NCBI GenBank assembly: GCA_944324345.1
Contig: CALUVT010000001.1
Span: 558,001 to 622,000 of the forward strand
Direction: 5' to 3'
Source: Candidatus Gastranaerophilales bacterium
GTDB taxonomy: Bacteria; Cyanobacteriota; Vampirovibrionia; Gastranaerophilales; Gastranaerophilaceae
DNA: 64,000 bases
Position 1 is the stretch's first letter, and every line of letters begins with the position of its first letter. The position numbers were made by a program, and so were the translations under genes. The notes below the pieces were generated by a model. The model searched no databases and was not told where the DNA came from. It worked only from the letters and a program-made list of their open reading frames with translations. Of this stretch, positions 1-64,000 are shown piece after piece.

Positions 1-831
1 TTCTTTTACAAATTCAAGGTAACTTTTGTATCTGTTTTCATCAATTTTATTGATATTTTTAAGAACATTACAACCGTCTTCACAGATATGAAGGCAGTCC
101 GCATATTTACAATCGTTTTTAAATTTATATATGTCGTCAAATAATGAGTCTACATCAGCAGGCAATATAAAATCAAATCTTACGTTACTAAATCCCGGAG
201 TATCAACAATTTTTGATTGATTATTGATTTTTATAATTTCGCAATGTCTTGTAGTGTGAGTTCCTCTTTGAGTTTTTTCACTTACTTGTTTTGTCCTAAG
301 ATTTAGTTTTGGGTTGATCGCATTAACCAGGCTTGATTTTCCAACACCTGAGTTCCCGCACAAAACAGTAACTTTCCCTTCAAGAAGTTTTTCAAAATTT
401 TTAATTCCTTTATGTTCTGTTGCTGATGTAAAAACGATTTTATATCCCAAGGGGAGGTAAATGTTTTGGATTTTGTCTTTTAATTTTTTATCCCATTTTA
501 AATCTTCCTTGTTGAAGCACAGCACTGTATCAATGTTATAGTATTTAGCAAGAGCAATGTACCTGTTAAGTTGTATCATATCAAGATCGGGCTCTTTTAA
601 TGCAGAGACTATTACAACTTGACTTATATTTGCGACGCTTGGACGTTTTATAAAATTTTTTCTCGGAAGAATTTTTGTAATAACACCATTATCAAATTCT
701 ACAAAGTCACCGACAAAGATTTTTTCTTTCTGTTTTTTTAGAATTTCCCTTACCTTACACTCGTGAAATTCTTTCCCGTCGTCAATGTAGTAAAAATCTG
801 AATGAATTTTATAAATTTGTCCTTCAGTCAT
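1..831 (-). CDS. rsgA: Ribosome small-subunit-dependent GTPase A (3' end cut by window edge)
   Basis: Circularly permuted GTPase that assists late 30S subunit maturation. 277 residues are visible from the ATG at 831; the reading frame is still open at base 1, so the last residues are missing. The permuted motif order is clear: G4 NKED (about 107-110) precedes G1 GNSGVGKS (159-166), the RGTHTTR switch region (189-195) and G3 DTPG (210-213). A C-terminal zinc knuckle follows (C241, C246, H248, C254). An N-terminal OB-fold-like stretch precedes the GTPase. No Shine-Dalgarno sequence is seen; an extended -10 (TG-n-TAAAAT, 841-849) ends 9 nt before the ATG, so the mRNA may be nearly leaderless. 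It is divergent from efp. Confidence 0.95.
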   Translation of the reverse strand, partial: MTEGQIYKIHSDFYYIDDGKEFHECKVREILKKQKEKIFVGDFVEFDNGVITKILPRKNFIKRPSVANISQVVIVSALKEPDLDMIQLNRYIALAKYYNIDTVLCFNKEDLKWDKKLKDKIQNIYLPLGYKIVFTSATEHKGIKNFEKLLEGKVTVLCGNSGVGKSSLVNAINPKLNLRTKQVSEKTQRGTHTTRHCEIIKINNQSKIVDTPGFSNVRFDFILPADVDSLFDDIYKFKNDCKYADCLHICEDGCNVLKNINKIDENRYKSYLEFVKE

Positions 832-923
832 TGTATAATTATTTTAACATAAAATCTAAAATTTATGTTTGTATATAATTTGTCAAGTTATTATAAATGC
901 TTTAATTTTAAGAAATAGTTGGA

Positions 924-936
924 AATTGTTACAATT
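924..936. repeat. 13-bp inverted repeat AATTGTTACAATT upstream of efp
   Basis: AATTGT-T-ACAATT is a perfect inverted repeat just upstream of the efp -35 box. The identical 13-mer occurs at 60827-60839, between mtnP and the lytic transglycosylase gene. It could be a regulator site; function unknown. Confidence 0.4.
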
Positions 937-938
937 GT

Positions 939-966
939 TTGAAGTTTTGAATATTTGTGTTATTAT
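939..966 (+). promoter_or_regulatory. Predicted sigma-70 promoter of efp
   Basis: TTGAAG (939-944), a 16-bp spacer and TATTAT (961-966). It lies about 45 nt upstream of the efp ATG, which has its own ribosome-binding site (AAGGGGA at about 998). Confidence 0.6.
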
Positions 967-1010
967 CATTTTATAGATAAAATTTACAGTGTATTAAAAG
1001 GGGAAATTAT

Positions 1011-1568
1011 ATGATTTCAGTAAACGATTTAAAAACAGGCTTAACGCTTCAATTAGACAACGGCTTGTGGTCTGTTGTTGAATTTTTGCACGTAAAACCG
1101 GGTAAAGGTGCAGCGTTTGTAAGATCAAAATTAAAAAACGTTGAGACAGGTCAGGTTGTTGAAAAAACATTCCGTGCAGGTGAAAAAGTCGCAAAAGCTA
1201 TGCTTGACAGACGTGAAATGCAATATTTATATAAAGAAGGTAAAGAATACGTTATGATGGATAACGAAACTTATGAACAACTTCAACTGACAGAAGAGCA
1301 AATAGGTTCCGGTTTGAAGTATTTGAAAGAAAATATGATTGTTCAAGTGCTTATGCATGATGGACGTATTATTGGTGTAGACCTTCCTGCACACGTCGTT
1401 TTGGAAGTAACGGATACTCCGCCTTCAGAAAAAGGAAACACTGCTCAGGGCGGTACAAAACCTGCTACTCTTGAAACAGGAGCTGTTGTAAATGTCCCGT
1501 TCTTCATTTCCAATGGTGATAAGATAAGAGTTGATACCAGAACTAACGAATATCTTGATCGTGCGTAA
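1011..1568 (+). CDS. efp: Translation elongation factor P
   Basis: EF-P relieves ribosomes stalled at polyproline stretches. At 185 aa it has the normal length, with an N-terminal KOW-like domain followed by two OB domains. The tip loop KPGKGAA places a lysine (K32) at the position that is modified in many bacteria; no EpmA/EpmB-type modification gene is in the window. The C-terminal signature [17 protein letters not shown] is intact. The ATG has a good ribosome-binding site. The gene sits directly upstream of accB, a neighbour pair also known from photosynthetic cyanobacteria. Confidence 0.98.
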
Positions 1569-1585
1569 TTAAAAGTTTTTTGAGT

Positions 1586-1626
1586 GTGAGGGGAAATCTT
1601 AATGCTCCTTTTATTTATCCCCTCAC
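1586..1626 (+). terminator. Hairpin terminator/attenuator between efp and accB
   Basis: GTGAGGGGA (1586-1594) pairs with TCCCCTCAC (1618-1626) across a 23-nt loop and is followed by a short T run (TTTT). The long loop and weak U tract suggest partial termination or attenuation before accB. Confidence 0.5.
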
Positions 1627-1659
1627 TTTTACTCAGTACTTAAAGAAAGGTAAGAAATA

Positions 1660-2100
1660 ATGAAGTTTGATATTGAATATGTGGAAAAATTGGCAAAAGT
1701 ATTAGCAGATAATTCTTTAACTGAAATTTCTTTAGAGGATGGTGAACAGGCTATTACTTTAAGAAAGGAAGTTATGGGAGTTGCTGCGGCTCCTGTTGCT
1801 GTTGCTCAGCAGCCAGTATCTGCTCCTGCACAAACTCAATCAGCACCAGCTGCTGAAGTTAAAAAAGGCAAGCCTTTGACTTCACCTATGGTAGGGACTT
1901 TTTATTCTGCTCCGTCGCCTGATGCTGAACCTTTTGTAAAGGTTGGACAGACTGTTAAAGAGGGTGATGTAGTTTGTATTGTAGAAGCTATGAAGCTTAT
2001 GAACGAAATTGAAGCCGAATTTTCAGGTAAGATTGTTGAAATTTGTGTATCAGACGGTCAGCCTGTAGAATTTGGACAAGTTTTAATGTATATAGAATAG
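1660..2100 (+). CDS. accB: Biotin carboxyl carrier protein of acetyl-CoA carboxylase
   Basis: Carries the biotin that is carboxylated by AccC and then transferred to acetyl-CoA, the first step of fatty-acid synthesis. 146 aa. An N-terminal helical domain (1-40) is followed by an Ala/Pro/Gln-rich flexible linker (41-70) and the biotinyl domain. The biotinylation motif EAMKLMNE places the acceptor lysine at K112. The ribosome-binding site AGAAAGGTAAG precedes the ATG. It lies 64 bp upstream of accC and is probably co-transcribed with it; the carboxyltransferase genes accA/accD are not in the window. Confidence 0.98.
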
Positions 2101-2164
2101 TTTTAAAAGTTAGAAGGGTTGGACAGTGTTGTTCTTCCCTTTCTTTTTTAAGGAAGTATAGGAT

Positions 2165-3523
2165 ATGTTTAGAAAAGTTTTAATTGCAAATCGCGGTGAA
2201 ATAGCGGTAAGAATTATAAGAGCATGTAGAGAAATAGGAATTCCAACAGTTGCAATTTATTCTCAAGCAGATGCAAATTCTCTTCATGTAAGACTTGCAA
2301 CCGAAGCTTATTGCATCGGACCTGCTCAAAGTTCTAAAAGTTATTTGAGTATTCCTGCAATAATATCTGCTGCAATTGTTTCCGGAGCGGATGCGATTCA
2401 CCCCGGTTACGGATTTATGTCTGAAAGGGCTGATTTTGCAGAAATTTGTGCAAAGCATGGGATTAAGTTTATTGGCCCGACTGCAGAAGCAATGAGAAAA
2501 ATGGGTGACAAAGCTACAGCAAGAAAGACTATGATAGAAAATAACGTTCCTGTAACTCCAGGAACCGGTATATTAAAGACACCCGAAGAAGTTAAAGAAT
2601 TTGCGAACAGAGTAGGGTACCCTATCATTTTAAAAGCTACTGCAGGTGGCGGCGGAAAAGGTATGAGAATTTGCCACAGTGATGACGATGTAGAAACAAA
2701 TATGAATTTGTGTCAATCAGAAGCACAAAGTTTCTTCGGTAATCCTGATGTTTATGCTGAAAAGTATTTGGAAAACCCTCGTCATATAGAGGTTCAAATT
2801 CTTGCTGATCAGTATGGTAATGTTGTTCATTTGGGCGAAAGAGATTGTTCAATCCAAAGACGCCACCAAAAACTTCTTGAAGAGGCACCTTCACCTGCTA
2901 TTGATGAAGCGACTCGTAAAGAAATGGGTGCTGCAGCTGTTCGTGCTGCAAAGGCTATAAATTACGAAAGTGCAGGAACTTGTGAATTCTTGCTTGACCA
3001 TGACGGCAAGTGGTATTTTATGGAAATGAATACAAGAATTCAGGTAGAACATTGTGTTACAGAGATGATATCTAATGTTGATTTAGTAAGAGAGCAAATA
3101 ATGATTGCTGCTGGAGAAAAACTCGATTTTACTCAGGACGATATTATGCTTCGCGGGCATGCTATTGAATGTCGTATAAATGCTGAAAATCCTGAAAAAG
3201 ATTTTATGCCAAATCCGGGTACTATCACTGGCTATGTTACCCCAGGAGGATTTGGAGTAAGGGTTGATTCTCATGCATATCAGGATTATAAAATCCCTCC
3301 TTACTATGATTCAATGATCGGAAAGTTGATATGTTGGGGCAGAACTCGAAATGAAGCAAGACGTAGAATGTATAGAGCTTTGAAAGAGTATGTTATAACA
3401 GGCGTTGAAACAACCCTTCCTTTCCATCAGGGCATAATCGAGGATCCTGTATTTATGAGTGGAAACTTTAATACCGGATTTATTGAAGACTATTATAAGA
3501 GAATTGGAAAAGACCAAAAATAA
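2165..3523 (+). CDS. accC: Biotin carboxylase subunit of acetyl-CoA carboxylase
   Basis: ATP-grasp enzyme that carboxylates BCCP-biotin with bicarbonate. 452 aa, normal length. Visible features are the N-terminal preATP-grasp domain (MFRKVLIANRGEIAVRI), the glycine-rich ATP loop KATAGGGGKGMR (about 159-170), the biotin carboxylase signature with EMNTRIQVEHCVTE (about 288-301), and the C-terminal domain. An upstream SD (AAGGAAG) precedes the ATG. It is the last gene of the efp-accB-accC run and is followed by a strong terminator. Confidence 0.98.
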   Translation: MFRKVLIANRGEIAVRIIRACREIGIPTVAIYSQADANSLHVRLATEAYCIGPAQSSKSYLSIPAIISAAIVSGADAIHPGYGFMSERADFAEICAKHGIKFIGPTAEAMRKMGDKATARKTMIENNVPVTPGTGILKTPEEVKEFANRVGYPIILKATAGGGGKGMRICHSDDDVETNMNLCQSEAQSFFGNPDVYAEKYLENPRHIEVQILADQYGNVVHLGERDCSIQRRHQKLLEEAPSPAIDEATRKEMGAAAVRAAKAINYESAGTCEFLLDHDGKWYFMEMNTRIQVEHCVTEMISNVDLVREQIMIAAGEKLDFTQDDIMLRGHAIECRINAENPEKDFMPNPGTITGYVTPGGFGVRVDSHAYQDYKIPPYYDSMIGKLICWGRTRNEARRRMYRALKEYVITGVETTLPFHQGIIEDPVFMSGNFNTGFIEDYYKRIGKDQK

Positions 3524-3556
3524 AAAAAGGACCGGTTTTAATCGGTCCTTTTTTTT
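3524..3556. terminator. Rho-independent terminator shared by accC and the convergent XRE gene
   Basis: GGACCG (3529-3534) and CGGTCC (3543-3548) form the stem with a GTTTTAAT loop, flanked by A and T runs, so it can work in both directions. The T run touches the stop codon of the minus-strand gene. Confidence 0.85.
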
Positions 3557-3773
3557 AAAAGTCGAAAAAATCTTTGACTTTGATATTAAGTTTTTCTGCA
3601 ATATCAATCAAAAGTCCTAAACTTATGCACCTTTTTCCTGTTTCTATTTTTGCTAAATGTTCTCTTGATATGTCCAGAGCCTCGGCAAGTTGGTTTTGCG
3701 ATAGGCCTTTAGCTCTACGAACCTTAAATATATTTCTTCCTAATTGTAAAATTTTTGTAGTCTTATTGTTCAC
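3555..3773 (-). CDS. Small XRE-family (Cro/C1-type HTH) transcriptional regulator
   Basis: A 72-aa single-domain DNA-binding protein. Residues about 12-66 match the Cro/C1 helix-turn-helix pattern: LGRNIFKVRRAKGLSQNQLA, then ISREHLAKIETGKR, then LLIDIAEKLNIKVKDFF. There is no sensor domain. The start is GTG at 3773; a TAAAAT box (3780-3785) ends 6 nt before it and no SD is visible, so the transcript may be leaderless. It is divergent from the prepilin gene at 3838, with 64 bp between the starts, which makes that gene one candidate target. The regulon is unknown. Confidence 0.85.
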   Translation of the reverse strand: MNNKTTKILQLGRNIFKVRRAKGLSQNQLAEALDISREHLAKIETGKRCISLGLLIDIAEKLNIKVKDFFDF

Positions 3774-3837
3774 AATTTAATTTTATGTGTTATATTGTAA
3801 AATGTATGTAGCCTAAAAGAGAACAAAAGAGGGATTT

Positions 3838-4518
3838 ATGAATAGAGGGTTTACTTTGGCAGAAGTTTTGATAACTCTTGGAATAATCGGAGTTTTGGCG
3901 GCACTTACAGTACCTATATTGACAGCCAAATATAAAAAAGTCCAGACCGAAAATCAATTAAAAAAAATTTATAGTACAGTGCAACAGTCAGTTGAAATGG
4001 CTCGTAACGAATATGGTGATATAAGTAGTTGGGATTGGAGCTTAGATTCCAATGCATTTTTTGAGAAATATTTAAGTTCAGCTTTTTCAGTTGTTGAATA
4101 TTGTTCTAATGGTGAGGGTTGTTGGAATGAGGATGGTGGTTACCTATTGAATGGTATTAAGCATAATGAGGCTCCAACTTATCTTGCAGGTGGACCAGAT
4201 GCTAAAATAACTTTGGCAGATGGAACTTACCTTGCTTTGAAAAGAAATGATAATAATCATATGCATATTTATGTTGATATAAACGGGAATAAAAAACCTA
4301 ATACTTATGGCCGCGATATTTTTGTGATGACGTTAACGGCAAAAAATTTTTCTGATTATGCACACAAAATAAAAGTTGATGGTTTATATATGTTTGGACA
4401 CGGCTTGACAAGAAATAACGTAAAATCAATCGGATGTGCGAAAAATGGTACAGGATTTACTTGTGGGGAGCTCATATTAATTGATAGTTGGAAAATAGAA
4501 AGTGATTATCCGTGGTAA
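3838..4518 (+). CDS. Type IV prepilin-like protein (prepilin A)
   Basis: 226 aa. A four-residue leader MNRG precedes the prepilin-peptidase site and the hydrophobic helix FTLAEVLITLGIIGVLAAL, with Glu at +5 of the mature protein. The rest is a periplasmic/extracellular globular domain. Motifs shared with the two other prepilins in this window are EYGDISSW (about 58-65), a GRDIF block (about 158-162), and a C-terminal CGELILIDSW...DYPW ending. It is therefore a pilin or pseudopilin-type subunit with a lineage-specific C-terminal domain. The ribosome-binding site AGAGGGA precedes the ATG. It is a stand-alone gene; no assembly machinery is nearby. Confidence 0.85.
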   Translation: MNRGFTLAEVLITLGIIGVLAALTVPILTAKYKKVQTENQLKKIYSTVQQSVEMARNEYGDISSWDWSLDSNAFFEKYLSSAFSVVEYCSNGEGCWNEDGGYLLNGIKHNEAPTYLAGGPDAKITLADGTYLALKRNDNNHMHIYVDINGNKKPNTYGRDIFVMTLTAKNFSDYAHKIKVDGLYMFGHGLTRNNVKSIGCAKNGTGFTCGELILIDSWKIESDYPW

Positions 4519-4537
4519 ATTATATTTAATATAGGGG

Positions 4538-4566
4538 TTGAAAACCTTGCAAAAATGTGCTACAAT
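4538..4566 (+). promoter_or_regulatory. Predicted sigma-70 promoter of the HExxH protein gene
   Basis: TTGAAA (4538-4543), a 17-bp spacer and TACAAT (4561-4566), about 30 nt upstream of the ATG at 4597. Confidence 0.6.
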
Positions 4567-4596
4567 AATAGCAGGAAATGTGTGTGAGGTTTTTGT

Positions 4597-5004
4597 ATGG
4601 CAGGAATTAATCTTTTTTATAATTTTTCAAATCCTTTTGAAAAACAAAAGGAACAGCAAAAAGCTCATAGAGAGGCTTTGATTAACAAGAATTATAACGA
4701 AATCTATAATCATGAGCTTGCTCATAAAGCTGCAGGAGGTTCTCTTGCCGGTAGTATTGTAATTGAAAAAAATGCCGATGGAATTCCGATTGGCGGCCAT
4801 GTTAATATTAAAATGCCGTCTTTAGACAGAAATAATCCTCAAAAAACCATAGATGATGCAAATACTGTTATCCGTTCTGCTATGGCACCTTTGGACCCTT
4901 CTGCTCAGGATTTTAGAGTTAAGGCTCAGGCCGAAAGTATAAAGATGCAAGCTCAGGCTGTTAAAAATAAAGGAGTTGGCGAAAAAATAGATTACTCTGC
5001 TTAA
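4597..5004 (+). CDS. Small HExxH protein resembling the SprA-related putative metalloprotease family
   Basis: 135 aa. H39-E40-L-A-H43 followed by KAAGG closely resembles the HExxHxAAGG core of the SprA-related family. The conserved downstream pattern is also present: a G-[GI]-H/E-V-x-I segment after the motif, a Pro-containing stretch, and MAPLDPSAQDxxVKAQA near the C terminus. There is no signal peptide or membrane segment. The family is annotated as a putative metalloprotease from this motif; activity is not established. Family members are often longer, with N-terminal low-complexity regions, so this is close to a minimal version. The SD is GAGGT and the gene has its own promoter. Confidence 0.7.
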   Translation: MAGINLFYNFSNPFEKQKEQQKAHREALINKNYNEIYNHELAHKAAGGSLAGSIVIEKNADGIPIGGHVNIKMPSLDRNNPQKTIDDANTVIRSAMAPLDPSAQDFRVKAQAESIKMQAQAVKNKGVGEKIDYSA

Positions 5005-5030
5005 ATTTTTTTATTGTATAATTAATTCGT

Positions 5031-6344
5031 ATGAGTAATCAATTCAGGTATTACGCAAAAGAGCTTTTGAATATTGCCCTGCCTATAGTTATGGGGAATT
5101 TGGGTTTTATTCTAATTGGAGCAGGGGATGTTCTTGTCGCAGGTCATCATTCGACGGATACTCTTGCGGCTATTAGTATTGCTACTGCCATTACAAATTG
5201 TATTCAAACATTTGGTGTAGGACTTATTTCGAGTGTATCGCCTTTATTATCAAATTTTAGAGGCGAAAGAAAAAGTGCCAAAAAATATTTTTATCCTACC
5301 ATTAGATTTTCGATGTTGTTGGCTTTCATAATTATGCTTGCCGTATTGGCATTTATCCCTGTAATTGATTATGTTCATTTTGAACCGAAACTTGTTCCTA
5401 TGATAAAAGAGTATATGTTTATTACCGCTTTTGCTACGTTTGGTGCATATTTGCATTCTGCGTTGAAAGAATTTTTGCAGGCGTTCGAAATAGTTTTTAT
5501 ACCTAATTTAATTACTGCAATTGCGGTGTTTTTGAATATTGCCTTATGTTTTGCAATGGTTTTTGGGTTCGGGCCTATACCGTCTATGGGGGTTGTGGGT
5601 CTTGCTGTTGCAAGTTTTATTATTAGATACTTTATGGGATTTGCTCTTCTGATTTATTGTTTTAAGCTTATGAATTTTAAAGATTATAAGGATTTTGGGT
5701 ATTACAAAAGTCTTATAAAAATAGGAATCCCGATATCTTGTGCTGTTATGGTGGAATTTATTGCTTTTAACAGTATTGCAATATTTATGGGCAGAGTAGC
5801 CGGAGTATATGCTGCTGCTCAAAATTTGGTCTGCACACTGACAACTATATCCTTTATGGTGCCATTTGCTGTTTCTAATGCTATTGCTGTAAAAGTCGGT
5901 TTTGCAAATGGGGCAGGCAATGTTATGGATTTAAAAAAATATTCATTTGTTGGTATAGTTATTTGTGTTGGATTCATGATGTTTAGTGCACTTTTATTCT
6001 CTTCATTCCCTCATTTCCTTGTAGGGTTGTTCACTAAAGACGCTAATCTTATTAAAATATCTGTTCCTATTTTGTACATTTTGTCGGTATTTCAAGTATT
6101 TGACGGGTTACAGGTGTCTCTTGCCGGTATATTTAAAGGGATGAAAAAAACAGGAATTGTACTTTTGGCAAATTTTATAGCCTATTGGTTAATTTCCATC
6201 CCTGTCGGGTATACATTAGCTTTCCATTATCAATTGAATTTAAGAGGGTTCTGGTACGGTTTAACATCTGCAGCTGTAATTTTATGCTTGATAATGCTTT
6301 TTATGCTCGTAAGGAGTATAAAAAAGATTGAGATTGTTAAATAG
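5031..6344 (+). CDS. MATE family multidrug/metabolite antiporter
   Basis: 437 aa inner-membrane protein with about 12 hydrophobic segments in two MatE halves. The N-terminal half has the typical NIALPIVMGNLGFILIGAGD pattern of NorM/DinF-type exporters, with an Asp at about residue 33. These carriers expel cationic compounds or metabolites using Na+ or H+ gradients; the substrate cannot be told from sequence. No SD precedes the ATG. A TATAAT (5017-5022) ends 8 nt upstream, which suggests a leaderless transcript. It is 26 bp downstream of the HExxH gene. Confidence 0.9.
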   Translation: MSNQFRYYAKELLNIALPIVMGNLGFILIGAGDVLVAGHHSTDTLAAISIATAITNCIQTFGVGLISSVSPLLSNFRGERKSAKKYFYPTIRFSMLLAFIIMLAVLAFIPVIDYVHFEPKLVPMIKEYMFITAFATFGAYLHSALKEFLQAFEIVFIPNLITAIAVFLNIALCFAMVFGFGPIPSMGVVGLAVASFIIRYFMGFALLIYCFKLMNFKDYKDFGYYKSLIKIGIPISCAVMVEFIAFNSIAIFMGRVAGVYAAAQNLVCTLTTISFMVPFAVSNAIAVKVGFANGAGNVMDLKKYSFVGIVICVGFMMFSALLFSSFPHFLVGLFTKDANLIKISVPILYILSVFQVFDGLQVSLAGIFKGMKKTGIVLLANFIAYWLISIPVGYTLAFHYQLNLRGFWYGLTSAAVILCLIMLFMLVRSIKKIEIVK

Positions 6345-6382
6345 TTCATTTTTGTGTTAGTATAAGTTTGAATGGAGGATTT

Positions 6383-6856
6383 ATGCATACAGAAGAAAGA
6401 ACATTTGTCGCAATTAAACCCGATGGAGTTAAAAGAGGTTGTATTGGAGAGATTATAAGCCGCTTTGAAAAGAAAGGGTATAAGCTTATAGGCATGAAAA
6501 TGCTTCAAGTTAACGAGGAGATTGCAGCTAAACACTATGCTGAACATATTGGAAAACCTTTTTACCCAAATCTTGTTAAATATATAACAAGTGGCCCTAT
6601 TATTGCGATGGTATTCCAAGGTTACAAAGCCGTTCAAGGAGTCCGTCACCTTTTGGGAGCAACTGATCCTTGTGAGGCTGATGTTGGATCTATCAGGGCC
6701 GATTATGCTCAACTCAAGGAATACAATACAATTCACGGTTCAGACAGTGTTGAAAGTGCTGAAAGAGAAATTAGTATCTATTTTAAACCCGAAGAACTTT
6801 GCCCTAATTATAAAAATATGATGGAATTAGTTACTGAGGATGTTGATGAGAGATAA
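6383..6856 (+). CDS. ndk: Nucleoside diphosphate kinase
   Basis: Transfers the gamma-phosphate between NTPs and NDPs through a phospho-histidine. 157 aa. The start ERTFVAIKPDGVKRG and the active-site motif NTIHGSDS (catalytic His) are intact. The ATG at 6383 follows GGAGGA (6374-6379) and gives the usual N terminus; the upstream in-frame TTG at 6368 is inside that region and is not favoured. The last 11 bases overlap the start of tgt, which suggests translational coupling. Confidence 0.96.
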   Translation: MHTEERTFVAIKPDGVKRGCIGEIISRFEKKGYKLIGMKMLQVNEEIAAKHYAEHIGKPFYPNLVKYITSGPIIAMVFQGYKAVQGVRHLLGATDPCEADVGSIRADYAQLKEYNTIHGSDSVESAEREISIYFKPEELCPNYKNMMELVTEDVDER

Positions 6857-7970
6857 TGCTCTTGACAATTTTAAGTATGAATTAGTTCATGAATGTAAAC
6901 AGACAGGTGCAAGAGCCGGAATTTTAACAACTCCGCATGGAATTATTAAAACTCCGATTTTTATGCCTGTCGGAACTAATTCTGTAGTTAAAGCCCTAAC
7001 TTGTGATCAGGTATATGATACCGGAGCACAGATTATTCTTGCAAATTCATATCATCTCTATTTAAGAGCAGGAACAAAACTTATAAAAAAATTTGGTGGT
7101 ATTCATAACTGGATGAATTGGCACAAGCCTGTTTTAACGGATTCCGGCGGATTTCAGGTCTTTTCTTTAAGTCATCTAAACAGAATTACCGAAGATGGAG
7201 TTGAATTTAGGGATCCGAAAGATGGGAAAAAACATTTTATTAACCCTGAAGTTTCTATGGAGATTCAACAGGATATTGGTGCTGATATAATTATGGCATT
7301 TGACCAGTGTGCACCTTATCCTTGCGATTATGAAACAGCTAAAAAGGCAATGGAACGTACTCATAGATGGCTTGAAAGATGCTTCCAAGCTAAATCAAAC
7401 CCGCGACAGGCCCTCTTTCCGATTGTTCAGGGTGCATTTTATGATGATTTAAGAAGAGAAAGTGCTGCTGTAATTTCATCTTACGATGCTGTAGGTTATG
7501 CAATCGGCGGACTTAGTGTTGGTGAAACAAAAGATATAATGAATCATTTTACGGAATTTACCGCACCGCTTTTACCTAAAGATAAGCCCCGTTACCTTAT
7601 GGGGGTTGGAACTCCTGAGGACTTATTGGATGGGATTAAGCGTGGTATTGATATGTTTGATTGTGTTCTTCCAACTCGTAATGCAAGACATGGTTCATTT
7701 TTTACTTGGAAGGGTAAATCAAACATTAAAACAAAACAATATTATGATGATGCAGGGCCTTTGGTTGAAGGATGTAATTGTTACGCTTGTAAAAATCACT
7801 CCAGAGCTTATATAAGACACTTATGGAGATGTTCAGAAGCCACTGCAGCAACTCTTTTATCCATACATAATATTAAGTTCCTTGTAGATTTTTCTCAGAA
7901 ATGTCGTGAGGCTATATCACAGGATAGGTTTGGGGATTTTTATAGAGAGCACTATAACGATTTTATCTAG
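6846..7970 (+). CDS. tgt: tRNA-guanine transglycosylase
   Basis: Exchanges guanine-34 for preQ1 in Asp, Asn, His and Tyr tRNAs on the queuosine pathway. About 374 aa. Visible motifs are LTDSGGFQVFSLS with the catalytic/substrate Asp, the VQGAFYDDLRRES and GGLSVGE substrate loops, LPTRNARHG, and the zinc site C-x-C-x2-C-x25-H (EGCNCYACKN then IHNIKF). Two ATGs are possible, at 6840 and 6846; GAGG at 6836-6839 is better spaced for 6846. It ends convergently with mutS. Other queuosine genes are not in the window. Confidence 0.96.
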   Translation: MRDNALDNFKYELVHECKQTGARAGILTTPHGIIKTPIFMPVGTNSVVKALTCDQVYDTGAQIILANSYHLYLRAGTKLIKKFGGIHNWMNWHKPVLTDSGGFQVFSLSHLNRITEDGVEFRDPKDGKKHFINPEVSMEIQQDIGADIIMAFDQCAPYPCDYETAKKAMERTHRWLERCFQAKSNPRQALFPIVQGAFYDDLRRESAAVISSYDAVGYAIGGLSVGETKDIMNHFTEFTAPLLPKDKPRYLMGVGTPEDLLDGIKRGIDMFDCVLPTRNARHGSFFTWKGKSNIKTKQYYDDAGPLVEGCNCYACKNHSRAYIRHLWRCSEATAATLLSIHNIKFLVDFSQKCREAISQDRFGDFYREHYNDFI

Positions 7971-8014
7971 ACTTTTACTCAAATCTCAAAGAGATTATAT
8001 TTAAGAATTTATCT

Positions 8015-10591
8015 TTAGTTAAAAAGATTAAGCTGAGGAACGTCTACTGTTGGGATGTCAGAGTTACGTTTTCTTGTTGCAAGATTGTTAGAAAAATCCT
8101 TTTGCATTCTTACCATCAAATCCTCAGATCTTTTTATGACAGCATTTGGAAGTCCTGCCATTTTAGCAACCTGAATTCCGTAGCTTTTGCTTGTTCCACC
8201 CTGAACAATTTTGCGTAAAAATTCGATTTCTCCATTCTCCTCAGATACGGTAATTCTGAAGTTTTTGATTTGAGGGTAAGTTTTTGTCATTACGTTGAGT
8301 TCGTGGTAGTGGGTTGCAAATATGCATCTGGCCTTAATTTTTGTGGCAATATATTCAGCTACTGCCCAAGCTATTGCTACACCGTCATAAGTACTTGTTC
8401 CTCTACCGATTTCGTCAAGTAATATGAGGCTTTTTTCGGTCGCAGAATTTAGAATACAAGCTGTCTCAACCATTTCAACCATAAAAGTTGATTGCCCAAG
8501 AGTTAAATCATCCGACGCTCCGACTCTGGTGAAAATTTTGTCGATAACACCAATCTTTGCAAAATCCGCAGGTACCCATGAACCTATCTGTGCAAGTATT
8601 GCAATCAATGCATTTTGCCTCATATATGTAGATTTTCCGGCCATATTAGGCCCCGTCAAAATCATGAATTGTGTTGTATCTGAAGAATTACTCTTTAACT
8701 CCAAGTCATTAGGAACATATTCTCCTAATGGCAAGATTTTTTCCAAAACGGGGTGACGTCCATTCCTTACGATGAAATCGCCTGATTCGTCAATTACAGG
8801 TCTACAATAATTGTTTTCTACTGCACTTTGAGCCAAACCAGTATAAACATCACACAATGATATGCAATCTGCAATTTCTCTTATTTTAGATACAAATTCT
8901 TTTGAATACTCTCTAAAATCACAAAATAGCTTGTATTCCAACTCTGTTGATTTAAATTTTGCAGAAAGAACATCATCTTCATGTTTTTTTAGTTCTTCTG
9001 TTATAAATCTCTCACCGTTAGTAAGAGTTTGTTTTCTTATATAACCTTCAGGAATTTGGTTTAGATAAGAATTTGATATTTCTATGAAGTATCCAAAAAC
9101 CTTATTAAATCCGACTTTTAAAGTTTTGATACCGGTTCTGTTTTTTTCCTGTTCCTCAAAATCTTTAAGCCACTTTTCTCCGCCTGTCAAAAGTTCTCGA
9201 AAATAATCCAGTTCTCCTGAGACTCCTTCTTTTATTATCCCTCCCTCTTTTATTAGTGCAGGGGCATCATCTGATATAGTTCTTTCTATTAATGAGGCAT
9301 ATTCTGCAATCTCTTCTTTATATTTAACTATTTGCTCAAGGGGGTTATATTCAAGAGGTGAAGACGCCTCTATAAGTTCGGGCAGAAGTTCAAGAGATGT
9401 TTTAAGACTGAGAAAATCTTTAGGATTGGCAGAATTATTAGACATTCTTGTTGCAAGCCTTTGAATGTCATAAACTTTTTCTAAGATATTTCCTAAGTTA
9501 ATTCTTTCGTCATTTTTTTCAACAAGCTCAGAAATATAATTCTGGCGGGCAATAATCGAGTCGATTTTTTTTAACGGTTGGCAAATCCAGTTCTTTAAGA
9601 GTCTTGCCCCCATATTTGTTTTTGTTTTATCAATTGCCCAAAGAAGTGAGCCAAATTTATTTTTGTCCCGCAAAGTCTCAGTTAATTCAAGATTTTTTCT
9701 AGTGCTTCCATCCAAAATCATAAATTCGGATAATTCGTATGGTTCAATTCTCTCAAATTTTGGGACATTTTCCATCATATTTTCCCAAACGTAAGCTAGT
9801 AAAGCACCTGCAGCTCTAAATCCCAGTTTATAGCGGCTATATCCGAATGCTTCAAGACTTTCGGCTTTAAAAACAGCTTTCAAATTGTTTGTCGAAAAGT
9901 TTTCATCAAACACTGATGTCGGGATTTTTGAACAGTTGTATAGTTTAACAATCTTTTCCGGAAGGTTAATTTTTTCATCCGGAACGATTTGAAAAGGCAT
10001 AATTTTAGCTCTGACAGATGGCCCCAAAACTTCTGTAGGGCTAATTCTTGCAAGTTCATCCATTATCAGATCAAGAGGTGCTTGAGTAACTTTAAATTCT
10101 CCTGTTGAAATATCAGCGTAAGAAAATCCATATATATCATTTTTTTCATCTTTAAAAAGAGCACAAATGTAATTGTTTGAATTTTGCTTTAAAAAGTCGC
10201 TTTCTGTAAGAGTTCCTGATGTTATAATCCTTGTAATACCTCTTTTAACAATGCCCTTTGCAAATTTTGGATCTTCAAGTTGGTCACATATAATTACTTT
10301 AAAATTCTTTTGAACAAGTTTTTCTAAATATGAATTTACGGCTTTTGCAGGAATTCCTGCAAGCGGAATCCTCCCAAATTTACCTTGTTCCCTTCCTGTC
10401 AGTGTCAGTTCCAATTCCTTTGACATAGTAACAGCGTCTTCAAAAAATGTTTCGTAAAAATCTCCTAATCTATACAAAAGTATCTTATCCGGATGCTGAT
10501 GCTTAATCTTCAAATATTCTTGCATCGCCGGAGTAAGCTCCTCTACCTTAATGTCAGCAGTATTGATATAATTGATTTCAGATTTTTTCAT
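8015..10591 (-). CDS. mutS: DNA mismatch repair protein MutS
   Basis: 858 aa mismatch-recognition ATPase. The N-terminal mismatch-binding domain has the Phe-x-Glu motif in YRLGDFYETFFED. The connector, core and clamp domains follow. The ATPase shows Walker A GPNMAGKST, the signature region ASDDLTLGQSTFMVEM and Walker B LILLDEIGRGTSTYDG. The open frame extends upstream to 10705, but that would overlap the divergent gene. The ATG at 10591 gives the family N terminus and lies 12 nt after a -10 box with no SD. mutL is not in the window; a mutS2 gene lies at the far end. Confidence 0.96.
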   Translation of the reverse strand: MKKSEINYINTADIKVEELTPAMQEYLKIKHQHPDKILLYRLGDFYETFFEDAVTMSKELELTLTGREQGKFGRIPLAGIPAKAVNSYLEKLVQKNFKVIICDQLEDPKFAKGIVKRGITRIITSGTLTESDFLKQNSNNYICALFKDEKNDIYGFSYADISTGEFKVTQAPLDLIMDELARISPTEVLGPSVRAKIMPFQIVPDEKINLPEKIVKLYNCSKIPTSVFDENFSTNNLKAVFKAESLEAFGYSRYKLGFRAAGALLAYVWENMMENVPKFERIEPYELSEFMILDGSTRKNLELTETLRDKNKFGSLLWAIDKTKTNMGARLLKNWICQPLKKIDSIIARQNYISELVEKNDERINLGNILEKVYDIQRLATRMSNNSANPKDFLSLKTSLELLPELIEASSPLEYNPLEQIVKYKEEIAEYASLIERTISDDAPALIKEGGIIKEGVSGELDYFRELLTGGEKWLKDFEEQEKNRTGIKTLKVGFNKVFGYFIEISNSYLNQIPEGYIRKQTLTNGERFITEELKKHEDDVLSAKFKSTELEYKLFCDFREYSKEFVSKIREIADCISLCDVYTGLAQSAVENNYCRPVIDESGDFIVRNGRHPVLEKILPLGEYVPNDLELKSNSSDTTQFMILTGPNMAGKSTYMRQNALIAILAQIGSWVPADFAKIGVIDKIFTRVGASDDLTLGQSTFMVEMVETACILNSATEKSLILLDEIGRGTSTYDGVAIAWAVAEYIATKIKARCIFATHYHELNVMTKTYPQIKNFRITVSEENGEIEFLRKIVQGGTSKSYGIQVAKMAGLPNAVIKRSEDLMVRMQKDFSNNLATRKRNSDIPTVDVPQLNLFN

Positions 10592-10611
10592 AGTTATAAT
10601 GATATTATAAC
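10572..10611. promoter_or_regulatory. Palindromic divergent promoter between mutS and the 10629 gene
   Basis: GTTATAAT-GAT-ATTATAAC (10593-10611) is a perfect inverted repeat, so each strand reads a TATAAT. On the plus strand TTGATT (10572-10577) and TATAAT (10595-10600) are 17 bp apart. On the minus strand TATAAT (10609-10604) precedes the mutS ATG by 12 nt, with no clear -35. The two -10 boxes overlap in one symmetric element, so divergent transcription may be mutually exclusive. Confidence 0.6.
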
Positions 10612-10628
10612 ATGACAAGGATTTCAAC

Positions 10629-11228
10629 ATGGGTTGTTTAAAAAATATATTAAGAGCAATAATTTTGACACTTGCTGTTATCGGTTTTATGTCACTTGGT
10701 GGCAAGGAACTTGTGACAGGATTAATTCACAATTATATAAATCCTTCAAAGGACACACTTTTGGAAAGAGCTCAAAAAGTTGGTGATTTTTCTAAGATAA
10801 ATGAAGAATTTGAGATAGAAAAAGCTGCCGGAATTATGGGTTATAATGCTGTTGTTGCCGAACATAAAGCATCGGGTCAAAAGATGTTTGTCGTAGAATC
10901 AGGAGATAAAGCAATTTTGACGGCTGATGATATAAAATCTTCGGATGTGGAAGAAAAATTAAAAAAAGCTGTCGGAAAAATCAAATATCAGGCAATATCA
11001 GTTGATGATTTAAAGGTTACAAAGCATGGAACAATGAATTCTTATGGTAAAGAAGTTCCTTTTGTAAAATTTGAAGCAAAAGTAAAAAAATTGCCAATAG
11101 GAGATGTTGGAGGGATTATATCTGTTGCGGAAACAAAGGATGGACAGCCACGACTTTTGATATCGGCGAATGAAAAGGATAAATATTCCCAGTTGATTTC
11201 TGATGAATTTTTTAGGAAAATAAAGTAG
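10629..11228 (+). CDS. Membrane-anchored protein of unknown function
   Basis: 199 aa, family not recognised. An N-terminal hydrophobic segment (about residues 8-24, IILTLAVIGFMSLGG) is followed by a soluble Lys/Asp/Glu-rich domain, which suggests a signal-anchored periplasmic protein. Residues 60-190 alternate predicted strands and helices and contain no cysteine and no recognised catalytic motif. The ATG follows AAGGA (10617-10621) with good spacing. It is transcribed divergently from mutS and followed by the tRNA-Leu gene. Confidence 0.7.
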   Translation: MGCLKNILRAIILTLAVIGFMSLGGKELVTGLIHNYINPSKDTLLERAQKVGDFSKINEEFEIEKAAGIMGYNAVVAEHKASGQKMFVVESGDKAILTADDIKSSDVEEKLKKAVGKIKYQAISVDDLKVTKHGTMNSYGKEVPFVKFEAKVKKLPIGDVGGIISVAETKDGQPRLLISANEKDKYSQLISDEFFRKIK

Positions 11229-11278
11229 TAGAAGCTGGGAAAGGTTTCTAAGATTTGTACTTTTAAAATGGATAAAAT

Positions 11279-11360
11279 GTCGAAGTGGCGGAATTGGTAG
11301 ACGCGCACGATTCAGGTTCGTGTGGTTAATGCCTTGAGGGTTCGAGTCCCTTCTTCGACA
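11279..11360 (+). tRNA. tRNA-Leu (anticodon CAG)
   Basis: 82 nt ending at the discriminator A. The acceptor stem GTCGAAG (11279-11285) pairs with CTTCGAC (11353-11359). The anticodon loop TTCAGGT gives CAG; the D loop contains GGAATTGGTAGACGCG; an extra arm (about GTTAATGCCTTGAG) marks it as class II; the T arm is GGGTTCGAGTCCC. CCA is not encoded. Eight T residues follow at once, so transcription probably ends there. Confidence 0.95.
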
Positions 11361-11406
11361 TTTTTTTTATTTTAAATATGTTTGTTTTAGTCTAATTTTC
11401 ATACTC

Positions 11407-11435
11407 TTGAAATATATCTTAATATTTGATATAAT
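11407..11435 (+). promoter_or_regulatory. Predicted leaderless promoter of the 11442 gene
   Basis: TTGAAA (11407-11412), a 17-bp spacer and TATAAT (11430-11435), a near-consensus promoter. Only 6 nt separate the -10 from the ATG at 11442, so transcription should begin at or beside the A of the start codon. No SD is present. Confidence 0.7.
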
Positions 11436-11441
11436 ATTTAT

Positions 11442-11687
11442 ATGAGCGATTATCACAAGTTAATGAGGATAGTTGACAAAGAAACCATTAGTATGGATGA
11501 GTTACGTCAGATTACCAACGATGAGCTCGTTTCTGAGATTAAAGAAACTGCACCTGATAAAAAACGGAAGTTTATGATGAGGTATGAAGTAAGGTTAACT
11601 AATGGTGAAATTTACTATGTTTTTGTCAAGAAACCTTGGTATATGATATTGTCTGAGCTTTCTAATAAAAATAAGAAAGAAGCTTAG
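11442..11687 (+). CDS. Small protein of unknown function (81 aa)
   Basis: A charged 81-aa soluble protein, not recognised. The N-terminal half is helical and acidic (DELRQITNDELVSEIKE). The C-terminal half looks like a short beta-rich unit (MRYEVRLTNGEIYYVFVKKPWYMI) followed by a Lys-rich tail. There is no signal peptide. Its near-consensus leaderless promoter supports real expression. Its stop overlaps the convergent ricT stop by 4 bp. Confidence 0.65.
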   Translation: MSDYHKLMRIVDKETISMDELRQITNDELVSEIKETAPDKKRKFMMRYEVRLTNGEIYYVFVKKPWYMILSELSNKNKKEA

Positions 11688-12607
11688 ACATTGCCTGTTG
11701 AACTATTTTTATCATCCTCAAGTTGTTTTATATCAATGTTTTCTTGTTCATAATCGTAGCTGTTTATTGTAGGAATGTCAATTTCTACATTGACTTCCGC
11801 ATCAACCATTTCAATATCTGTTTTTAAGAATTCTTTAACTTTACCATCTTCCATTTTTACGGCGACTTTGCCACTCAAAAACTGGAGATAACAAACTTTC
11901 CCCAATCCGTCAGGAGTCATAACTGACGAACCTACCGGAGGCATACCTTTTGCAGCGTCAATATAATGTGAATATTCGTATGTCAAACAACACAAAAGTC
12001 TTCCGCAAGTACCGGAAATCTTTCCTGGAGCAATGGGCATTCCCTGATCTTTGGCAAGCTTTACATTGATTGTTGCAAATTTTCTCAGAAAGCTTGAGCA
12101 GCAGAAGGGTCTTCCGCAAATGCCTGTTCCTTCAACAATTGAGGTTTCATCTCTTACTCCGATGTGTCTTAAATCAATTCTGACTCGAGTAAATACTTGT
12201 GTTAAATCCTTTAATAATGCCCTAAAATCAACTCTTTCCGGTGCCGTATAATAAAATGTTATTTTCCTTCTATCAAATGTAATTCGGCACTGCACAAGGT
12301 TCATGTTTAATTTATGCTGTTGTACCAGTGCTTGACATTTGAAGAAAGATTGTACTTCTTCTTTTCTTATTTCATCAAGAGTTTGGAGATCCCTTTGGGA
12401 GAGTGTTCTTATAACCTGTAGAGGCTCCGGTTTGTTTTTGCTGTTTTCCCAAATCTTGGCAACCCTAGAATTTACTAAGAATGCTTTTAAAGCCTCTTCT
12501 CCTTTTTCAGTTCTTACAAGAACCATCTGACCGTCTTCCAGTTTTATTGTCTCGGGAACTTCAAGCGGGTAAAAAGTATTTTTTAAATATTTTACGGCAA
12601 ATTTCAT
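11684..12607 (-). CDS. ricT: PSP1-domain protein, RicT/YaaT-like
   Basis: 307 aa with a PSP1 domain over residues about 60-240. The cysteine-rich core CGRPFCCSSFL and GTCGRLLCCLTYE matches RicT (YaaT), the Fe-S-binding member of the Y-complex that in Bacillus promotes RNase Y-dependent mRNA maturation, sporulation and competence. No RicA or RicF partner is seen here. The C-terminal tail (about 265-307) is acidic and probably disordered. Start and gpsA stop overlap by one base (TAATG), so the two genes are co-translated. Confidence 0.9.
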   Translation of the reverse strand: MKFAVKYLKNTFYPLEVPETIKLEDGQMVLVRTEKGEEALKAFLVNSRVAKIWENSKNKPEPLQVIRTLSQRDLQTLDEIRKEEVQSFFKCQALVQQHKLNMNLVQCRITFDRRKITFYYTAPERVDFRALLKDLTQVFTRVRIDLRHIGVRDETSIVEGTGICGRPFCCSSFLRKFATINVKLAKDQGMPIAPGKISGTCGRLLCCLTYEYSHYIDAAKGMPPVGSSVMTPDGLGKVCYLQFLSGKVAVKMEDGKVKEFLKTDIEMVDAEVNVEIDIPTINSYDYEQENIDIKQLEDDKNSSTGNV

Positions 12608-13608
12608 TATACGTATCTTTCTTCTTCCTTCAGTTTTCTGTTCATTAATTTTTCTAAAAGTGCCTGAGGGGTAATATCTGTATAAACAGCTTCATAAATA
12701 GCATTTGACACCGGAACTTCAATGTTTAATTTTTTTGCAAGTTCGCAGATTGCTTTTGATGTTTTTACACCCTCTGCAACAGATCCGAGTTCTTTTAATA
12801 TATCATCAATTTTTTTCCCTTTAGCAAGCATTGAGCCGACTGTATAATTTCTGGACATGGGGCTTGAACAAGTTGCAATTAAATCCCCCATTCCTGAAAG
12901 CCCGTATAAAGTCGACGGGTTTGCACCAAGATTTACACTTACTCTAACAATTTCGGCCATCCCTCTTGTCAAAAGTGTTCCGGAGCAATTATCTCCCAGT
13001 CCCATAGTATGGGCAAAACCTGAAGCTATAGCTATTACATTCTTTAATGAACCGCCAAGTTCTACTCCGATAACATCTGTATTAGTATATAATCTGAATT
13101 TGTTTGGTACATTGAGAGCTTTCTGAACGAATTCTGCCGTTTGTATGTCTTCGCAAGCAACAGTTGCCGCTGTCGGTAAACCTTGTAGGACTTCTTTTGC
13201 AAGAGTCGGGCCTGATAAAATTGCAAGCTTTTGTCCTGGTAAAACGTCTTTTATAACCTCAGACATTCTCATAAGAGAAGGAAGTTCTATCCCTTTTGAA
13301 GCATTTACCAAAATTTGTTCAGGTCTAATTCCTGCTTCTTTTAAATGTTCACATACATCACGAGTTCCAGATGTTGCTACGACAGATAAGATTATATCAG
13401 CATTTGATATCGCATCAGAAAGGTTTGAAGTAACCTCTACTTTATTATCCAATTGAACTTCTAATGGTTTAACACAATGTCTGTTTATTTTTAAGTCATC
13501 AGACAAATCCTGTTCTCTTCCCCATACAGTAATTTCATCAAAGTTATTTGTCAATAGCCAGCAAAGTGTTAGTCCCCAACATCCTGCTCCAAGTACTGTT
13601 AATTTCAT
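12607..13608 (-). CDS. gpsA: NAD(P)H-dependent glycerol-3-phosphate dehydrogenase
   Basis: Reduces dihydroxyacetone phosphate to sn-glycerol 3-phosphate for phospholipid synthesis. 333 aa. The N-terminal Rossmann motif GAGCWGLTL, the substrate-binding LSGPTLAKEV segment, the catalytic-lysine region GGSLKNVIAIASG and the GLSGMGDLIATC motif are all present. AAGGAG precedes the ATG by 6 nt and overlaps the end of murQ (9 bp gap). It lies between murQ and ricT in a minus-strand run. Confidence 0.97.
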   Translation of the reverse strand: MKLTVLGAGCWGLTLCWLLTNNFDEITVWGREQDLSDDLKINRHCVKPLEVQLDNKVEVTSNLSDAISNADIILSVVATSGTRDVCEHLKEAGIRPEQILVNASKGIELPSLMRMSEVIKDVLPGQKLAILSGPTLAKEVLQGLPTAATVACEDIQTAEFVQKALNVPNKFRLYTNTDVIGVELGGSLKNVIAIASGFAHTMGLGDNCSGTLLTRGMAEIVRVSVNLGANPSTLYGLSGMGDLIATCSSPMSRNYTVGSMLAKGKKIDDILKELGSVAEGVKTSKAICELAKKLNIEVPVSNAIYEAVYTDITPQALLEKLMNRKLKEEERYV

Positions 13609-13617
13609 ATCTTCTCC

Positions 13618-14511
13618 TTATACAGGCTGCCCTGCATTTAACAATTTTCTAAGTACACCACCGTGTTTTCTTAGTTCTACTCTTGCTTTTTCCACATCAA
13701 GTTTCATAATTAATGATACAATGGCTGTTTTAATTTCCCAGCCCGATTTCAACAAAGCTGCAAGAGCTTCACTGTGTGTTACATCTGCTATTTGTGCAAC
13801 AATTCTTATCGCTCTGTCTTTCAACTTTTCATTTACAGGTTGCAAGTCTATCATAAAATTCTCGTAGGTTTTTCCAATTTTAATCATAGCACCTGTAGAA
13901 AGCATGTTTAATATCATTTTTTGTGCTGTTCCGGCTTTTAATCTTGAAGATCCTGCAATAACTTCAGGCCCTACTTCTGGACATATTACAAGACCTGCCT
14001 CTTCTGCAATTCGCCCTTTAGGGTTACAAGTAACACCTATTGTTTTACAGTTAATTTCTTCAGCTCTTTTCAAAACTCCAAGTAAATATTTAGGGTTGCC
14101 ACTGGCAGATATAACAACTGCAACATCCTTATCAGTCAGAACTTTTGCATCTTCATAGCCGAAGTCTGCATTATCTTCCGCTCCCTCAACGGAATGTCTT
14201 ATAGCTTTATCGCCTCCGCAGATAAAACCCTGAACCATATCTTGCGAAACGCTAAAGGTTGGAGGGCATTCAGAAGCATCCAAAATTCCAAGCCTTCCTG
14301 ATGTTCCGGCCCCAAAGTAATAAAGTCTGCCACCTTTCAAAAACTGTTTTGCAATAACGTCAATCGCGGATGCAATATTTTCACTTTCTTCTTCTACGGC
14401 AAGTGCAACAAGTTTGTCTTCTTCATTCATTTTTCTAACGATTTCAATTGTAGGCAGAATATCAATATTTTTGGTATTCTCGTTTCGGTATTCAGTAATT
14501 ATGTCGCTCAT
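13618..14511 (-). CDS. murQ: N-acetylmuramic acid 6-phosphate etherase
   Basis: Cleaves the lactyl ether of MurNAc-6-P to give GlcNAc-6-P and D-lactate in peptidoglycan recycling. 297 aa. A SIS sugar-isomerase domain carries FGAGTSGRLGILDASECPPT (the signature with catalytic Glu), the SASGNPKYLLG phosphate loop, and the conserved SSRLKAGTAQKMILN and YENFMIDLQPVNEKL segments. GGGG precedes the ATG by 6 nt. No MurNAc kinase or PTS gene lies nearby, so how MurNAc-6-P arises is not shown here. Confidence 0.96.
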   Translation of the reverse strand: MSDIITEYRNENTKNIDILPTIEIVRKMNEEDKLVALAVEEESENIASAIDVIAKQFLKGGRLYYFGAGTSGRLGILDASECPPTFSVSQDMVQGFICGGDKAIRHSVEGAEDNADFGYEDAKVLTDKDVAVVISASGNPKYLLGVLKRAEEINCKTIGVTCNPKGRIAEEAGLVICPEVGPEVIAGSSRLKAGTAQKMILNMLSTGAMIKIGKTYENFMIDLQPVNEKLKDRAIRIVAQIADVTHSEALAALLKSGWEIKTAIVSLIMKLDVEKARVELRKHGGVLRKLLNAGQPV

Positions 14512-14527
14512 GTTTGCCCCAACTTTC

Positions 14528-14547
14528 TAATCGGAAATGTCCGATTA
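14528..14547. other. 8-bp perfect hairpin in the ribH-murQ spacer
   Basis: TAATCGGA (14528-14535), loop AATG, TCCGATTA (14540-14547). It lies 16 bp upstream of the murQ start, downstream of ribH, with no U tract on the transcribed strand. It could be an operator, an RNA-processing hairpin or a weak terminator. Confidence 0.4.
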
Positions 14548-14564
14548 ACCTTAAACTATAAACA

Positions 14565-15026
14565 CTAAATTAATTTTAATAAATTTACCATTTCAATAGC
14601 TGATTTAGCAGCATCAGAACCTTTATTTCCAGCTTTGGTTCCAGCTCTTTCTATTGCTTGTTCAATATTGTCAGTTGTCAAAACACCGAATATAACAGGC
14701 ACACCGGTTTGAAGGCTAACTTGTGCAATTCCCTTAGAAACTTCTGCACTTACATAATCAAAATGTGCGGTGGCTCCTCTTATAACAGCTCCAAGTGTGA
14801 TTATTGCTCCATATTTTCCTGATTGAGCGAATTTTTGTGCAGTGACAGGAATTTCAAAAGCTCCGGGAACTTTGACAACTTCAATATTGCTATCTTCAAC
14901 TCCGTGACGTTTTAATTCATCAATTGCACCTGCCAGAAGTTTCGATCCTATAAAATCGTTAAATCTTGACAATATTATACAAAATTTCTCATTCCCTGCA
15001 ACTAACTGACCTTCATATGTTTTCAT
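14565..15026 (-). CDS. ribH: 6,7-dimethyl-8-ribityllumazine synthase
   Basis: Penultimate enzyme of riboflavin synthesis: condenses 5-amino-6-ribitylamino-uracil with 3,4-dihydroxybutanone 4-phosphate. 153 aa, normal length. Motifs are [38 protein letters not shown] with the catalytic His, and [15 protein letters not shown] followed by an Arg/Ala-rich helix. GGAGAG precedes the ATG. Other rib genes are not in the window. Confidence 0.97.
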
Positions 15027-15075
15027 TTTCTACTCTCCGTTGTCTATAGATACAATAATTTTAACGCATTTATAT

Positions 15076-15780
15076 CTATTTTACAATAAGAGGAGCGAAA
15101 ATCTTATAAAAAATATATATTGAGGCAAGTACGAGCAATCCTCCACTTATTTTCAAAAGCATATCGGAAAAATTGTAAAATCCTTTCCAATTTTTTAAGT
15201 GTGAAGTCATAAAGCCTGCCAAAATAAGTATTAAGCCCTGTCCCAAAGAAAATAAGAAAAGCATAATGATTGCATGTGAAATACTTGCGGATAAAGACGC
15301 GAAAGCCATTATTCCCGCTAAAATTGGTGTAGAACATGGTGTTCCTGCAAGTGCAAAAATTCCACCCAAAATAATTGGATACAAATATGTATTTGTATGT
15401 TCATTTTTTGGCATTTCTTTTACAAGTACGGGTAATTCAAAATCAAGGATTCCCAGCAATTTAAGCCCCATCACAAGAATTATACCGGCAAGAATAATCC
15501 CAAAATATCCGCCGGCAAATGATATAAATACCTTCCCTGTAATTGCACAGATTATGCCTATTATAGAGAATACAATAGCTGTACCAAATACAAAAAAGAG
15601 CATTTGTATAAATGTTTTTATGGGTTTTGCATCCGAATATCCTCCGACATACCCTACGATAATTGGAAGCATTGCCAAAGAACAAGGCGATATTGATGCT
15701 ATAAGTCCGCCAAGAAAAGATAGTACAAATAATATCGGTAAGCTGCCCTGTTGTGAAAATAAGCTAATATATTGTTCCAT
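15076..15780 (-). CDS. ccdA: CcdA/DsbD-like transmembrane thiol:disulfide electron carrier
   Basis: 234 aa with six hydrophobic segments in two pseudo-repeats. Each repeat carries the membrane redox cysteine context, ISPCSLAMLPIIVGY (about 31-45) and GTPCSTPILAGIM (about 145-157). The protein relays electrons from cytoplasmic thioredoxin to an extracytoplasmic thioredoxin-like partner, for cytochrome c maturation or periplasmic disulfide reduction. The partner is probably the gene just upstream, whose stop lies 2 bp before this start. No cytochrome c genes are seen here. Confidence 0.92.
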   Translation of the reverse strand: MEQYISLFSQQGSLPILFVLSFLGGLIASISPCSLAMLPIIVGYVGGYSDAKPIKTFIQMLFFVFGTAIVFSIIGIICAITGKVFISFAGGYFGIILAGIILVMGLKLLGILDFELPVLVKEMPKNEHTNTYLYPIILGGIFALAGTPCSTPILAGIMAFASLSASISHAIIMLFLFSLGQGLILILAGFMTSHLKNWKGFYNFSDMLLKISGGLLVLASIYIFYKIFAPLIVK

Positions 15781-15782
15781 TA

Positions 15783-16169
15783 CTATTTAAGTCCCTTTAA
15801 ACAATCGTCCATTTCTTTTTCAGGTATAGCACCTTCAATCCTTTTTACCTGTTGTCCCTGAGAGTTTAAAAGAATTATTGTAGGGACTAAAGTAACATTA
15901 TATTTTTTGATTTGTTCATCATTAAATGAATTTTTGTCCTGAACTTGAATTTCTGTTAAAATAATTTTTCCTTCGTACTTAGGGAAAATGTTTTTAAATA
16001 TTTTATTCATGGTTTGGCAATCCAGACACATTGCAGACGTGAATTTAATAACTTGCGGCTTGCCTGTTTGAGTAGTTTGTGCCGTTGTTTGATTAGAGTT
16101 TGTGAGAAGCATATAAGCAAATAAAGGGATTAAAAATATAAGGGTAATAATTATAGCATTTTTTTTCAT
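15783..16169 (-). CDS. Membrane-anchored thioredoxin-like protein
   Basis: 128 aa. An N-terminal signal/anchor (about 4-22, NAIIITLIFLIPLFAYMLL) is followed by a Thr/Gln-rich linker and a thioredoxin fold with redox motif C-L-D-C in FTSAMCLDCQTMNK and the cis-Pro region NVTLVPTIILLN. It should face the periplasm and take electrons from the CcdA protein encoded immediately downstream. AGGAG lies 8 nt before the ATG at 16169; an in-frame extension to 16229 lacks an SD and would bury the anchor. Confidence 0.88.
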   Translation of the reverse strand: MKKNAIIITLIFLIPLFAYMLLTNSNQTTAQTTQTGKPQVIKFTSAMCLDCQTMNKIFKNIFPKYEGKIILTEIQVQDKNSFNDEQIKKYNVTLVPTIILLNSQGQQVKRIEGAIPEKEMDDCLKGLK

Positions 16170-16300
16170 TACAAGAACTCCTTTCTGTTTAATTCTAGCA
16201 TAAACCAAAAAGGATTTTTGAAAAACCACAGTCGGGTAATTTCTTATAACTACGTAAGTTATGCTATAAGTAAGTTGATTTTATGTTGCGTAATTTATGT

Positions 16301-16465
16301 TTATAAATCTTCTGGGATATAAAAGTCAGCCTTGGACAAAAGCTCTCTTGTATGTTCATAACAGCATGATTTATGACAAATCTTTTGGTATTCTCTTACT
16401 ATATTTAAAATATCATCTACAGACATTTTTATGATTCGTCTTTCGCCTTCAATAATTCTAGCCAT
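16301..16465 (-). CDS. Small Cys/His-containing protein (54 aa)
   Basis: An unrecognised small gene between the thioredoxin-like gene and rpoC2. GGAGG lies 5 nt before the ATG at 16465, one of the strongest ribosome-binding sites in the window. The product starts MARIIEGERRIIKMSVDDI and contains C30-H31-K-S-C34-C35-Y-E-H38, a possible metal or redox site, then ends in FYIPEDL. There is no signal peptide. The role is unknown. Confidence 0.65.
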   Translation of the reverse strand: MARIIEGERRIIKMSVDDILNIVREYQKICHKSCCYEHTRELLSKADFYIPEDL

Positions 16466-16588
16466 TTTTACCTCCAAAGCAGATATCGGAATATGAATAA
16501 AAAAACTTTTATAAAATAAAGCAAAAGGTTTAGAAATACTCTTTCATATTATATTTATTTTTTTATTTAGAATAGTTAATTATTTAAC

Positions 16589-16619
16589 AAAAAGACCTCT
16601 TTTAAAAGAGGTCTTTTTT
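16589..16619 (-). terminator. Rho-independent terminator after rpoC2
   Basis: AAAAAGACCTCT and AGAGGTCTTTTT form an A/T-flanked stem just downstream of the rpoC2 stop; on the minus strand it ends in a U run. Confidence 0.85.
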
Positions 16620-16636
16620 ATTATGTTATGAAGCTT

Positions 16637-19600
16637 TTATTCTTCGTCTTCGTTGCCTAATTGGAAATCAGGTGCTCCAAACATTCCCTCAATTTCTTCC
16701 AAAATTGCGGAAGGCTTTCTTGCTTGATTTCTTTGAGCAACTGCACGTTTTCTTTCTTCACGTTCCTTTTCTTCGTTAGCATTTGAAAGATGATGGAAGC
16801 CTGTACCGGCAGGTATCAAACGTCCGATGATAACGTTTTCTTTCAGACCTCTTAGCATATCTTTCTTACCTTCAACGGCTGCTTCTGTAAGAATTCTTGT
16901 TGTTTCTTGGAATGAAGCTGCAGAAATGAAGCTTTCTGTATTCAACGACGCTTTTGTTATACCTAACAACATGTATTCACAAGTTGCAGGGGTGCCGCCT
17001 TTTTCTTCAACTTCTTTGTTTTCCTTTTCAAATGTTTGCATTTCAACAAGTTCTCCAGGCAACAACGTTGTATCTCCTGCTTCGACAACTTTAACCTTTT
17101 TAGTCATTTGTCTTACGATGATTTCAACGTGCTTATCTGCAATTTCAACACCTTGAGAACGATATACTCTTTGTACTTCGTCTACAAGATATTGTTGAGC
17201 TGCTTCCGGTCCGCAAAGTCTTATTACATCGTGCGGGTTCAAAGGTCCGCTTGTTAAAGGTTGGCCTTTTGTTATTTTTTGTTTGTTCTGAACGATAATG
17301 TTTGCATCAATTGCGTACTTAATTTCAGTTCTTCCATTATCATTAACGATATATAGTCTTGGAAGATCTTCGTCTGTTACAATTTCTGCAACTCCGTCTT
17401 CTTCTGCTAAAATAGCACAATCTTTAGGTTTACGACCTTCAAGAAGTTCTTCAACCCTTGGAAGACCTTGTACGATATCGCCTGTTTTTTGTCTTTCAAA
17501 TACCAATGTCGCAATATTATCTCCGCGAAGAACAAGTGCTCCGGATTCTACCTGTAACATTGTACCTGGGCTGATAAGATATGGTCTACCGTTTCTGATA
17601 GCAATTTCTCCCTTGTTAACGGAAGTAACCATACCTGATACTGTAGATTTTTCCCCATTATCTGTAATAATGGAATCTAATCTTACAAAATCGCCTTTCT
17701 TAACTGTTGCTTTACCCTTTACAGATATAACGGTTTCGTATTTATCGCTTGTCAAAAGAAGTCTTCTTGTATCTTCTTTATCTGCTTTGATTGATGCTAC
17801 ACCGTCATTTATTGCAAGCACTTGAGTTTTTGCAACAGGAGTTTTCGGCTCAATTATTTCTCCGTCTTTGACTAACAATTCAGTCTGTAATGAAGACATA
17901 GCTTTGGCATTGCCTTCAAATTCACGACGGACAATCAAGTTTTCAAGAACAACAATTCTTAAATTTGACTTATCATCCAACTCTACCATACCTTTCAAGT
18001 GTGATAGATAACCTTGCATTTGAAGAACAAGACTTGTTCTTGTTATTGTTGAACCATCTAAATTCCTTACTCTTGCACCGTCTTTGTATTGCAATTGAGT
18101 TACAGGAACAATATCAATCAAACTGTCTGATGTGTTGAATTTGATTGATACATCTTTTTGCTCAACATTTAATACTTGAACCGGTCTTACAAGGATTTGA
18201 ATTGGTTGATTAGAGATGTTATCTTCATCAAGTGATAAGGATGTATCCAACTCTTCATCCAAATCATCTATATCCAAGTCGTCCATAGAAGAGTCCATAA
18301 TTGTAACGATAGAAGTTTCTTTTGCTTTTATGCCATCTGCAATTACTGTACCTTTCTTAACAACTTCGCCTTCATCAACTTTCAACTCTGATACGCTTGA
18401 AAGCTGGTGAATTTCTCCAGGACGAATAGTTATTTCGTGGATAGTATCGTTATATTCCTTGAATTCAACAATACCATCAATGTGGCAGTATACATCTTTT
18501 ACAACTTCTGTTCCGGCTGTGACGTGTGTTCCGTTTTCAACCATTTTTAAAGAAGCATCTTTATTTATCTGATGAATTTCTTCCGGAATAAACACAACAG
18601 AACCAGGTTTTGTAATAATTTGATTTTCGTCTACTTCAACGTCTACGTATCTGATTTCTCCGGATGAAGATACTGCACATTCATCGTCTATAAGCTCTGC
18701 GATTATCATACCATTTTCAACGGTTGTATCTACAGGAGCTTTAACAATATATTTTTCACCGGTTTTGTTAACTGTCCAGATTTGTTCTTTTTTGGTTTGT
18801 TCAAATGTAGCATTTTCAGGCATTAAGGAAGCAATTACAATTGTCAACTCTTTACCTTGAACAATTTTCTTAATCTTTTTACCTTCAAATTTTACATCTT
18901 CAATAACTAAGTCGTCGCTGAAACGAACTTCACCACCGTGTTCAGATATCATCAAAGTTTCGGCAAGTTTTTCACCTTCCTGTATTTTTTGTCCGTCTTT
19001 TACAAGAACCTTAGAACCGCCGGGAAGATTGTAAACATCTCCGCCCAAAACCCAAATTATACCTTGTTTATTTGTCGTTCTTGAGATATTTCCTTGTCTG
19101 TCTTTCTTTTCGTCAGCTACAAAATCTTCATATAAAACTTCACCTGAAAGATCAGATGTAATATCTTTAGTAGCCTTTTCTGTCAAACGAGAACCTGAAC
19201 CTTGAGCTGCAGGCTCAAATTGGGCAAGTTTAAATCCTTTTTTAACTTGCATTCCATTTGTGAAGAATACTGTAGAACCTGCCGGAATATGATATTTTTC
19301 GGTTCTTTTTGCACCCTTAACTTCAATATCTGTTTCATAGTTAGAAATATTAACTACATCACCGTGGCGAGTTCTTAATTCTCTGGTCTTAACGCTTGAA
19401 ACTACTTCACCATCTTGTTTAGCAATAATTTCTTTTATAGCGTCTTTAACACCAACGGCACCACCTGTGTGGAAGGTTCTCATTGTAAGCTGTGTTCCAG
19501 GTTCACCAATTGATTGAGCGGCGATAATACCTATAGCTTCACCAATATCAACCAATTTTTGAGTTGTCATTGCCCAGCCGTAGCATTTTTGGCATATACC

Positions 19601-20497
19601 ATATTCTAAACCGCAAGTAAGTCCTGAACGAACCTTTAATTCTTGTAAGTTCAGATGAGCAATCTTTTTGATATCGTCTCTGTTCATAGTGGTTCCTGAT
19701 TTTACAAGAACTGTACCATCTGTATCAACGATGTCTTGAGCGACTGTTCTTCCAAGTAATCTATCAATTAGCGGAACAATTACATTGTCGCCGTCAGTGA
19801 TAGGTTTCATATTTATTGACTTTGTTGTGTGGCAATCGTCTGCTCTGATAATAACATCTTGAGCTACGTCTACCAATCTTCTTGTCAAATAACCCGAGTC
19901 AGCTGTTTTCAATGCTGTGTCTACAAGACCTTTTCTGGCACCGTAAGAAGAGATGATGTACTCGGTTACGGATAAACCTTCTTTAAAGTTTGACTTAATA
20001 GGCAAGTCGATGATTTGACCTTGTGCGTCTGCCATCAAACCTCTCATACCTACCAACTGTGATACCTGAGATAAGTTACCTCTGGCTCCGGAGAATGCCA
20101 TCATATATACCGGATTTAATTTATCAAAGTTTTCAACAACCTGTGAAGTCAATTTTGCTGTTGTTTCTGACCAAGTGTCGATAACTTTGGTATATCTTTC
20201 AACCTCTGTAATTTCTCCCTTTAGGTATCTGTTTGTAGATTTTTCAATTTCTTTTTCAGCTTCTTTAAGCAGCTCTTTTTTTACTTCCGGAACCTGCAAG
20301 TCAGCAATAGAAATTGTAGTACCGGATTTTGTAGCATACTTGTAGCCAAGGTTTTTAAGGCTGTTAGCCAATTCTGCGGTTTTTGCACCGCCAAACTCTA
20401 GATACATTTGTGAAAGCAAATTGTTTAATCCTTTTTTATCCATTTGCTTGTTAATGAAATCTATTGTCTTTTTACCATGTGTGTATGTTGTTTCCAT
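16637..20497 (-). CDS. rpoC2: RNA polymerase beta' subunit, C-terminal part (RpoC2, cyanobacterial-type split)
   Basis: 1286 aa. It matches the C-terminal part of beta': the N terminus METTYTHGKKTIDF, the secondary-channel region, the second zinc site (RSGLTCGLEYGICQKCYGW, about 291-309), the bridge helix/trigger-loop region GEAIGIIAAQSIGEPGTQLTMRTFHTGG (given here by position, about 318-345), and the C-terminal ITKASLNTESFISAASFQET and GLKENVIIGRLIPAGTG. Between HTGG (about 345) and GDIVQGLPRVEELLE (about 1004) lies about 650 aa of beta-rich repeats with an acidic stretch (DDLDIDDLDEELD). It corresponds in position and size to the cyanobacterial SI3 insertion. It is separated from rpoC1 by 55 bp with a stop and a new SD (AAGGAAA), a true gene split. 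Confidence 0.97.
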   Translation of the reverse strand: METTYTHGKKTIDFINKQMDKKGLNNLLSQMYLEFGGAKTAELANSLKNLGYKYATKSGTTISIADLQVPEVKKELLKEAEKEIEKSTNRYLKGEITEVERYTKVIDTWSETTAKLTSQVVENFDKLNPVYMMAFSGARGNLSQVSQLVGMRGLMADAQGQIIDLPIKSNFKEGLSVTEYIISSYGARKGLVDTALKTADSGYLTRRLVDVAQDVIIRADDCHTTKSINMKPITDGDNVIVPLIDRLLGRTVAQDIVDTDGTVLVKSGTTMNRDDIKKIAHLNLQELKVRSGLTCGLEYGICQKCYGWAMTTQKLVDIGEAIGIIAAQSIGEPGTQLTMRTFHTGGAVGVKDAIKEIIAKQDGEVVSSVKTRELRTRHGDVVNISNYETDIEVKGAKRTEKYHIPAGSTVFFTNGMQVKKGFKLAQFEPAAQGSGSRLTEKATKDITSDLSGEVLYEDFVADEKKDRQGNISRTTNKQGIIWVLGGDVYNLPGGSKVLVKDGQKIQEGEKLAETLMISEHGGEVRFSDDLVIEDVKFEGKKIKKIVQGKELTIVIASLMPENATFEQTKKEQIWTVNKTGEKYIVKAPVDTTVENGMIIAELIDDECAVSSSGEIRYVDVEVDENQIITKPGSVVFIPEEIHQINKDASLKMVENGTHVTAGTEVVKDVYCHIDGIVEFKEYNDTIHEITIRPGEIHQLSSVSELKVDEGEVVKKGTVIADGIKAKETSIVTIMDSSMDDLDIDDLDEELDTSLSLDEDNISNQPIQILVRPVQVLNVEQKDVSIKFNTSDSLIDIVPVTQLQYKDGARVRNLDGSTITRTSLVLQMQGYLSHLKGMVELDDKSNLRIVVLENLIVRREFEGNAKAMSSLQTELLVKDGEIIEPKTPVAKTQVLAINDGVASIKADKEDTRRLLLTSDKYETVISVKGKATVKKGDFVRLDSIITDNGEKSTVSGMVTSVNKGEIAIRNGRPYLISPGTMLQVESGALVLRGDNIATLVFERQKTGDIVQGLPRVEELLEGRKPKDCAILAEEDGVAEIVTDEDLPRLYIVNDNGRTEIKYAIDANIIVQNKQKITKGQPLTSGPLNPHDVIRLCGPEAAQQYLVDEVQRVYRSQGVEIADKHVEIIVRQMTKKVKVVEAGDTTLLPGELVEMQTFEKENKEVEEKGGTPATCEYMLLGITKASLNTESFISAASFQETTRILTEAAVEGKKDMLRGLKENVIIGRLIPAGTGFHHLSNANEEKEREERKRAVAQRNQARKPSAILEEIEGMFGAPDFQLGNEDEE

Positions 20498-20552
20498 TAT
20501 TTTCTATTTCCTTATATTAATTAATTTCGATTAACTGTTTGACTTAAAAATC

Positions 20553-22262
20553 TTAAGCCAATGCATTTCTTACTGCTTCGTTAAAGATAATTCTTCCTGC
20601 AGTTGTTTCAATTCTTTCGCCGTGTTCATCTCTTACGACTATCTTATCGTGAAGATCTATTACACCGACTTCTAGAGCTGAAATTGCATCTTGGAAGTTA
20701 TAGAAATATCCTTTTGGATCCATTTCAGGATTTTTTAGAATTGTCAAGTAATACATACCCAATACCATATCCTGAGTTGGTGTAATAATTGGTTTACCGG
20801 TTGCAGGTGCCAAAATATTGTTTGTAGCTAACATTAACATTCTGGCTTCCGTTTGAGCTTCGATTGACAACGGTACGTGAACTGCCATCTGGTCACCGTC
20901 GAAGTCAGCGTTGAATGCTGTACATACAAGCGGATGTAGTTGAATTGCACGACCTTCTACCAATTTTGGTTCAAATGCCTGAATACCTAATCTGTGAAGG
21001 GTTGGGGCACGGTTCAATAATACAGGGTGTCCATCAATTACCTCTTCTAGAATATCCCAGACAACGGCTTCTGATCTTTCAATTTTCTTCTTAGCGGATT
21101 TAATGTTTTGTACATATCCTCTTTCAATCAATTTGTTTACAACAAAAGGTTTGAAAAGTTCAATCGCCATTTCTTTTGGTAAACCGCATTGATTTAATTT
21201 TAATTGAGGACCTACAACGATTACTGAACGACCTGAGTAGTCTACACGTTTACCTAATAAGTTTTGACGGAAACGACCTTGTTTACCTTCAATTATATTA
21301 GATAATGATTTCAATGCTCTGTTGTTAGGGCCTACAACTGTTCTTCCGCGTCTGCCGTTGTCAATAAGAGCATCTACTGCCTCTTGTAACATACGTTTTT
21401 CGTTTCTTACGATGATTTCAGGTGCTCCCATTTCTAACAATCTTTGCAAACGGTTGTTTCTGTTAATTACACGTCTGTATAAGTCATTTAAGTCAGAAGT
21501 TGCAAAACGTCCGCCGTCTAACTGTACCATTGGTCTCAAATCCGGAGGAGTAACAGGAAGTACATCCATAATCATCCATGTCGGATCTGTCTCTGATGAA
21601 ATCAATGAATCAAGTAATCTCAAACGTTTAATAAGTTTACTTTTCTTTTGTACAGATGTTACAGAGCCTGCAAGTTCAGATCTTATTTCTTCTGCAAGTT
21701 CTTTTGTATTGATTTCTGACAAAAGTTCTTTTATAGCTTCAGCACCGATTCCTACTTTCAATTCGGAATCTTCATGTTCTGCCATATAATCTTCATATTC
21801 TTCTTCAGACAATAACTGTAATTTCTTAAACTCACTGTCTGCAGGATCAAGAACTACATAATTATTAAAGTAAATAACTTGTTCCAAATCCTTCAAAGTC
21901 ATATCAAGGAGTAAGCCTAAATATGAAGGTATACCTTTTAGGAACCAAATATGAGAAACAGGAGCCGCAAGTTTTATGTGTCCCATTCTCTGACGTCTTA
22001 CTTTACTGTCTGTAACTTCAACGCCGCAACGTTCGCAAATAATACCTTTATGTCTTACTCTTTTATATTTACCGCAATAACATTCCCAGTCTTTAGATGG
22101 TCCAAAAATTCTTTCACAGAACAAACCATCTCTTTCCGGCTTTAATGTACGGTAGTTAATAGTTTCCGGTTTAGTAACTTCTCCGTAAGACCACTTAAGT
22201 ATTCTTTCCGGTGAAGCGATACTAATTCGTATATAGTCAAAATAATCTATGCTTGTTGACAT
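20553..22262 (-). CDS. rpoC1: RNA polymerase beta' subunit, N-terminal part (RpoC1/gamma)
   Basis: 569 aa. It holds the N-terminal zinc finger ([20 protein letters not shown], about 61-80), the clamp and rudder, the lid/zipper region, and the catalytic [14 protein letters not shown] (about 449-462), whose three Asp bind the active-site Mg2+. It ends [10 protein letters not shown], where undivided RpoC continues. It lies between rpoB and rpoC2 and is preceded by AAGGAG. Somewhat shorter than I would expect for plant-type or cyanobacterial RpoC1. Confidence 0.97.
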
Positions 22263-22284
22263 TATTATAATTCTCCTTTTATTG

Positions 22285-22306
22285 GCGGGGATATATTTAT
22301 CCCCGC
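22285..22306 (-). other. Intercistronic hairpin between rpoB and rpoC1
   Basis: GCGGGGATA (22285-22293), TATT loop, TATCCCCGC (22298-22306): a 9-bp perfect stem, unusually GC-rich for this genome. On the transcribed strand it is followed by AATAAAAGGAG (the rpoC1 SD), not a U tract. It is more likely an mRNA processing or stability element than a terminator. Confidence 0.6.
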
Positions 22307-22319
22307 TATATTATGCTTA

Positions 22320-25300
22320 TTATAAATCTCCGAATGTAGTCGGTGTTTCAAAGAAATTGATGTTTAACAACTCAGAATCCATATCTGAAAGAACTCTTCT
22401 TGGAGCTGATTTTCTCAAATCATCCATATCAGTCATTAAGTCAACTTCTTGACCGTCTTTTTTCGCTACCGTAATATCCAAACCAATACTTTGTAATTCT
22501 CTTACAAGTACCTTAAATGATTCAGGAATACCCGGTCTTGGAATGTTGTCGCCTTTTACGATTGCTTCATAAGCTCTGTTACGTCCGTTAACATCATCTG
22601 ATTTAATTGTTAACATTTCTTGCAGAGTATAAGCAGCACCATAAGCTTCCAATGCCCAAACTTCCATTTCACCGAATCTTTGTCCGCCGAATTGAGCTTT
22701 ACCACCCAAAGGTTGTTGAGTAACAAGTGAATATGGTCCGGTAGAACGAGCGTGAATCTTGTCATCTACCAAGTGGACAAGTTTAAGTATATATGAAAGA
22801 CCTACTGCTACAGGTTCATCAAAAGGTTCACCTGTTCTTCCGTCGATAAGTCTTACTTTACCGTCTTCATTTACCCAATCGCAACCGGATTCTTTTATAC
22901 CTTTAAGCAATTCTGCTTTAGTTGCGATTTCTGATTGGTTATCACCATATCTTTCATCAAAAGATGGTGTTTCATAGTAGTTTCCTGTCAAGTATGCTGC
23001 CAAACCTAGAAGCAATTCGTAAGTTTGACCGACGTTCATACGAGAAGGTACACCAAGTGGGTTCAAAACGATATCTACAGGAGTTCCGTCAGGCAAGAAT
23101 GGCATGTCTTCTTTTGGAAGTATTCTTGATACGATACCTTTGTTACCGTGACGACCTGAAAGTTTATCACCTACTGATACTTTACGTTTTTGAGCAATGT
23201 ATACTCTGATAACCGTATTTGCTCCTGGTGGTAATTCATCACCTTTTTCTCTGTCAAATACCTTGACGTCAAGTACTCTTCCGCCTTCGCCGTGTGGAAC
23301 TCTTAGTGAATTATCCTTTACATCTCTTGCTTTTTCAGCAAAGATTGCTCGAAGAAGTTTTTCTTCCGGCGGATGTTCTGATTCACCTTTCGGTGTAACT
23401 TTACCTACCAATATATCGTCAGCGTATACTCTTGCACCGATACGAACAATTCCGCGTTCATCCAAGTGTCTTAACGCATCTTCTGATACGTTTGGAATTT
23501 CTCTTGTAATTTCTTCCGGTCCAAGTTTTGTCTGACGAGCGTCTATTTCAAGTTTTTCGATGTGAACTGATGTGAAGATATCATCGTGTACGCATCTTTC
23601 TGACAATAGAATAGCATCTTCGTAGTTATAACCTTCCCAAGGCATGTAAGCAACAATTACGTTTTTACCTAAAGAAAGTTCTCCGCAATTTGTAGAAGCA
23701 CCGTCAGCTATCACGTCTCCTGCACTAACTTTATCACCTTCGTGAACTAAAGGTTTTTGGTTAATACAAGTATCTTGGTTACTTCTTACATATTTCATTA
23801 GTGTATATACGTGAGGTTTATTTTGTAAATCTCTGATTACAATTTCTTCACCTACAACTCTTTCAACAACACCGTCAACATCTGATACGATTACCATACC
23901 TGAGTCTCTAGCGGCTCTTTTTTCCATCCCTGTTCCAACAACCGGTCTTTGGGTTATTAAAAGAGGTACAGACTGACGTTGCATGTTTGATCCCATCAAT
24001 GCACGGTTAGCGTCATCGTGTTCGATGAATGGAATCAATGATGTAGCAACAGAGATGATTTGGATAGGTGAAACACCCACAAAGTCAACTCTCTTTGACT
24101 GATCCATTGTAAATTCTGATCTGTAACGTACAGGAACATATTCGTCCTTAAATGTTTTGTCAGGATTTAGTTGAACATCAGCCGGTGCACATCTGAATTC
24201 TTCGTCTTCATCAGCTGTCATATATACAACTTCATCAGTTACCTTACCGTCTTTTACGACAAAGAAAGGTGCTTCGATGAATCCGTAGTCATTAACTTTT
24301 GCGTGTGTAGCTAATGAACCGATCAAACCTGCGTTAGGTCCTTCCGGTGTTTCTATAGGACAAATACGTCCGTAGTGAGATGGGTGGATGTCACGAACAG
24401 CAAATCCTGCACGCTCTCTCATCAAACCGCCTGGTCCTAATGCTGAAATACGTCTTTTGTGTGTTAATTCAGCCAACGGGTTAATCTGGTCCATAAACTG
24501 TGATAATTGTGAACTTCCGAAAAATTCTTTTAATGAAGCAACTAAAGGTTTAGTGTTCAATAAGTTTAACGGAGTTAAAGTTTCAGAATCTTGTAAAGTC
24601 ATTCTTTCTTTTACAATTCTTTCAATCCTTGAAAGACCAACTCTGAATTGGTTTTGTAAAAGTTCTCCAACAGATCTGATTCTTCTGTTTCCTAAGTGGT
24701 CGATATCATCAACTGTTCCTTCATCGTATGTCAAATTAATCAAATATTCGATTGATGCGACAATATCTTGAACAGTTAATGTTCTTTGGTTTTTAGGAAT
24801 GTTCAAATTTAATTTTTTATTTAATTTATAACGACCTACACGTCCGATATCATATTTCTTTTCGTCAAAGAAACGTGCTTCCAATATTGAACGTCCGCCT
24901 GCTGCTGATGCAGGATCGCCAGGTCTTAACTTTTTATAAACTTCAATTAATGCATCATCTGTTGTTTCTGTTGTATCTTTATCAAGAGTTTTCTTCAAAA
25001 ATTCGAAGTGTGTAAATAAAGATTCCATTTCAGAAACTGTGATACCCATAGCTTTCAATAATGTTGTAGCTAAGATTTTTCTGTTTTTATCTATTTTTAC
25101 ATAAATGATGTCGTTAGCATCTGTTTCTATTTTTAACCATGCACCACGGTTAGGAATCATTGTAGCGTTGTACAATCTTTTCCCTGCAGGTGATACTTCA
25201 CGTTTGAAGTATACGCCGGGAGAACGAACAATTTGAGATACGATTACACGTTCCGCACCATTTACAATGAAAGTACCTTTGTCGGTCATTGTTGGAATAT

Positions 25301-25637
25301 CACCGATGTATACTTCCTGTTCCTTGATTTCCCCGCTGTCACGGTTAACCAGTCTTACCATAACGCGTAATTGTTTTGCGTATGTTGCATCATGGATTCT
25401 TGCTTCTTCAATTGTATACTTTGCATTATCAAAAGTATAGTTTGGTAAGAAATGCAATTCTAATCTGCCGGTATAGTCTTTGATAGGAGAGAATGAAAGT
25501 AATTCTTCTTTCAAACCTTCTTTTAAAAACCATTCAAAAGATTTTTTCTGCACTTCAATAAGGTCCGGTAAATCATCCAAACGAGTATGTGGTATACCCA
25601 TTGGAGTTACTCTTTCTGCATATTTTGTGTTAGACAT
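22320..25637 (-). CDS. rpoB: RNA polymerase beta subunit
   Basis: 1105 aa, short for beta because it lacks large lineage insertions. Conserved blocks in order are [18 protein letters not shown] with RSPGVYF, the rifampicin-pocket region [20 protein letters not shown] with [11 protein letters not shown], the [17 protein letters not shown] block, [14 protein letters not shown], and the C-terminal [20 protein letters not shown]. It begins the rpoB-rpoC1-rpoC2 operon. No rplJ/rplL genes lie upstream, unlike in many bacteria but as in cyanobacteria. An SD (GAGGTGAA) precedes the ATG. Confidence 0.98.
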
Positions 25638-25840
25638 TAATTCACCTCGTCTATGTGTACGTACTATATAAAAAATTTTTTTAATTTTGAATTTATATCA
25701 TGCTGTTTTTAGCATCTCTAAATGATTATCTAACTTGAGGCTGTAAACCTTTCATTTTACTGAATTTCAGCTTAATGAACAATTTTGTAAAAATTCAATT
25801 TGGGCATAGTACACCTAACTTAAATTTTACATGTTCTTAA

Positions 25841-25868
25841 ATCATAATACATCAATTTTTCTCGTCAA
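25841..25868 (-). promoter_or_regulatory. Predicted promoter of the rpoB-rpoC1-rpoC2 operon
   Basis: On the minus strand TTGACG (25868-25863), a 16-bp spacer and TATGAT (25846-25841). Transcription would start near 25834, leaving an untranslated leader of about 200 nt before the rpoB ATG at 25637. I see no open frame or strong hairpin in that leader; the rest of the 330-bp gap (25638-25968) has no gene. Confidence 0.6.
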
Positions 25869-26028
25869 GAAAATATACCTAATTTTAAAAAAATATGTTA
25901 AATTTTTGTTACAAAGTGTTAATATGTTGATTCTGTTGGGTTAAAAGCTTGAATATATCTGACTTAAAGTGTCAAGACTATACATCCGTGGTTTTCATTG
26001 TATCATTAATTTATTATATGGGGGTTAT

Positions 26029-26682
26029 ATGAAAAAATTTACGATTTTATTGCTTATATTATTCCTTGGAAAAGTTTCACTAGCAGCGGATATTCAGCCT
26101 ATTGAACAAGATAAAATTATTCAGGAAAATGTTCCTCCTTCTATCGTGTTAACAGGAAATCTTGTTTTTGACTGGCTTGATATTTCTCAGGTACAAAGAG
26201 ATGCTGTAATTGAAAAGTATGAAAAAGAACTTTTCACTGAAGATACGGTTTATAAGTTTAAGAAAAAAGAATTCAAAGCAGAGTATAAAGATTTTCTAAA
26301 AGACAAAGATTATAAAAGACATTACAAATTGGTCAGCGAAGGCGTAAAGGAAACAAATGATGAAAACCTTTGTGGTTTCTACTATAAAGATAATTTGCTG
26401 ATAAGTTACGCTGTGCAATACAAAAACGATTTGAGAACGGTTTATTACTATGATGCTCTGGGCAAATTAAGATATATTGATAAGTTTTCACAAAATTATC
26501 CTAATTTCCCTTATATGTCAAAGCAGTACAGAGCAAATGGAACTTTAGTAAGTGCAATATATTTTATATCTCATGACATGCAGTATATGTATGAAGCTGA
26601 CAAAAAGTTTAAAGGTGCTTGGTATAAAGATAAAATGTATGACAGACATGCAAAACAGGTTTTGACAAGAACAAATTGGTAA
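26029..26682 (+). CDS. Secreted protein of unknown function
   Basis: 217 aa. A signal peptide (MKKFTILLLILFLGKVSLAA, cleavage after about residue 20) is followed by a Lys/Tyr-rich domain: KYEKELFTEDTVYKF, then about seven Tyr per 50 residues, ending near YDRHAKQVLTRTNW. A repeat-like pattern of Y-K-D-N-L-x-x-S-Y and Y-Y-D-A-L-G-K-L-R-Y recalls beta-strand MORN/WG-type antitoxin-like repeats, but I cannot assign a family. The ATG at 26029 follows GGGGG; an in-frame upstream ATG would put 20 residues before the signal peptide. Convergent with the M16 protease gene; the 197-bp gap between them holds no gene. Confidence 0.7.
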   Translation: MKKFTILLLILFLGKVSLAADIQPIEQDKIIQENVPPSIVLTGNLVFDWLDISQVQRDAVIEKYEKELFTEDTVYKFKKKEFKAEYKDFLKDKDYKRHYKLVSEGVKETNDENLCGFYYKDNLLISYAVQYKNDLRTVYYYDALGKLRYIDKFSQNYPNFPYMSKQYRANGTLVSAIYFISHDMQYMYEADKKFKGAWYKDKMYDRHAKQVLTRTNW

Positions 26683-26864
26683 TAATTGTTTCGCTGTAAA
26701 AACAATAAAATACATTCTTCTAAATGCACTGCACTTATTGTAATGTCTTGTAAGCGAATTATTCTAATTCGACCAAAGGTGCAAAAATAGAGTAACTTGT
26801 AAAAAAGTTAAAAGATTTGTACGTTTAATTTTCGGTGTAAGTAAAATATTTACAAAGTTCTACA

Positions 26865-26894
26865 GTAAAGCCTGATTGATTAATCAGGCTTTAC
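26865..26894. terminator. 13-bp perfect stem-loop at the end of the M16 protease gene
   Basis: GTAAAGCCTGATT (26865-26877), GATT loop, AATCAGGCTTTAC (26882-26894). It overlaps the stop codon of the minus-strand protease gene (26880). No long U tract follows on either strand, so it may be an mRNA 3'-end or stability element as well as a terminator. Confidence 0.55.
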
Positions 26895-29459
26895 TATTGA
26901 TAGAACGTAATTGTTATTGAAATATTTATTTGCAACTTCTATAATGTCAGATTCAGTGACAGAATTTACAAGTTCTATGTATTCTTTGTCAAATTGATAA
27001 CCTCTACCGGATGCTTCAAACCATCCTATTGTGGATGCTTTGTCCAGGTTGGTTTCTTGTCCTATTATGTAATGTCCCAAAAGTTTGTCTTTGGCATCTT
27101 GTAGTTCTTTTGTTCCCACAAATTCTGTTTTGAGCCTGAAAACTTCTTCTTGCAGTCTTTTTACTGCATAATCAAGGTTTTGCGGGTTTGTTCCGATGTA
27201 AACAATAGAAGCTCCTTTCAAAACATTTGGAGAATATTGAGAACCAAGTTGATATGCAAGACCGTCTTTGTCTCTTAAGTTTTTAAAAAGACGCGAGCTC
27301 ATACCAGAACCAAGTAGAGAGTCTATCACTTCTAAAGTTGCATATTCTTTTTTGTCTAAAACTCCTGACGTTTGCCAACCCATAATAATCCAGTCGGTTT
27401 TTAGATTTTTGATTGATGTTGTGATTTTTTTTCCTTCTTTTAAAGAGGGGATTGAATATTTTGAATAATCAAATTTTTCACCTTTTTTATTGTTAAATAT
27501 TTCGGTAAATTTTTCAATTGTCATATCCTTATTTATATTTCCATTTATTGAGATAACGACATTTTCCGGGGCAAAAGCCTTTTGATAATAATTTTTTACA
27601 TCTTCAAATTGGATTTGAGGTAATGTTTTTTCCAGTTTTGCATTAGATATTGAATATGGAGTATTTTCAAATATTAAATTTTTATAGTTGTCGATTGCTA
27701 TGTTAAGAGGTATATCTTTACTCTTTTTTATAGCATTAAGTTTGTCAGTCCTTGATTTTTCAATTTCGTAATCATCAAGAGTTGCATTATTTATGACTTC
27801 GTTCAAAAGTTCAAGGGTCTTTTCATATTCATTTTTTGTTGTTAAAACAGTTATCATAAAGCTGTCAGCCTTGACAGATGGTACAATTTTGATTCCGTTA
27901 TCTTCCAGAATTTGGGCAAATTCCAGTGAGGAATATTTTTTCGTACCTTTAGTCATCGCCGAAGCTGTCAAGTCTGCAGTTCCTGGAATTGGTTCTATAA
28001 ATTCTCCTCCTTTAGAAAATATTGATATTGCTATAATATCGTTTACTTGGTTTGGAGAAAGGAGTAGTGTCGCTCCATTTGAAAGTTTGTATTTTTGAGT
28101 GTTTGTATTTTCGTTTATTAATTTGGCAGGTAAGTTTTGTGCAGTTATGTTTGATATTTTTACTTCTTTGCTGGAATTCGGTAAAAGTATTGAGACTGCA
28201 CTTTTTTCAGACCCTAAATATTTTTGTGCTACTCGTTTTACATCAGATACTGTGACTTTTTTTATGTTCTCAATATATGTTTCATAGTACTTTGTATCAT
28301 CGGTTGTAACGTATGTGTATCCGAGTTCTCCTGCGATATTGGATATTGATTCTCTGGCATAGTATGTGTCTCTTTCTATAATATTTTGAGCCAGTGTCAA
28401 TTGTTCTTGATTTACCCCATTTTTTTGAATATTTTTTATTTCATCAAATATTGTTTGTTCAAGTTTTGAACATTTGTCTGGGATAAATGTTGCTGATATA
28501 TAAAAAATACCATCATCTCTGAAACCAGCATTGGATGCACTGATAGATGTTGCAAGTTGTTTTTGTTCTTTTATTGTTCTGTAGAAAACAGATGAACGCC
28601 CGTCCCCAAGTATAGTTGCAAGGACATCAAGAGCGTATGAATCCTTGTTATCTACTTCAGTACCTCTAAAACCTATAAGCATATAGCCTGTTTGGGTATC
28701 AGCATAAGCTGTTTTTCTGGCTTGTGAAGTTAATATTTTTTCTTTTGGAAATGAATTTTTTATAGGTTTTTTGTATTCAGAGGTGAAATTTTGTTTTACC
28801 TTCTCAATTACCGATGCAGAATCTACGTCTCCAACAATAATTGTAATCATATTTGATGGATTATAGAATTTGTTGTAATAATCAAGAATTTGATCTCTGT
28901 GTATTGTACTTATGATATCGGCTTTTCCTATAACTTTTCTCTTATAAGGATGTTGTGTGTATAGTAAATCTATCAGATTGTCATAAACAATCGTATTTGG
29001 AGAATTTGCATCCTTCATAATTTCTTCTATTACAACTTTTCTTTCTTTTTCCAGCTCCTTTCTTGGAATAAGAGGGTGAAGAAGCATATCAGAATGCATT
29101 TCCAAAGCGAGGTCAAAGTCTTTAGAAGGGATTGTTATGTAATAGTGTGTGAAATCTTTACTTGTTGCAGCGTTTGTTATAGCTCCCTTGGTTTCAAGAA
29201 TTTTATCAAATTCTCCCGGAGCATGATTGGTTGAACCTTTGAAAAATAAATGTTCTAAAAAATGAGAAACCCCGTTATTATCATCATTTTCATTAATAGA
29301 ACCGGTTTTAATCCAAGTATCAACAGTAACAATAGGATTTGTTCTAACTTCTTTAATTACAACGGTTTGTCCGTTATCAAGTTTGTATACGTTAAAATCT
29401 CCTGCAAAAGCACAGTTTGCAATTAATAATAAAGCTAAAGATATTATAAATTTTCTCAT
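26880..29459 (-). CDS. Secreted two-domain M16 (insulinase/processing-peptidase) zinc protease
   Basis: 859 aa. A signal peptide (FIISLALLLIANCAFAG) shows export. The first M16 half carries the inverted zinc motif H-F-L-E-H in VSHFLEHLFFKGS (about 62-74) and the downstream KERKVVIEEIMKD glutamate. The second half (about 440-859) has the M16 fold pattern (ISIFSKGGEFIEP, then TKGTKKYSS) but no HxxEH, the usual catalytic/non-catalytic pairing in one chain. Likely digests unfolded peptides in the periplasm. No cofactor-synthesis genes are nearby, so a PqqL-type role is not suggested. Confidence 0.92.
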   Translation of the reverse strand: MRKFIISLALLLIANCAFAGDFNVYKLDNGQTVVIKEVRTNPIVTVDTWIKTGSINENDDNNGVSHFLEHLFFKGSTNHAPGEFDKILETKGAITNAATSKDFTHYYITIPSKDFDLALEMHSDMLLHPLIPRKELEKERKVVIEEIMKDANSPNTIVYDNLIDLLYTQHPYKRKVIGKADIISTIHRDQILDYYNKFYNPSNMITIIVGDVDSASVIEKVKQNFTSEYKKPIKNSFPKEKILTSQARKTAYADTQTGYMLIGFRGTEVDNKDSYALDVLATILGDGRSSVFYRTIKEQKQLATSISASNAGFRDDGIFYISATFIPDKCSKLEQTIFDEIKNIQKNGVNQEQLTLAQNIIERDTYYARESISNIAGELGYTYVTTDDTKYYETYIENIKKVTVSDVKRVAQKYLGSEKSAVSILLPNSSKEVKISNITAQNLPAKLINENTNTQKYKLSNGATLLLSPNQVNDIIAISIFSKGGEFIEPIPGTADLTASAMTKGTKKYSSLEFAQILEDNGIKIVPSVKADSFMITVLTTKNEYEKTLELLNEVINNATLDDYEIEKSRTDKLNAIKKSKDIPLNIAIDNYKNLIFENTPYSISNAKLEKTLPQIQFEDVKNYYQKAFAPENVVISINGNINKDMTIEKFTEIFNNKKGEKFDYSKYSIPSLKEGKKITTSIKNLKTDWIIMGWQTSGVLDKKEYATLEVIDSLLGSGMSSRLFKNLRDKDGLAYQLGSQYSPNVLKGASIVYIGTNPQNLDYAVKRLQEEVFRLKTEFVGTKELQDAKDKLLGHYIIGQETNLDKASTIGWFEASGRGYQFDKEYIELVNSVTESDIIEVANKYFNNNYVLSIVKPD

Positions 29460-29531
29460 TTTATCCCCTTCTCTTTAAACACCTAATTTAATAAAACCAT
29501 AATACAATAAATTTTTAAATAGGAAAACAGA

Positions 29532-29804
29532 TTATCTTTTAATAAGTTTTCTGACTTTTGGGAAGCAGAATGCTAAAGCCGCAAGGCAGAGAAGAACAAA
29601 AATTGATTTAGGAGTCTTCTTTTTGTTAATTCTTTCGGATTTTTGAACAGATTGATAGACATCTTGATTTATAGCGCCCAATTCCCTTTCGGCTTGTGCT
29701 GTAGAGTACAAAGTAGGTTTATAATACCTGTCAGGCGGATTGATAATCCCGACGTTGAGAGGCGGATTTTTCATATTCTGATTTACACTAACACTACCTG
29801 TCAT
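29532..29804 (-). CDS. Small tail-anchored membrane protein of unknown function
   Basis: 90 aa from the ATG at 29804. A polar N-terminal region rich in Pro/Asn (NPPLNVGIINPPDRYYKP) and a helical segment (STAQAERELGAINQDVYQSV) precede one C-terminal transmembrane helix (SIFVLLCLAALAFCF) and a basic tail KVRKLIKR. The frame is open up to a TTG at 29876, but that start would lie in the perR promoter region and lacks an SD; the ATG start is also weak. Divergent from perR. Family not recognised. Confidence 0.55.
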   Translation of the reverse strand: MTGSVSVNQNMKNPPLNVGIINPPDRYYKPTLYSTAQAERELGAINQDVYQSVQKSERINKKKTPKSIFVLLCLAALAFCFPKVRKLIKR

Positions 29805-29851
29805 ATTTCTATAAAAACGGAGACTAAAAATAAATTGCGTTATGTATGTAT

Positions 29852-29866
29852 TTATATTAAGTATAA
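29852..29866. promoter_or_regulatory. Per-box-like operator upstream of perR
   Basis: TTATATTAAGTATAA matches 12 of the 14 defined positions of the Bacillus Per box (TTATAATnATTATAA). It lies 3 bp upstream of the perR -35 box, a suitable place for autoregulation. Confidence 0.5.
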
Positions 29867-29869
29867 ATA

Positions 29870-29898
29870 TTGACAAAAAACAGAATAAAATATAAAAT
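29870..29898 (+). promoter_or_regulatory. Predicted promoter of the perR-rubredoxin-rubrerythrin operon
   Basis: TTGACA (29870-29875), a 17-bp spacer and TAAAAT (29893-29898). An overlapping TATAAA at 29891 would give a 15-bp spacer. Confidence 0.65.
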
Positions 29899-29926
29899 AA
29901 GAATTGTTATCATTTTTGGAAGAATT

Positions 29927-30319
29927 ATGAATTATTCAAGGCAAAGAGAAGTTATTTTACAAACGTTACAATCAAATGTGGTTCACCCGACTGCAGAGTA
30001 TCTTTATGCAATTTTAAAAGAAAAAGAGCCGAATATTAGTTTGGCAACTTTGTATAGAAACTTGAATCAATTGGCTGAAAATGATATAATAAAAAAAATA
30101 GACGGTTTGGAATCATCTTCTCATTTTGATCATAACACTAATGAGCATTACCACTTTATATGTGAAAGATGTAAAAAGGTTTATGATATAAAAGATGATG
30201 TGGCTCCGGATGTCGTAAAAAAGGCAGAACAGGAAACCGGCTTTTTGATAAAAAAGCATGATATTGTTTTTAGCGGGTTGTGTAGTGATTGTCTGAAAGA
30301 GATAAAAGAGAGTAATTAG
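29927..30319 (+). CDS. perR: PerR-type peroxide-responsive Fur-family repressor
   Basis: 130 aa. The N-terminal winged helix (ATLYRNLNQLAE) is followed by the dimerisation/metal domain. All five regulatory-metal residues of Bacillus PerR have equivalents: H20, D68, H74, H76 and D87. Asp at position 68 (FDHNT) rather than Glu favours PerR over Fur. The structural zinc site is C79-x2-C82 with C119-x2-C122. The ATG at 29927 follows GGAAGAA; an in-frame upstream start would lie inside the promoter. It heads a cluster of peroxide and oxygen defence genes, which agrees with the assignment. Confidence 0.9.
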   Translation: MNYSRQREVILQTLQSNVVHPTAEYLYAILKEKEPNISLATLYRNLNQLAENDIIKKIDGLESSSHFDHNTNEHYHFICERCKKVYDIKDDVAPDVVKKAEQETGFLIKKHDIVFSGLCSDCLKEIKESN

Positions 30320-30338
30320 GTAAAAAAGGAGACTTAAG

Positions 30339-30476
30339 ATGGAAAAATATGTATGCACTGTATGCGGTTATGTTTATGATCCGGAAGAAAATGATGGCGT
30401 AAAATTTGAGGATTTACCGGATGATTATGTTTGCCCTCTTTGCGGAGTTGGTAAGGATTTGTTTGAAAAACAATAG
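30339..30476 (+). CDS. Rubredoxin
   Basis: 45-aa iron-sulfur electron carrier. The two Cys pairs of the Fe(SCys)4 site are C6-x2-C9 ([12 protein letters not shown]) and C33-x2-C36 ([11 protein letters not shown]). It is slightly shorter than the usual 50-54 aa, with a reduced loop between the pairs. AAGGAG precedes the ATG. It lies 19 bp after perR and 33 bp before rubrerythrin, and it is the likely electron donor for rubrerythrin and the flavodiiron protein. Confidence 0.97.
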
Positions 30477-30509
30477 GGTAGCAGTTTTTAAATATTGAAA
30501 GGATTTTTT

Positions 30510-31052
30510 ATGCCTGAATTAAAAGGAACAAAAACAGAACAAAATTTATGGTCAGCCTTTGCCGGAGAATCTCAGGCAAGAAATAAGTACACATATTATG
30601 CATCACAGGCTAAAAAGGAAGGTTTTGTTCAAATAAGCAGAATCTTTGAGGAAACAGCAAACAACGAAAAAGAACATGCAAAAATATGGTTTAAAGCTTT
30701 GCATGAGGATAAAATTCCTGAAACTTTGGCTAATCTTGAAGATGCAGCAGCCGGTGAACATTATGAGTGGACTGATATGTATGCCACTTTTGCCAAAGAA
30801 GCAAGAGAAGAAGGTTTTGAAAAGCTTGCTATTCTTTTTGAGATGGTTGGCAGAATTGAAAAAGAACATGAAGAAAGATACAAAGCTTTGTTAGAGGCTG
30901 TGAAAAATAATACGGTTTTTGAAAAGTCTGACAAAGTTGTTTGGGAATGCGGAAACTGCGGGCATGTTTTCGAGGGAGAAAAGGCTCCTATGATTTGCCC
31001 TGTTTGTCAGCATCCTCGAGCTTATTTCTTTATGAAGGCAAAAAATTATTAA
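30510..31052 (+). CDS. rbr: Rubrerythrin (NADH peroxidase component)
   Basis: 180 aa. The ferritin-like four-helix domain has the full diiron ligand set of classical rubrerythrin: Glu in [11 protein letters not shown]-x2-H in [10 protein letters not shown]-x2-E in FAKEAREEG, and Glu/His in [12 protein letters not shown]-terminal rubredoxin-like domain ([10 protein letters not shown], then CPVCQHP) follows. It reduces hydrogen peroxide to water with electrons passed through rubredoxin. The ATG at 30510 follows AAAGGA; an in-frame upstream TTG is not needed. Confidence 0.96.
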
Positions 31053-31061
31053 AAAACTTTT

Positions 31062-31091
31062 AAGGCTTTACCTCGTGATTGGTAAAGCCTT
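31062..31091 (+). terminator. Stem-loop after rubrerythrin
   Basis: AAGGCTTTACC (31062-31072), TCGTGATT loop, GGTAAAGCCTT (31081-31091): an 11-bp perfect stem followed by AATTTTC. The weak U run suggests partial read-through into the second rubrerythrin gene. Confidence 0.65.
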
Positions 31092-31129
31092 AATTTTCAT
31101 GATATGATGTTTATAAAGGGAGAAGTGTA

Positions 31130-31669
31130 TTGAAATTAAATGAACCAGATACAGTAAAAAACTTACAAAAAGCCTTTGAAATAACATCAAAGCGTCGTAT
31201 GGAGTACGATATTTATGCACTTATTGCAGAAAAACAGGGCTATCAGGATGTGAGCCGACTTTTGAAACGTTTTTCGGAACACGAAAAGGAACATTCAAAA
31301 CTTTGGTATAAATGGGTAAAATCAGGTAGCGGTAATTTGCCTAATTTGCTCGATTGCATCAAGGATGCTCTTCAGAATGAAAAATGCGAAATTGAAGGGA
31401 TTTATAGAAATTTCGCAAAAAGAGCAAAAGAAGAAGGCTTTGAGCATATTGCAGGGCTTTTAGAAAATATTGAAAACATTGAAAATATCCACTATGACAG
31501 ATTGCAAAAGTTAATATGTAAACTTGAAAATAACACTCCCCCTAATTCGGATGGGACGTATAATTGGGTTTGCAGTACTTGCGGTGCAATTTTGGTCCAG
31601 GAAGATGAACCCCAATATTGCCCTCTTTGTTTGAAAGAAGATGTATTTTTTTACAAAAAGCCAAATTAA
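31130..31669 (+). CDS. Rubrerythrin-like protein with degenerate diiron site
   Basis: 179 aa with the rubrerythrin layout: helical ferritin-like domain plus C-terminal rubredoxin-like knuckle (CSTCGAILVQ, then CPLCLKE). Residue-by-residue alignment with the neighbouring rubrerythrin shows that the first-helix Glu (AGESQ) is Thr here (EITSK), and the first Glu of E-x2-E is Arg (FAKRAKEEG). The E-x2-H (HEKEHS) and the last Glu/His (NIENIHYD) remain. Two of the carboxylate ligands are therefore missing, and a normal diiron centre is unlikely. The start is TTG at 31130 after GGGAG. A paralogue kept within the same stress cluster. Confidence 0.85.
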   Translation: MKLNEPDTVKNLQKAFEITSKRRMEYDIYALIAEKQGYQDVSRLLKRFSEHEKEHSKLWYKWVKSGSGNLPNLLDCIKDALQNEKCEIEGIYRNFAKRAKEEGFEHIAGLLENIENIENIHYDRLQKLICKLENNTPPNSDGTYNWVCSTCGAILVQEDEPQYCPLCLKEDVFFYKKPN

Positions 31670-31690
31670 GTAGTAAAGGAGAAATAAAAT

Positions 31691-32875
31691 ATGAAATTTC
31701 AAGAGATTAAAAACAATATTTTCTATTGCGGCTTGAACGACTGCGACAGAAGAATATTTGATGAACTCATTCCATTGGAGCATGGTACAAGTTATAATTC
31801 TTATTTGGTTAAAGGTTCTGAGAAAACGGCCATAATTGATACAATGTACCCTCCTAAAACAAAAGAATATTTAAAAAGACTTGCTGACAATCAGGTTGGC
31901 AAAGTTGATTATATTGTTGCAAACCATGGAGAACAGGATCATTCTGGTTCTATCCCTGCTCTGTTGGAAAAGTTCCCAAATGCTGTTGTTTTAACTAATC
32001 CAAAATGTGCAGAAAATGTTAAATCAATGCTCCACGTTTCGGATGAAAAAATTAGAGTGATTTCTGACGGAGAAGAGGTTTCGCTCGGCGATAAAACATT
32101 GAAATTTATTTTTGCCCCCGGAGTTCATTGGCCTGATACAATGTTTACTTATATAAAAGAAGATAATGTAATTTGTACATGCGACTTTTTAGGTGCACAT
32201 TATACATTCTCTGATGTTTTTGCCGTCGAAAGCCAAGAACTTGAAAAAAGTGCAAAACGCTATTATGCGGAAATTATGATGCCTTTCAGGACAATGTGTA
32301 AAAAATATACCCAAATGATTAAAGATATGAAGGTCGATATGATTTTGCCAAGTCATGGACCTGTTTATACAAGGCCTGATTTTATACTTGATTTGTACAC
32401 GGATTGGACTTCTGATTTGCCTAAAAATCTTGTTGCTTTACCTTACGTTTCTATGTATGAAAGCACAAAAGAAATGGTTGATTATTTAAGTTCTAAATTA
32501 AATGAGAAAGGTATAGAAACTTTCAAATTTGATATAGTAGATGATGATTTGGGAGATTTAGCTATGGCCTTGGTTGATGCCGCAACTATAGTAATGGGAA
32601 CATCAATGGTTTTGGCAGGACCTCACCCAATGGCTGTTAATGTAGCATATTTGGCTGCAGTTCTTAGACCAAAGGCAAAATTTGCCTCCTTATTGGGTTC
32701 TTATGGCTGGGGTGGAAAATTATTTGATTTAATTGTTCAAATACTTTCTCCATTGAGGCTGGATTTACTTGAACCGGTTTTGGTTAAGGGTAAGCCAAAA
32801 AGTGAAGATTTTGAGAAATTAGATGTTCTGGCAAATGAGATATACGAAAAACATAAATCTATAAATTTATTATAA
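31691..32875 (+). CDS. fprA: A-type flavodiiron protein (O2/NO reductase)
   Basis: 394 aa. The N-terminal metallo-beta-lactamase-like domain has the diiron motif H-G-E-Q-D-H in NHGEQDHSGS (about 78-87), further ligands in FAPGVHWPDTM and TCDFLGAH, and the late His in PSHGPVYT. The C-terminal flavodoxin domain (from about 250, SMYESTKEMVDYL, then GTSMVLAGPHP and GSYGWGGK) binds FMN. These soluble enzymes reduce O2 to water or NO to N2O with electrons from rubredoxin. It closes the perR stress cluster, with an SD (AAGGAG) 21 bp after the second rubrerythrin. Confidence 0.96.
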   Translation: MKFQEIKNNIFYCGLNDCDRRIFDELIPLEHGTSYNSYLVKGSEKTAIIDTMYPPKTKEYLKRLADNQVGKVDYIVANHGEQDHSGSIPALLEKFPNAVVLTNPKCAENVKSMLHVSDEKIRVISDGEEVSLGDKTLKFIFAPGVHWPDTMFTYIKEDNVICTCDFLGAHYTFSDVFAVESQELEKSAKRYYAEIMMPFRTMCKKYTQMIKDMKVDMILPSHGPVYTRPDFILDLYTDWTSDLPKNLVALPYVSMYESTKEMVDYLSSKLNEKGIETFKFDIVDDDLGDLAMALVDAATIVMGTSMVLAGPHPMAVNVAYLAAVLRPKAKFASLLGSYGWGGKLFDLIVQILSPLRLDLLEPVLVKGKPKSEDFEKLDVLANEIYEKHKSINLL

Positions 32876-32881
32876 ATGTTT

Positions 32882-32907
32882 AAAGGTGGTCTTTTTAGAC
32901 CGCCTTT
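32882..32907 (+). terminator. Terminator after the flavodiiron gene
   Basis: AAAGGTGGTCT and AGACCGCCTTT form an 11-bp stem (one G-U pair) with a TTTT loop. The trailing U run is short. Confidence 0.65.
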
Positions 32908-32975
32908 ATATTAATATTTGTAAAACAAATTATTAAATTAGACAATTTTCGGGATTTAGGATTTTTGCAGGAATT

Positions 32976-33776
32976 ATGATAAGTAGTGTGAAAATGATAA
33001 ATCTTAATCCAAATTATCTGGGGTTAAAGCCTGCCGGTTTAAATTGTCAAAAGCCGGATTGCAAAAGTGTTGAAACTTCAATATACAACACAAAGTCTTC
33101 AAATGTTTGGTTTGGAGGGGCTTTAAGGTTTAAAAATCCTCTGGAAGAGGAGTGTGCTCAGTTTTTAAGAAAAGTGAGAGAAAAACGTTGCAGAAAATTT
33201 ACGGATTTTGATATCTCAGAAATGCTGAATTCTCTGCAAAAGGAAAATGAGCCTTCAAATAGAAAAACTTTGCTGGAGGAGATTTTTTATATTAAGCCTG
33301 ATCAAAGCGGGAATGTCCCTGATAGTGCGTTTTACAAACGCTTATTAAATATGATATCCGGTAGGCCGGAAGATGAAAGATATTCTATTCTTGAGTTTGC
33401 ACAGTACGAATTTGACCGTGTAAAGAATCCTATTTTATCGCTATCGAAATTACCGGAGGATAAACAGAATAAACTTGTAAAAATTTTAAAGAAGATTAAT
33501 GATGTTGATTATATGTATTGTGAAAATTCCGGTAAATGCAAACGTTATAATCCTGAAGTACTGTATGATATTTTTAGAACTCTTGTCTCTGCGGAAGAAG
33601 ATCTTGTAAAACTTGGTAAGCAGGAAGCTGATTCTTACAAAATTGAAACATTTCATATCCTTAAATCAGATAGAGAGTATCTAAAAAAAATTCCTTGTAG
33701 TGATGCTAATGTAAAACAAAAGGAAAAAATAGCTTTTGATAGTATGATGGAATATCTGCTAGAAAATATTCTTTAA
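32976..33776 (+). CDS. Protein of unknown function (266 aa)
   Basis: Not recognised. The first 55 residues look flexible (Asn/Pro/Ser-rich, with C-x4-C at NCQKPDCKS) and end in a NVWFGGALRF segment. The remainder is mostly helical and charged, with LLEEIFYIKPDQ and KLPEDKQNKLVKILKKI stretches. There is no signal peptide or transmembrane helix. The SD is GGAATT-like and weak. It lies between two terminators and appears to be a single-gene unit. Confidence 0.65.
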   Translation: MISSVKMINLNPNYLGLKPAGLNCQKPDCKSVETSIYNTKSSNVWFGGALRFKNPLEEECAQFLRKVREKRCRKFTDFDISEMLNSLQKENEPSNRKTLLEEIFYIKPDQSGNVPDSAFYKRLLNMISGRPEDERYSILEFAQYEFDRVKNPILSLSKLPEDKQNKLVKILKKINDVDYMYCENSGKCKRYNPEVLYDIFRTLVSAEEDLVKLGKQEADSYKIETFHILKSDREYLKKIPCSDANVKQKEKIAFDSMMEYLLENIL

Positions 33777-33818
33777 AAAAAGTCTCCCGTTATTGTTTTA
33801 TTAACGGAAGACTTTTTT
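33775..33818. terminator. Bidirectional terminator between the 32976 gene and thrS
   Basis: The left arm (33775-33791) and right arm (33802-33818) pair over 17 positions with one mismatch; A and T runs flank both sides, so it can end both convergent transcripts. Confidence 0.85.
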
Positions 33819-33833
33819 ATTTGTTTAATATCC

Positions 33834-35639
33834 TTAAGCTTTTACAAGGTCTTTAGCAAAAGATTCAGAGCTTCGTGAGTGGATTTCATTTTCAATTTTT
33901 GAAATAAACTCATCAACGCTTAAAGTTCCGACTTGTCCGATACCTCTTGCACGAACGGCAACTGAATTCGCTTCAATTTCTTTATCTCCTATTACGCATA
34001 CATAAGGTATTTTTTTATCTTGCAGACTTTCTCTGATTTTGTAATTCATGCTTTCAGATCTGTCATCAAGTTTTACTCTGATACCTGCTGCACGCATTTT
34101 CTTGTAAACCTGCTCAGCAAAGTCAGTGTGTTTTTCGTTTGAAATAGGAACTATGGCAACTTGTGTCGGAGCAAGCCAAGTTGGGAAAGCACCTGCGTAA
34201 TGTTCTATTAGTATTCCGTGGAAGCGTTCCATTGAACCGAAAATTACTCTGTGAAGCATAACAGGAGTTTTCATTTGTCCATCTTTATCCTGATATTTAA
34301 TATCAAATCTTTCAGGAAGGTTAAAGTCAAGCTGGATGGTTGCACATTGCCAAGTTCTGCCTATAGCATCTTTAACCTTGAAGTCAATTTTTGGTCCGTA
34401 AAATGCTCCATCCCCTTCATTGATATCATACTTCATTCCGCGTCTGTCCATAGCTTCTTTAAGACCGGCTTCTGCTCTGTTCCAGTTTTCAATTTCACCG
34501 ACATAACTTTCGGGACGTGTAGACAATTCAACTTCAAACTTCATATTGAAAATTTCCATTGTATCAGCTACAAAATCGATAATTTCGTTGATTTCATCGA
34601 CCAACTGTTCAGGTGTACAGAAAATGTGGGCATCGTCTTGAGTGAATCCTTGTACACGAGTTAGGCCAGATAGTGCTCCTGATTTTTCTTTTCTGTAAAC
34701 TGTTCCAAGCTCCGCCATTCTAAGCGGTAAAGAACGATATGAATATCTGTTTGCTTGATAAATCAAAATATGGAACGGACAGTTCATAGGTTTTAGAATA
34801 AACTGATCGTCACTGTCTTCATCTTTTTGGATAAAGAACATGTTTTCTCTGTAGTGATCGGCATGTCCTGAAATTTCCCATAATTTAGATTTCGCAATGT
34901 GAGGTGTATTTACAATTACGTAACCTCTTTTTCTGTGTTCCGTTCTCCAATAATTTTCAATTTCTTCTCTTACAATTGCTAAATTAGGGTGCCAAAGAAC
35001 AAGACCACCGCCAAGTTCTTCTCTTGTCGAGAATAAATCAAGTTTTGCTCCTAACTTTCTATGGTCACGTTTTTCGGCTTCTTCCAAGAAATTTAGATAC
35101 GCAGCTAAATCTTCTTTTGTCCAGAATGCTGTTGCGTAAATTCTTTGGAGCATTTTATTTTTTTCATTTCCTCTCCAATATGCACCTGCAACTTTTAACA
35201 ATTTGAAGGCATTAGCTTTAATATATGAAGTGTTTGGAAGGTGCGGGCCTGCACACAAATCGTTAAATAAAATGTTCCCGTCCTTATCCTTTGTATAATA
35301 CAAGGTTGGGTTGTCGTTTTTGTGTTCTTCTAAAAGTTCGGCTTTGTAAATTTCACCTTCATCTTTAAATTCTTTAATTTGTTTTTCAACATCAGGTATT
35401 ACGTGTTTTTCAAATGTCAGGTTTTGTTTTACTATGTTTTTCATTTCCTCTTCGATTCGAGTCAAATCTTCTTGAGTAAAAGCATGACCATCTGTCAAAT
35501 CGAAGTCATAATAAAAACCATTTTCAACAGCCGGTCCGATTGCCAACTTTGCAGACGGAAACAGCTTTTGGACTGCTTGAGCCATAATGTGTGATGTCGA
35601 GTGCCTTAAAATACTTAAGGTTTCATTGTTCTTTTCCAT
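33834..35639 (-). CDS. thrS: Threonyl-tRNA synthetase (no TGS domain)
   Basis: 601 aa. It begins directly with the N2 editing domain (ILRHSTSHIMAQAV with the HxxxH motif, and DLCAGPHLPNT), so the N-terminal TGS domain common in this family is absent. The class II catalytic core has MNCPFH with zinc-binding Cys, motif 2 YRKEKSGALSGLTRVQGF, and motif 3 near VMLHRVIFGSMERF. The C-terminal anticodon-binding domain starts at about 505 (WLAPTQVAIVPI). The ATG at 35639 follows AGGA with 6-nt spacing; an in-frame ATG at 35696 lacks an SD. No T-box pattern is seen upstream. Confidence 0.95.
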   Translation of the reverse strand: MEKNNETLSILRHSTSHIMAQAVQKLFPSAKLAIGPAVENGFYYDFDLTDGHAFTQEDLTRIEEEMKNIVKQNLTFEKHVIPDVEKQIKEFKDEGEIYKAELLEEHKNDNPTLYYTKDKDGNILFNDLCAGPHLPNTSYIKANAFKLLKVAGAYWRGNEKNKMLQRIYATAFWTKEDLAAYLNFLEEAEKRDHRKLGAKLDLFSTREELGGGLVLWHPNLAIVREEIENYWRTEHRKRGYVIVNTPHIAKSKLWEISGHADHYRENMFFIQKDEDSDDQFILKPMNCPFHILIYQANRYSYRSLPLRMAELGTVYRKEKSGALSGLTRVQGFTQDDAHIFCTPEQLVDEINEIIDFVADTMEIFNMKFEVELSTRPESYVGEIENWNRAEAGLKEAMDRRGMKYDINEGDGAFYGPKIDFKVKDAIGRTWQCATIQLDFNLPERFDIKYQDKDGQMKTPVMLHRVIFGSMERFHGILIEHYAGAFPTWLAPTQVAIVPISNEKHTDFAEQVYKKMRAAGIRVKLDDRSESMNYKIRESLQDKKIPYVCVIGDKEIEANSVAVRARGIGQVGTLSVDEFISKIENEIHSRSSESFAKDLVKA

Positions 35640-35714
35640 AATTATCCTTTCGTGCCCTGTTTGGGTTTCGGTAGAATATGGTTTAAATAACAACATTTTA
35701 TATAAACCTATTTT

Positions 35715-35734
35715 ACCCCCGGGGTGGATCCCCC
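35715..35734. repeat. GC-rich palindromic element upstream of thrS
   Basis: ACCCCCGGGGTGGATCCCCC, a 20-bp block of almost pure G/C in AT-rich surroundings. GGGG (35721-35724) can pair with the following CCCC (31-34) over TGGAT, or with the preceding CCCCC. It lies about 75 bp upstream of the chosen thrS start. The rest of the 277-bp gap (35640-35916) shows no gene. Confidence 0.6.
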
Positions 35735-35916
35735 TAACTACTACAATTAACTTTATAACACTATAAAACTCTAATTACAAGCACATTTATATTTTATGTA
35801 CGTTATGTTTTGTGAAAAACTATTTTTAACAAAAATTTACACCTCTAAAAGTTTTCTTGGTAAGAATTATTTTTGTTGTAAAATACAAGAATAATAGTAA
35901 AGAAATGAGGTAAAAG

Positions 35917-36252
35917 ATGAATACGGCAGTTTTGGTAGGCAGAGTCGGTAGAGATGCTGAGATTAGATATTTTGAATCAGGCAAAGTAAAAGCAAACTTT
36001 TCTATTGCAGTTAACCGCTGGGATGCTAAAACAAAGTCAGAAGTTGCGGATTGGTTTAATATTGATGTTTGGGATAAACTTGCAGAATTCGCAGGTGAAT
36101 ATGTGAAAAAAGGAGTTCAAGTCGTAGTTGATGGGAGAATTGGTCAAAATAAATGGACTGATAAAGCTACTGGTAATGATAGAGAAAACTTCTTAATAAT
36201 TGCAAACAGCATAAGACTATTAGGATCAAAAAGAGACGTTCAAGAAATATGA
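35917..36252 (+). CDS. ssb: Single-stranded DNA-binding protein, short form
   Basis: 111 aa OB-fold protein: MNTAVLVGRVGRDAEIRYFESGK, the WFNIDVWDKLAE core and VVVDGRIGQNKW are typical of SSB. It ends GSKRDVQEI directly after the OB fold. The Gly/Gln-rich linker and acidic DDDIPF-type tail that recruits repair proteins in most bacteria are absent. GAGG precedes the ATG. Its stop overlaps the start of the DUF1537 kinase gene (ATGA). Whether this is the main SSB cannot be told here. Confidence 0.92.
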   Translation: MNTAVLVGRVGRDAEIRYFESGKVKANFSIAVNRWDAKTKSEVADWFNIDVWDKLAEFAGEYVKKGVQVVVDGRIGQNKWTDKATGNDRENFLIIANSIRLLGSKRDVQEI

Positions 36253-37571
36253 TAATCAATTCTAACATAGTTGGTATAATTGCGGATGATTTGACAGGAG
36301 CTAACGATACCGCTTTGCAGTTCCATTTGAAAGGTGCTAATACACAGATTTTGTTGTCTGATGAAATAGAGCCCTTGAATATAAAAGGTACGCAAACTTG
36401 GGCGATTTCGACAGAATCAAGAAATGTTGATCCTGAAATTGCGTATGAAAAAGTTGTCCGTGCGGCAAAAATGCTTCAAGAAAAGATTAACCCTGATTTT
36501 GTCTACAAAAAAATTGATTCTACCGTAAGAGGTAATATTGCGGTAGAAGTTTTGGGGCTTATGGATGCTATGGGATATGATGCTGCAATTGTTGTCCCAG
36601 CTTTCCCGGCAGAAATTAGAACTACAGTTGGCGGTTATCATCTTCTTAAGGGTATACCAATAGAAAGAACAGAAATGGCTAGAGACCCTCATTCACCTAT
36701 ATTTGAGTCTCATCTGCCAACTCTTTTGAAGTCACAGATTTTGCCACAGTACCAAGATTTAATTAGCCAGATAGAATTGAAGACTGTCATGAAGGGTGCA
36801 GGTCCTATATTACAGAAAATAAACGAGCTTGTTAATGCTGGTAAAAAGCTTATTGTGGCTGATGCTGTTTCAACTGTTGATATTGAACAGATTGCTCTTG
36901 CTATCAAAAAAAGTGAAAACAAAATTCTTCCATCTGGTACAGCTGCATTTGCTCAGGCTTTGAGTGAATTTTGGTTGGCGGATTTGGATAGTCAGCATAT
37001 AATGAAAACATTCCCAAGACTCCCAAAATTCATCGTGTCAGGCAGTGCTACGCAAATTACAGCAAATCAAATAGATAAACTTGAAAAAAGTGATGAGTTT
37101 GAAGATATTTTATCTATTAAATTAGACTTAAAAACAGTTTTACAAGGTGTAAATGATGAGCTTGTAAATCGTATAGTTTCGAACCTCCGTTTTGATAATA
37201 CCGTAGTAGTTCATACTTCAAATCTGATTAAAGAGTTTGATGGTTTTTCGGATGATTCTTTAAATGCGGAATTGACAAAGGCTAATTTAGCAAATGTTAT
37301 AACTGATTTTCTTGCTGAATTAACAAAACGCGTAATAAAAGAAAAAGAAACTATATTAATAACACTGGGTGGTGAAACTTCATATAAATGCTGCAATGCT
37401 ATTGATGCTTGTCAATTGCAGCTTGTTGATGAGGTAGCACCGGCTATTGCCCTTTGTTTGGATCATAACGCACAGTGGATTGTTACAAAGTCAGGGAATT
37501 TGGGAAATGCAAATACTTTAGTTGATATTCTCAAATATCTTGATACCCATGGCGGTTTGCAAGATGCGTAA
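36249..37571 (+). CDS. DUF1537 four-carbon acid sugar kinase family protein
   Basis: 440 aa. The N-terminal domain has GIIADDLTGANDTA (about 8-21), KKIDSTVRGN (about 86-95), VVPAFPAE and RDPHSPIFES. The C-terminal nucleotide-binding domain has VVHTSN and LITLGGETSYKC (about 365-380). The family phosphorylates D-threonate, D-erythronate and similar four-carbon acids, usually at O4. It overlaps the downstream PdxA-type gene by 8 bp, matching DtnK-PdxA2 pairs of D-threonate catabolism. With no acid-sugar transporter or aldolase nearby, a kinase for 4-hydroxythreonine feeding vitamin B6 synthesis is an alternative (inference). Confidence 0.85.
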   Translation: MIINSNIVGIIADDLTGANDTALQFHLKGANTQILLSDEIEPLNIKGTQTWAISTESRNVDPEIAYEKVVRAAKMLQEKINPDFVYKKIDSTVRGNIAVEVLGLMDAMGYDAAIVVPAFPAEIRTTVGGYHLLKGIPIERTEMARDPHSPIFESHLPTLLKSQILPQYQDLISQIELKTVMKGAGPILQKINELVNAGKKLIVADAVSTVDIEQIALAIKKSENKILPSGTAAFAQALSEFWLADLDSQHIMKTFPRLPKFIVSGSATQITANQIDKLEKSDEFEDILSIKLDLKTVLQGVNDELVNRIVSNLRFDNTVVVHTSNLIKEFDGFSDDSLNAELTKANLANVITDFLAELTKRVIKEKETILITLGGETSYKCCNAIDACQLQLVDEVAPAIALCLDHNAQWIVTKSGNLGNANTLVDILKYLDTHGGLQDA

Positions 37572-38451
37572 GATAGCCATAACAACAGGTGATCCCAATG
37601 GAATAGGGGCTGAAATTACTATAAAAGCTCTTAACCATTTAAATCTAACACCTGATATGGTTGTGTTGGTTTCAAATAGAAAAGTTTTGGACTTTTACGG
37701 GGAATTAAATTGTGCCTATGAAGTTATAGAAATTCCTTATGATGCAGAAATTAAGCCAGGAGAGCTCTCAAAAGATGCAGGGGAATTTTCTTTCCAATCA
37801 GTAAAAAAAGCATGTGAAATTGGTGCAGCCGCAATTGTTACAGCTCCTGTTGCGAAGAATGCTTTGTATCTTGCCGGACACAAATTCAACGGGCAGACAG
37901 AAATTTTACAAAAATATTTAGCACATGATAAGCAGCTTGCAGAAATGCTTTTTGTCGCAGGGAAGTTTAGGGTTCTTCTTTTAACTCGTCATGTCGCTTT
38001 GAAAGATATTAATCTTACAAAAGAAATAGTTGTTGAAAAAATTTCTAATTTAAAATACTTTTTTGAAAAAAAATTAGGGATTGTAAATCCAAAATTTGCA
38101 CTTTGCGGATTTAACCCACATGCAGGTGAAGACGGAATTTTGGGAAGAGAAGAAATAGAAATTTTAATTCCGGCAGTAGAAATTTTGAGAAATAATGGTG
38201 TTAATATAACAAATCCATTGCCGGCTGATACTTTGTTTATAAAAGCATTGGATTATGACTGCTGTATTGCAAATTATCACGATCAGGGTTTAATCCCAAT
38301 AAAAACAGTTGCAGGAGACAAGACTGTAAATATGACGATCGGGCTTGATATTATAAGAACATCTCCGGGACATGGAACTGCTTTTGATATTGCCGGAAAA
38401 AACATTGCAAATCCAACAGGCATGATTGAGGCAATTAAAGCTGTTTTGTAA
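37564..38451 (+). CDS. pdxA: PdxA family 4-phospho-hydroxyacid dehydrogenase
   Basis: 295 aa from the ATG at 37564 (MRKIAITTGDPNGIGAEI, the family N terminus), overlapping the kinase gene by 8 bp. PdxA motifs are TAPVAKNAL, the phosphate-binding KFNGQTEIL, and the three metal-ligand histidines in TRHVAL, GFNPHAGEDG and NYHDQGLIP. PdxA oxidises 4-phosphohydroxy-L-threonine in pyridoxal phosphate synthesis; PdxA2 oxidises D-threonate/D-erythronate 4-phosphate. Sequence alone does not decide; the kinase partner points to PdxA2-like use or a coupled B6 route. Shorter than the usual 320-330 aa. Confidence 0.88.
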   Translation: MRKIAITTGDPNGIGAEITIKALNHLNLTPDMVVLVSNRKVLDFYGELNCAYEVIEIPYDAEIKPGELSKDAGEFSFQSVKKACEIGAAAIVTAPVAKNALYLAGHKFNGQTEILQKYLAHDKQLAEMLFVAGKFRVLLLTRHVALKDINLTKEIVVEKISNLKYFFEKKLGIVNPKFALCGFNPHAGEDGILGREEIEILIPAVEILRNNGVNITNPLPADTLFIKALDYDCCIANYHDQGLIPIKTVAGDKTVNMTIGLDIIRTSPGHGTAFDIAGKNIANPTGMIEAIKAVL

Positions 38452-38541
38452 ACTTATTTTAATTTTATTTGCAGAACTATTTATCTTTGTGTTATCTCTT
38501 GTGTAGTATATTTTTAATAAAAAAATGAAAGGGGTATGAAT

Positions 38542-38889
38542 ATGGGTAAAGTAGGTCCTATTTTAGCATCCATTTGTGTTATTTTAGGTGGTGCTGCCTT
38601 ATATAAAGGGAAGTCTGATATAGCAAAACAAAAAAATGAAATATCAATGTTGGATTCTGCAAGATACGAAAATGCATCTAAAAGGCTCAAGGATGAGTTG
38701 ATTGTGCCGATTAACCTTGAGGATTTTAGTCATAACCATTCTACAGAAGTTAATTTTTGGGAAAGGGAATACAGAGCTGTGAAAGATTCAATAGCGGCGT
38801 TGAATTCAGAATCTGCCAAAAAGGCTTACCTAAAAGGTTCACAAATTGCAAATGATTCAGTGAAAAATGTTTTGAAATCTGTTAAATAA
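38542..38889 (+). CDS. Small membrane-anchored protein of unknown function
   Basis: 115 aa. One N-terminal hydrophobic helix (VGPILASICVILGGAALY) is followed by a helical, charged domain (SDIAKQKNEISMLDSARYE, later NFWEREYRAVKDSIAAL). This suggests a periplasmic or cytoplasmic coiled-coil on a membrane anchor. GGGG at 38531-38534 is correctly spaced for the ATG at 38542, not for the ATG at 38536. It is followed by a strong terminator. Family not recognised. Confidence 0.65.
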   Translation: MGKVGPILASICVILGGAALYKGKSDIAKQKNEISMLDSARYENASKRLKDELIVPINLEDFSHNHSTEVNFWEREYRAVKDSIAALNSESAKKAYLKGSQIANDSVKNVLKSVK

Positions 38890-38890
38890 A

Positions 38891-38926
38891 AAAGAAGACC
38901 TCATAAAACGAGGTCTTCTTTTTTTA
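38891..38926. terminator. Bidirectional terminator between the 38542 gene and secF
   Basis: AAGAAGACCTC and GAGGTCTTCTT form an 11-bp stem with an ATAAAAC loop, flanked by A and T runs. Confidence 0.88.
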
Positions 38927-38938
38927 TTCATGAATAAT

Positions 38939-39916
38939 TTAGGCTGCTTTAACCTGTTTTTTATCATTCCAAAAATCAACAAGCATACTGCAGAAGAATA
39001 TACTTGAATAAGTCCCGATTGCAATCCCTAATATCATTGCAAGAACGAAGTCTTTTGTAGTTACACCTCCAAAGAAGTATAATGCCAACAATGTGATTAA
39101 TGTTGTTAGTGATGTATTTATACTTCTTGTCAATGTTTGATTTACTGATGCATCTACAATTTCACCAAATGACATTTTCTTAGAGTAATATCTCAAGTTT
39201 TCTCTAATTCTGTCAAATACAACAATTGTATCGTGAACTGAGAAACCTATTACAGTAAGGATTGCGGTTATGAATAATCCATCAATTTGGACGTTATATA
39301 AAAGTCCCAATATTGAAAATATTCCGCAAACAAATATTACGTCATGCAACACCCCAAGAATGGCTGCCAAGGCATAATCAAACCTAAATCTGAATGATAG
39401 ATATGCAACAATTCCCAAAAACGCCAAAGTTACGGCAATTAAAGAATTTTTAAATAATTCTTTCCCCATTGTAGGCCCGACCGAACTAACTGAAATTAAC
39501 TCAGGATTTGTATATTCGGTTTTCAATTGTTCTGTAATTTTGTCTTGGTCTGCTGAATCTTTATCAATAAATTTAGTTCTTATTGAAATTATAGAATTGA
39601 TGTTTGATTTTGTATTTTTTTGTTGTTCACTGTTTACATTCAGGATTTGAATGTATGGGTTTTCGATTCCTACTTTTTCCAAGCTGTTTCTTGTCTTTGT
39701 AACGTCGCTGTTACTTAATTTTTGCTCAAGCCCGTATTGTAAAATTGTTCCGCCGGTATAATCAATTCCTACTTTCATTGGAGCGTGATTTGCATAAGTT
39801 ACGGATGAATATATCATCGCAATAATCCCAGGAACAAGCAGTATACATGTTAAAGTCATCCACCACCATCTGAATTTTACTATATGAACTAAGTGTTTTC
39901 TTCCTGTATTTATCAT
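38939..39916 (-). CDS. secF: Protein translocase subunit SecF
   Basis: 325 aa. An N-terminal transmembrane helix is followed by a periplasmic domain with GIDYTGGTILQYG (the D-[FY]-x-GG motif) and five C-terminal helices with SSVGPTMGKELF, GVLHDVIFVCGIF and VIGFSVHDTIVVFDRIREN, the SecF/RND signature. With SecD it uses the proton gradient to complete protein export. The gene is 23 bp downstream of secD. Confidence 0.97.
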   Translation of the reverse strand: MINTGRKHLVHIVKFRWWWMTLTCILLVPGIIAMIYSSVTYANHAPMKVGIDYTGGTILQYGLEQKLSNSDVTKTRNSLEKVGIENPYIQILNVNSEQQKNTKSNINSIISIRTKFIDKDSADQDKITEQLKTEYTNPELISVSSVGPTMGKELFKNSLIAVTLAFLGIVAYLSFRFRFDYALAAILGVLHDVIFVCGIFSILGLLYNVQIDGLFITAILTVIGFSVHDTIVVFDRIRENLRYYSKKMSFGEIVDASVNQTLTRSINTSLTTLITLLALYFFGGVTTKDFVLAMILGIAIGTYSSIFFCSMLVDFWNDKKQVKAA

Positions 39917-39939
39917 TTTTTTACCTTTCCTTAAATTAA

Positions 39940-41247
39940 TTAGTCAAGAATTCCGAAACGTGCTTTTTCTCGTTTGGTTTCTGTTGCTTCATAGCTTTGT
40001 CCGATTTCATCTTTTCTTAATCCGAACAATGCAGGATGTTTAAGTTCTCCAGTACCAAAGATTAAATGCATAAAGTTTTTAGTAACTGTAATGGCACTGA
40101 ACATTGAAACAAGAACACCTATAGCAAGTGTTAAAGCAAAGCCTTTAACAACACTTGTTCCGAGAAGATAAAGTATCGTACAGGTAATTATTGTCGTCAT
40201 ATTTGAATCAAAGATACTTGTAAATGCCCTATCGAAACCTGAATTAATAGCAGTAAACAAATTTCTTCCCGCTCTTAATTCTTCCTTAGTTCTTTCAAAA
40301 ATAAGGATATTTGCATCAACTGCCATACCGATTGACAAAATAAACCCTGCAATACCGGCAAGAGTTAAAGTTACAGGTATTGTCTTAAATAGTGCAAATA
40401 AAATAATACTGTATATTATTAACGCAATATCTGCAATTAAACCAGGTATATGATAGAAAGCAATCATGAATATCATAACAACTGACAATCCAATGATACC
40501 TGCTTTTTTTGATTTTGCAATACTGTCTGCACCAAGTGTAGGGCCAACTGTATTTTCTTCAACAATTTTGGCAGGGACAGGTAATGCTCCGGCATTTAGT
40601 AAGTTAACCATTCTTTCTGCTTCGTCATAAGCAAATCCGCTTTCTCCTCCTGAAATCTGAGCCTTTCCTCCATAAATTGCTTCATTAACACGCGGTGCTG
40701 ATTGAAGTTCTCCATCAAAGAAGATTGCCATTTGCTGACCGACCAAAGCTTTTGTTAAGTCTGCAAACTTTTTAGCACCTTCTCCATTGAATTCAAGTGA
40801 TACAACCCATTGGCCAGTTGCATCAGTACTAAGTGTTGATTTTGCAAGGTCACGACCTGTTAAGCCTGTCGAAACCCAAATTGGAGAACCGTCAGGAGCT
40901 TTCCCTTCTTTTTTGAATTCCAACTGTGCAGTTTCCCCGATAAAAGCCTTTGCTTCTTTCAAGTCTGTAACGTTTGGAATCTCGATCAACAACCTTTTGT
41001 CTCCGACCTGCTGAACAACTGTTTCTGCTACGCCAAGCTTGTTAACACGTTGTTCTATAGCAAACTGCAATCTGCTCATAACATCAGGTGTAATTTTAGC
41101 AATGCTGTCGGTAGTTTCTGCCTCAAGTACGAGTCTTGAACCTCCGACAAGATCAAGCCCAAGTTTTGTCGGTTTAACGAAGATAAGCACTGTCGATACT
41201 ATGACTACTGCTACGATAAACCAGAACATTAAAATTTTGTTTTTCAT
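39940..41247 (-). CDS. secD: Protein translocase subunit SecD
   Basis: 435 aa, on the short side for SecD. Motifs are GLDLVGGSRLVLE (about 32-44), the periplasmic P1 base domain (QFAIEQRVNKLGVAE), EENTVGPTLGADSI and the transmembrane signature SIGMAVDANILIFERTKEELR. The short length fits a P1 domain with a reduced head. It partners secF immediately downstream, with dapA 98 bp upstream on the same strand. Confidence 0.97.
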   Translation of the reverse strand: MKNKILMFWFIVAVVIVSTVLIFVKPTKLGLDLVGGSRLVLEAETTDSIAKITPDVMSRLQFAIEQRVNKLGVAETVVQQVGDKRLLIEIPNVTDLKEAKAFIGETAQLEFKKEGKAPDGSPIWVSTGLTGRDLAKSTLSTDATGQWVVSLEFNGEGAKKFADLTKALVGQQMAIFFDGELQSAPRVNEAIYGGKAQISGGESGFAYDEAERMVNLLNAGALPVPAKIVEENTVGPTLGADSIAKSKKAGIIGLSVVMIFMIAFYHIPGLIADIALIIYSIILFALFKTIPVTLTLAGIAGFILSIGMAVDANILIFERTKEELRAGRNLFTAINSGFDRAFTSIFDSNMTTIITCTILYLLGTSVVKGFALTLAIGVLVSMFSAITVTKNFMHLIFGTGELKHPALFGLRKDEIGQSYEATETKREKARFGILD

Positions 41248-41345
41248 TTTTTATCCTCTTTATTAACTGTTTTAATTTTCTCTTTGATTTTCTGATTTCT
41301 CATATTATTTTATTAAAAACCAGATTTTTTTATAACCCTTTCAGG

Positions 41346-42239
41346 CTAATCTTCATGAATTTCGTCCAGAACCATAAACAATTCTTTCTTTTCGATTGAA
41401 GATAGTTCTACAAGCGGACGTCTTACAAAATCTTGTATTAAACCTTTGTGAGCCAAAGCCGCTTTAACAGGGACAGGGTTTGGAGCCATAAATAGTTTTC
41501 TGAATGCAGGATACAACTTTTTGTGCATATTTACGGCAGCTAAGAATTCTCCTGTTTTGTAGTTCCTTATCATAGATTTTATCTCTGAACCAAAAATGTG
41601 AGAAGCTACTGATACAACTCCTCTTGCACCCAATGACATCATTGGAAGTGTAAGACTGTCGTCCCCTGAATATATTGAAAAATCAGCAGGACAGCATATT
41701 TTCATCTCAGTTATAGCATCCATATCTGAGCAACTCTGCTTAATCCCGACAATATTTGAATATTTTTCAGCGAGTGTGGCAACAGTTTCCGGTAACATAT
41801 TTACACCGGTTCTTCCCGGAATGTTATAGATAATCACCGGGATATCAACGCTTTCCGCTACAGCTGAAAAATGCTCGATCATACCTTGTTGAGAAGGTTT
41901 ATTATAGTAAGGTACAACTGAAAGAATTGCGTCGACATTTTCCTTTTGAGCCCATTTTGCAGCCATTACGGCAGTTTCTGTGCAATTAGAACCTGCGTTC
42001 ATAATAACCTTTGCTTTATTAACTGCAGCTCTTTTTACAGTGCTCAAAAGTTCAAATTCTTCTTCATGAGTTAATGTTGGACCTTCTCCTGTGGTTCCTG
42101 CGACCAAAACAGCATCACTTCCATGTGTGACAAGATGTTTTGTTAACTGCTCGGCTTTATCATAATCAATTTCTCTTTTTTCATTAAACGGTGTAACCAT
42201 TGCGGTAATGACTTCGCCTGCATCGTATCTTAACGCCAT
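41346..42239 (-). CDS. dapA: 4-hydroxy-tetrahydrodipicolinate synthase
   Basis: Condenses pyruvate with aspartate semialdehyde for lysine and diaminopimelate (peptidoglycan) synthesis. 297 aa TIM barrel. Motifs are GTTGEGPTLTHEE (about 46-58), the tyrosine relay VVPYYNKPSQQG and the Schiff-base lysine in NIVGIKQSCSDMD (about 160-172). An SD (AAGAGG) precedes the ATG. Probably transcribed with secDF. Confidence 0.97.
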   Translation of the reverse strand: MALRYDAGEVITAMVTPFNEKREIDYDKAEQLTKHLVTHGSDAVLVAGTTGEGPTLTHEEEFELLSTVKRAAVNKAKVIMNAGSNCTETAVMAAKWAQKENVDAILSVVPYYNKPSQQGMIEHFSAVAESVDIPVIIYNIPGRTGVNMLPETVATLAEKYSNIVGIKQSCSDMDAITEMKICCPADFSIYSGDDSLTLPMMSLGARGVVSVASHIFGSEIKSMIRNYKTGEFLAAVNMHKKLYPAFRKLFMAPNPVPVKAALAHKGLIQDFVRRPLVELSSIEKKELFMVLDEIHED

Positions 42240-42328
42240 ATAAACCTCTTTTCCCTTATCTGTCTATCCCTATAAAAAAAATTATAAAACAAACTAAAAT
42301 AAAATCTATAATATATTAAGTTTATTTA

Positions 42329-42357
42329 TTGTAGTCTTTCAAAATTTGTGTTATAAT
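42329..42357 (+). promoter_or_regulatory. Predicted promoter of the poly-G prepilin locus
   Basis: TTGTAG (42329-42334), a 17-bp spacer and TATAAT (42352-42357). It lies about 30 nt upstream of the ATG at 42388, which has an AAAGGAG ribosome-binding site. Confidence 0.65.
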
Positions 42358-42387
42358 TAATATACGGAAATAAGAAAGGAGCAAAGT

Positions 42388-42477
42388 ATGAATATATTAA
42401 GAAATATTAAGAATTTCGGGGGGGGGGGAGCACTCATAGCTTTGGTTCAAGCTTATTGTCTTGTAAAAAACAAATAA
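42388..42477 (+). CDS. Short poly-G-containing ORF upstream of prepilin B (29 codons)
   Basis: ATG at 42388 with AAAGGAG about 6 nt upstream and a promoter. With the G11 tract the product begins MNILRNIKNFGGGGALIAL and stops at 42477, after VQAYCLVKNK. The end VQAYCLV aligns with YQAFTLA, the cleavage-site region of the 50379 prepilin, so this may be a decayed prepilin 5' end. With a tract of 9 or 12 G the same start reads without a stop through 35 more codons into FTLAEV of prepilin B. It is either a frame-switching leader or a remnant. Confidence 0.6.
   Translation: MNILRNIKNFGGGGALIALVQAYCLVKNK
42418..42428 (+). repeat. Poly-G tract (G11)
   Basis: Eleven consecutive G in an AT-rich genome, within the coding start of the 42388 ORF. 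Homopolymers of this length are prone to slipped-strand changes and also to sequencing error. Confidence 0.95.
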
Positions 42478-42510
42478 TATGCTATAATAGTGATATGAAA
42501 TATCACTATT
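42461..42510 (+). promoter_or_regulatory. Leaderless promoter and start-codon hairpin of prepilin B
   Basis: TTGTAA (42461-42466), a 16-bp spacer and TATAAT (42483-42488), 6 nt before the ATG at 42495. AATAGTGATAT (42486-42496), GAA, ATATCACTATT (42500-42510) is an 11-bp perfect inverted repeat that includes the start codon. In a longer transcript from the upstream promoter the start would be inside a hairpin; in the leaderless transcript the left arm would be mostly missing. Confidence 0.55.
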
Positions 42511-43235
42511 GTGAAAAATTTGCTTTTACACTTGCTGAGGTTTTAATTACATTAGGTATTATAGGTGTTGTTGCGGCAATGACTTTACCATCTTTGATTT
42601 CAAATCATCAAAAAAATGTTGTTGAAACTTCACTTAAAAAATCTTATTCAATATTATCTCAAATGTTACAACGCTCTGAACTTGAAAACGGTGATGCTGA
42701 AAGTTGGACTTTGCCTGATGCATCAAGAGCATCTGCTAATGAATTCTTTATGATGTATTTTTATCCGTATTTAAATATAGTTGAAACACAAGAGCAAGCA
42801 AGGGATTATAATAGGATTTTTACATCAGTTGATGCAGCATCAGGCACCCAAAGTTGGTATTATGCAAATAATCATAACTCTTCATGGTATAATCTTGCAG
42901 ATGGTACTTCTCTTTCGCTGAGACCTATGAACAGTTTTTCAACAGGAATAAATGTTGTATTACCTTGTGCAAAGAATAAGGAAAGATTAATAGTTGGTAA
43001 AGATGTTTTTAATTTTACTTTGCGCAACTATGGGAATAAGAGGATAATTTCGGCATTTGACTATCCCCAAATTTGGTCATGTGATATGGTTAATAACACA
43101 AATAGAACAGCTTTTCTAAACAGATGTAAGGGGATTGAAAGCGGCGGTGCCGGAGTTTCTACCGGAAGTTATTGTTCCGCATTAATTTACTGTAACGGCT
43201 GGAAAATTCCTGATGATTACCCAATAAAATTTTAA
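42495..43235 (+). CDS. Type IV prepilin-like protein (prepilin B)
   Basis: 246 aa from the ATG at 42495: leader MKYHYCEKFA, then the FTLAEVLITLGIIGVVAAM helix, with Ala rather than Gly before the cleavage site. The globular domain shows the motifs shared with prepilins A and C: ENGDAESW, GKDVFNFTL, and the C-terminal CSALIYCNGWK..DDYPIKF. Several paired cysteines (CAKNK, WSCDM, NRCKG) suggest disulfides. No SD lies before this start; it may be read from a leaderless transcript or as a fusion from 42388 when the G tract is in frame. Confidence 0.85.
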   Translation: MKYHYCEKFAFTLAEVLITLGIIGVVAAMTLPSLISNHQKNVVETSLKKSYSILSQMLQRSELENGDAESWTLPDASRASANEFFMMYFYPYLNIVETQEQARDYNRIFTSVDAASGTQSWYYANNHNSSWYNLADGTSLSLRPMNSFSTGINVVLPCAKNKERLIVGKDVFNFTLRNYGNKRIISAFDYPQIWSCDMVNNTNRTAFLNRCKGIESGGAGVSTGSYCSALIYCNGWKIPDDYPIKF

Positions 43236-43301
43236 GTTTGTGTATTCATATAAATTAAACTTTCTACATACTGATATGTTTTCATGCTAAAATTTTTATA
43301 T

Positions 43302-43904
43302 ATGGATTTTATAAACAGATTACAAAATCTAAATAATAAACAAAAAGCATATATAGGAGCTTTAGCGGCAATAATAGGATTATTGGTATGGGCTTTTATT
43401 TCTGCAGGTGTTATTACGCATAATTTCAACAGAAGCCAGTTGCAGACCGACCAAGACAGGCAGGAGGCCTTGATTCATGGTATTATTTTGACCGAAACAA
43501 AGGATGAACAAAAATATTGGGAAATTTATGGTGAAACCGGAAATTATGACAGTAAAAACGGGGTAGCCATGTTAGACAATGTTGTAGGAAATTTTTACGG
43601 AGATGATAATCAAGTTTCTATGAGCTTTGAATCTACAAAGGGAACTTATAATGAGGTAAAAAAACAGATTATCCTTTACGAAGATACGTTTATTGTGTTA
43701 AAGGATTTGACAACTTTGAGAGCAAATAAGCTTGTCTGGTCTGGTCGTGATATTCCGATAATTGCAGAGGGAAATGTAAGAATTACGCGTGCGGATGAAT
43801 TTTTGGCAACGGCTTCCAAAGTTGAAATCAGCCCTGATTATGATAAATTTAAAATTACGGGGAAAACTGTTTCCAAGATATATGATAGTAAGGAGAAAAA
43901 GTGA
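43302..43904 (+). CDS. lptC: LptC-like lipopolysaccharide export protein
   Basis: 200 aa. An N-terminal membrane anchor (AYIGALAAIIGLLVWAFISA) precedes a periplasmic beta-jellyroll domain with the LptC-type pattern (ILTETKDEQKYWEIYGETG, later LRANKLVWSG and EGNVRITRADEFLATASKVE). It would bridge the LptBFG ATPase and LptA. Start choice: an extended -10 (TGC-TAAAAT, 43285-43293) ends 8 nt before the ATG at 43302, while the ATG at 43284 lies inside that promoter; no SD fits either. The stop overlaps the lptA GTG by 4 bp. Confidence 0.85.
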   Translation: MDFINRLQNLNNKQKAYIGALAAIIGLLVWAFISAGVITHNFNRSQLQTDQDRQEALIHGIILTETKDEQKYWEIYGETGNYDSKNGVAMLDNVVGNFYGDDNQVSMSFESTKGTYNEVKKQIILYEDTFIVLKDLTTLRANKLVWSGRDIPIIAEGNVRITRADEFLATASKVEISPDYDKFKITGKTVSKIYDSKEKK

Positions 43905-44887
43905 AAAAGATTTTTGTTACCATAATGATATTGTTATTTGCGGCAGGTCTTGTTGTTCAGGCTTCTGACTTGATTATTGAATCAAAGACTCAAAGCTACG
44001 AAGAGCAGGAAAACAAGATTAAATTCGAAGGGGATGTAAAAGTTTCCATAGATGATTTGAGGATTGTCGGTGACAAGGCTGATGTAAGTATGGATGAAAA
44101 TCAAAAACTTGATACTGCAACGTTTTATGATAAACCTTATGCTTATGAAGTTAAAAAGAATAAGAAACGTGAAGTCAAAGCAAATATATTAAAGTTTTCT
44201 TTGATTACGAAGGTTGTAAAGGCTCAAGGGGATACACAATCTGTTGTGTTTGACGGTAAAGTCCCTATTGTTGTTATTAATGCGGATGAGCAGGAGTATA
44301 ATACGGAAACCGGTATAATGACAGCGACGGGAGCTGTTACTATAAAGTATAAAGATTTGGATACTTTTTCCAACAAGGCAAAAATTAAAACGGATAAAAA
44401 CGGTGACTTAAAAAATATTGAGTTGATAGGAGAAGCAAGAATTAAACAGCAAGGAAGTGAATCTTCTGCGGATAATTTTCACTACAGTGCAGATACAAAG
44501 GTCTTGACAGCTGTTGGGAATACTACAACAAATGCTTTGATGGAAGATGGTTCAAAACTTGTTTTAAAATCAAACCGCCAGGAATATTATCAGGATAAAA
44601 ATATCTTTAATGCATCAGGTAATGTTCGTGTATGGTATCAGGATTACTATGCAGCAGGCCCTAAAATTACAATTTATCCTAATAAAGAAGGCAAACCAAA
44701 TGATGTTAATTTTGTAGGACGTTCAAGTATTACTCAAGGCGTAAGAACCATATATGCAGACAGAATCAGAATGACAATGACTCCAAAGGATTTTCATGCA
44801 GAAGGAAATACAAGAACAGTTATTAAGAACATCGGTTCAGGAGATAATGGCGGAGATTCTAAAAGTGGTATAGGATTAGGATTATAG
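43901..44887 (+). CDS. lptA: LptA/OstA-like periplasmic lipopolysaccharide transport protein
   Basis: 328 aa starting at GTG 43901 with AAGGAG upstream. A signal peptide (MKKIFVTIMILLFAAGLVVQA) is followed by OstA/LptA beta-jellyroll repeats: QSYEEQENKIKFEGDVKV, a second unit near ADEQEYNTETGIMTATGAVTI, and a third near NRQEYYQDKNIFNASGNV. It is longer than E. coli LptA (185 aa), with about twice the repeat content. It forms the periplasmic bridge for LPS. The tail is Gly/Ser-rich (GSGDNGGDSKSG). Co-translated with lptC. Confidence 0.88.
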   Translation: MKKIFVTIMILLFAAGLVVQASDLIIESKTQSYEEQENKIKFEGDVKVSIDDLRIVGDKADVSMDENQKLDTATFYDKPYAYEVKKNKKREVKANILKFSLITKVVKAQGDTQSVVFDGKVPIVVINADEQEYNTETGIMTATGAVTIKYKDLDTFSNKAKIKTDKNGDLKNIELIGEARIKQQGSESSADNFHYSADTKVLTAVGNTTTNALMEDGSKLVLKSNRQEYYQDKNIFNASGNVRVWYQDYYAAGPKITIYPNKEGKPNDVNFVGRSSITQGVRTIYADRIRMTMTPKDFHAEGNTRTVIKNIGSGDNGGDSKSGIGLGL

Positions 44888-44890
44888 ATT

Positions 44891-45664
44891 ATGGAAGAAA
44901 AAGAAAAAGTTGATAAAGCGATAGAATTATTTAACAAAGGGAATTATAAAGAAGCTATTGATGTTTTTAGCTCTGTCTTGGAAACTTGTCAGGATAATGC
45001 GGAGTTGTACAATAATATTGCACTTTGTTATGCAAACATTGGCGAATATGACAAGGCTGAAAAAAATTATTTGAAGGCCCAGCATTTAAATCCAAAACTT
45101 CCTCAGGTATATATAAACCTTGCGGATATTTATTATCGTCGCAAAGATATGGGAAGCGGGATTGAGTTGGTTTCGCAGGGTATATATGAAATCCCTGATA
45201 ATCTTGTATTAAGACATTACTTGGCAAGATTTTATATGGAAGATGCGAAGTTGGATCTTGCAATTGATGAATTGGAACATATTTTGGAAAAACAACCTGA
45301 TAATTATGATGTTTATTATGACTTAGGTAAGGTTCATTTTGAACTTGGAAATTATGAGTGTGCTATAGAGAATTTTGAAAATGTTCTCCAGTATAAAAGT
45401 GAAAATCCTTGGATATATTATTACTTGGGTGAAGCATATGAAGCAAATGATGAGGTTGATAAAGCTCTTTCAAATTATTTAAAAGCAATCGCTCATAATG
45501 ATATGTTTTCTCCGGCTTATAAGAAGGCAGGTATATTATTTCTTGCTCGTGGAGATTATGATGATGCGATTGAGTATTTTGAAGATTACATGAAACTTGA
45601 CATTCCTGATGAAGAGGTTGATAAAATTAAAGAACTGGTAGAAAGAATAAGAAAGAAAAAATGA
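44891..45664 (+). CDS. TPR repeat protein
   Basis: 257 aa made almost entirely of tetratricopeptide repeats, about seven units of 34 residues (for example AELYNNIALCYANIGEYDKA, PQVYINLADIYYRRKDMGSG, YDVYYDLGKVHFELGNYECA). There is no signal peptide, so it is probably a cytoplasmic protein-protein scaffold. It lies 3 bp after lptA and overlaps dprA by 4 bp, so it is in the operon, but the partner is not known. Confidence 0.9.
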   Translation: MEEKEKVDKAIELFNKGNYKEAIDVFSSVLETCQDNAELYNNIALCYANIGEYDKAEKNYLKAQHLNPKLPQVYINLADIYYRRKDMGSGIELVSQGIYEIPDNLVLRHYLARFYMEDAKLDLAIDELEHILEKQPDNYDVYYDLGKVHFELGNYECAIENFENVLQYKSENPWIYYYLGEAYEANDEVDKALSNYLKAIAHNDMFSPAYKKAGILFLARGDYDDAIEYFEDYMKLDIPDEEVDKIKELVERIRKKK

Positions 45665-46761
45665 TATCAGACAAGTATTGGGTTGCTTTATCTTCAATAG
45701 AAGAAATTGACAGTCGTTTTATATACAGACTATACAGTCATTTTGGCGATATGGAAAAGGCTTTTGTCGCTGATAATTTATCATTTGTTGAAGGTTTAAG
45801 CGTAAAAAAAGCGGAAAGGTTCTTACGATTAAGAGACAAAGTTGACCCCGACAAGGCTCTTAAAGCTGTTATAGATCGTGGGATTAATTATTTAACATTG
45901 GAAAGTGAAAGTTACCCGTATTTGTTGAAAAATATTGATAATCCTCCGGCTGTTCTTTATTTCAAGGGTGATTTGTTTTCCTGTAACTTGGAGAGGACTC
46001 TTGCTGTAGTTGGCTCAAGACGTGCGACTTCTTACGCAAAAGATGCTTTAAAAAAGATTATATCGGAATTAATGAATACAGATATTTGTATTGTTTCCGG
46101 TTTGGCTTCAGGAATTGATACAACGGCTCATAATTCAGCCATCGAAAATGGTTTAAAGACAATCGGAGTTATTGCAAGCGGTTTTGATTTTGTTTATCCT
46201 GCAGCTAACAAGGATTTATACAAGAAGCTAGAACAAGGTTGCGGTGCTGTAGTGAGTGAGTATTATCCTACTTTCCAGCCGATTAAGTTTAGATTCCCCC
46301 AGAGAAACAGAATAGTATCAGGCCTTTCTTTCGGTACTGTTGTTGCAGAAGCTTCTTTAAAAAGCGGTGCTTTGATAACTGCGAATTTAACACTTGAACA
46401 GGGCAGAGAGTTGATGTGTATTCCAGGACTTATTACTAATATTAATACCCAAGGGATTTATAAGCTTTTGAAAAATGGAGCGACTCTTATCACTTGTGCA
46501 GAAGATATTTTAGAAGCTCTCGGTTGGGAAATGAAGATTGAACAACAAAATTTGTTTGATACAGCAAAATTAGATGAAAATGAACAATTAGTTTATGATG
46601 CTTTAGAAATTGAAGAAAAAAGTTTCGATGAACTCCAAAATATAACTAAGTTAAGTGTTGAAAATTTACTAATGTACTTGACAACAATGGAGCTTAAGGG
46701 CATAATTAAACAAGTTGACGGGGACAGATACAGGAGAGGTATTTCTGTCATTGGCCCATAA
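45661..46761 (+). CDS. dprA: DNA-processing protein DprA
   Basis: 366 aa. It binds incoming single-stranded DNA and loads RecA in natural transformation. A helical N-terminal domain precedes the Rossmann-like DprA core with AVVGSRRATSYAK (about 116-128), VSGLASGIDTTAH (about 145-157), RFPQRNRIVSGLS and EASLKSGALITA. A C-terminal winged helix (EQLVYDALEIEEKSFDEL) is present. Starts by ATGA-type overlap with the TPR gene. Together with the pilin-like genes nearby it is consistent with competence, though no ComEC is in the window. Confidence 0.96.
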   Translation: MISDKYWVALSSIEEIDSRFIYRLYSHFGDMEKAFVADNLSFVEGLSVKKAERFLRLRDKVDPDKALKAVIDRGINYLTLESESYPYLLKNIDNPPAVLYFKGDLFSCNLERTLAVVGSRRATSYAKDALKKIISELMNTDICIVSGLASGIDTTAHNSAIENGLKTIGVIASGFDFVYPAANKDLYKKLEQGCGAVVSEYYPTFQPIKFRFPQRNRIVSGLSFGTVVAEASLKSGALITANLTLEQGRELMCIPGLITNINTQGIYKLLKNGATLITCAEDILEALGWEMKIEQQNLFDTAKLDENEQLVYDALEIEEKSFDELQNITKLSVENLLMYLTTMELKGIIKQVDGDRYRRGISVIGP

Positions 46762-46796
46762 TTATTTGGGTATTTTGATAGTACGGATGGTATAAA

Positions 46797-49097
46797 ATGG
46801 CGAAAACTGCAGAAAAAAAAGAAAAAGCTTTAGTAATTGTAGAGTCACCTGCAAAATCAAAAACAATAAAGAAGATTTTGGGTGACAGTTATCAGATAGA
46901 AGCGAGTTTCGGGCATGTTAGGAATTTGCCGACAAAAGATCCTTCAACAGAGAATTTGGGGTTTGATATAAGTAATCATTTTACCCCGAAGTTCGAAGTA
47001 ATTCCCGGTAAGCAGGCTGTTGTTAAGAAGTTAAATGAACTTGCCAAAAAGGCTGATAAAATCTATCTTGCATCAGACCCTGATAGGGAAGGGGAAGCGA
47101 TTGCTTGGCATGTTCGCCAAATTTTGAATGTTCCTGATGACAAAATTATGAGGATTGTATTTAACGAAATTACACCAAAAGCCGTAAAACATTCAGTTGA
47201 GAATCCTCGTGCTATAGATATGGATATGGTTCAGGCACAGCAAACAAGACAAATTCTCGATAAGCTTGTGGGTTATAAGCTCAGTCCCGTCTTGTGGAAA
47301 CAAATCGGGAATAGAAATTTATCTGCAGGGCGTGTTCAATCCGTGGCTCTTAGAATGATTTGTGAAAGAGAAGAGGAAATAGAGGCTTTTGTCCCTCAGG
47401 AATACTGGTCAATCCATGCTGATATGGAAAAAGACGGTAAGATCTTTGAAGCAGAACTTTCTAAAATTAAGGATAAAGCTGTTGAAAAAACTATTAAAAA
47501 CCAAGAAGAAGCTCAAAAGATAGTTGATTACCTTCAAGAACCCTCAAGAGAGTTTGAAGTCGTAAAAGTGAACAAAAAGACTATGAAAAGGAAACCTACA
47601 GCTCCTTTTATAACTTCAACCATGCAAAGGGCAGCAAGTTCAAAGTTAGGCTTTGGAGTCCAAAAGACTATGCAGGTGGCCCAAAAACTTTATGAAGGTA
47701 TAGAAATTGACGGCACTCCTGTCGGTTTGATTACTTACATGAGAACAGATAGTGTAAGGGTTTCTGATGATGCTCAGGAAATGGCAAAGAACTTTATTGT
47801 TTCCAACTATGGTGAAAAATATTACCCCGAGTCTCCAAATATTTATGCAAAGGGTAAACAAAACGTTCAAGATGCTCACGAGGCTATCAGACCTTCCTAT
47901 CCTGAAAGAACCCCTGATAGTATAAAGAAATATTTGGATACTGATCAATATAAACTTTATAAACTTATTTGGGATAAATTTATGTCATCTCAAATGGCAA
48001 ATGCTGAAATCGCAAATAAATCAATTGAAATAAAGGCAGGAGATTATACTCTCAAGGCCGGAACAAGCAAGATTACGTTTGATGGCTTTTTGAAACTTTA
48101 CAACGATGCGGATGATGAAGAAAAAAATTCGGATGCAAAAATTCCTGATCTAGAAAAAGGTGACAAAATTAATTGTAAAAAGGTTAACCCAAAACAGCAC
48201 TTCACTCAGCCTCCGCCAAGATATAATGAAGCTTCTCTGGTTAAGGCGTTGGAAGAATACGGTATTGGTCGTCCATCAACTTATGCAACAATTATTACTG
48301 TGATTCAAACAAGAAAATATGTAGAAAAAAAAGATAAAGCTTTACATCCTACACTATTAGGCAGGACAGTTTCAAAACAGCTTGTTGCACAATTTGCAGA
48401 TATTATGGATTACAAATTTACGGCCGGGATGGAAACTAAGCTAGATAAAATCGCAGAGAAAAAAGCTGTCTGGAATGATGTTTTGCAAGAGTTTTATACA
48501 CCATTTATTCAGGAGGTAAATAAGGCACTTCAAAATAATGAGCGTGTAAAAATCGAAAGCAAAATAAAATGTCCAAATTGTGGTAAACCGATGGTTTTGA
48601 GAATAGGGAAGAATGGATCACAATTTTTGGGCTGCTCAGGTTTCCCAGATTGTAAAACAATGATGTCATTAAATGCACTGTCAGAACAAACAGATGATGA
48701 GCAATCTACAGAGCAAGAAGTTTGTGAGGAAAAGTGTGAGAAATGCAATTCTCCTATGGTATTTAAGACAGGCCCCTACGGAAAATATATGGAATGTACC
48801 AACGAAAATTGCAAACACAGAAAGCCATACAGGAAATCAACTAATGTCAAATGCCCAAAATGTGGAGAAGGCACTATAGTTGAACGCAAATCAAAACGTG
48901 GGACTGTCTTTTACGGCTGCGATCGTTATCCTAATTGTGATTTTACTTTGTGGAATGAACCAACAGGCGAAAAATGTCCTCAGTGCGGAGCATTATTGGT
49001 TAAAAAAATTCTAAAAAAAGGTGATGTTATAGCCTGTTCAAATATGAAATGTAATTATAAAAAAGAATTGACTGGAGATGGTGCAGATGAATCCTGA
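46797..49097 (+). CDS. topA: DNA topoisomerase I
   Basis: 766 aa type IA topoisomerase that relaxes negative supercoils. The Toprim domain has ALVIVESPAKSKTIKKIL and ASDPDREGEAIAWH; the active-site tyrosine lies in GLITYMRTDSVRVS; DAHEAIRP and GRPSTYATIITV follow. The C terminus has four C4 zinc ribbons (CPNCGKPM, CEKCNSPM, CPKCGEGT, CPQCGALL). TATAAA lies directly before the ATG and no clear SD is seen. Its end overlaps aroE. Confidence 0.97.
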   Translation: MAKTAEKKEKALVIVESPAKSKTIKKILGDSYQIEASFGHVRNLPTKDPSTENLGFDISNHFTPKFEVIPGKQAVVKKLNELAKKADKIYLASDPDREGEAIAWHVRQILNVPDDKIMRIVFNEITPKAVKHSVENPRAIDMDMVQAQQTRQILDKLVGYKLSPVLWKQIGNRNLSAGRVQSVALRMICEREEEIEAFVPQEYWSIHADMEKDGKIFEAELSKIKDKAVEKTIKNQEEAQKIVDYLQEPSREFEVVKVNKKTMKRKPTAPFITSTMQRAASSKLGFGVQKTMQVAQKLYEGIEIDGTPVGLITYMRTDSVRVSDDAQEMAKNFIVSNYGEKYYPESPNIYAKGKQNVQDAHEAIRPSYPERTPDSIKKYLDTDQYKLYKLIWDKFMSSQMANAEIANKSIEIKAGDYTLKAGTSKITFDGFLKLYNDADDEEKNSDAKIPDLEKGDKINCKKVNPKQHFTQPPPRYNEASLVKALEEYGIGRPSTYATIITVIQTRKYVEKKDKALHPTLLGRTVSKQLVAQFADIMDYKFTAGMETKLDKIAEKKAVWNDVLQEFYTPFIQEVNKALQNNERVKIESKIKCPNCGKPMVLRIGKNGSQFLGCSGFPDCKTMMSLNALSEQTDDEQSTEQEVCEEKCEKCNSPMVFKTGPYGKYMECTNENCKHRKPYRKSTNVKCPKCGEGTIVERKSKRGTVFYGCDRYPNCDFTLWNEPTGEKCPQCGALLVKKILKKGDVIACSNMKCNYKKELTGDGADES

Positions 49098-50337
49098 GCT
49101 TTATGAAAGATATCTTGCTAAAAAAGCTAAAAAACTTGGAATTTCCGTGGAAGAGTTAAAAGCTCAGGGGAGTCCTTCTCCTGTTAGTGAAGCAAAATCA
49201 GAAGACCAAACAACTTTCAAATCTTCTGTTTCTTCCGAGCCTCAATATGTTCAACGTACAATTCAAGAACAAATTGAAGCTACGTCACATTCGGGAGAAC
49301 CTGCTAATTCTGAAATCGCTAACAGAACTGTAGAACCTGCGGAACCTTTATATAAACCATATTCCGGAATGCAGCCTGAAACAGTTAAAACGGAGGTACC
49401 TTCTTATATTTTTGGACCTTCTAGAATAGAAGAGCCAAAAGTTAGTAGTGTTAGTGCGGCCAATGATTTAGGAATGCCTGAAATAAAAGATACAAGGGAG
49501 AACAAATTTGGTCTTATCGGTTATCCTCTCGGTCATTCTCTTTCAAAGATTATCCATGAAGCCGGTTTTAAGAGTCTAGGCATAGAGGCAAGTTACGATG
49601 TTTTGGAAACACCTCCGGATAGTCTTGTTGATAGGATAAAATGGTTAAAAACGAACGGTTATAGAGGGTTTAATGTTACAATTCCGTTAAAACTCCCTGT
49701 TTCTTTGTTTGTAAATGAAGTTGATAAATATGCTGATCTTGCCCGTGCAGTAAATACTGTTTATATAGATTCGGATAAAACTCTAAAGGCCTACAATACA
49801 GATGTTATAGGTTTTAGAAGAGCAATCCCTTCAGATATAAATTTAAAAGGGAAAAAGGTCGCAATTTTGGGTACCGGTGGGGCGGCTCATGCGGCTTGTG
49901 TTGCTTTAACAGAGTGCAATGTTGAAGAAATTGCATTTTTTACTCGCAATATTCCAAATTCAATAGAATTAATGAATTATGTCAGAAGGAAATTTCCTTC
50001 TGTCAATTTTAATGTCTACCAAATTGAGAATATTAGGCATTTAGGCGAGTATTCTATGCTTGTTAATACAACTCCTATCGGGATGCTCGGAAAGTCCGGT
50101 GATATGATGCCGGTTGAAGAATTTGCACTTAAAACTTTAAATCCTGATGCTGTTGTTTATGATGTTATATACAATCCAAAAAAGACTGTCCTAATAAGAG
50201 CCGCTGAAAGTTTAAATTTAAGGACAATTACTGGATTAGATATGCTTATCTTCCAAGCTGTGGCCGCTCAAGAAATTTGGTTCGGCAAAACTCCTGATTG
50301 GAAAGATATGAAAATAGCAGCTTTAGAGGTTTTATAA
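49087..50337 (+). CDS. aroE: Shikimate dehydrogenase with N-terminal extension
   Basis: 416 aa, about 140 longer than usual AroE. The C-terminal part (from about 140, KFGLIGYPLGHSLSKIIHEA) is complete: NVTIPLK with the catalytic Lys, ARAVNTVY, YNTDVIGF with the catalytic Asp, the NADP loop ILGTGGAAHA and GLDMLIFQAVAAQEIWFG. The first 26 residues (MNPELYERYLAKKAKKLGIS) form a basic helix; residues about 30-135 are Ser/Pro/Glu-rich and probably disordered. GGAG at 49074-49077 fits the ATG at 49087 better than the ATG at 49078; either overlaps topA. Confidence 0.93.
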   Translation: MNPELYERYLAKKAKKLGISVEELKAQGSPSPVSEAKSEDQTTFKSSVSSEPQYVQRTIQEQIEATSHSGEPANSEIANRTVEPAEPLYKPYSGMQPETVKTEVPSYIFGPSRIEEPKVSSVSAANDLGMPEIKDTRENKFGLIGYPLGHSLSKIIHEAGFKSLGIEASYDVLETPPDSLVDRIKWLKTNGYRGFNVTIPLKLPVSLFVNEVDKYADLARAVNTVYIDSDKTLKAYNTDVIGFRRAIPSDINLKGKKVAILGTGGAAHAACVALTECNVEEIAFFTRNIPNSIELMNYVRRKFPSVNFNVYQIENIRHLGEYSMLVNTTPIGMLGKSGDMMPVEEFALKTLNPDAVVYDVIYNPKKTVLIRAAESLNLRTITGLDMLIFQAVAAQEIWFGKTPDWKDMKIAALEVL

Positions 50338-50378
50338 GATGATACCAAATTTGAAATATGAAAGAAGAGGTAAGATGT

Positions 50379-51112
50379 ATGAAAAGTTTGTTAGTTTTTA
50401 AAAGTCGGGGGGGGGGCGTAATCTAAGCTCATATCAAGCTTTTACTCTTGCAGAGGTTTTGATAACTCTTGCAATAGTTGGTATTGTTTTTGCAATAATA
50501 ACTCCTATTTTAGTTACAAATTATAGGAAAAAACTTGTAGAAGTAAGATTAAAAAATTTTTATTCTACATTTATGAACGCTTTTCAAATTTCGCAAGTTG
50601 AAAATGGAGATTTTTCTACTTGGAATTATGTTGGTCAAAGTGTTGGTACTGATCAAGCTTTTAGTGAAAATGATGAATTTTTTAACGTTTATTTTTTTAA
50701 ATATCTGAAAGGTATAAGAATATGTAAGCCTAAAGAATGTGCAGACATAAGTGTTGATACTAACGTTTCTACAGGTGGCTTAAATTATTCAAGATATGTC
50801 TTATCGGATGGTTCATGCTTTGGTCTTTTAACAGGCGGAACAGGAAATTCATATGTTAATATCCATGGCTGGTACGATTATAATTGTTCAGGAAAACCTA
50901 ATAAAGCCGGTCGTGATCAATTCCTTTTCAGAATGAGATTAGGGGCATCTTCTATGTATATACCGTTACAATTTTCAAAAGAAGATGGAAATTTGGTTAA
51001 AAAAAGTAGAGCTCACCTTAAAGAACATTGTAAAGAAAAGCCTGCAGACTGTGGAGCGTTAATTCAGTTTGATGGTTGGGTTGTTTCCAAAGATTATCCT
51101 ATAAAGCTTTAG
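50379..51112 (+). CDS. Type IV prepilin-like protein (prepilin C), out of frame at a G10 tract
   Basis: The ATG at 50379 has AGAGG 8 nt upstream. It reads MKSLLVFKSRGGGVI and stops at 50426 because of the G10 tract. With one more G (or two fewer) the frame would continue as SRGGGRNLSSYQA then FTLAEVLITLAIVGIVFAI, giving an intact 244-aa prepilin, close in length to prepilins A (226) and B (246). Downstream the frame is open and has the shared motifs ENGDFSTW, GRDQFLFRM and a C-terminal CGALIQFDGWVV..DYPIKL. No other start gives the FTLAEV helix. Predicted OFF as sequenced, or a sequencing error. Follows aroE by 41 bp. Confidence 0.8.
50407..50416 (+). repeat. Poly-G tract (G10)
   Basis: Ten consecutive G between codon 9 of the prepilin C leader and the prepilin core; its length sets the reading frame. 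Confidence 0.95.
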
Positions 51113-52339
51113 CTATTCATATCTTAATGCGTCAATCGGATTAAGCAAAGATGCCTTATATGCAGGGTAATACCCGAATAACACTCCTATTGCTCCGGAA
51201 AAACCAAGTGAGAGAATAATTGAAAAAAGGGATATTGAAACATTCATAATCCCGGAAATTTGTACAATTTGTGCCCCAATGATTCCTACACTTACACCTA
51301 TAAGTCCTCCTATTATTGAAAGTAGGAATGATTCAATTAAAAATTGGATACGAATATCTGATGGTTTTGCTCCAATAGCCATTCTAATCCCTATTTCTTT
51401 TGTTCTTTCAGTAACTGATACCAACATAATATTCATAATCCCAATACCTCCAACGAGGAGTGATACAGATGCTATAGAAGCTAAAAGAATTGCAAATGTT
51501 TGAACGGTTGATTTCATTTTTTCTTGGAATTCTGCTGAATTTCTTATTTCAAAATCGTTTTCTTGATTTTTTCCTATTCGATGTCTTTCAACCAAGAGCT
51601 CTTCAATATCCTGCTGTGCGATAGAAACATCATCCGGATCCGAACCTTTTACAACAATCATTGATACAGTTCCAGGAAAAGCTGTCCCAAAAACTTTCTT
51701 TTGAGCTGTGGTTATAGGAATAAATATTAAATCATCCTGATCCATAGGTCCCATACTGCCTTTTGACTTTAAAGTACCTACGACTTTGAATGGAATTCCT
51801 CCAACTCTCATAATTCTTCCTATTGGATCTAAATCCCCAAAAAGTTCTGAAGCTACTGTAGAGCCGATGACCGTTACTTTTGCTGAATTTTTTATATCTT
51901 CAGGAATAAAACCTCTACCCATATCAATTTCGTAATTCTTTATATAAAAGTATTCCGGATCTGTCCCGTAAACTGTACTTGCCCAGTTTTGGTTTCCGTA
52001 AGTAAGTTGTTTTGATTCTGAGCTTACAGATGCAACTGCAGAAACTCCTCTTGCATTTTTTTTGATTGCTTGTGCATCTTTTATTGTCAGTGTTGGGCGT
52101 GTACCAAAACCCATTCGAACACCGCCTGATTTTGCCGAGGCTGATCGAATTGTCAAAAGATTGCTTCCCATTGCTTCCATATCTTTTTGGACTTTCTCAC
52201 TTGCTCCCGTACCGACTGCAAGCATTATAATTACGGCACTTACACCAATAATAATACCCAAACTCGTCAGCATTGAACGCATTTTATTAATCTTTAGTGA
52301 TACTATAGCCATTTTTACAAGAGATTTAAAATCTATCAT
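51113..52339 (-). CDS. MacB-type ABC transporter permease
   Basis: 408 aa. The N-terminal transmembrane helix (SLGIIIGVSAVIIMLAVGTG), a large periplasmic MacB_PCD domain (about 50-270), and three C-terminal helices form the FtsX/MacB topology. The segment GGIGIMNIMLVSVTERTKEI with IGIRMAIGAKPSDI is the typical coupling region. It is the membrane half of a MacB whose ATPase is encoded separately, 60 bp upstream. Such mechanotransmission pumps drive substrates through a periplasmic adaptor and a TolC channel. Confidence 0.93.
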   Translation of the reverse strand: MIDFKSLVKMAIVSLKINKMRSMLTSLGIIIGVSAVIIMLAVGTGASEKVQKDMEAMGSNLLTIRSASAKSGGVRMGFGTRPTLTIKDAQAIKKNARGVSAVASVSSESKQLTYGNQNWASTVYGTDPEYFYIKNYEIDMGRGFIPEDIKNSAKVTVIGSTVASELFGDLDPIGRIMRVGGIPFKVVGTLKSKGSMGPMDQDDLIFIPITTAQKKVFGTAFPGTVSMIVVKGSDPDDVSIAQQDIEELLVERHRIGKNQENDFEIRNSAEFQEKMKSTVQTFAILLASIASVSLLVGGIGIMNIMLVSVTERTKEIGIRMAIGAKPSDIRIQFLIESFLLSIIGGLIGVSVGIIGAQIVQISGIMNVSISLFSIILSLGFSGAIGVLFGYYPAYKASLLNPIDALRYE

Positions 52340-52399
52340 GTTTTTCCTTTAAAGTTTTGTGGTTTATAATTGCTGTTACGTAGTTCTATTTTAAAATTC

Positions 52400-53104
52400 T
52401 TAGTAAGGGATTGTTGTATTTTTATTCACTTCATCTGATATAATGTTCCCGTCTTTAAACCTAACAACTCTTTTACAGTATTGTGCGATATCTGGTTCGT
52501 GGGTTACAAGGACGATTGTTTTTCCCATTTTTTTGTTAAGGTTAACAAAAAATTCCATTACTTCAATACTTGTTTTTGTATCAAGGTTACCTGTCGGCTC
52601 ATCTGCAAGTATGAGAGGGGGATCATTTACTATTGCACGTGCAATTGCAACCCTTTGCTGCTGCCCGCCTGACATTTGGTTAGGCATGTGATCTTCGCGT
52701 TTTTCGAGTCCGACAATTTGAAGAGCTTTTTTTGCTCTTATAATACGTTCTTCTTCCGGAATACCTTTATAAATCATTGGTAATTCAACGTTTTCAAGTG
52801 CGGTTGTCCTTGATATAAGATTAAAACCTTGGAACACAAACCCCATTTTTTCGTTTCTTACTATTGCTAAGTTGTCAGTGTCAAGTGAGAGCATATCTAT
52901 TCCGTCAAGGTAGTAGCTACCTGAATTTGGTTTATCAAGGGTTCCTAGCATGTTCATAAAAGTTGATTTGCCGGAACCTGAAGCTCCCATAATTGCAACA
53001 AATTCACCTTCATCAACTGATAACGAAACGCAGTTAAGTGCATTGAAGCTGTCTTCTCCTGTTTGGTAGGTCTTTATGGCATCTTTTACTTCTATTAAAC
53101 TCAT
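52400..53104 (-). CDS. MacB/LolD-type ABC transporter ATPase
   Basis: 234 aa nucleotide-binding subunit. Walker A GASGSGKST (about 39-47), Q loop FQGFNL, signature MSGGQQQRVAIARAI, Walker B LILADEPTGNLD and the switch His in VLVTHEPD are all intact. It pairs with the permease downstream. The last base of the adaptor gene's stop overlaps its ATG. Confidence 0.95.
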   Translation of the reverse strand: MSLIEVKDAIKTYQTGEDSFNALNCVSLSVDEGEFVAIMGASGSGKSTFMNMLGTLDKPNSGSYYLDGIDMLSLDTDNLAIVRNEKMGFVFQGFNLISRTTALENVELPMIYKGIPEEERIIRAKKALQIVGLEKREDHMPNQMSGGQQQRVAIARAIVNDPPLILADEPTGNLDTKTSIEVMEFFVNLNKKMGKTIVLVTHEPDIAQYCKRVVRFKDGNIISDEVNKNTTIPY

Positions 53105-54291
53105 TATAACCTCGGAACACGCATTCTGGCATTATTTTCTGCTTTTGCGTTTTTGCTTTTTATACCGACAATAACTCGAGTACCTTCTTGTATTTTGTCT
53201 GAAATAATCTCGGTTGAGGTATCGTTGTTGGCTCCTGTTTTAATTTCTACACGTTTGGGTTTCCCTTTGTCCATGATCCAAATGCCTTGGTTTTTATATT
53301 TGGGCCCGTTTATATCAGGTGTAAATTTTAGAGCCATATTGGGGACACACATTACATTTTCACTTTTGTCGGTAATTATTGAAACGTTTGCAGTCATACC
53401 GGGTTTTAGTTTTAAATCTTCGTTATTTACATCAACGATTACTGTGTATGTTACGACATTTGATTCTGTTGTTGGGGAAAGTCTTACTTGTGTAACTTTT
53501 CCTGTAAAAGTGCTATCCGGATATCCGTCTAGAGTGTAGGTTACATCTTGACCTTCTGAAACTTTTCCTATATCCGCTTCTGAAACACTAACTTCAATTT
53601 GCATGTTTGTTAAATCTTGCGCGATAGTGAATAATTCAGGAGCCTGAAAACTTGCTGCTACAGGAGAGCCAAGGTCAATTTCTCTGGAAATTACTGTTCC
53701 ATCTACAGGTGCAATAATTTTCGTATAACCTAAGTTTGTAAGGGCTGTTTTCAAAGACGCTTGATATTGATTAATTTGTGCTTTTGCGGCGTTTATTTGT
53801 GCGATATCGGATTTGTATGTACTATATTTTTCATCAAGTTCACTTTTAGCAACAAAGTTTTTTTCATAAAGATTTTTGTATCTTATGTATTGCTGTCTGT
53901 CGAAATCGGCTATTGCTTGAAGTCTTGCTACATTTGCTTGTGCATTGTTTATCTGAGCTTGATTTTGTTGAACTGTTGCTTCAAAGTTTGCGGGGTCTAT
54001 TTGTGCAAGTATTTGTCCCTTTTTTACGACATCATTGTAGTCTACATATATTTCTTTAATAAGTCCGGACACTGTCGAACCTACACTGACTGTATTAACA
54101 GGATTTATGGTTCCTGAGGCTTCAACCACTTGCGTGATTGTGCACAGCTTGACTTGTCTGGTAGAATATTTTGTCTTTTTACCTTCTACAAAACTTATTA
54201 TTAGTCCTGTAAATATTAATATTGAAACTGCTCCGATTAAGATATGGCGTTTTCTTATTTGTAATGTTTTAAAGTCTTCAAATTTTATCAT
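53104..54291 (-). CDS. MacA/HlyD-type periplasmic adaptor protein
   Basis: 395 aa. One N-terminal membrane helix (HILIGAVSILIFTGLIISF) is followed by the lipoyl/barrel-sandwich half (ASGTINPVNTVSVGSTVSG), a long alpha-hairpin (about 95-190, with QNQAQINNAQANVARLQAIA), the second lipoyl half (TKIIAPVDGTVISREIDLGS), a beta-barrel and a membrane-proximal domain. It links the TolC-type channel (gene overlap 4 bp) and the ABC pump. Confidence 0.93.
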   Translation of the reverse strand: MIKFEDFKTLQIRKRHILIGAVSILIFTGLIISFVEGKKTKYSTRQVKLCTITQVVEASGTINPVNTVSVGSTVSGLIKEIYVDYNDVVKKGQILAQIDPANFEATVQQNQAQINNAQANVARLQAIADFDRQQYIRYKNLYEKNFVAKSELDEKYSTYKSDIAQINAAKAQINQYQASLKTALTNLGYTKIIAPVDGTVISREIDLGSPVAASFQAPELFTIAQDLTNMQIEVSVSEADIGKVSEGQDVTYTLDGYPDSTFTGKVTQVRLSPTTESNVVTYTVIVDVNNEDLKLKPGMTANVSIITDKSENVMCVPNMALKFTPDINGPKYKNQGIWIMDKGKPKRVEIKTGANNDTSTEIISDKIQEGTRVIVGIKSKNAKAENNARMRVPRL

Positions 54292-55736
54292 TTGTCGTCC
54301 TCTATTGTTGTTGTGATACTTTGAGGTAGTGCTATAGCTTTTTCAAGATTTGCTCTTGCCACATTATAATTGTATACCGTTTGAACGTAAGAAACTTGTG
54401 CATTATTATAATTCACTTTTGCGTCTTGCAATTCTATGTAGTCTCCCAGTCCGACTGCATACCTGCCATCTGCTAATTCAAAGTTTTCAAGAGTTTGACG
54501 GACTTTGACCGCTAGCAAAGGAATTTGCTTCTCTAATTGTATCATGGTTATGTAAAGATCTTGAACTTCAAAATATATATCTTGTTTTGCCTGATCTATT
54601 TCTGTTTCGGCGAGTTGTACCTGGAGTTTTGCGTTATCTATTTTATGCTTTTGACCTTTGATGTTAACTGAACTGCTCAGGTTAACCCCAACATTAAAAG
54701 AATTCGTGTTATATTGATCCCTATAGCCGTATCCTGCTGTTGCAGAAATTTCCGGTAAATATTCACGTTTAGTATACTTGAGTGCTTCTTTCATTGCATT
54801 AAGACTTGCTGTGTAAACTTTAAGATCCGGACGATTTTTGTAAGCAAGTTTTACCGATTCCTCAAAAGTGTATGGAAAGGGGGCAAATTTGTAGTTATCC
54901 AAAACATTTATTTTTTCTACTTGTGAAGTCAGGAATGCATCGCTAACACCTTTGGGAGGGGTACTCAAATCTTTTTTTTCATCTATTTTTTCAAGGTTCA
55001 CGGGGACGTAGTTGCTTTGAAAATTGAAAGTTTCTGTGTTTTCAATTTCATATTCAGGAGCAAATGCTATGTACATTGAGTTGTTGAGTTTTACAAGAGC
55101 ATTTTTATAGGCTTTTTCTGATTCAACTAATGTGATTTTTGAATCACTCAAATAAACTTCTGCATTAACCAAATCTATTTTAGATCTTATTCCTTCGTCA
55201 AAGTATGCTTTTGTTCTTTGGTAGTTTCTTTCATTTATTTGAACGTTTGCCCTATTTACATCAAGAGTTGCTTTGGCTGCCAAAACTCCATAATAATTTG
55301 TTTTTACTCCAAAAATGGTTTGTAGAACAATGTCTTCAAATTCATACAAGGAAGCAATTCTATCAAAATTATACATTCTTATATTTGCATTTGTTTTGCC
55401 AAAATTCCAAATAAGTTGGTTGATATTTGCCTCAGCGGAGTAAATATTTGTACTTGTATTTCTCCTATTATTATTGTTATCCGTAAGATTGTAGCCTGTA
55501 CCTATCCCAAGAGTCGGAAAATAATCAGACTTTGCAATCCCTAAATTCCCTTTAGCTATACCGTAATTGTAGCGAGCTTTTTTGATAAGAGGACTGTTTT
55601 GAAGGGCTATTGTGATACAATCTTTTATGTTTAAAACTGCATTTTTCTCCACGCTCATTTGCTCTATAGCCGATACCGGTAAAACTATAAAACACAGATA
55701 AATTATTAAGGTTAAAACCTTTGTATAAAATTGCAA
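54288..55736 (-). CDS. TolC-family outer membrane efflux protein
   Basis: 482 aa. A signal peptide (VLTLIIYLCFIVLPVSA) is followed by two OEP repeats forming the alpha-barrel/beta-barrel: LNIKDCITIALQNSPLIKKA begins the first and FEESVKLAYKNRPDLKVYTA the second. The start is TTG at 55736 with GAGGA 9 nt upstream. First gene of the exporter operon; a perfect palindrome lies 11 bp upstream. Shows that the cell has an outer membrane. Confidence 0.92.
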   Translation of the reverse strand: MQFYTKVLTLIIYLCFIVLPVSAIEQMSVEKNAVLNIKDCITIALQNSPLIKKARYNYGIAKGNLGIAKSDYFPTLGIGTGYNLTDNNNNRRNTSTNIYSAEANINQLIWNFGKTNANIRMYNFDRIASLYEFEDIVLQTIFGVKTNYYGVLAAKATLDVNRANVQINERNYQRTKAYFDEGIRSKIDLVNAEVYLSDSKITLVESEKAYKNALVKLNNSMYIAFAPEYEIENTETFNFQSNYVPVNLEKIDEKKDLSTPPKGVSDAFLTSQVEKINVLDNYKFAPFPYTFEESVKLAYKNRPDLKVYTASLNAMKEALKYTKREYLPEISATAGYGYRDQYNTNSFNVGVNLSSSVNIKGQKHKIDNAKLQVQLAETEIDQAKQDIYFEVQDLYITMIQLEKQIPLLAVKVRQTLENFELADGRYAVGLGDYIELQDAKVNYNNAQVSYVQTVYNYNVARANLEKAIALPQSITTTIEDDK

Positions 55737-55747
55737 AACTACATTCC

Positions 55748-55767
55748 TCGTTACAATATTGTAACGA
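55748..55767. promoter_or_regulatory. Perfect 20-bp palindrome upstream of the exporter operon
   Basis: TCGTTACAATATTGTAACGA reads the same on both strands. On the minus strand it contains a TACAAT that could serve as the -10 of the exporter operon, so a dimeric repressor bound here would block transcription. No adjacent regulator gene is seen. Confidence 0.65.
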
Positions 55768-55822
55768 TTAAAACATATATTTTGTTCATTTTAATCATTT
55801 ATGAAGTTGAATTTTATTTAAA

Positions 55823-57292
55823 TTAATTATCTTTTAATGACCAAAGGTCTTTTTGGAACAAGATTAAAAATGGGATTAATTCAAGTCTTCCAACAAGCAT
55901 ATTTACTATCATAATGACTTTTGATATTCCATGTACCCCTTCAAAAGTTCCCATGGGCCCTGTTGAAACTGTTACACCCGGGCCAATGTTGCCAAGAGAG
56001 GTTATCGCATTTGTTATTCCAATAGAACTACTTTGTTCAATGATAGACATTATTATGGCAGTAATACCAAATATAAAAAAGTAGAAGAACACAAATACTA
56101 TTATTTGTCTTGCAACTTCAGGTTGAATTGTTTTGTTGTCCATTTTTATGTTCACAACGGCATTTGGGTGTAAAATTCTTACAATCTCACTTTTCATGGC
56201 TTTAAAGACTACAATCCATCTTGCCATTTTAATACCGCCGCCTGCAGAACTTGCACAAGAGCCCATAAACATGACCAAAAATAACAAAACTTTTGATGTG
56301 TAATTCCATTTTTCAAAATCTACACTGGCAGATCCTGTAGATGTTGTGATACTTATAACCTGATAAAGAGCATCTGTAAAATTTTTATTTACATCAAAAT
56401 TATTATTTAATGTCAGTGATATTGTTATTAAAATAGCCATAATCATTATCATAACAAAGTAAACTCTAAATTCTTCGCTTTTAAACAAGAGTGAAGGTCT
56501 TCTCTGTGTTATTACTTTGTATTGCAAATTAAAACTTGCTCCGGCAAAAAACATAAATATCAATACAACCCAAGTTATATAGTTCGAATTGTATCCGGCT
56601 ATACTTTGCGGGTTTGGAGAAAAGCCCCCGGCAGCCAGAGTTGACAAAGAATTACAAATGGCGTCAAACCCGTTCATTCCACATAGCATTAAAAGAATAA
56701 TTTCAAATATTGTCAGACCGGCATAAATTTTCCAAAGTGCGGATGCTGTATTCCTGATTCTTGGAGTAAACTTGTCTTCAGTTGGACCGGGAGCTTCCGC
56801 AAAGAACATTTGTCTTCCTGCTACAGCAAACTGAGGTAAAATAGCTATAAATAATACTATAATCCCCAATCCTCCGAGCCACTGTGTTAGAGAACGCCAG
56901 AAAAAAAATGCCTGAGGATAATTATAGTTACTTAAAATTGTTGCTCCTGTGGTGGTTATACCCGAGACTGATTCAAACAATGCGTTAATGGGTGAAATTC
57001 CGTAAAAAAGATAAGGTATAGCAGATACTAACCCGAATATTATCCATGACACAGCCACAATAAAAAGAGCTTCCGCTTTTTTTATGTCATTCAAATTTTC
57101 AAGTGTCGTCGCATTTGGAACAATTTTTCTAAAAATATACCCTGCACCCGCAGATATTATTCCGGCAGACAAAAAAGGAAAAATTGATGAAAAATCGTGG
57201 TAATACAAAGCTACAATTATAGGTAAAAGAATTACCAAACCTATATATATCATTGTTAAGCCTATTGCGTTTGCTAAGTAATTTAACCGCAT
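55823..57292 (-). CDS. trkH: Trk/Ktr potassium uptake membrane subunit
   Basis: 489 aa with about ten hydrophobic segments and four pore-loop (MPM) repeats. Selectivity-filter-like motifs are SGITTTGATIL, LAAGGFSPN, TSTGSASVD and LGNIGPGV. It forms the K+ translocating channel, gated by the TrkA ring encoded one base upstream. Confidence 0.95.
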   Translation of the reverse strand: MRLNYLANAIGLTMIYIGLVILLPIIVALYYHDFSSIFPFLSAGIISAGAGYIFRKIVPNATTLENLNDIKKAEALFIVAVSWIIFGLVSAIPYLFYGISPINALFESVSGITTTGATILSNYNYPQAFFFWRSLTQWLGGLGIIVLFIAILPQFAVAGRQMFFAEAPGPTEDKFTPRIRNTASALWKIYAGLTIFEIILLMLCGMNGFDAICNSLSTLAAGGFSPNPQSIAGYNSNYITWVVLIFMFFAGASFNLQYKVITQRRPSLLFKSEEFRVYFVMIMIMAILITISLTLNNNFDVNKNFTDALYQVISITTSTGSASVDFEKWNYTSKVLLFLVMFMGSCASSAGGGIKMARWIVVFKAMKSEIVRILHPNAVVNIKMDNKTIQPEVARQIIVFVFFYFFIFGITAIIMSIIEQSSSIGITNAITSLGNIGPGVTVSTGPMGTFEGVHGISKVIMIVNMLVGRLELIPFLILFQKDLWSLKDN

Positions 57293-57293
57293 T

Positions 57294-58634
57294 TTACTTT
57301 ACCTTAAAAAATTCTTTTATTTTTCCAGCATCTTCAGCTTTTGTGAAAATTATTAGAATATCATCAGTTTTAATCTCTGTTTCTCCGTACGGAATAATGA
57401 TATTGTTTTTTCTTTGAACAACTCCTATAATAGCTCTTTCCGGAAAATTTAATTCCATTATTTTCTTGTTATTAAATTCCGGTAAAACATTAATTTCTAA
57501 AACTTCACCTTGTCCCTGCTCAACCGTTGCCAAAATATCAACATCATTTTCAAGCAAATCGTTTCTAACTTCATTAATAGCTGAATTCTTTGGAGAAATT
57601 GCTATATCAATTCCAACTTTTTCAAAAAGCGGAATATTAAGAACTTTAGAAACTCTTGCGATAACTCGCTTAATGCCAAGTTGTTTTACAAGAAGTGAGC
57701 ATAACAAATTCCTCTCATCATTATTTGTTACACTAATTGCAACGTCTGCAGAACCAATTTCTTCTTCATCAAGAAGCTTCAAATCCGTTCCGTCACCGTT
57801 GATAACCAAAGTGCTGGAAAGTTCTTCTGCTAGGAATGTACAGCGATCATAATCTTTTTCGATAACTTTCGTCTTGATTTTTAGTTTTTCTAAAGTTTTT
57901 GCTAACATCATACCGACGTTACCACCACCTATAATCGCAACAGATTTGACAATTTCTTTTTTATGAAAGAAAGTTCCTGCAAGAATATCTAAAGAGTGTG
58001 ATGTGCCCATAAATATTAATTTGTCACCCTCTAGAATTTCTGTGTCACCGTTGGGTATAAATAATTGAGAGTTTCTGGTTAATCCGACCATAAGAGTGTC
58101 TTTTGTAAAACCGCATTCTTTTACCTTCTTGCCAATAATGTCCAAGTAAGGCTGAACTTTGTATTCTAACAACCTTGCCCTTCCGTCCGCAAAATTTTCA
58201 ACATCTAAAGCGTGTGCTACGGTTACAATTCTAAAAATTTCTTGTGTCAGAAGCTCTTCAGGCCATATTATATAGTCGATAAAAAAGTCACAGAATTTTT
58301 CACTGCTCTTTTCAAAACTTAAAGTGTTTTTGTATTCTTGTTTGCTTACAAAGCATATAGTTCTCACTCCACCATAACGTTTTGCGGAAAGACAAGCAAC
58401 TATATTAGCCTCATCTATATTAGTACACGCTATGAATATGTCTGCGTTTTTTATATCTGCGTTTTTCAATACATCTATATTAGAGGCATTTCCTTGAACA
58501 AAACTTATATCCAGCTTATTTAATTCATCTGTACGATTTTCTTCTTTATCTATAATTGTTATGTCATGGTCTTCAAAAAACTCGGTCGCCAAGAGGCAGC
58601 CTATTTCTGTTGCACCGTATATTACAATTTTCAT
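57294..58634 (-). CDS. trkA: Trk potassium system NAD-binding regulator
   Basis: 446 aa with two tandem RCK units. The first Rossmann domain starts MKIVIYGATEIGCLLATEFF and the second at about 231 with VAIIGGGNVGMMLAKTL; each is followed by a TrkA_C domain (second ends ETEIKTDDILIIFTKAED). It binds nucleotides and gates TrkH. Spacing to trkH is 1 bp. Confidence 0.96.
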   Translation of the reverse strand: MKIVIYGATEIGCLLATEFFEDHDITIIDKEENRTDELNKLDISFVQGNASNIDVLKNADIKNADIFIACTNIDEANIVACLSAKRYGGVRTICFVSKQEYKNTLSFEKSSEKFCDFFIDYIIWPEELLTQEIFRIVTVAHALDVENFADGRARLLEYKVQPYLDIIGKKVKECGFTKDTLMVGLTRNSQLFIPNGDTEILEGDKLIFMGTSHSLDILAGTFFHKKEIVKSVAIIGGGNVGMMLAKTLEKLKIKTKVIEKDYDRCTFLAEELSSTLVINGDGTDLKLLDEEEIGSADVAISVTNNDERNLLCSLLVKQLGIKRVIARVSKVLNIPLFEKVGIDIAISPKNSAINEVRNDLLENDVDILATVEQGQGEVLEINVLPEFNNKKIMELNFPERAIIGVVQRKNNIIIPYGETEIKTDDILIIFTKAEDAGKIKEFFKVK

Positions 58635-58718
58635 AATGTGAATTATATATTAAGTTAAAATTTTTTACAAGTATTTAAGATTCAGGCAATTTTTATTTTT
58701 ACGCTACTTATAAAAGTT

Positions 58719-59684
58719 ATGTTAGGTAATGTAAATTTAACTCAGTATGAAAGATGTTATCCTTCTCGTTTGAAGAAGCTTTTTCGTTCAAACTTAAATT
58801 ACCGCACATATGATGAATTTATTCCGCATATGAAAAATGCTGTTGTCGGAAATATTCCGCCGGAAATAATAAAGTTGTTTCAAACAAATAAAGGGGAGAA
58901 AATAAAAGCTTTTCAAGCAGCCCTTTCAACTTTGACCAAATATATAAGAGGGTTTTATAGGTATGCGAAAAAACAAAATTTAATATATTATAGTTTTAAA
59001 GATTTGAGGGGAAAACTACCTATATTTGAGCAGAGTTTATCTGATTTTGCAAACAAACATTTTGAAGGGATACTTCCTCAAGGAGTTAGAGCTGAACTTA
59101 AATATGTAGGAAAAGGTGCTTGGGGAAATGTTTTTAGCTTTTCTTTAAGAAATGCCGAAAATGAAAAAATTATGCATGATAAAGCATTAAAAGTTTACCA
59201 TAATGTAAAAAGTCCGATTGAAAGGCTGTCTTCGATACAAAACAACTATGCGGAAGCAAATTTTTGGACATATTTAAAATTCATGGCTGGTCACAAACTC
59301 GATAAAACTCAATTTACTAAACACTATATTTCGGATTTAAAAAGCGGTTATGCCATGACGGAATTGATAGATGATACTATTCCAGAAACGACTGCACAGT
59401 TGAATCTTCGCAAAATTATAAGAGTTAAGTATTCAGATTTTATGAATACACCTATAAATAAAAAGCTATACGACGGAGGCGGTTTCATTAAGAGACTTGA
59501 GTTTATCGAAGATAGACTGGTTCTCCGTTATTTCAAACAGCTTTGGTTTAGAAATTCAAAAAAAGAACTTGACAAGGTTATAAAAGCCTTTGAAGCAAAA
59601 ATCGCAAACCCCAAAACTCCTCATAGAGACAAAATTCAAGAAGCTTTGAGATTATTTAAACAAAAACAAGATATAAATGAGTAA
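58719..59684 (+). CDS. Protein-kinase-N-lobe-like protein of unknown function
   Basis: 321 aa, family not recognised. Residues about 130-195 resemble a kinase N lobe: a glycine-rich loop VGKGAWGNVFSF, a VAIK-like lysine in KALKVYHN, an alpha-C-like NNYAEANFWTYLKF with Glu, and a hinge-like GYAMTELIDD (about 223-232). After the hinge no HRD/HxD catalytic loop is seen; a DGGGF (about 255-259) is the only DFG-like segment. Residues 1-125 are basic and helical. There is no signal peptide. Likely a pseudokinase or a distant kinase-like fold. TATAAA lies 4 nt before the ATG and no SD is seen. Its 3' end overlaps yggT by 33 bp. Confidence 0.6.
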   Translation: MLGNVNLTQYERCYPSRLKKLFRSNLNYRTYDEFIPHMKNAVVGNIPPEIIKLFQTNKGEKIKAFQAALSTLTKYIRGFYRYAKKQNLIYYSFKDLRGKLPIFEQSLSDFANKHFEGILPQGVRAELKYVGKGAWGNVFSFSLRNAENEKIMHDKALKVYHNVKSPIERLSSIQNNYAEANFWTYLKFMAGHKLDKTQFTKHYISDLKSGYAMTELIDDTIPETTAQLNLRKIIRVKYSDFMNTPINKKLYDGGGFIKRLEFIEDRLVLRYFKQLWFRNSKKELDKVIKAFEAKIANPKTPHRDKIQEALRLFKQKQDINE

Positions 59685-59921
59685 ATAATTCAAAATTTGC
59701 AATGCAATAACCGCAATAATTGGAGAAAAATCCAACCCCCCAATTGGCGGTACAATCCTACGGAAAATATCTAAATACAAATCAGTAACATCTTTCAATC
59801 CCGTGAAAGGCTGTTTATACCAGTCAATACTCGGCACAAAACTCAACAAACACCTCACAAGTATTAGCCAAAAATATAATTGAAAGAAGCTGTTTACAAC
59901 AAAAATCAGATTATTAATCAT
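59652..59921 (-). CDS. YggT family membrane protein
   Basis: 89 aa with two hydrophobic helices (FVVNSFFQLYFWLILVRCLL and PIIAVIALQILNYLLIYILF) around a conserved loop with TDLYLDIFRRIVPPIGGLDFSP, the YggT signature (given in part). The function is not firmly known; cyanobacterial and plastid homologues are tied to membrane/nucleoid organisation. Lies 12 bp downstream of mtnP and is probably co-transcribed with it. Confidence 0.9.
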   Translation of the reverse strand: MINNLIFVVNSFFQLYFWLILVRCLLSFVPSIDWYKQPFTGLKDVTDLYLDIFRRIVPPIGGLDFSPIIAVIALQILNYLLIYILFLFK

Positions 59922-59933
59922 TATTTCCCCTGT

Positions 59934-60737
59934 TTATAATTGAGAGTTCTTTTTTGTATTTGCACATTCACAATTTTTTCTCTCTTGTGGAATATTTTCA
60001 ATCATCTTAAATAGTAAGTTTTTAAGGTGAGATATATTTGAATTAAATACTTCAATTACCTCGTGGTGAGAAACCGGCGGAACATCTCCGACAAGTCCTG
60101 CATCATAATCTGTGATAAGTGAGATATTTAAAGGACACATATCCATTTCTTTAACTAAATAAGCTTCTGGGAATGCTGTCATATTTATTACTTCCCATCC
60201 TTGGTTTGTAAAGAATTTGGATTCAGCTTTAGTCGAAAATCTTGGCCCGTTTATTACTACAACAGTTCCCTGCTCATGTATTGTAATGCCGAGATCTTTA
60301 CCGGTTTTAACAGCTAATTGTCTAAGCTCAGGGCAATAAGTTTCTGCTGCTGAAGGGTGAGTAACCACAGGGCCTTCAAAAAATGTTGTTTTTCTTCCGT
60401 CTGTCCAATCAACAAATTGGTCACAAATTACAAAATCTCCAGGCTTAACGTGTTTTTGCAAACTACCTGCAGCACAAGGAGAAATAACTCTTTCGCAACC
60501 AACAGATTTCATAGCCCAAACGTTAGCTCTGTAATTAATTAAATGAGGAAGAATGGTATGATTTCTGCCGTGTCTTGGCATAAATGCGACTTTGTGTTCT
60601 CCGATTGTACCTATAAACAGATTATCACTTGGCATTCCGTATGGGGTTTCAACCCGAACTTCTTCAATGTTGTCAAGAAACTTATAAAATCCTGATCCAC
60701 CAAATACACCAACAGTTGCTAATTTTTTATTTTCCAT
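59934..60737 (-). CDS. mtnP: S-methyl-5'-thioadenosine phosphorylase family protein
   Basis: 267 aa. It phosphorolyses 5'-methylthioadenosine (or a related purine nucleoside) in methionine salvage. Motifs are VGVFGGSGFYKFL, the phosphate-binding PRHGRNHTILPHLINYRANVW region (PRHG, about 53-56), INGPRFSTKAES, and the base/MTA pocket INMTAFPEAYLVKEM with ITDYDAG. GAAGGG is correctly spaced for the ATG at 60737; a GTG six bases upstream is too close. The C-terminal CECANTKK tail is unusual. Confidence 0.92.
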   Translation of the reverse strand: MENKKLATVGVFGGSGFYKFLDNIEEVRVETPYGMPSDNLFIGTIGEHKVAFMPRHGRNHTILPHLINYRANVWAMKSVGCERVISPCAAGSLQKHVKPGDFVICDQFVDWTDGRKTTFFEGPVVTHPSAAETYCPELRQLAVKTGKDLGITIHEQGTVVVINGPRFSTKAESKFFTNQGWEVINMTAFPEAYLVKEMDMCPLNISLITDYDAGLVGDVPPVSHHEVIEVFNSNISHLKNLLFKMIENIPQERKNCECANTKKNSQL

Positions 60738-60761
60738 ATACACCCTTCTTTCTATTTTATA

Positions 60762-60791
60762 ATTATAACATGAAAATAAAAAAAATTGTAA
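60762..60791 (-). promoter_or_regulatory. Predicted promoter of mtnP-yggT
   Basis: On the minus strand TTACAA (60791-60786), an 18-bp spacer with TGT just before the -10, and TATAAT (60767-60762), about 25 nt upstream of the ATG. Confidence 0.6.
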
Positions 60792-60826
60792 TTCCCTAAA
60801 ACATAAGAAAAAAAACGTGGCTTAAC

Positions 60827-60839
60827 AATTGTTACAATT
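60827..60839. repeat. Second copy of the 13-bp inverted repeat AATTGTTACAATT
   Basis: Identical to 924-936. It lies in the 295-bp divergent gap between mtnP and the lytic transglycosylase gene, which otherwise holds two promoters and no gene. Confidence 0.4.
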
Positions 60840-60904
60840 ACACTTAAAAGTCTGATATGAAACGGATTGCAAGGGTTTGTGATTTGGGAATTTGCTTTTA
60901 AGGG

Positions 60905-60933
60905 TTGAAATTTTATTTTTTTTGTTATATAGT
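60905..60933 (+). promoter_or_regulatory. Predicted promoter of the lytic transglycosylase gene
   Basis: TTGAAA (60905-60910), a 17-bp spacer and TATAGT (60928-60933), giving a leader of about 90 nt. Confidence 0.5.
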
Positions 60934-61032
60934 GTTCGTACAATTTCATTCTTAAAAGTTTTGGACTTGTTGTAGAAATGAGTCGTTAGGGAATTTTTAA
61001 GGATTTCAATTTACAACTTAGAGGATTACATT

Positions 61033-61674
61033 TTGAGAAAATTATTACTGTTAACTTTTACACTATTGTGTATGTTGTTTACTCATGCACAGTGTCAGGC
61101 AGCTGACGTTAATTCTGTAAAAGCGACAATAGTAAAACATGCTATTGAAATGGGTGTGGATCCTGCGATAGCGCTTAGTATTGCGCGTACCGAATCAGGG
61201 TTCAGACATGAGGCAAGAAGTTCTCATGGGGCTGTCGGTGTTTTTCAATTGATGCCTTCGACAGCAAGAAGAATGGGTTATAACCCATATCTTTTAAACG
61301 AAAATATTAAGGCAGGAATTACGTATTACAAAAAAATGTACAACATGTTCGGCTCTGTAGAGTTGGCTTTGGCAGCTTATAATGCAGGCCCAGGGAATGT
61401 TAAAAAGTACAATGCTGTTCCGCCTTATGCTGAAACTAGACGTTTTGTCAGCAAGATTATGTCTGATGTGAACAGGCAGAAGACTAATCCTGATCCTGCT
61501 GTCGTTAATGCAAGAAAAGGTGTTTATACTGCTCAAACTCCAAAGTCTGTAACTCCAAAATCATCAGTTCATAAGCCTGTAGGAAAGGTTATGGATGCTA
61601 AGGATTTGCAGGTCGAAGTGTTGGATGAAAAGCCTATAGAACTTAAGCTTGAAACTTTGACAGTAGCTATTTAG
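61033..61674 (+). CDS. Secreted lytic transglycosylase (SLT domain)
   Basis: 213 aa starting at TTG with AGAGGA 7 nt upstream. A signal peptide (KLLLLTFTLLCMLFTHAQCQA) is followed by a GH23 SLT domain: the catalytic Glu in SIARTESGFRHEA (about 56-68), SHGAVGVFQLMPSTARRMG and LALAAYNAGPGNVKKYN. The tail from about 150 is Pro/Lys/Thr-rich. It cleaves peptidoglycan to anhydromuropeptides, which could feed the recycling pathway that MurQ belongs to. Confidence 0.95.
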   Translation: MRKLLLLTFTLLCMLFTHAQCQAADVNSVKATIVKHAIEMGVDPAIALSIARTESGFRHEARSSHGAVGVFQLMPSTARRMGYNPYLLNENIKAGITYYKKMYNMFGSVELALAAYNAGPGNVKKYNAVPPYAETRRFVSKIMSDVNRQKTNPDPAVVNARKGVYTAQTPKSVTPKSSVHKPVGKVMDAKDLQVEVLDEKPIELKLETLTVAI

Positions 61675-61694
61675 GACTATTGAAAAATTAAGAC

Positions 61695-61731
61695 AAAAAA
61701 AGAACCGGTTATTAGTTAGCCGGTTCTTTTT
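61695..61731. terminator. Bidirectional terminator between the transglycosylase and peptidase genes
   Basis: AGAACCGG (61701-61708) and CCGGTTCT (61720-61727) with flanking A and T runs. Confidence 0.88.
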
Positions 61732-61745
61732 GCAATGTATGAAAA

Positions 61746-62909
61746 TTATGCATTGAATGCTAGGAATAATTCTTTCAAAAGCTCTTGTCCTTTTAGCATT
61801 GTTTTGTAATCCAAATATTCATTTTTTGAATGCATATTGCAAACGGTTGCAAGTCCAAGAAGGTACGGTACAAATTTTTCATCATTTGCATTTGTTTGGT
61901 TTGCGTAAATGTGAGTTTCCGCACCTGCATGGAAAGATGTTATATCAGGTTTTACCCCTACTTTTTTTGCTGCTGTTTCAAATAAAATTGGGATATATTC
62001 ATCATCAACTTTTTCAAACGGAGGAAGATGTTCTTCAAATTCTATAGTGGCATCTGCAATGTTTTTGTGTTTTTTATTGAATTCATCAACTGTCAATGCC
62101 ATTTTTAGCTTTAGTTCTTCTTCTTTTTTGCGACTTGAACTTCTTATTGAATAACTTACTTGAGCATCCGTATTAATTATGTTTGTTACATTTATATCAC
62201 CTGCTAAAATGCCTCCAAGGTTGCAAGAAGTTATGACAGTTCCATCTTCTTCATAAAAAACTCCTTGAGGTAGTGATGAGATTAAATCGGCGATAAGTTT
62301 TGCCGCATTTGCTCTGGTTTTATCTCCAATGTCGATTCCCGAGTGCCCGCCTTTAAAGCTGTGAACTTTAATTTTGGCTAAAGTATAGCTTGCCCCAGAA
62401 ACCTCGCATTGACCTAAAGTGTCACTGTCTAATACCAAAACATATTTAGATTTGAAGTTTTTAAGGTTGGCATTTCTAATTCCTGATAACCCGTTTTCTT
62501 CATCGCGAGTGAACATAACCTCTAATCCGCCATGTTGTATATTTGATTTTGCGAGATTTTTGGCGAAATAAAGTGCATTTGCAACTCCGGCTTTGTCATC
62601 ACCGCCAAGGGTTCTTTCAATTGCGTGAATAAAACCGTTTTCATCCAAATATGTTTTAACCGGACTGTCATCACCTATAACATCCATGTGAGCCGAAAGC
62701 ATTAACGGATCTTTTTTGTTATCTGTTGCCGGAACATTTATTACAACATTTTTAAAATCATCGAATTTGCAATCAAGTCCGTTTTTATCACAATAGTTTT
62801 TGATCCATTCTGCAACTTTCTCCTCGTGCAAGGAAGGCGATGGGACTTCTGCAAGGTTGCAAAACAAATCAACAAGTTCGTGTTCTTTTCTGACATCTTC
62901 AATCATCAT
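61746..62909 (-). CDS. Peptidase T-like M20 metallopeptidase
   Basis: 387 aa. The dizinc site of family M20 is visible: SAHMDVIGD (His and following Asp), GGDDKAGVANAL (bridging Asp), TRDEENGLSG with the catalytic Glu-Glu pair, VLDSDTLG and the late His in TSFHAGAETHIYA. The lid/dimerisation domain spans about 180-290. Likely a cytoplasmic tripeptidase or exopeptidase. GAGGA precedes the first ATG. Confidence 0.92.
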   Translation of the reverse strand: MMIEDVRKEHELVDLFCNLAEVPSPSLHEEKVAEWIKNYCDKNGLDCKFDDFKNVVINVPATDNKKDPLMLSAHMDVIGDDSPVKTYLDENGFIHAIERTLGGDDKAGVANALYFAKNLAKSNIQHGGLEVMFTRDEENGLSGIRNANLKNFKSKYVLVLDSDTLGQCEVSGASYTLAKIKVHSFKGGHSGIDIGDKTRANAAKLIADLISSLPQGVFYEEDGTVITSCNLGGILAGDINVTNIINTDAQVSYSIRSSSRKKEEELKLKMALTVDEFNKKHKNIADATIEFEEHLPPFEKVDDEYIPILFETAAKKVGVKPDITSFHAGAETHIYANQTNANDEKFVPYLLGLATVCNMHSKNEYLDYKTMLKGQELLKELFLAFNA

Positions 62910-62979
62910 AAATTTTATCCTCTCTCTTACACAAAGTTATTGTAACACTTTTTGTGATTTTTACAAGGACAAAATTCTT

Positions 62980-64000
62980 CTAATTAATATCAACAACGCT
63001 AACTCCATCTCCGCCTTCGGCATCCTCTCCGGGTCTGAATTTTGCAACGTATGGTGATGTTGATAAGAAATCTCTGACAGCTGATTTCAGTGCACCTGTG
63101 CCGTGTCCGTGGATAATCATGACAGATGCAAGGTTTGCAAGGCTTGCTTTATCAAGGTAAAGTTCCAAACTGTCAAGAGCATCCTCGACTTTATACCCCC
63201 TTAAATCAAGCGTATTAGAGATGTTTGTTTTACGAAGTTCAAATTTTTCCAATGAGCTTGGGCGATATACGTTTTCTTTTCTTTCGTAAACTGAATCGTA
63301 AGGGGCAAGTTTTTCTGATTTTATTTTGGTTTTAAAATTTCCCATTTGAACGGTAACGTTTTCATTTTTATCCGGTAGTGAAAGTATTGTAACAGGTTGG
63401 TGAAGTTCTTTTAGAATTAGCTTGTCGCCTGTTTTGATTTTAGACCAGTCAATTTTTTCATAGTGTTGTTTTTCATCAAATTCTGATAATTTACCTTTAA
63501 ATTTTTGTTCTGTTATTGCTAGTCTTGCATATGATCTGCGAGCTATTTTTTCTGATTTTTCCCTTCTCAGTTCATCCAAGATTTCTTTAATTTCCGCTTT
63601 TGCTTCAAGCATTTCTCTGTCAAATTTATCTTTTATTATTTTGACGGTTTTCTTTTTATCCTTTTTTAGGGTTGCAAGTGATTCTTCGTATTCTGATTTT
63701 AGGGTTTGGGATGTTTCTTTTAGGTTTTCAGCTTCTTCAAGATTGTGGGCAAGTTTTGCCTGTGTTTCTTGTAACTTTTCTACTACAAGTATTGAGGGGT
63801 CTTTTGTTGAAACCAAAATGTTTTTTGCCTTTTCTGTTATATCTTTGTCAAGCCCAAGATTTGCTGCAATGGCTATTGCATTACTCAGTCCAGGAATTCC
63901 TATTAGAAGTTTGTAGGTCGGTTTTAATGTTTCTGTATCAAATTCTACAGATGCGTTTTTAAAATACGGATTTGTGTACTCAAGTGTTTTTAATTCTCCA
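62980..64000 (-). CDS. mutS2: MutS2 (Smr-domain MutS homologue), 5' part outside the window
   Basis: The C-terminal 339 residues are visible; the frame is open at the window end. It begins in the ATPase domain with EFDTETLKPTYKLLIGIPG and SNAIAIAANLGL, typical of MutS2, followed by a long coiled coil (about 80 residues rich in Glu/Lys), a KOW-like stretch (KIKTGDKLILKELHQPVTIL) and the C-terminal Smr nuclease domain with LDLRGYKVEDAL and VMIIHGHGTGALKSAVRDFL. MutS2 acts on stalled or collided ribosomes and on recombination intermediates. Confidence 0.95.
   Translation of the reverse strand, partial: GELKTLEYTNPYFKNASVEFDTETLKPTYKLLIGIPGLSNAIAIAANLGLDKDITEKAKNILVSTKDPSILVVEKLQETQAKLAHNLEEAENLKETSQTLKSEYEESLATLKKDKKKTVKIIKDKFDREMLEAKAEIKEILDELRREKSEKIARRSYARLAITEQKFKGKLSEFDEKQHYEKIDWSKIKTGDKLILKELHQPVTILSLPDKNENVTVQMGNFKTKIKSEKLAPYDSVYERKENVYRPSSLEKFELRKTNISNTLDLRGYKVEDALDSLELYLDKASLANLASVMIIHGHGTGALKSAVRDFLSTSPYVAKFRPGEDAEGGDGVSVVDIN

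What the first reader, a model, noticed from the sequence alone, without database searches (positions are those of the whole stretch)
58719..59684. Kinase-like N lobe without a visible catalytic loop
A glycine-rich loop (GKGAWGNVF), a VAIK-type lysine (ALKVY), an alpha-C Glu and a hinge-like segment are followed by no HxD loop. With a basic helical N-terminal region, it resembles a pseudokinase or a shortened effector-type kinase. In a gut or host-associated bacterium this could be a regulatory or secreted effector protein; secretion is not shown by sequence.
Basis: partly seen in the sequence, partly recalled or inferred. Interest (0 to 1): 0.55.

Follow-up and report, generated by a model that had tools for sequence, protein, structure and literature searches.

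The report
Stripped-down kinase-like protein of gut bacteria
The gene makes a small, fast-changing protein that appears to share the fold of kinases (enzymes that move phosphate groups), from a family so far found only in a gut-dwelling, non-photosynthetic sister group of cyanobacteria; it keeps the key active-site residues but seems to lack much of a normal kinase body.

Summary
The 321-aa ORF (58719-59684, +) is a real gene: 22 of 33 genomes of its genus carry a full-length ortholog, mostly between TrkA and YggT/MTAP, under purifying selection. Organism: Ca. Gastranaerophilales (titles). "No HxD" is literally true but misleading: a degenerate loop, Y238-S-D240-F-M-N243, and D252-x-G254 are present; E179, D240, D252 and G254 are identical in 35 of 35 aligned orthologs. 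Relatives in the same order spell the loop out (HTDLKPRN, GDLHAGN), one at the same locus in a congener. Kinase homology rests on a profile-profile match (90%, P 1.7e-6; controls), weak Pfam hits of relatives, and models whose structural neighbours are kinases, each hit weak alone. The models lack alphaD/alphaE and a matched C-lobe. "Pseudokinase" is unproven; "secreted effector" has no support for this gene. Best reading: a minimal kinase-like protein, probably ATP/Mg-binding, of a new lineage-restricted family.

The parts
58719..59684 (+). Kinase-like gene, 321 aa
   Evidence: 22 of 33 genus genomes have a full-length ortholog; dN/dS 0.10-0.25 in the 9 of 10 pairs where it could be computed
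58770..59060 (+). N-terminal helical domain, residues 18-114, with family-wide invariant G44 in VGNIPxE
   Evidence: AlphaFold model; G44 invariant in A2 and A3
59109..59135 (+). Glycine-rich loop GKGAWGNVF, residues 131-139, joining beta1 and beta2
   Evidence: strands 124-132 and 136-144; G133 35/35
59184..59198 (+). beta3 with VAIK-type lysine K158 (ALKVY, residues 156-160)
   Evidence: strand 155-160; K in 28, H in 4, Q in 3 of 35 distinct orthologs
59244..59288 (+). alpha-C helix, residues 176-190, with Glu E179
   Evidence: E179 35/35 orthologs and 58/58 aligned other family members
59349..59372 (+). beta5 and hinge-like segment, residues 211-218
   Evidence: strand 211-215; aligns with the kinase hinge in hhalign
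59430..59447 (+). Degenerate catalytic loop YSDFMN, residues 238-243 (D240 in the place of the HxD aspartate)
   Evidence: D240 35/35; GDLHAGN/HTDLKPRN in relatives in the same columns; hhalign places it on HRD
59472..59483 (+). DFG-like DGGG, residues 252-255
   Evidence: D252 and G254 35/35; in other family members D 47 of 48, G 48 of 48 aligned
59514..59678 (+). Three C-terminal helices within residues 266-320, with conserved NPKTPHRDKI, in place of a canonical C-lobe
   Evidence: the corresponding part of the L068 core is not spanned by the listed structures

Best explanation
A chromosomal, vertically inherited member of a new protein-kinase-like (PKL) family restricted, as far as searched, to the order Gastranaerophilales. 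An N-terminal helical domain is fused to a minimal kinase core: five-stranded N-lobe, alpha-C, hinge, a shortened catalytic loop (YxDxxN) and DxGG, then three helices of its own instead of the usual C-lobe. Most likely it binds ATP with Mg through K158/E179, N243 and D252 and transfers phosphate, with D240 as the catalytic aspartate, to a cytosolic substrate (protein or small molecule) that is not known. Shown: gene, conservation, kinase homology of the family, motif register, predicted fold. Inferred: nucleotide binding, catalysis, cytosolic location, substrate class.
For: Family profile (100 rows) vs cyanobacterial Pkinase alignment (23 of 30 loci): hhalign 90.0%, P 1.7e-6, 137 columns from glycine loop past DFG with motifs in register; 4 unrelated families P >= 0.21 and 10 column shuffles P >= 0.3. 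Catalytic residues invariant and near-invariant family-wide. Relatives with canonical loops, including L022 at the same locus. Pfam FTA2 (a PKL family) hits of relatives, 8.2e-7 and 1.5e-6, one genome at Pfam's cut-off. All 50 listed VIA rows for each of the two models are kinase-fold chains (a few chain identities recalled). A3 profile vs PDB sequences: 17 of 21 hits are kinases, best E 0.025.
Against: No fold hit is significant alone: 0 of 751 and 0 of 824 Foldseek matches at E <= 0.001, best Z 7.3 and 7.5, under the tool's caution line of 8. The ortholog profile alone reaches only 9.6%, P 0.0034. K158 is lost in 7 of 35 and N243 in 6 of 35 orthologs. No helix in the place of alphaE. No Pfam, NCBIfam or PDB sequence hit for the protein itself. 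The gene is decayed in one congener, so it is dispensable there.
Confidence: 0.55

Rival explanations
1. Pseudokinase: a kinase-fold scaffold or nucleotide sensor without phosphotransfer, acting through its N-terminal helical domain.
For: K158 replaced in 7 of 35 orthologs, N243 in 6 of 35; catalytic loop shortened; no alphaE and no C-lobe matched; faster evolution than its neighbours.
Against: E179, D240 and D252 are kept in 35 of 35; the window protein itself has a candidate at all five positions.
Confidence: 0.3
2. Kinase fold with another chemistry, such as AMPylation or glutamylation, as in SelO and SidJ (named in passages of PMC10870513).
For: Non-canonical loop and missing C-lobe; precedent in the literature.
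Against: Nothing in the sequence points to it specifically; D240 is kept.
Confidence: 0.1
3. Secreted effector kinase acting on host cells.
For: Gut lineage; faster evolution than neighbours; minimal kinases SteC and OspG are effectors (passages of PMC13395416); longer paralogs carry a recurrent N-terminal SFxGLTK-like leader, 19 of 30 vs 4 of 204 other ORFs.
Against: The window protein lacks that leader; conserved chromosomal synteny; no phage or plasmid match.
Confidence: 0.08
4. Not a kinase relative: a chance run of kinase-like motifs.
For: Individual fold and family hits are weak or absent.
Against: Profile-profile result with controls, canonical loops in relatives, consistent kinase neighbours of two models.
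Confidence: 0.03

Closest known systems
Hanks-type protein kinases (Pfam PF00069 Pkinase)
   Same: Glycine loop, beta3 lysine, alpha-C Glu, hinge, catalytic Asp and DxG align in register.
   Different: No HRD histidine, loop shortened, alphaD-alphaE gap, no canonical C-lobe; no Pfam hit for the protein; PF00069 not found in the own genome.
FTA2 (Pfam PF13095), listed among kinase-like families in PMC9758233 (passage)
   Same: Distant members of this family match it (8.2e-7, 1.5e-6), one genome at Pfam's cut-off, mostly over the N-lobe.
   Different: The window protein gives no FTA2 hit and FTA2 is not among the 25 families shown for its orthologs; Pfam describes FTA2 as a kinetochore subunit.
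Minimal effector kinases SteC and OspG (passages of PMC13395416)
   Same: Depleted C-lobe and non-classical HRD; SteC also has an N-terminal regulatory domain.
   Different: Those are injected effectors; no sequence link was tested (not fetched) and none is claimed.
Novel Legionella PKL families (PMC9758233, passages)
   Same: Divergent kinase-like families found by profile methods.
   Different: Different lineage; no sequence comparison made here.

Membership tests
Protein kinase-like (PKL) superfamily | Glycine-rich loop between beta1 and beta2 | tested here: met
   residues 131-139, strands 124-132 and 136-144; G133 35/35
Protein kinase-like (PKL) superfamily | beta3 Lys and alpha-C Glu | tested here: met
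   K158 and E179 in the window protein; E179 35/35, K158 28/35 orthologs
Protein kinase-like (PKL) superfamily | Catalytic Asp and Asn (HxDxxxxN) | tested here: inconclusive
   D240 35/35 but spacing is YxDxxN and N243 is in 29/35; canonical in relatives
Protein kinase-like (PKL) superfamily | DFG-type metal-binding Asp | tested here: met
   D252-x-G254 35/35
Protein kinase-like (PKL) superfamily | Bilobal fold with helical C-lobe | tested here: inconclusive
   N-lobe to DxG matched by kinase chains in 50 of 50 rows for the L068 core; most rows stop before the later helices; best Z 7.5
Pfam PF00069 Pkinase | Score above the curated cut-off | tested here: not met
   no hit for the protein; none in own genome
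Pfam PF13095 FTA2 | Score above the curated cut-off | tested here: not met
   no hit for the window protein; 1 of 146 genomes in the order reaches it
Pseudokinase | Loss of one or more catalytic residues | tested here: inconclusive
   candidates for all five residues present in the window protein; lysine lost in 7 of 35 orthologs
Active phosphotransferase | ATP binding and phosphate transfer | not testable with these tools
   needs biochemistry
Secreted effector kinase | Translocation into a host cell | not testable with these tools
   only context was available: synteny, no phage or plasmid match

The most novel reading that the evidence does not exclude
An active kinase built without alphaD, alphaE and a canonical C-lobe, in which the co-conserved N-terminal helical domain (family-wide invariant G44) does the structural work of the missing C-lobe, as part of a diversified kinase-like family that serves a lineage with almost no Hanks-type kinases.
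Probability: 0.2. Interest if true: 0.75.

Novelty: new variant of a known kind. Interest (0 to 1): 0.48.

Why it matters
It adds a kinase-like family that none of the libraries searched names (Pfam, NCBIfam, PHROGs, PADLOC), in gut bacteria known mostly from metagenomes. Hanks kinases were found at E <= 1e-10 in 1 of 14 genomes of its taxonomic family but in 25 of 25 other sampled genomes of the phylum, so this family (105 of 192 genomes of the order) may fill part of that gap. If active, it would show how little of the kinase C-lobe catalysis needs; the series from HTDLKPRN to YxDxxN within one lineage makes that testable.

Tried and rejected
Direct family look-ups of the window protein: Pfam, PDB by sequence, NCBIfam, PADLOC: no hit; PHROGs: 3 weak hits, best E 0.039, taken as chance. 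Pfam scan of all 35 members of A2: no kinase family among the 25 shown of 34; best unrelated E 0.0042, taken as chance.

Single-protein scan of genome contigs: none of 20 stretches confirmed; the alignment scan gave 35 loci. Viral contigs: none of 59 stretches. Phages and plasmids: no match at E 0.01. Phylum-wide search: 77 of 292 genomes, all in the own order; the output does not say how many of the 292 lie outside it.

APH (PF01636) profile comparison gave 0.1%, but on 7 usable sequences of 28 loci and a poor alignment, so it is inconclusive, not a rejection. Reversed-alignment controls: four pairs with one profile reversed, 0.1-0.2%; two pairs with both reversed, 2.4% and 10.5%, which keep part of the relation and are not a true null.

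Permutation of the C-lobe to the N-terminus: not testable, no model coordinates were at hand. Secretion: literature listings gave nothing on effectors of this order that I could use. Searches listed no paper that by title or start of abstract describes this family; passages were read of PMC9758233, PMC13395416 and PMC10870513 only, the rest were seen only as listings.

Full report
What was checked. The ORF at 58719-59684 (+) encodes 321 aa. The window lies in G000:C1:558001-622000 of a 1.76 Mb, 99.93% complete genome; its nearest named relatives are Candidatus Gastranaerophilales MAGs (titles). Its 3' end overlaps the convergent 89-aa ORF 59652-59921 (YggT-like, a name I recall, not from a call) by 33 bases. 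The neighbour names TrkA, TrkH, MTAP, SLT and PepT are likewise my reading of the sequences, not the result of a family search.

It is a real gene. In 58 relatives 29 had a match at E <= 0.01; counting rows below 1e-90, 22 of the 33 genomes of its genus, own included, carry a full-length ortholog at 48-71% identity. In 20 of 20 loci L001-L020 and 27 of 34 loci L037-L070 it sits between TrkA and YggT/MTAP (the two sets share genomes). dN/dS against 10 orthologs was 0.10-0.25 in the 9 pairs where it could be computed, against 0.015-0.046 for TrkA and MTAP where computable; dS is near saturation, so these are rough. In G010 the locus keeps TrkA and YggT but only a C-terminal remnant with a stop.

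The motifs. The catalytic loop was missed: Y238-S-D240-F-M-N243, then D252-G-G254-G255. In A2 (window plus 34 loci; the remnant L071 dropped) F22, G44, G133, E179, N181, G191, H192, D206, D240, D252, G254, D265, N297, K299, P301, H302 and K305 are invariant. K158 is Q in three and H in four; N243 is N in 29 of 35 (the set of 35 orthologs there was picked by locus number). That PKA has YRD for HRD is recalled, not from a call.

The wider family. A profile of 29 sequences (A3; invariant G44, G133, E179, N181, D240, D252, G254) matched 105 of 192 genomes of the order, 30 of 45 genera, in proteins of up to 2277 aa. In the phylum sample 77 of 292 genomes matched, all in the order. From 138 ORF hits, 95 distinct, the motif columns were read: L122 HTDLKPRN, L107 HTDMGQRN, L034 HTDESVAN, L022 GDLHAGN, L068 ADFHAGN, L128 SDNHPAN. 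Outside the orthologs, of 60 ORFs, E179 is kept in 58 of 58 aligned, K158 in 53 of 58, D240 in 44 of 49, D252 in 47 of 48, G254 in 48 of 48 (ORFs with a gap in the column left out). A distant subset (L102, L103, L104, L106, L109, L116, L117) aligns poorly or not at all past the hinge. L022 stands at the same TrkA-YggT-MTAP locus in the congener G013 and groups with L070 and L068 (supports 0.87, 0.91), with the window's clade only at weak support (0.28), so the loop may have degenerated in the window's clade, or the locus content may have been replaced.

Homology to kinases. hhalign of the 100-row family alignment against 23 cyanobacterial Pkinase domains (23 of 30 fetched loci had the motif used to cut the domain): 90.0%, P 1.7e-6, 137 columns, glycine loop to beyond DFG, with the family's D on HRD and DxGG on DFG, and a gap where alphaD and alphaE would be. 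TrkH, TrkA, MTAP and PepT profiles: at most 0.3%, P >= 0.21; ten column shuffles: at most 0.2%. The ortholog-only profile: 9.6%, P 0.0034. Pfam: L139 and L123 hit FTA2 at 8.2e-7 and 1.5e-6, L124 at 1.1e-3, L107 Pkinase at 0.0076 (20 proteins given), all under the cut-offs; in genomes, 5 of 146 match FTA2 at 0.001 and one reaches the cut-off. FTA2 is treated as a kinase-like family in PMC9758233 (passage).

Structure. AlphaFold on A2: pLDDT 89.3, pTM 0.84; beta1 124-132, beta2 136-144, beta3 155-160, alphaC 176-190, beta4 202-206, beta5 211-215, a five-residue helix 230-234, strands 236-238 and 256-258, helices 266-276, 281-296, 303-320. No helix of the length of alphaE lies between beta5 and the catalytic loop. 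Foldseek PDB: 0 of 751 at E <= 0.001; best PI3K-delta, 0.015; 42 of 50 listed rows are kinase-superfamily entries by title, 8 are not. VIA: 50 of 50 rows kinase-fold (PI3K, VPS34, APH(2''), and pre-40S chain z and MSMEG_1954, whose kinase identity I recall), best Z 7.3. BFVD: best an iridovirus Ser/Thr kinase, 0.018, mixed below. For the core of L068, chosen for its canonical loop: pLDDT 83.5, pTM 0.66; 0 of 824 at E <= 0.001, 50 of 50 listed rows kinases; VIA 50 of 50 kinases (some chain identities recalled), best Z 7.5, with residues 1-164, up to and just past D157-x-G159, as the part spanned by a fifth or more of the rows; a few rows such as Bud32 reach residue 226. These Z values are inside the range that models without a clear match reach, so the weight lies in their uniformity and in the sequence profiles, not in any single hit.

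Function. The best conserved residues are those that in kinases bind nucleotide and metal and act in catalysis, which favours an ATP/Mg site and perhaps transfer. The lost lysine in 7 of 35 orthologs and the missing C-lobe leave a pseudokinase open. [quoted passage not shown] it was not fetched or compared. The gene stands alone between convergent and divergent neighbours, so no substrate can be read from context.

Novelty. None of the libraries searched names the family; seven paper searches listed nothing that describes it. New kinase-like families in bacteria are an established kind: KINtaro holds 72 families (passage of PMC10870513). Hence new variant of a known kind.

Noticed in passing
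L021, L023-L025, L027-L029, L031, L033, L035, L097, L099, L101, L135-L138, L140, L141 (first 100 residues of the family ORF): Longer family members carry a recurrent leader of the type SFxGLTKxxKK: 19 of 30 members of 440 aa or more, 4 of 204 other ORFs of 300 aa or more (members are related, so not independent). It could be a targeting or export tag; the window protein lacks it.
   Followed up: partly
L121:1053-5427: Four family members lie in tandem in one genome (G105), with different catalytic loops.
   Followed up: no
L119:894-7724, L120:3053-6274: A kinase-like core of this family is embedded in proteins of 2277 and 1074 aa with no strong Pfam hit.
   Followed up: no
L023, L026, L134: Weak HEAT-repeat matches follow the kinase-like core (best 5.5e-6, under the cut-off).
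   Followed up: no
order-wide (genomes): Pkinase (PF00069) at E <= 1e-10 in 1 of 14 genomes of the own family but 25 of 25 other sampled genomes of the phylum.
   Followed up: no
L032 (G010:C4), L071: At the same locus a congener keeps only a C-terminal remnant of the gene, with a stop.
   Followed up: partly
window 32976-33776: 266-aa ORF without a Pfam hit whose N-terminal part has a similar WFGG stretch.
   Followed up: partly
window 49078-50337: 419-aa shikimate dehydrogenase-like ORF whose Pfam match starts only at residue 146: a long N-terminal extension or a wrong start.
   Followed up: no
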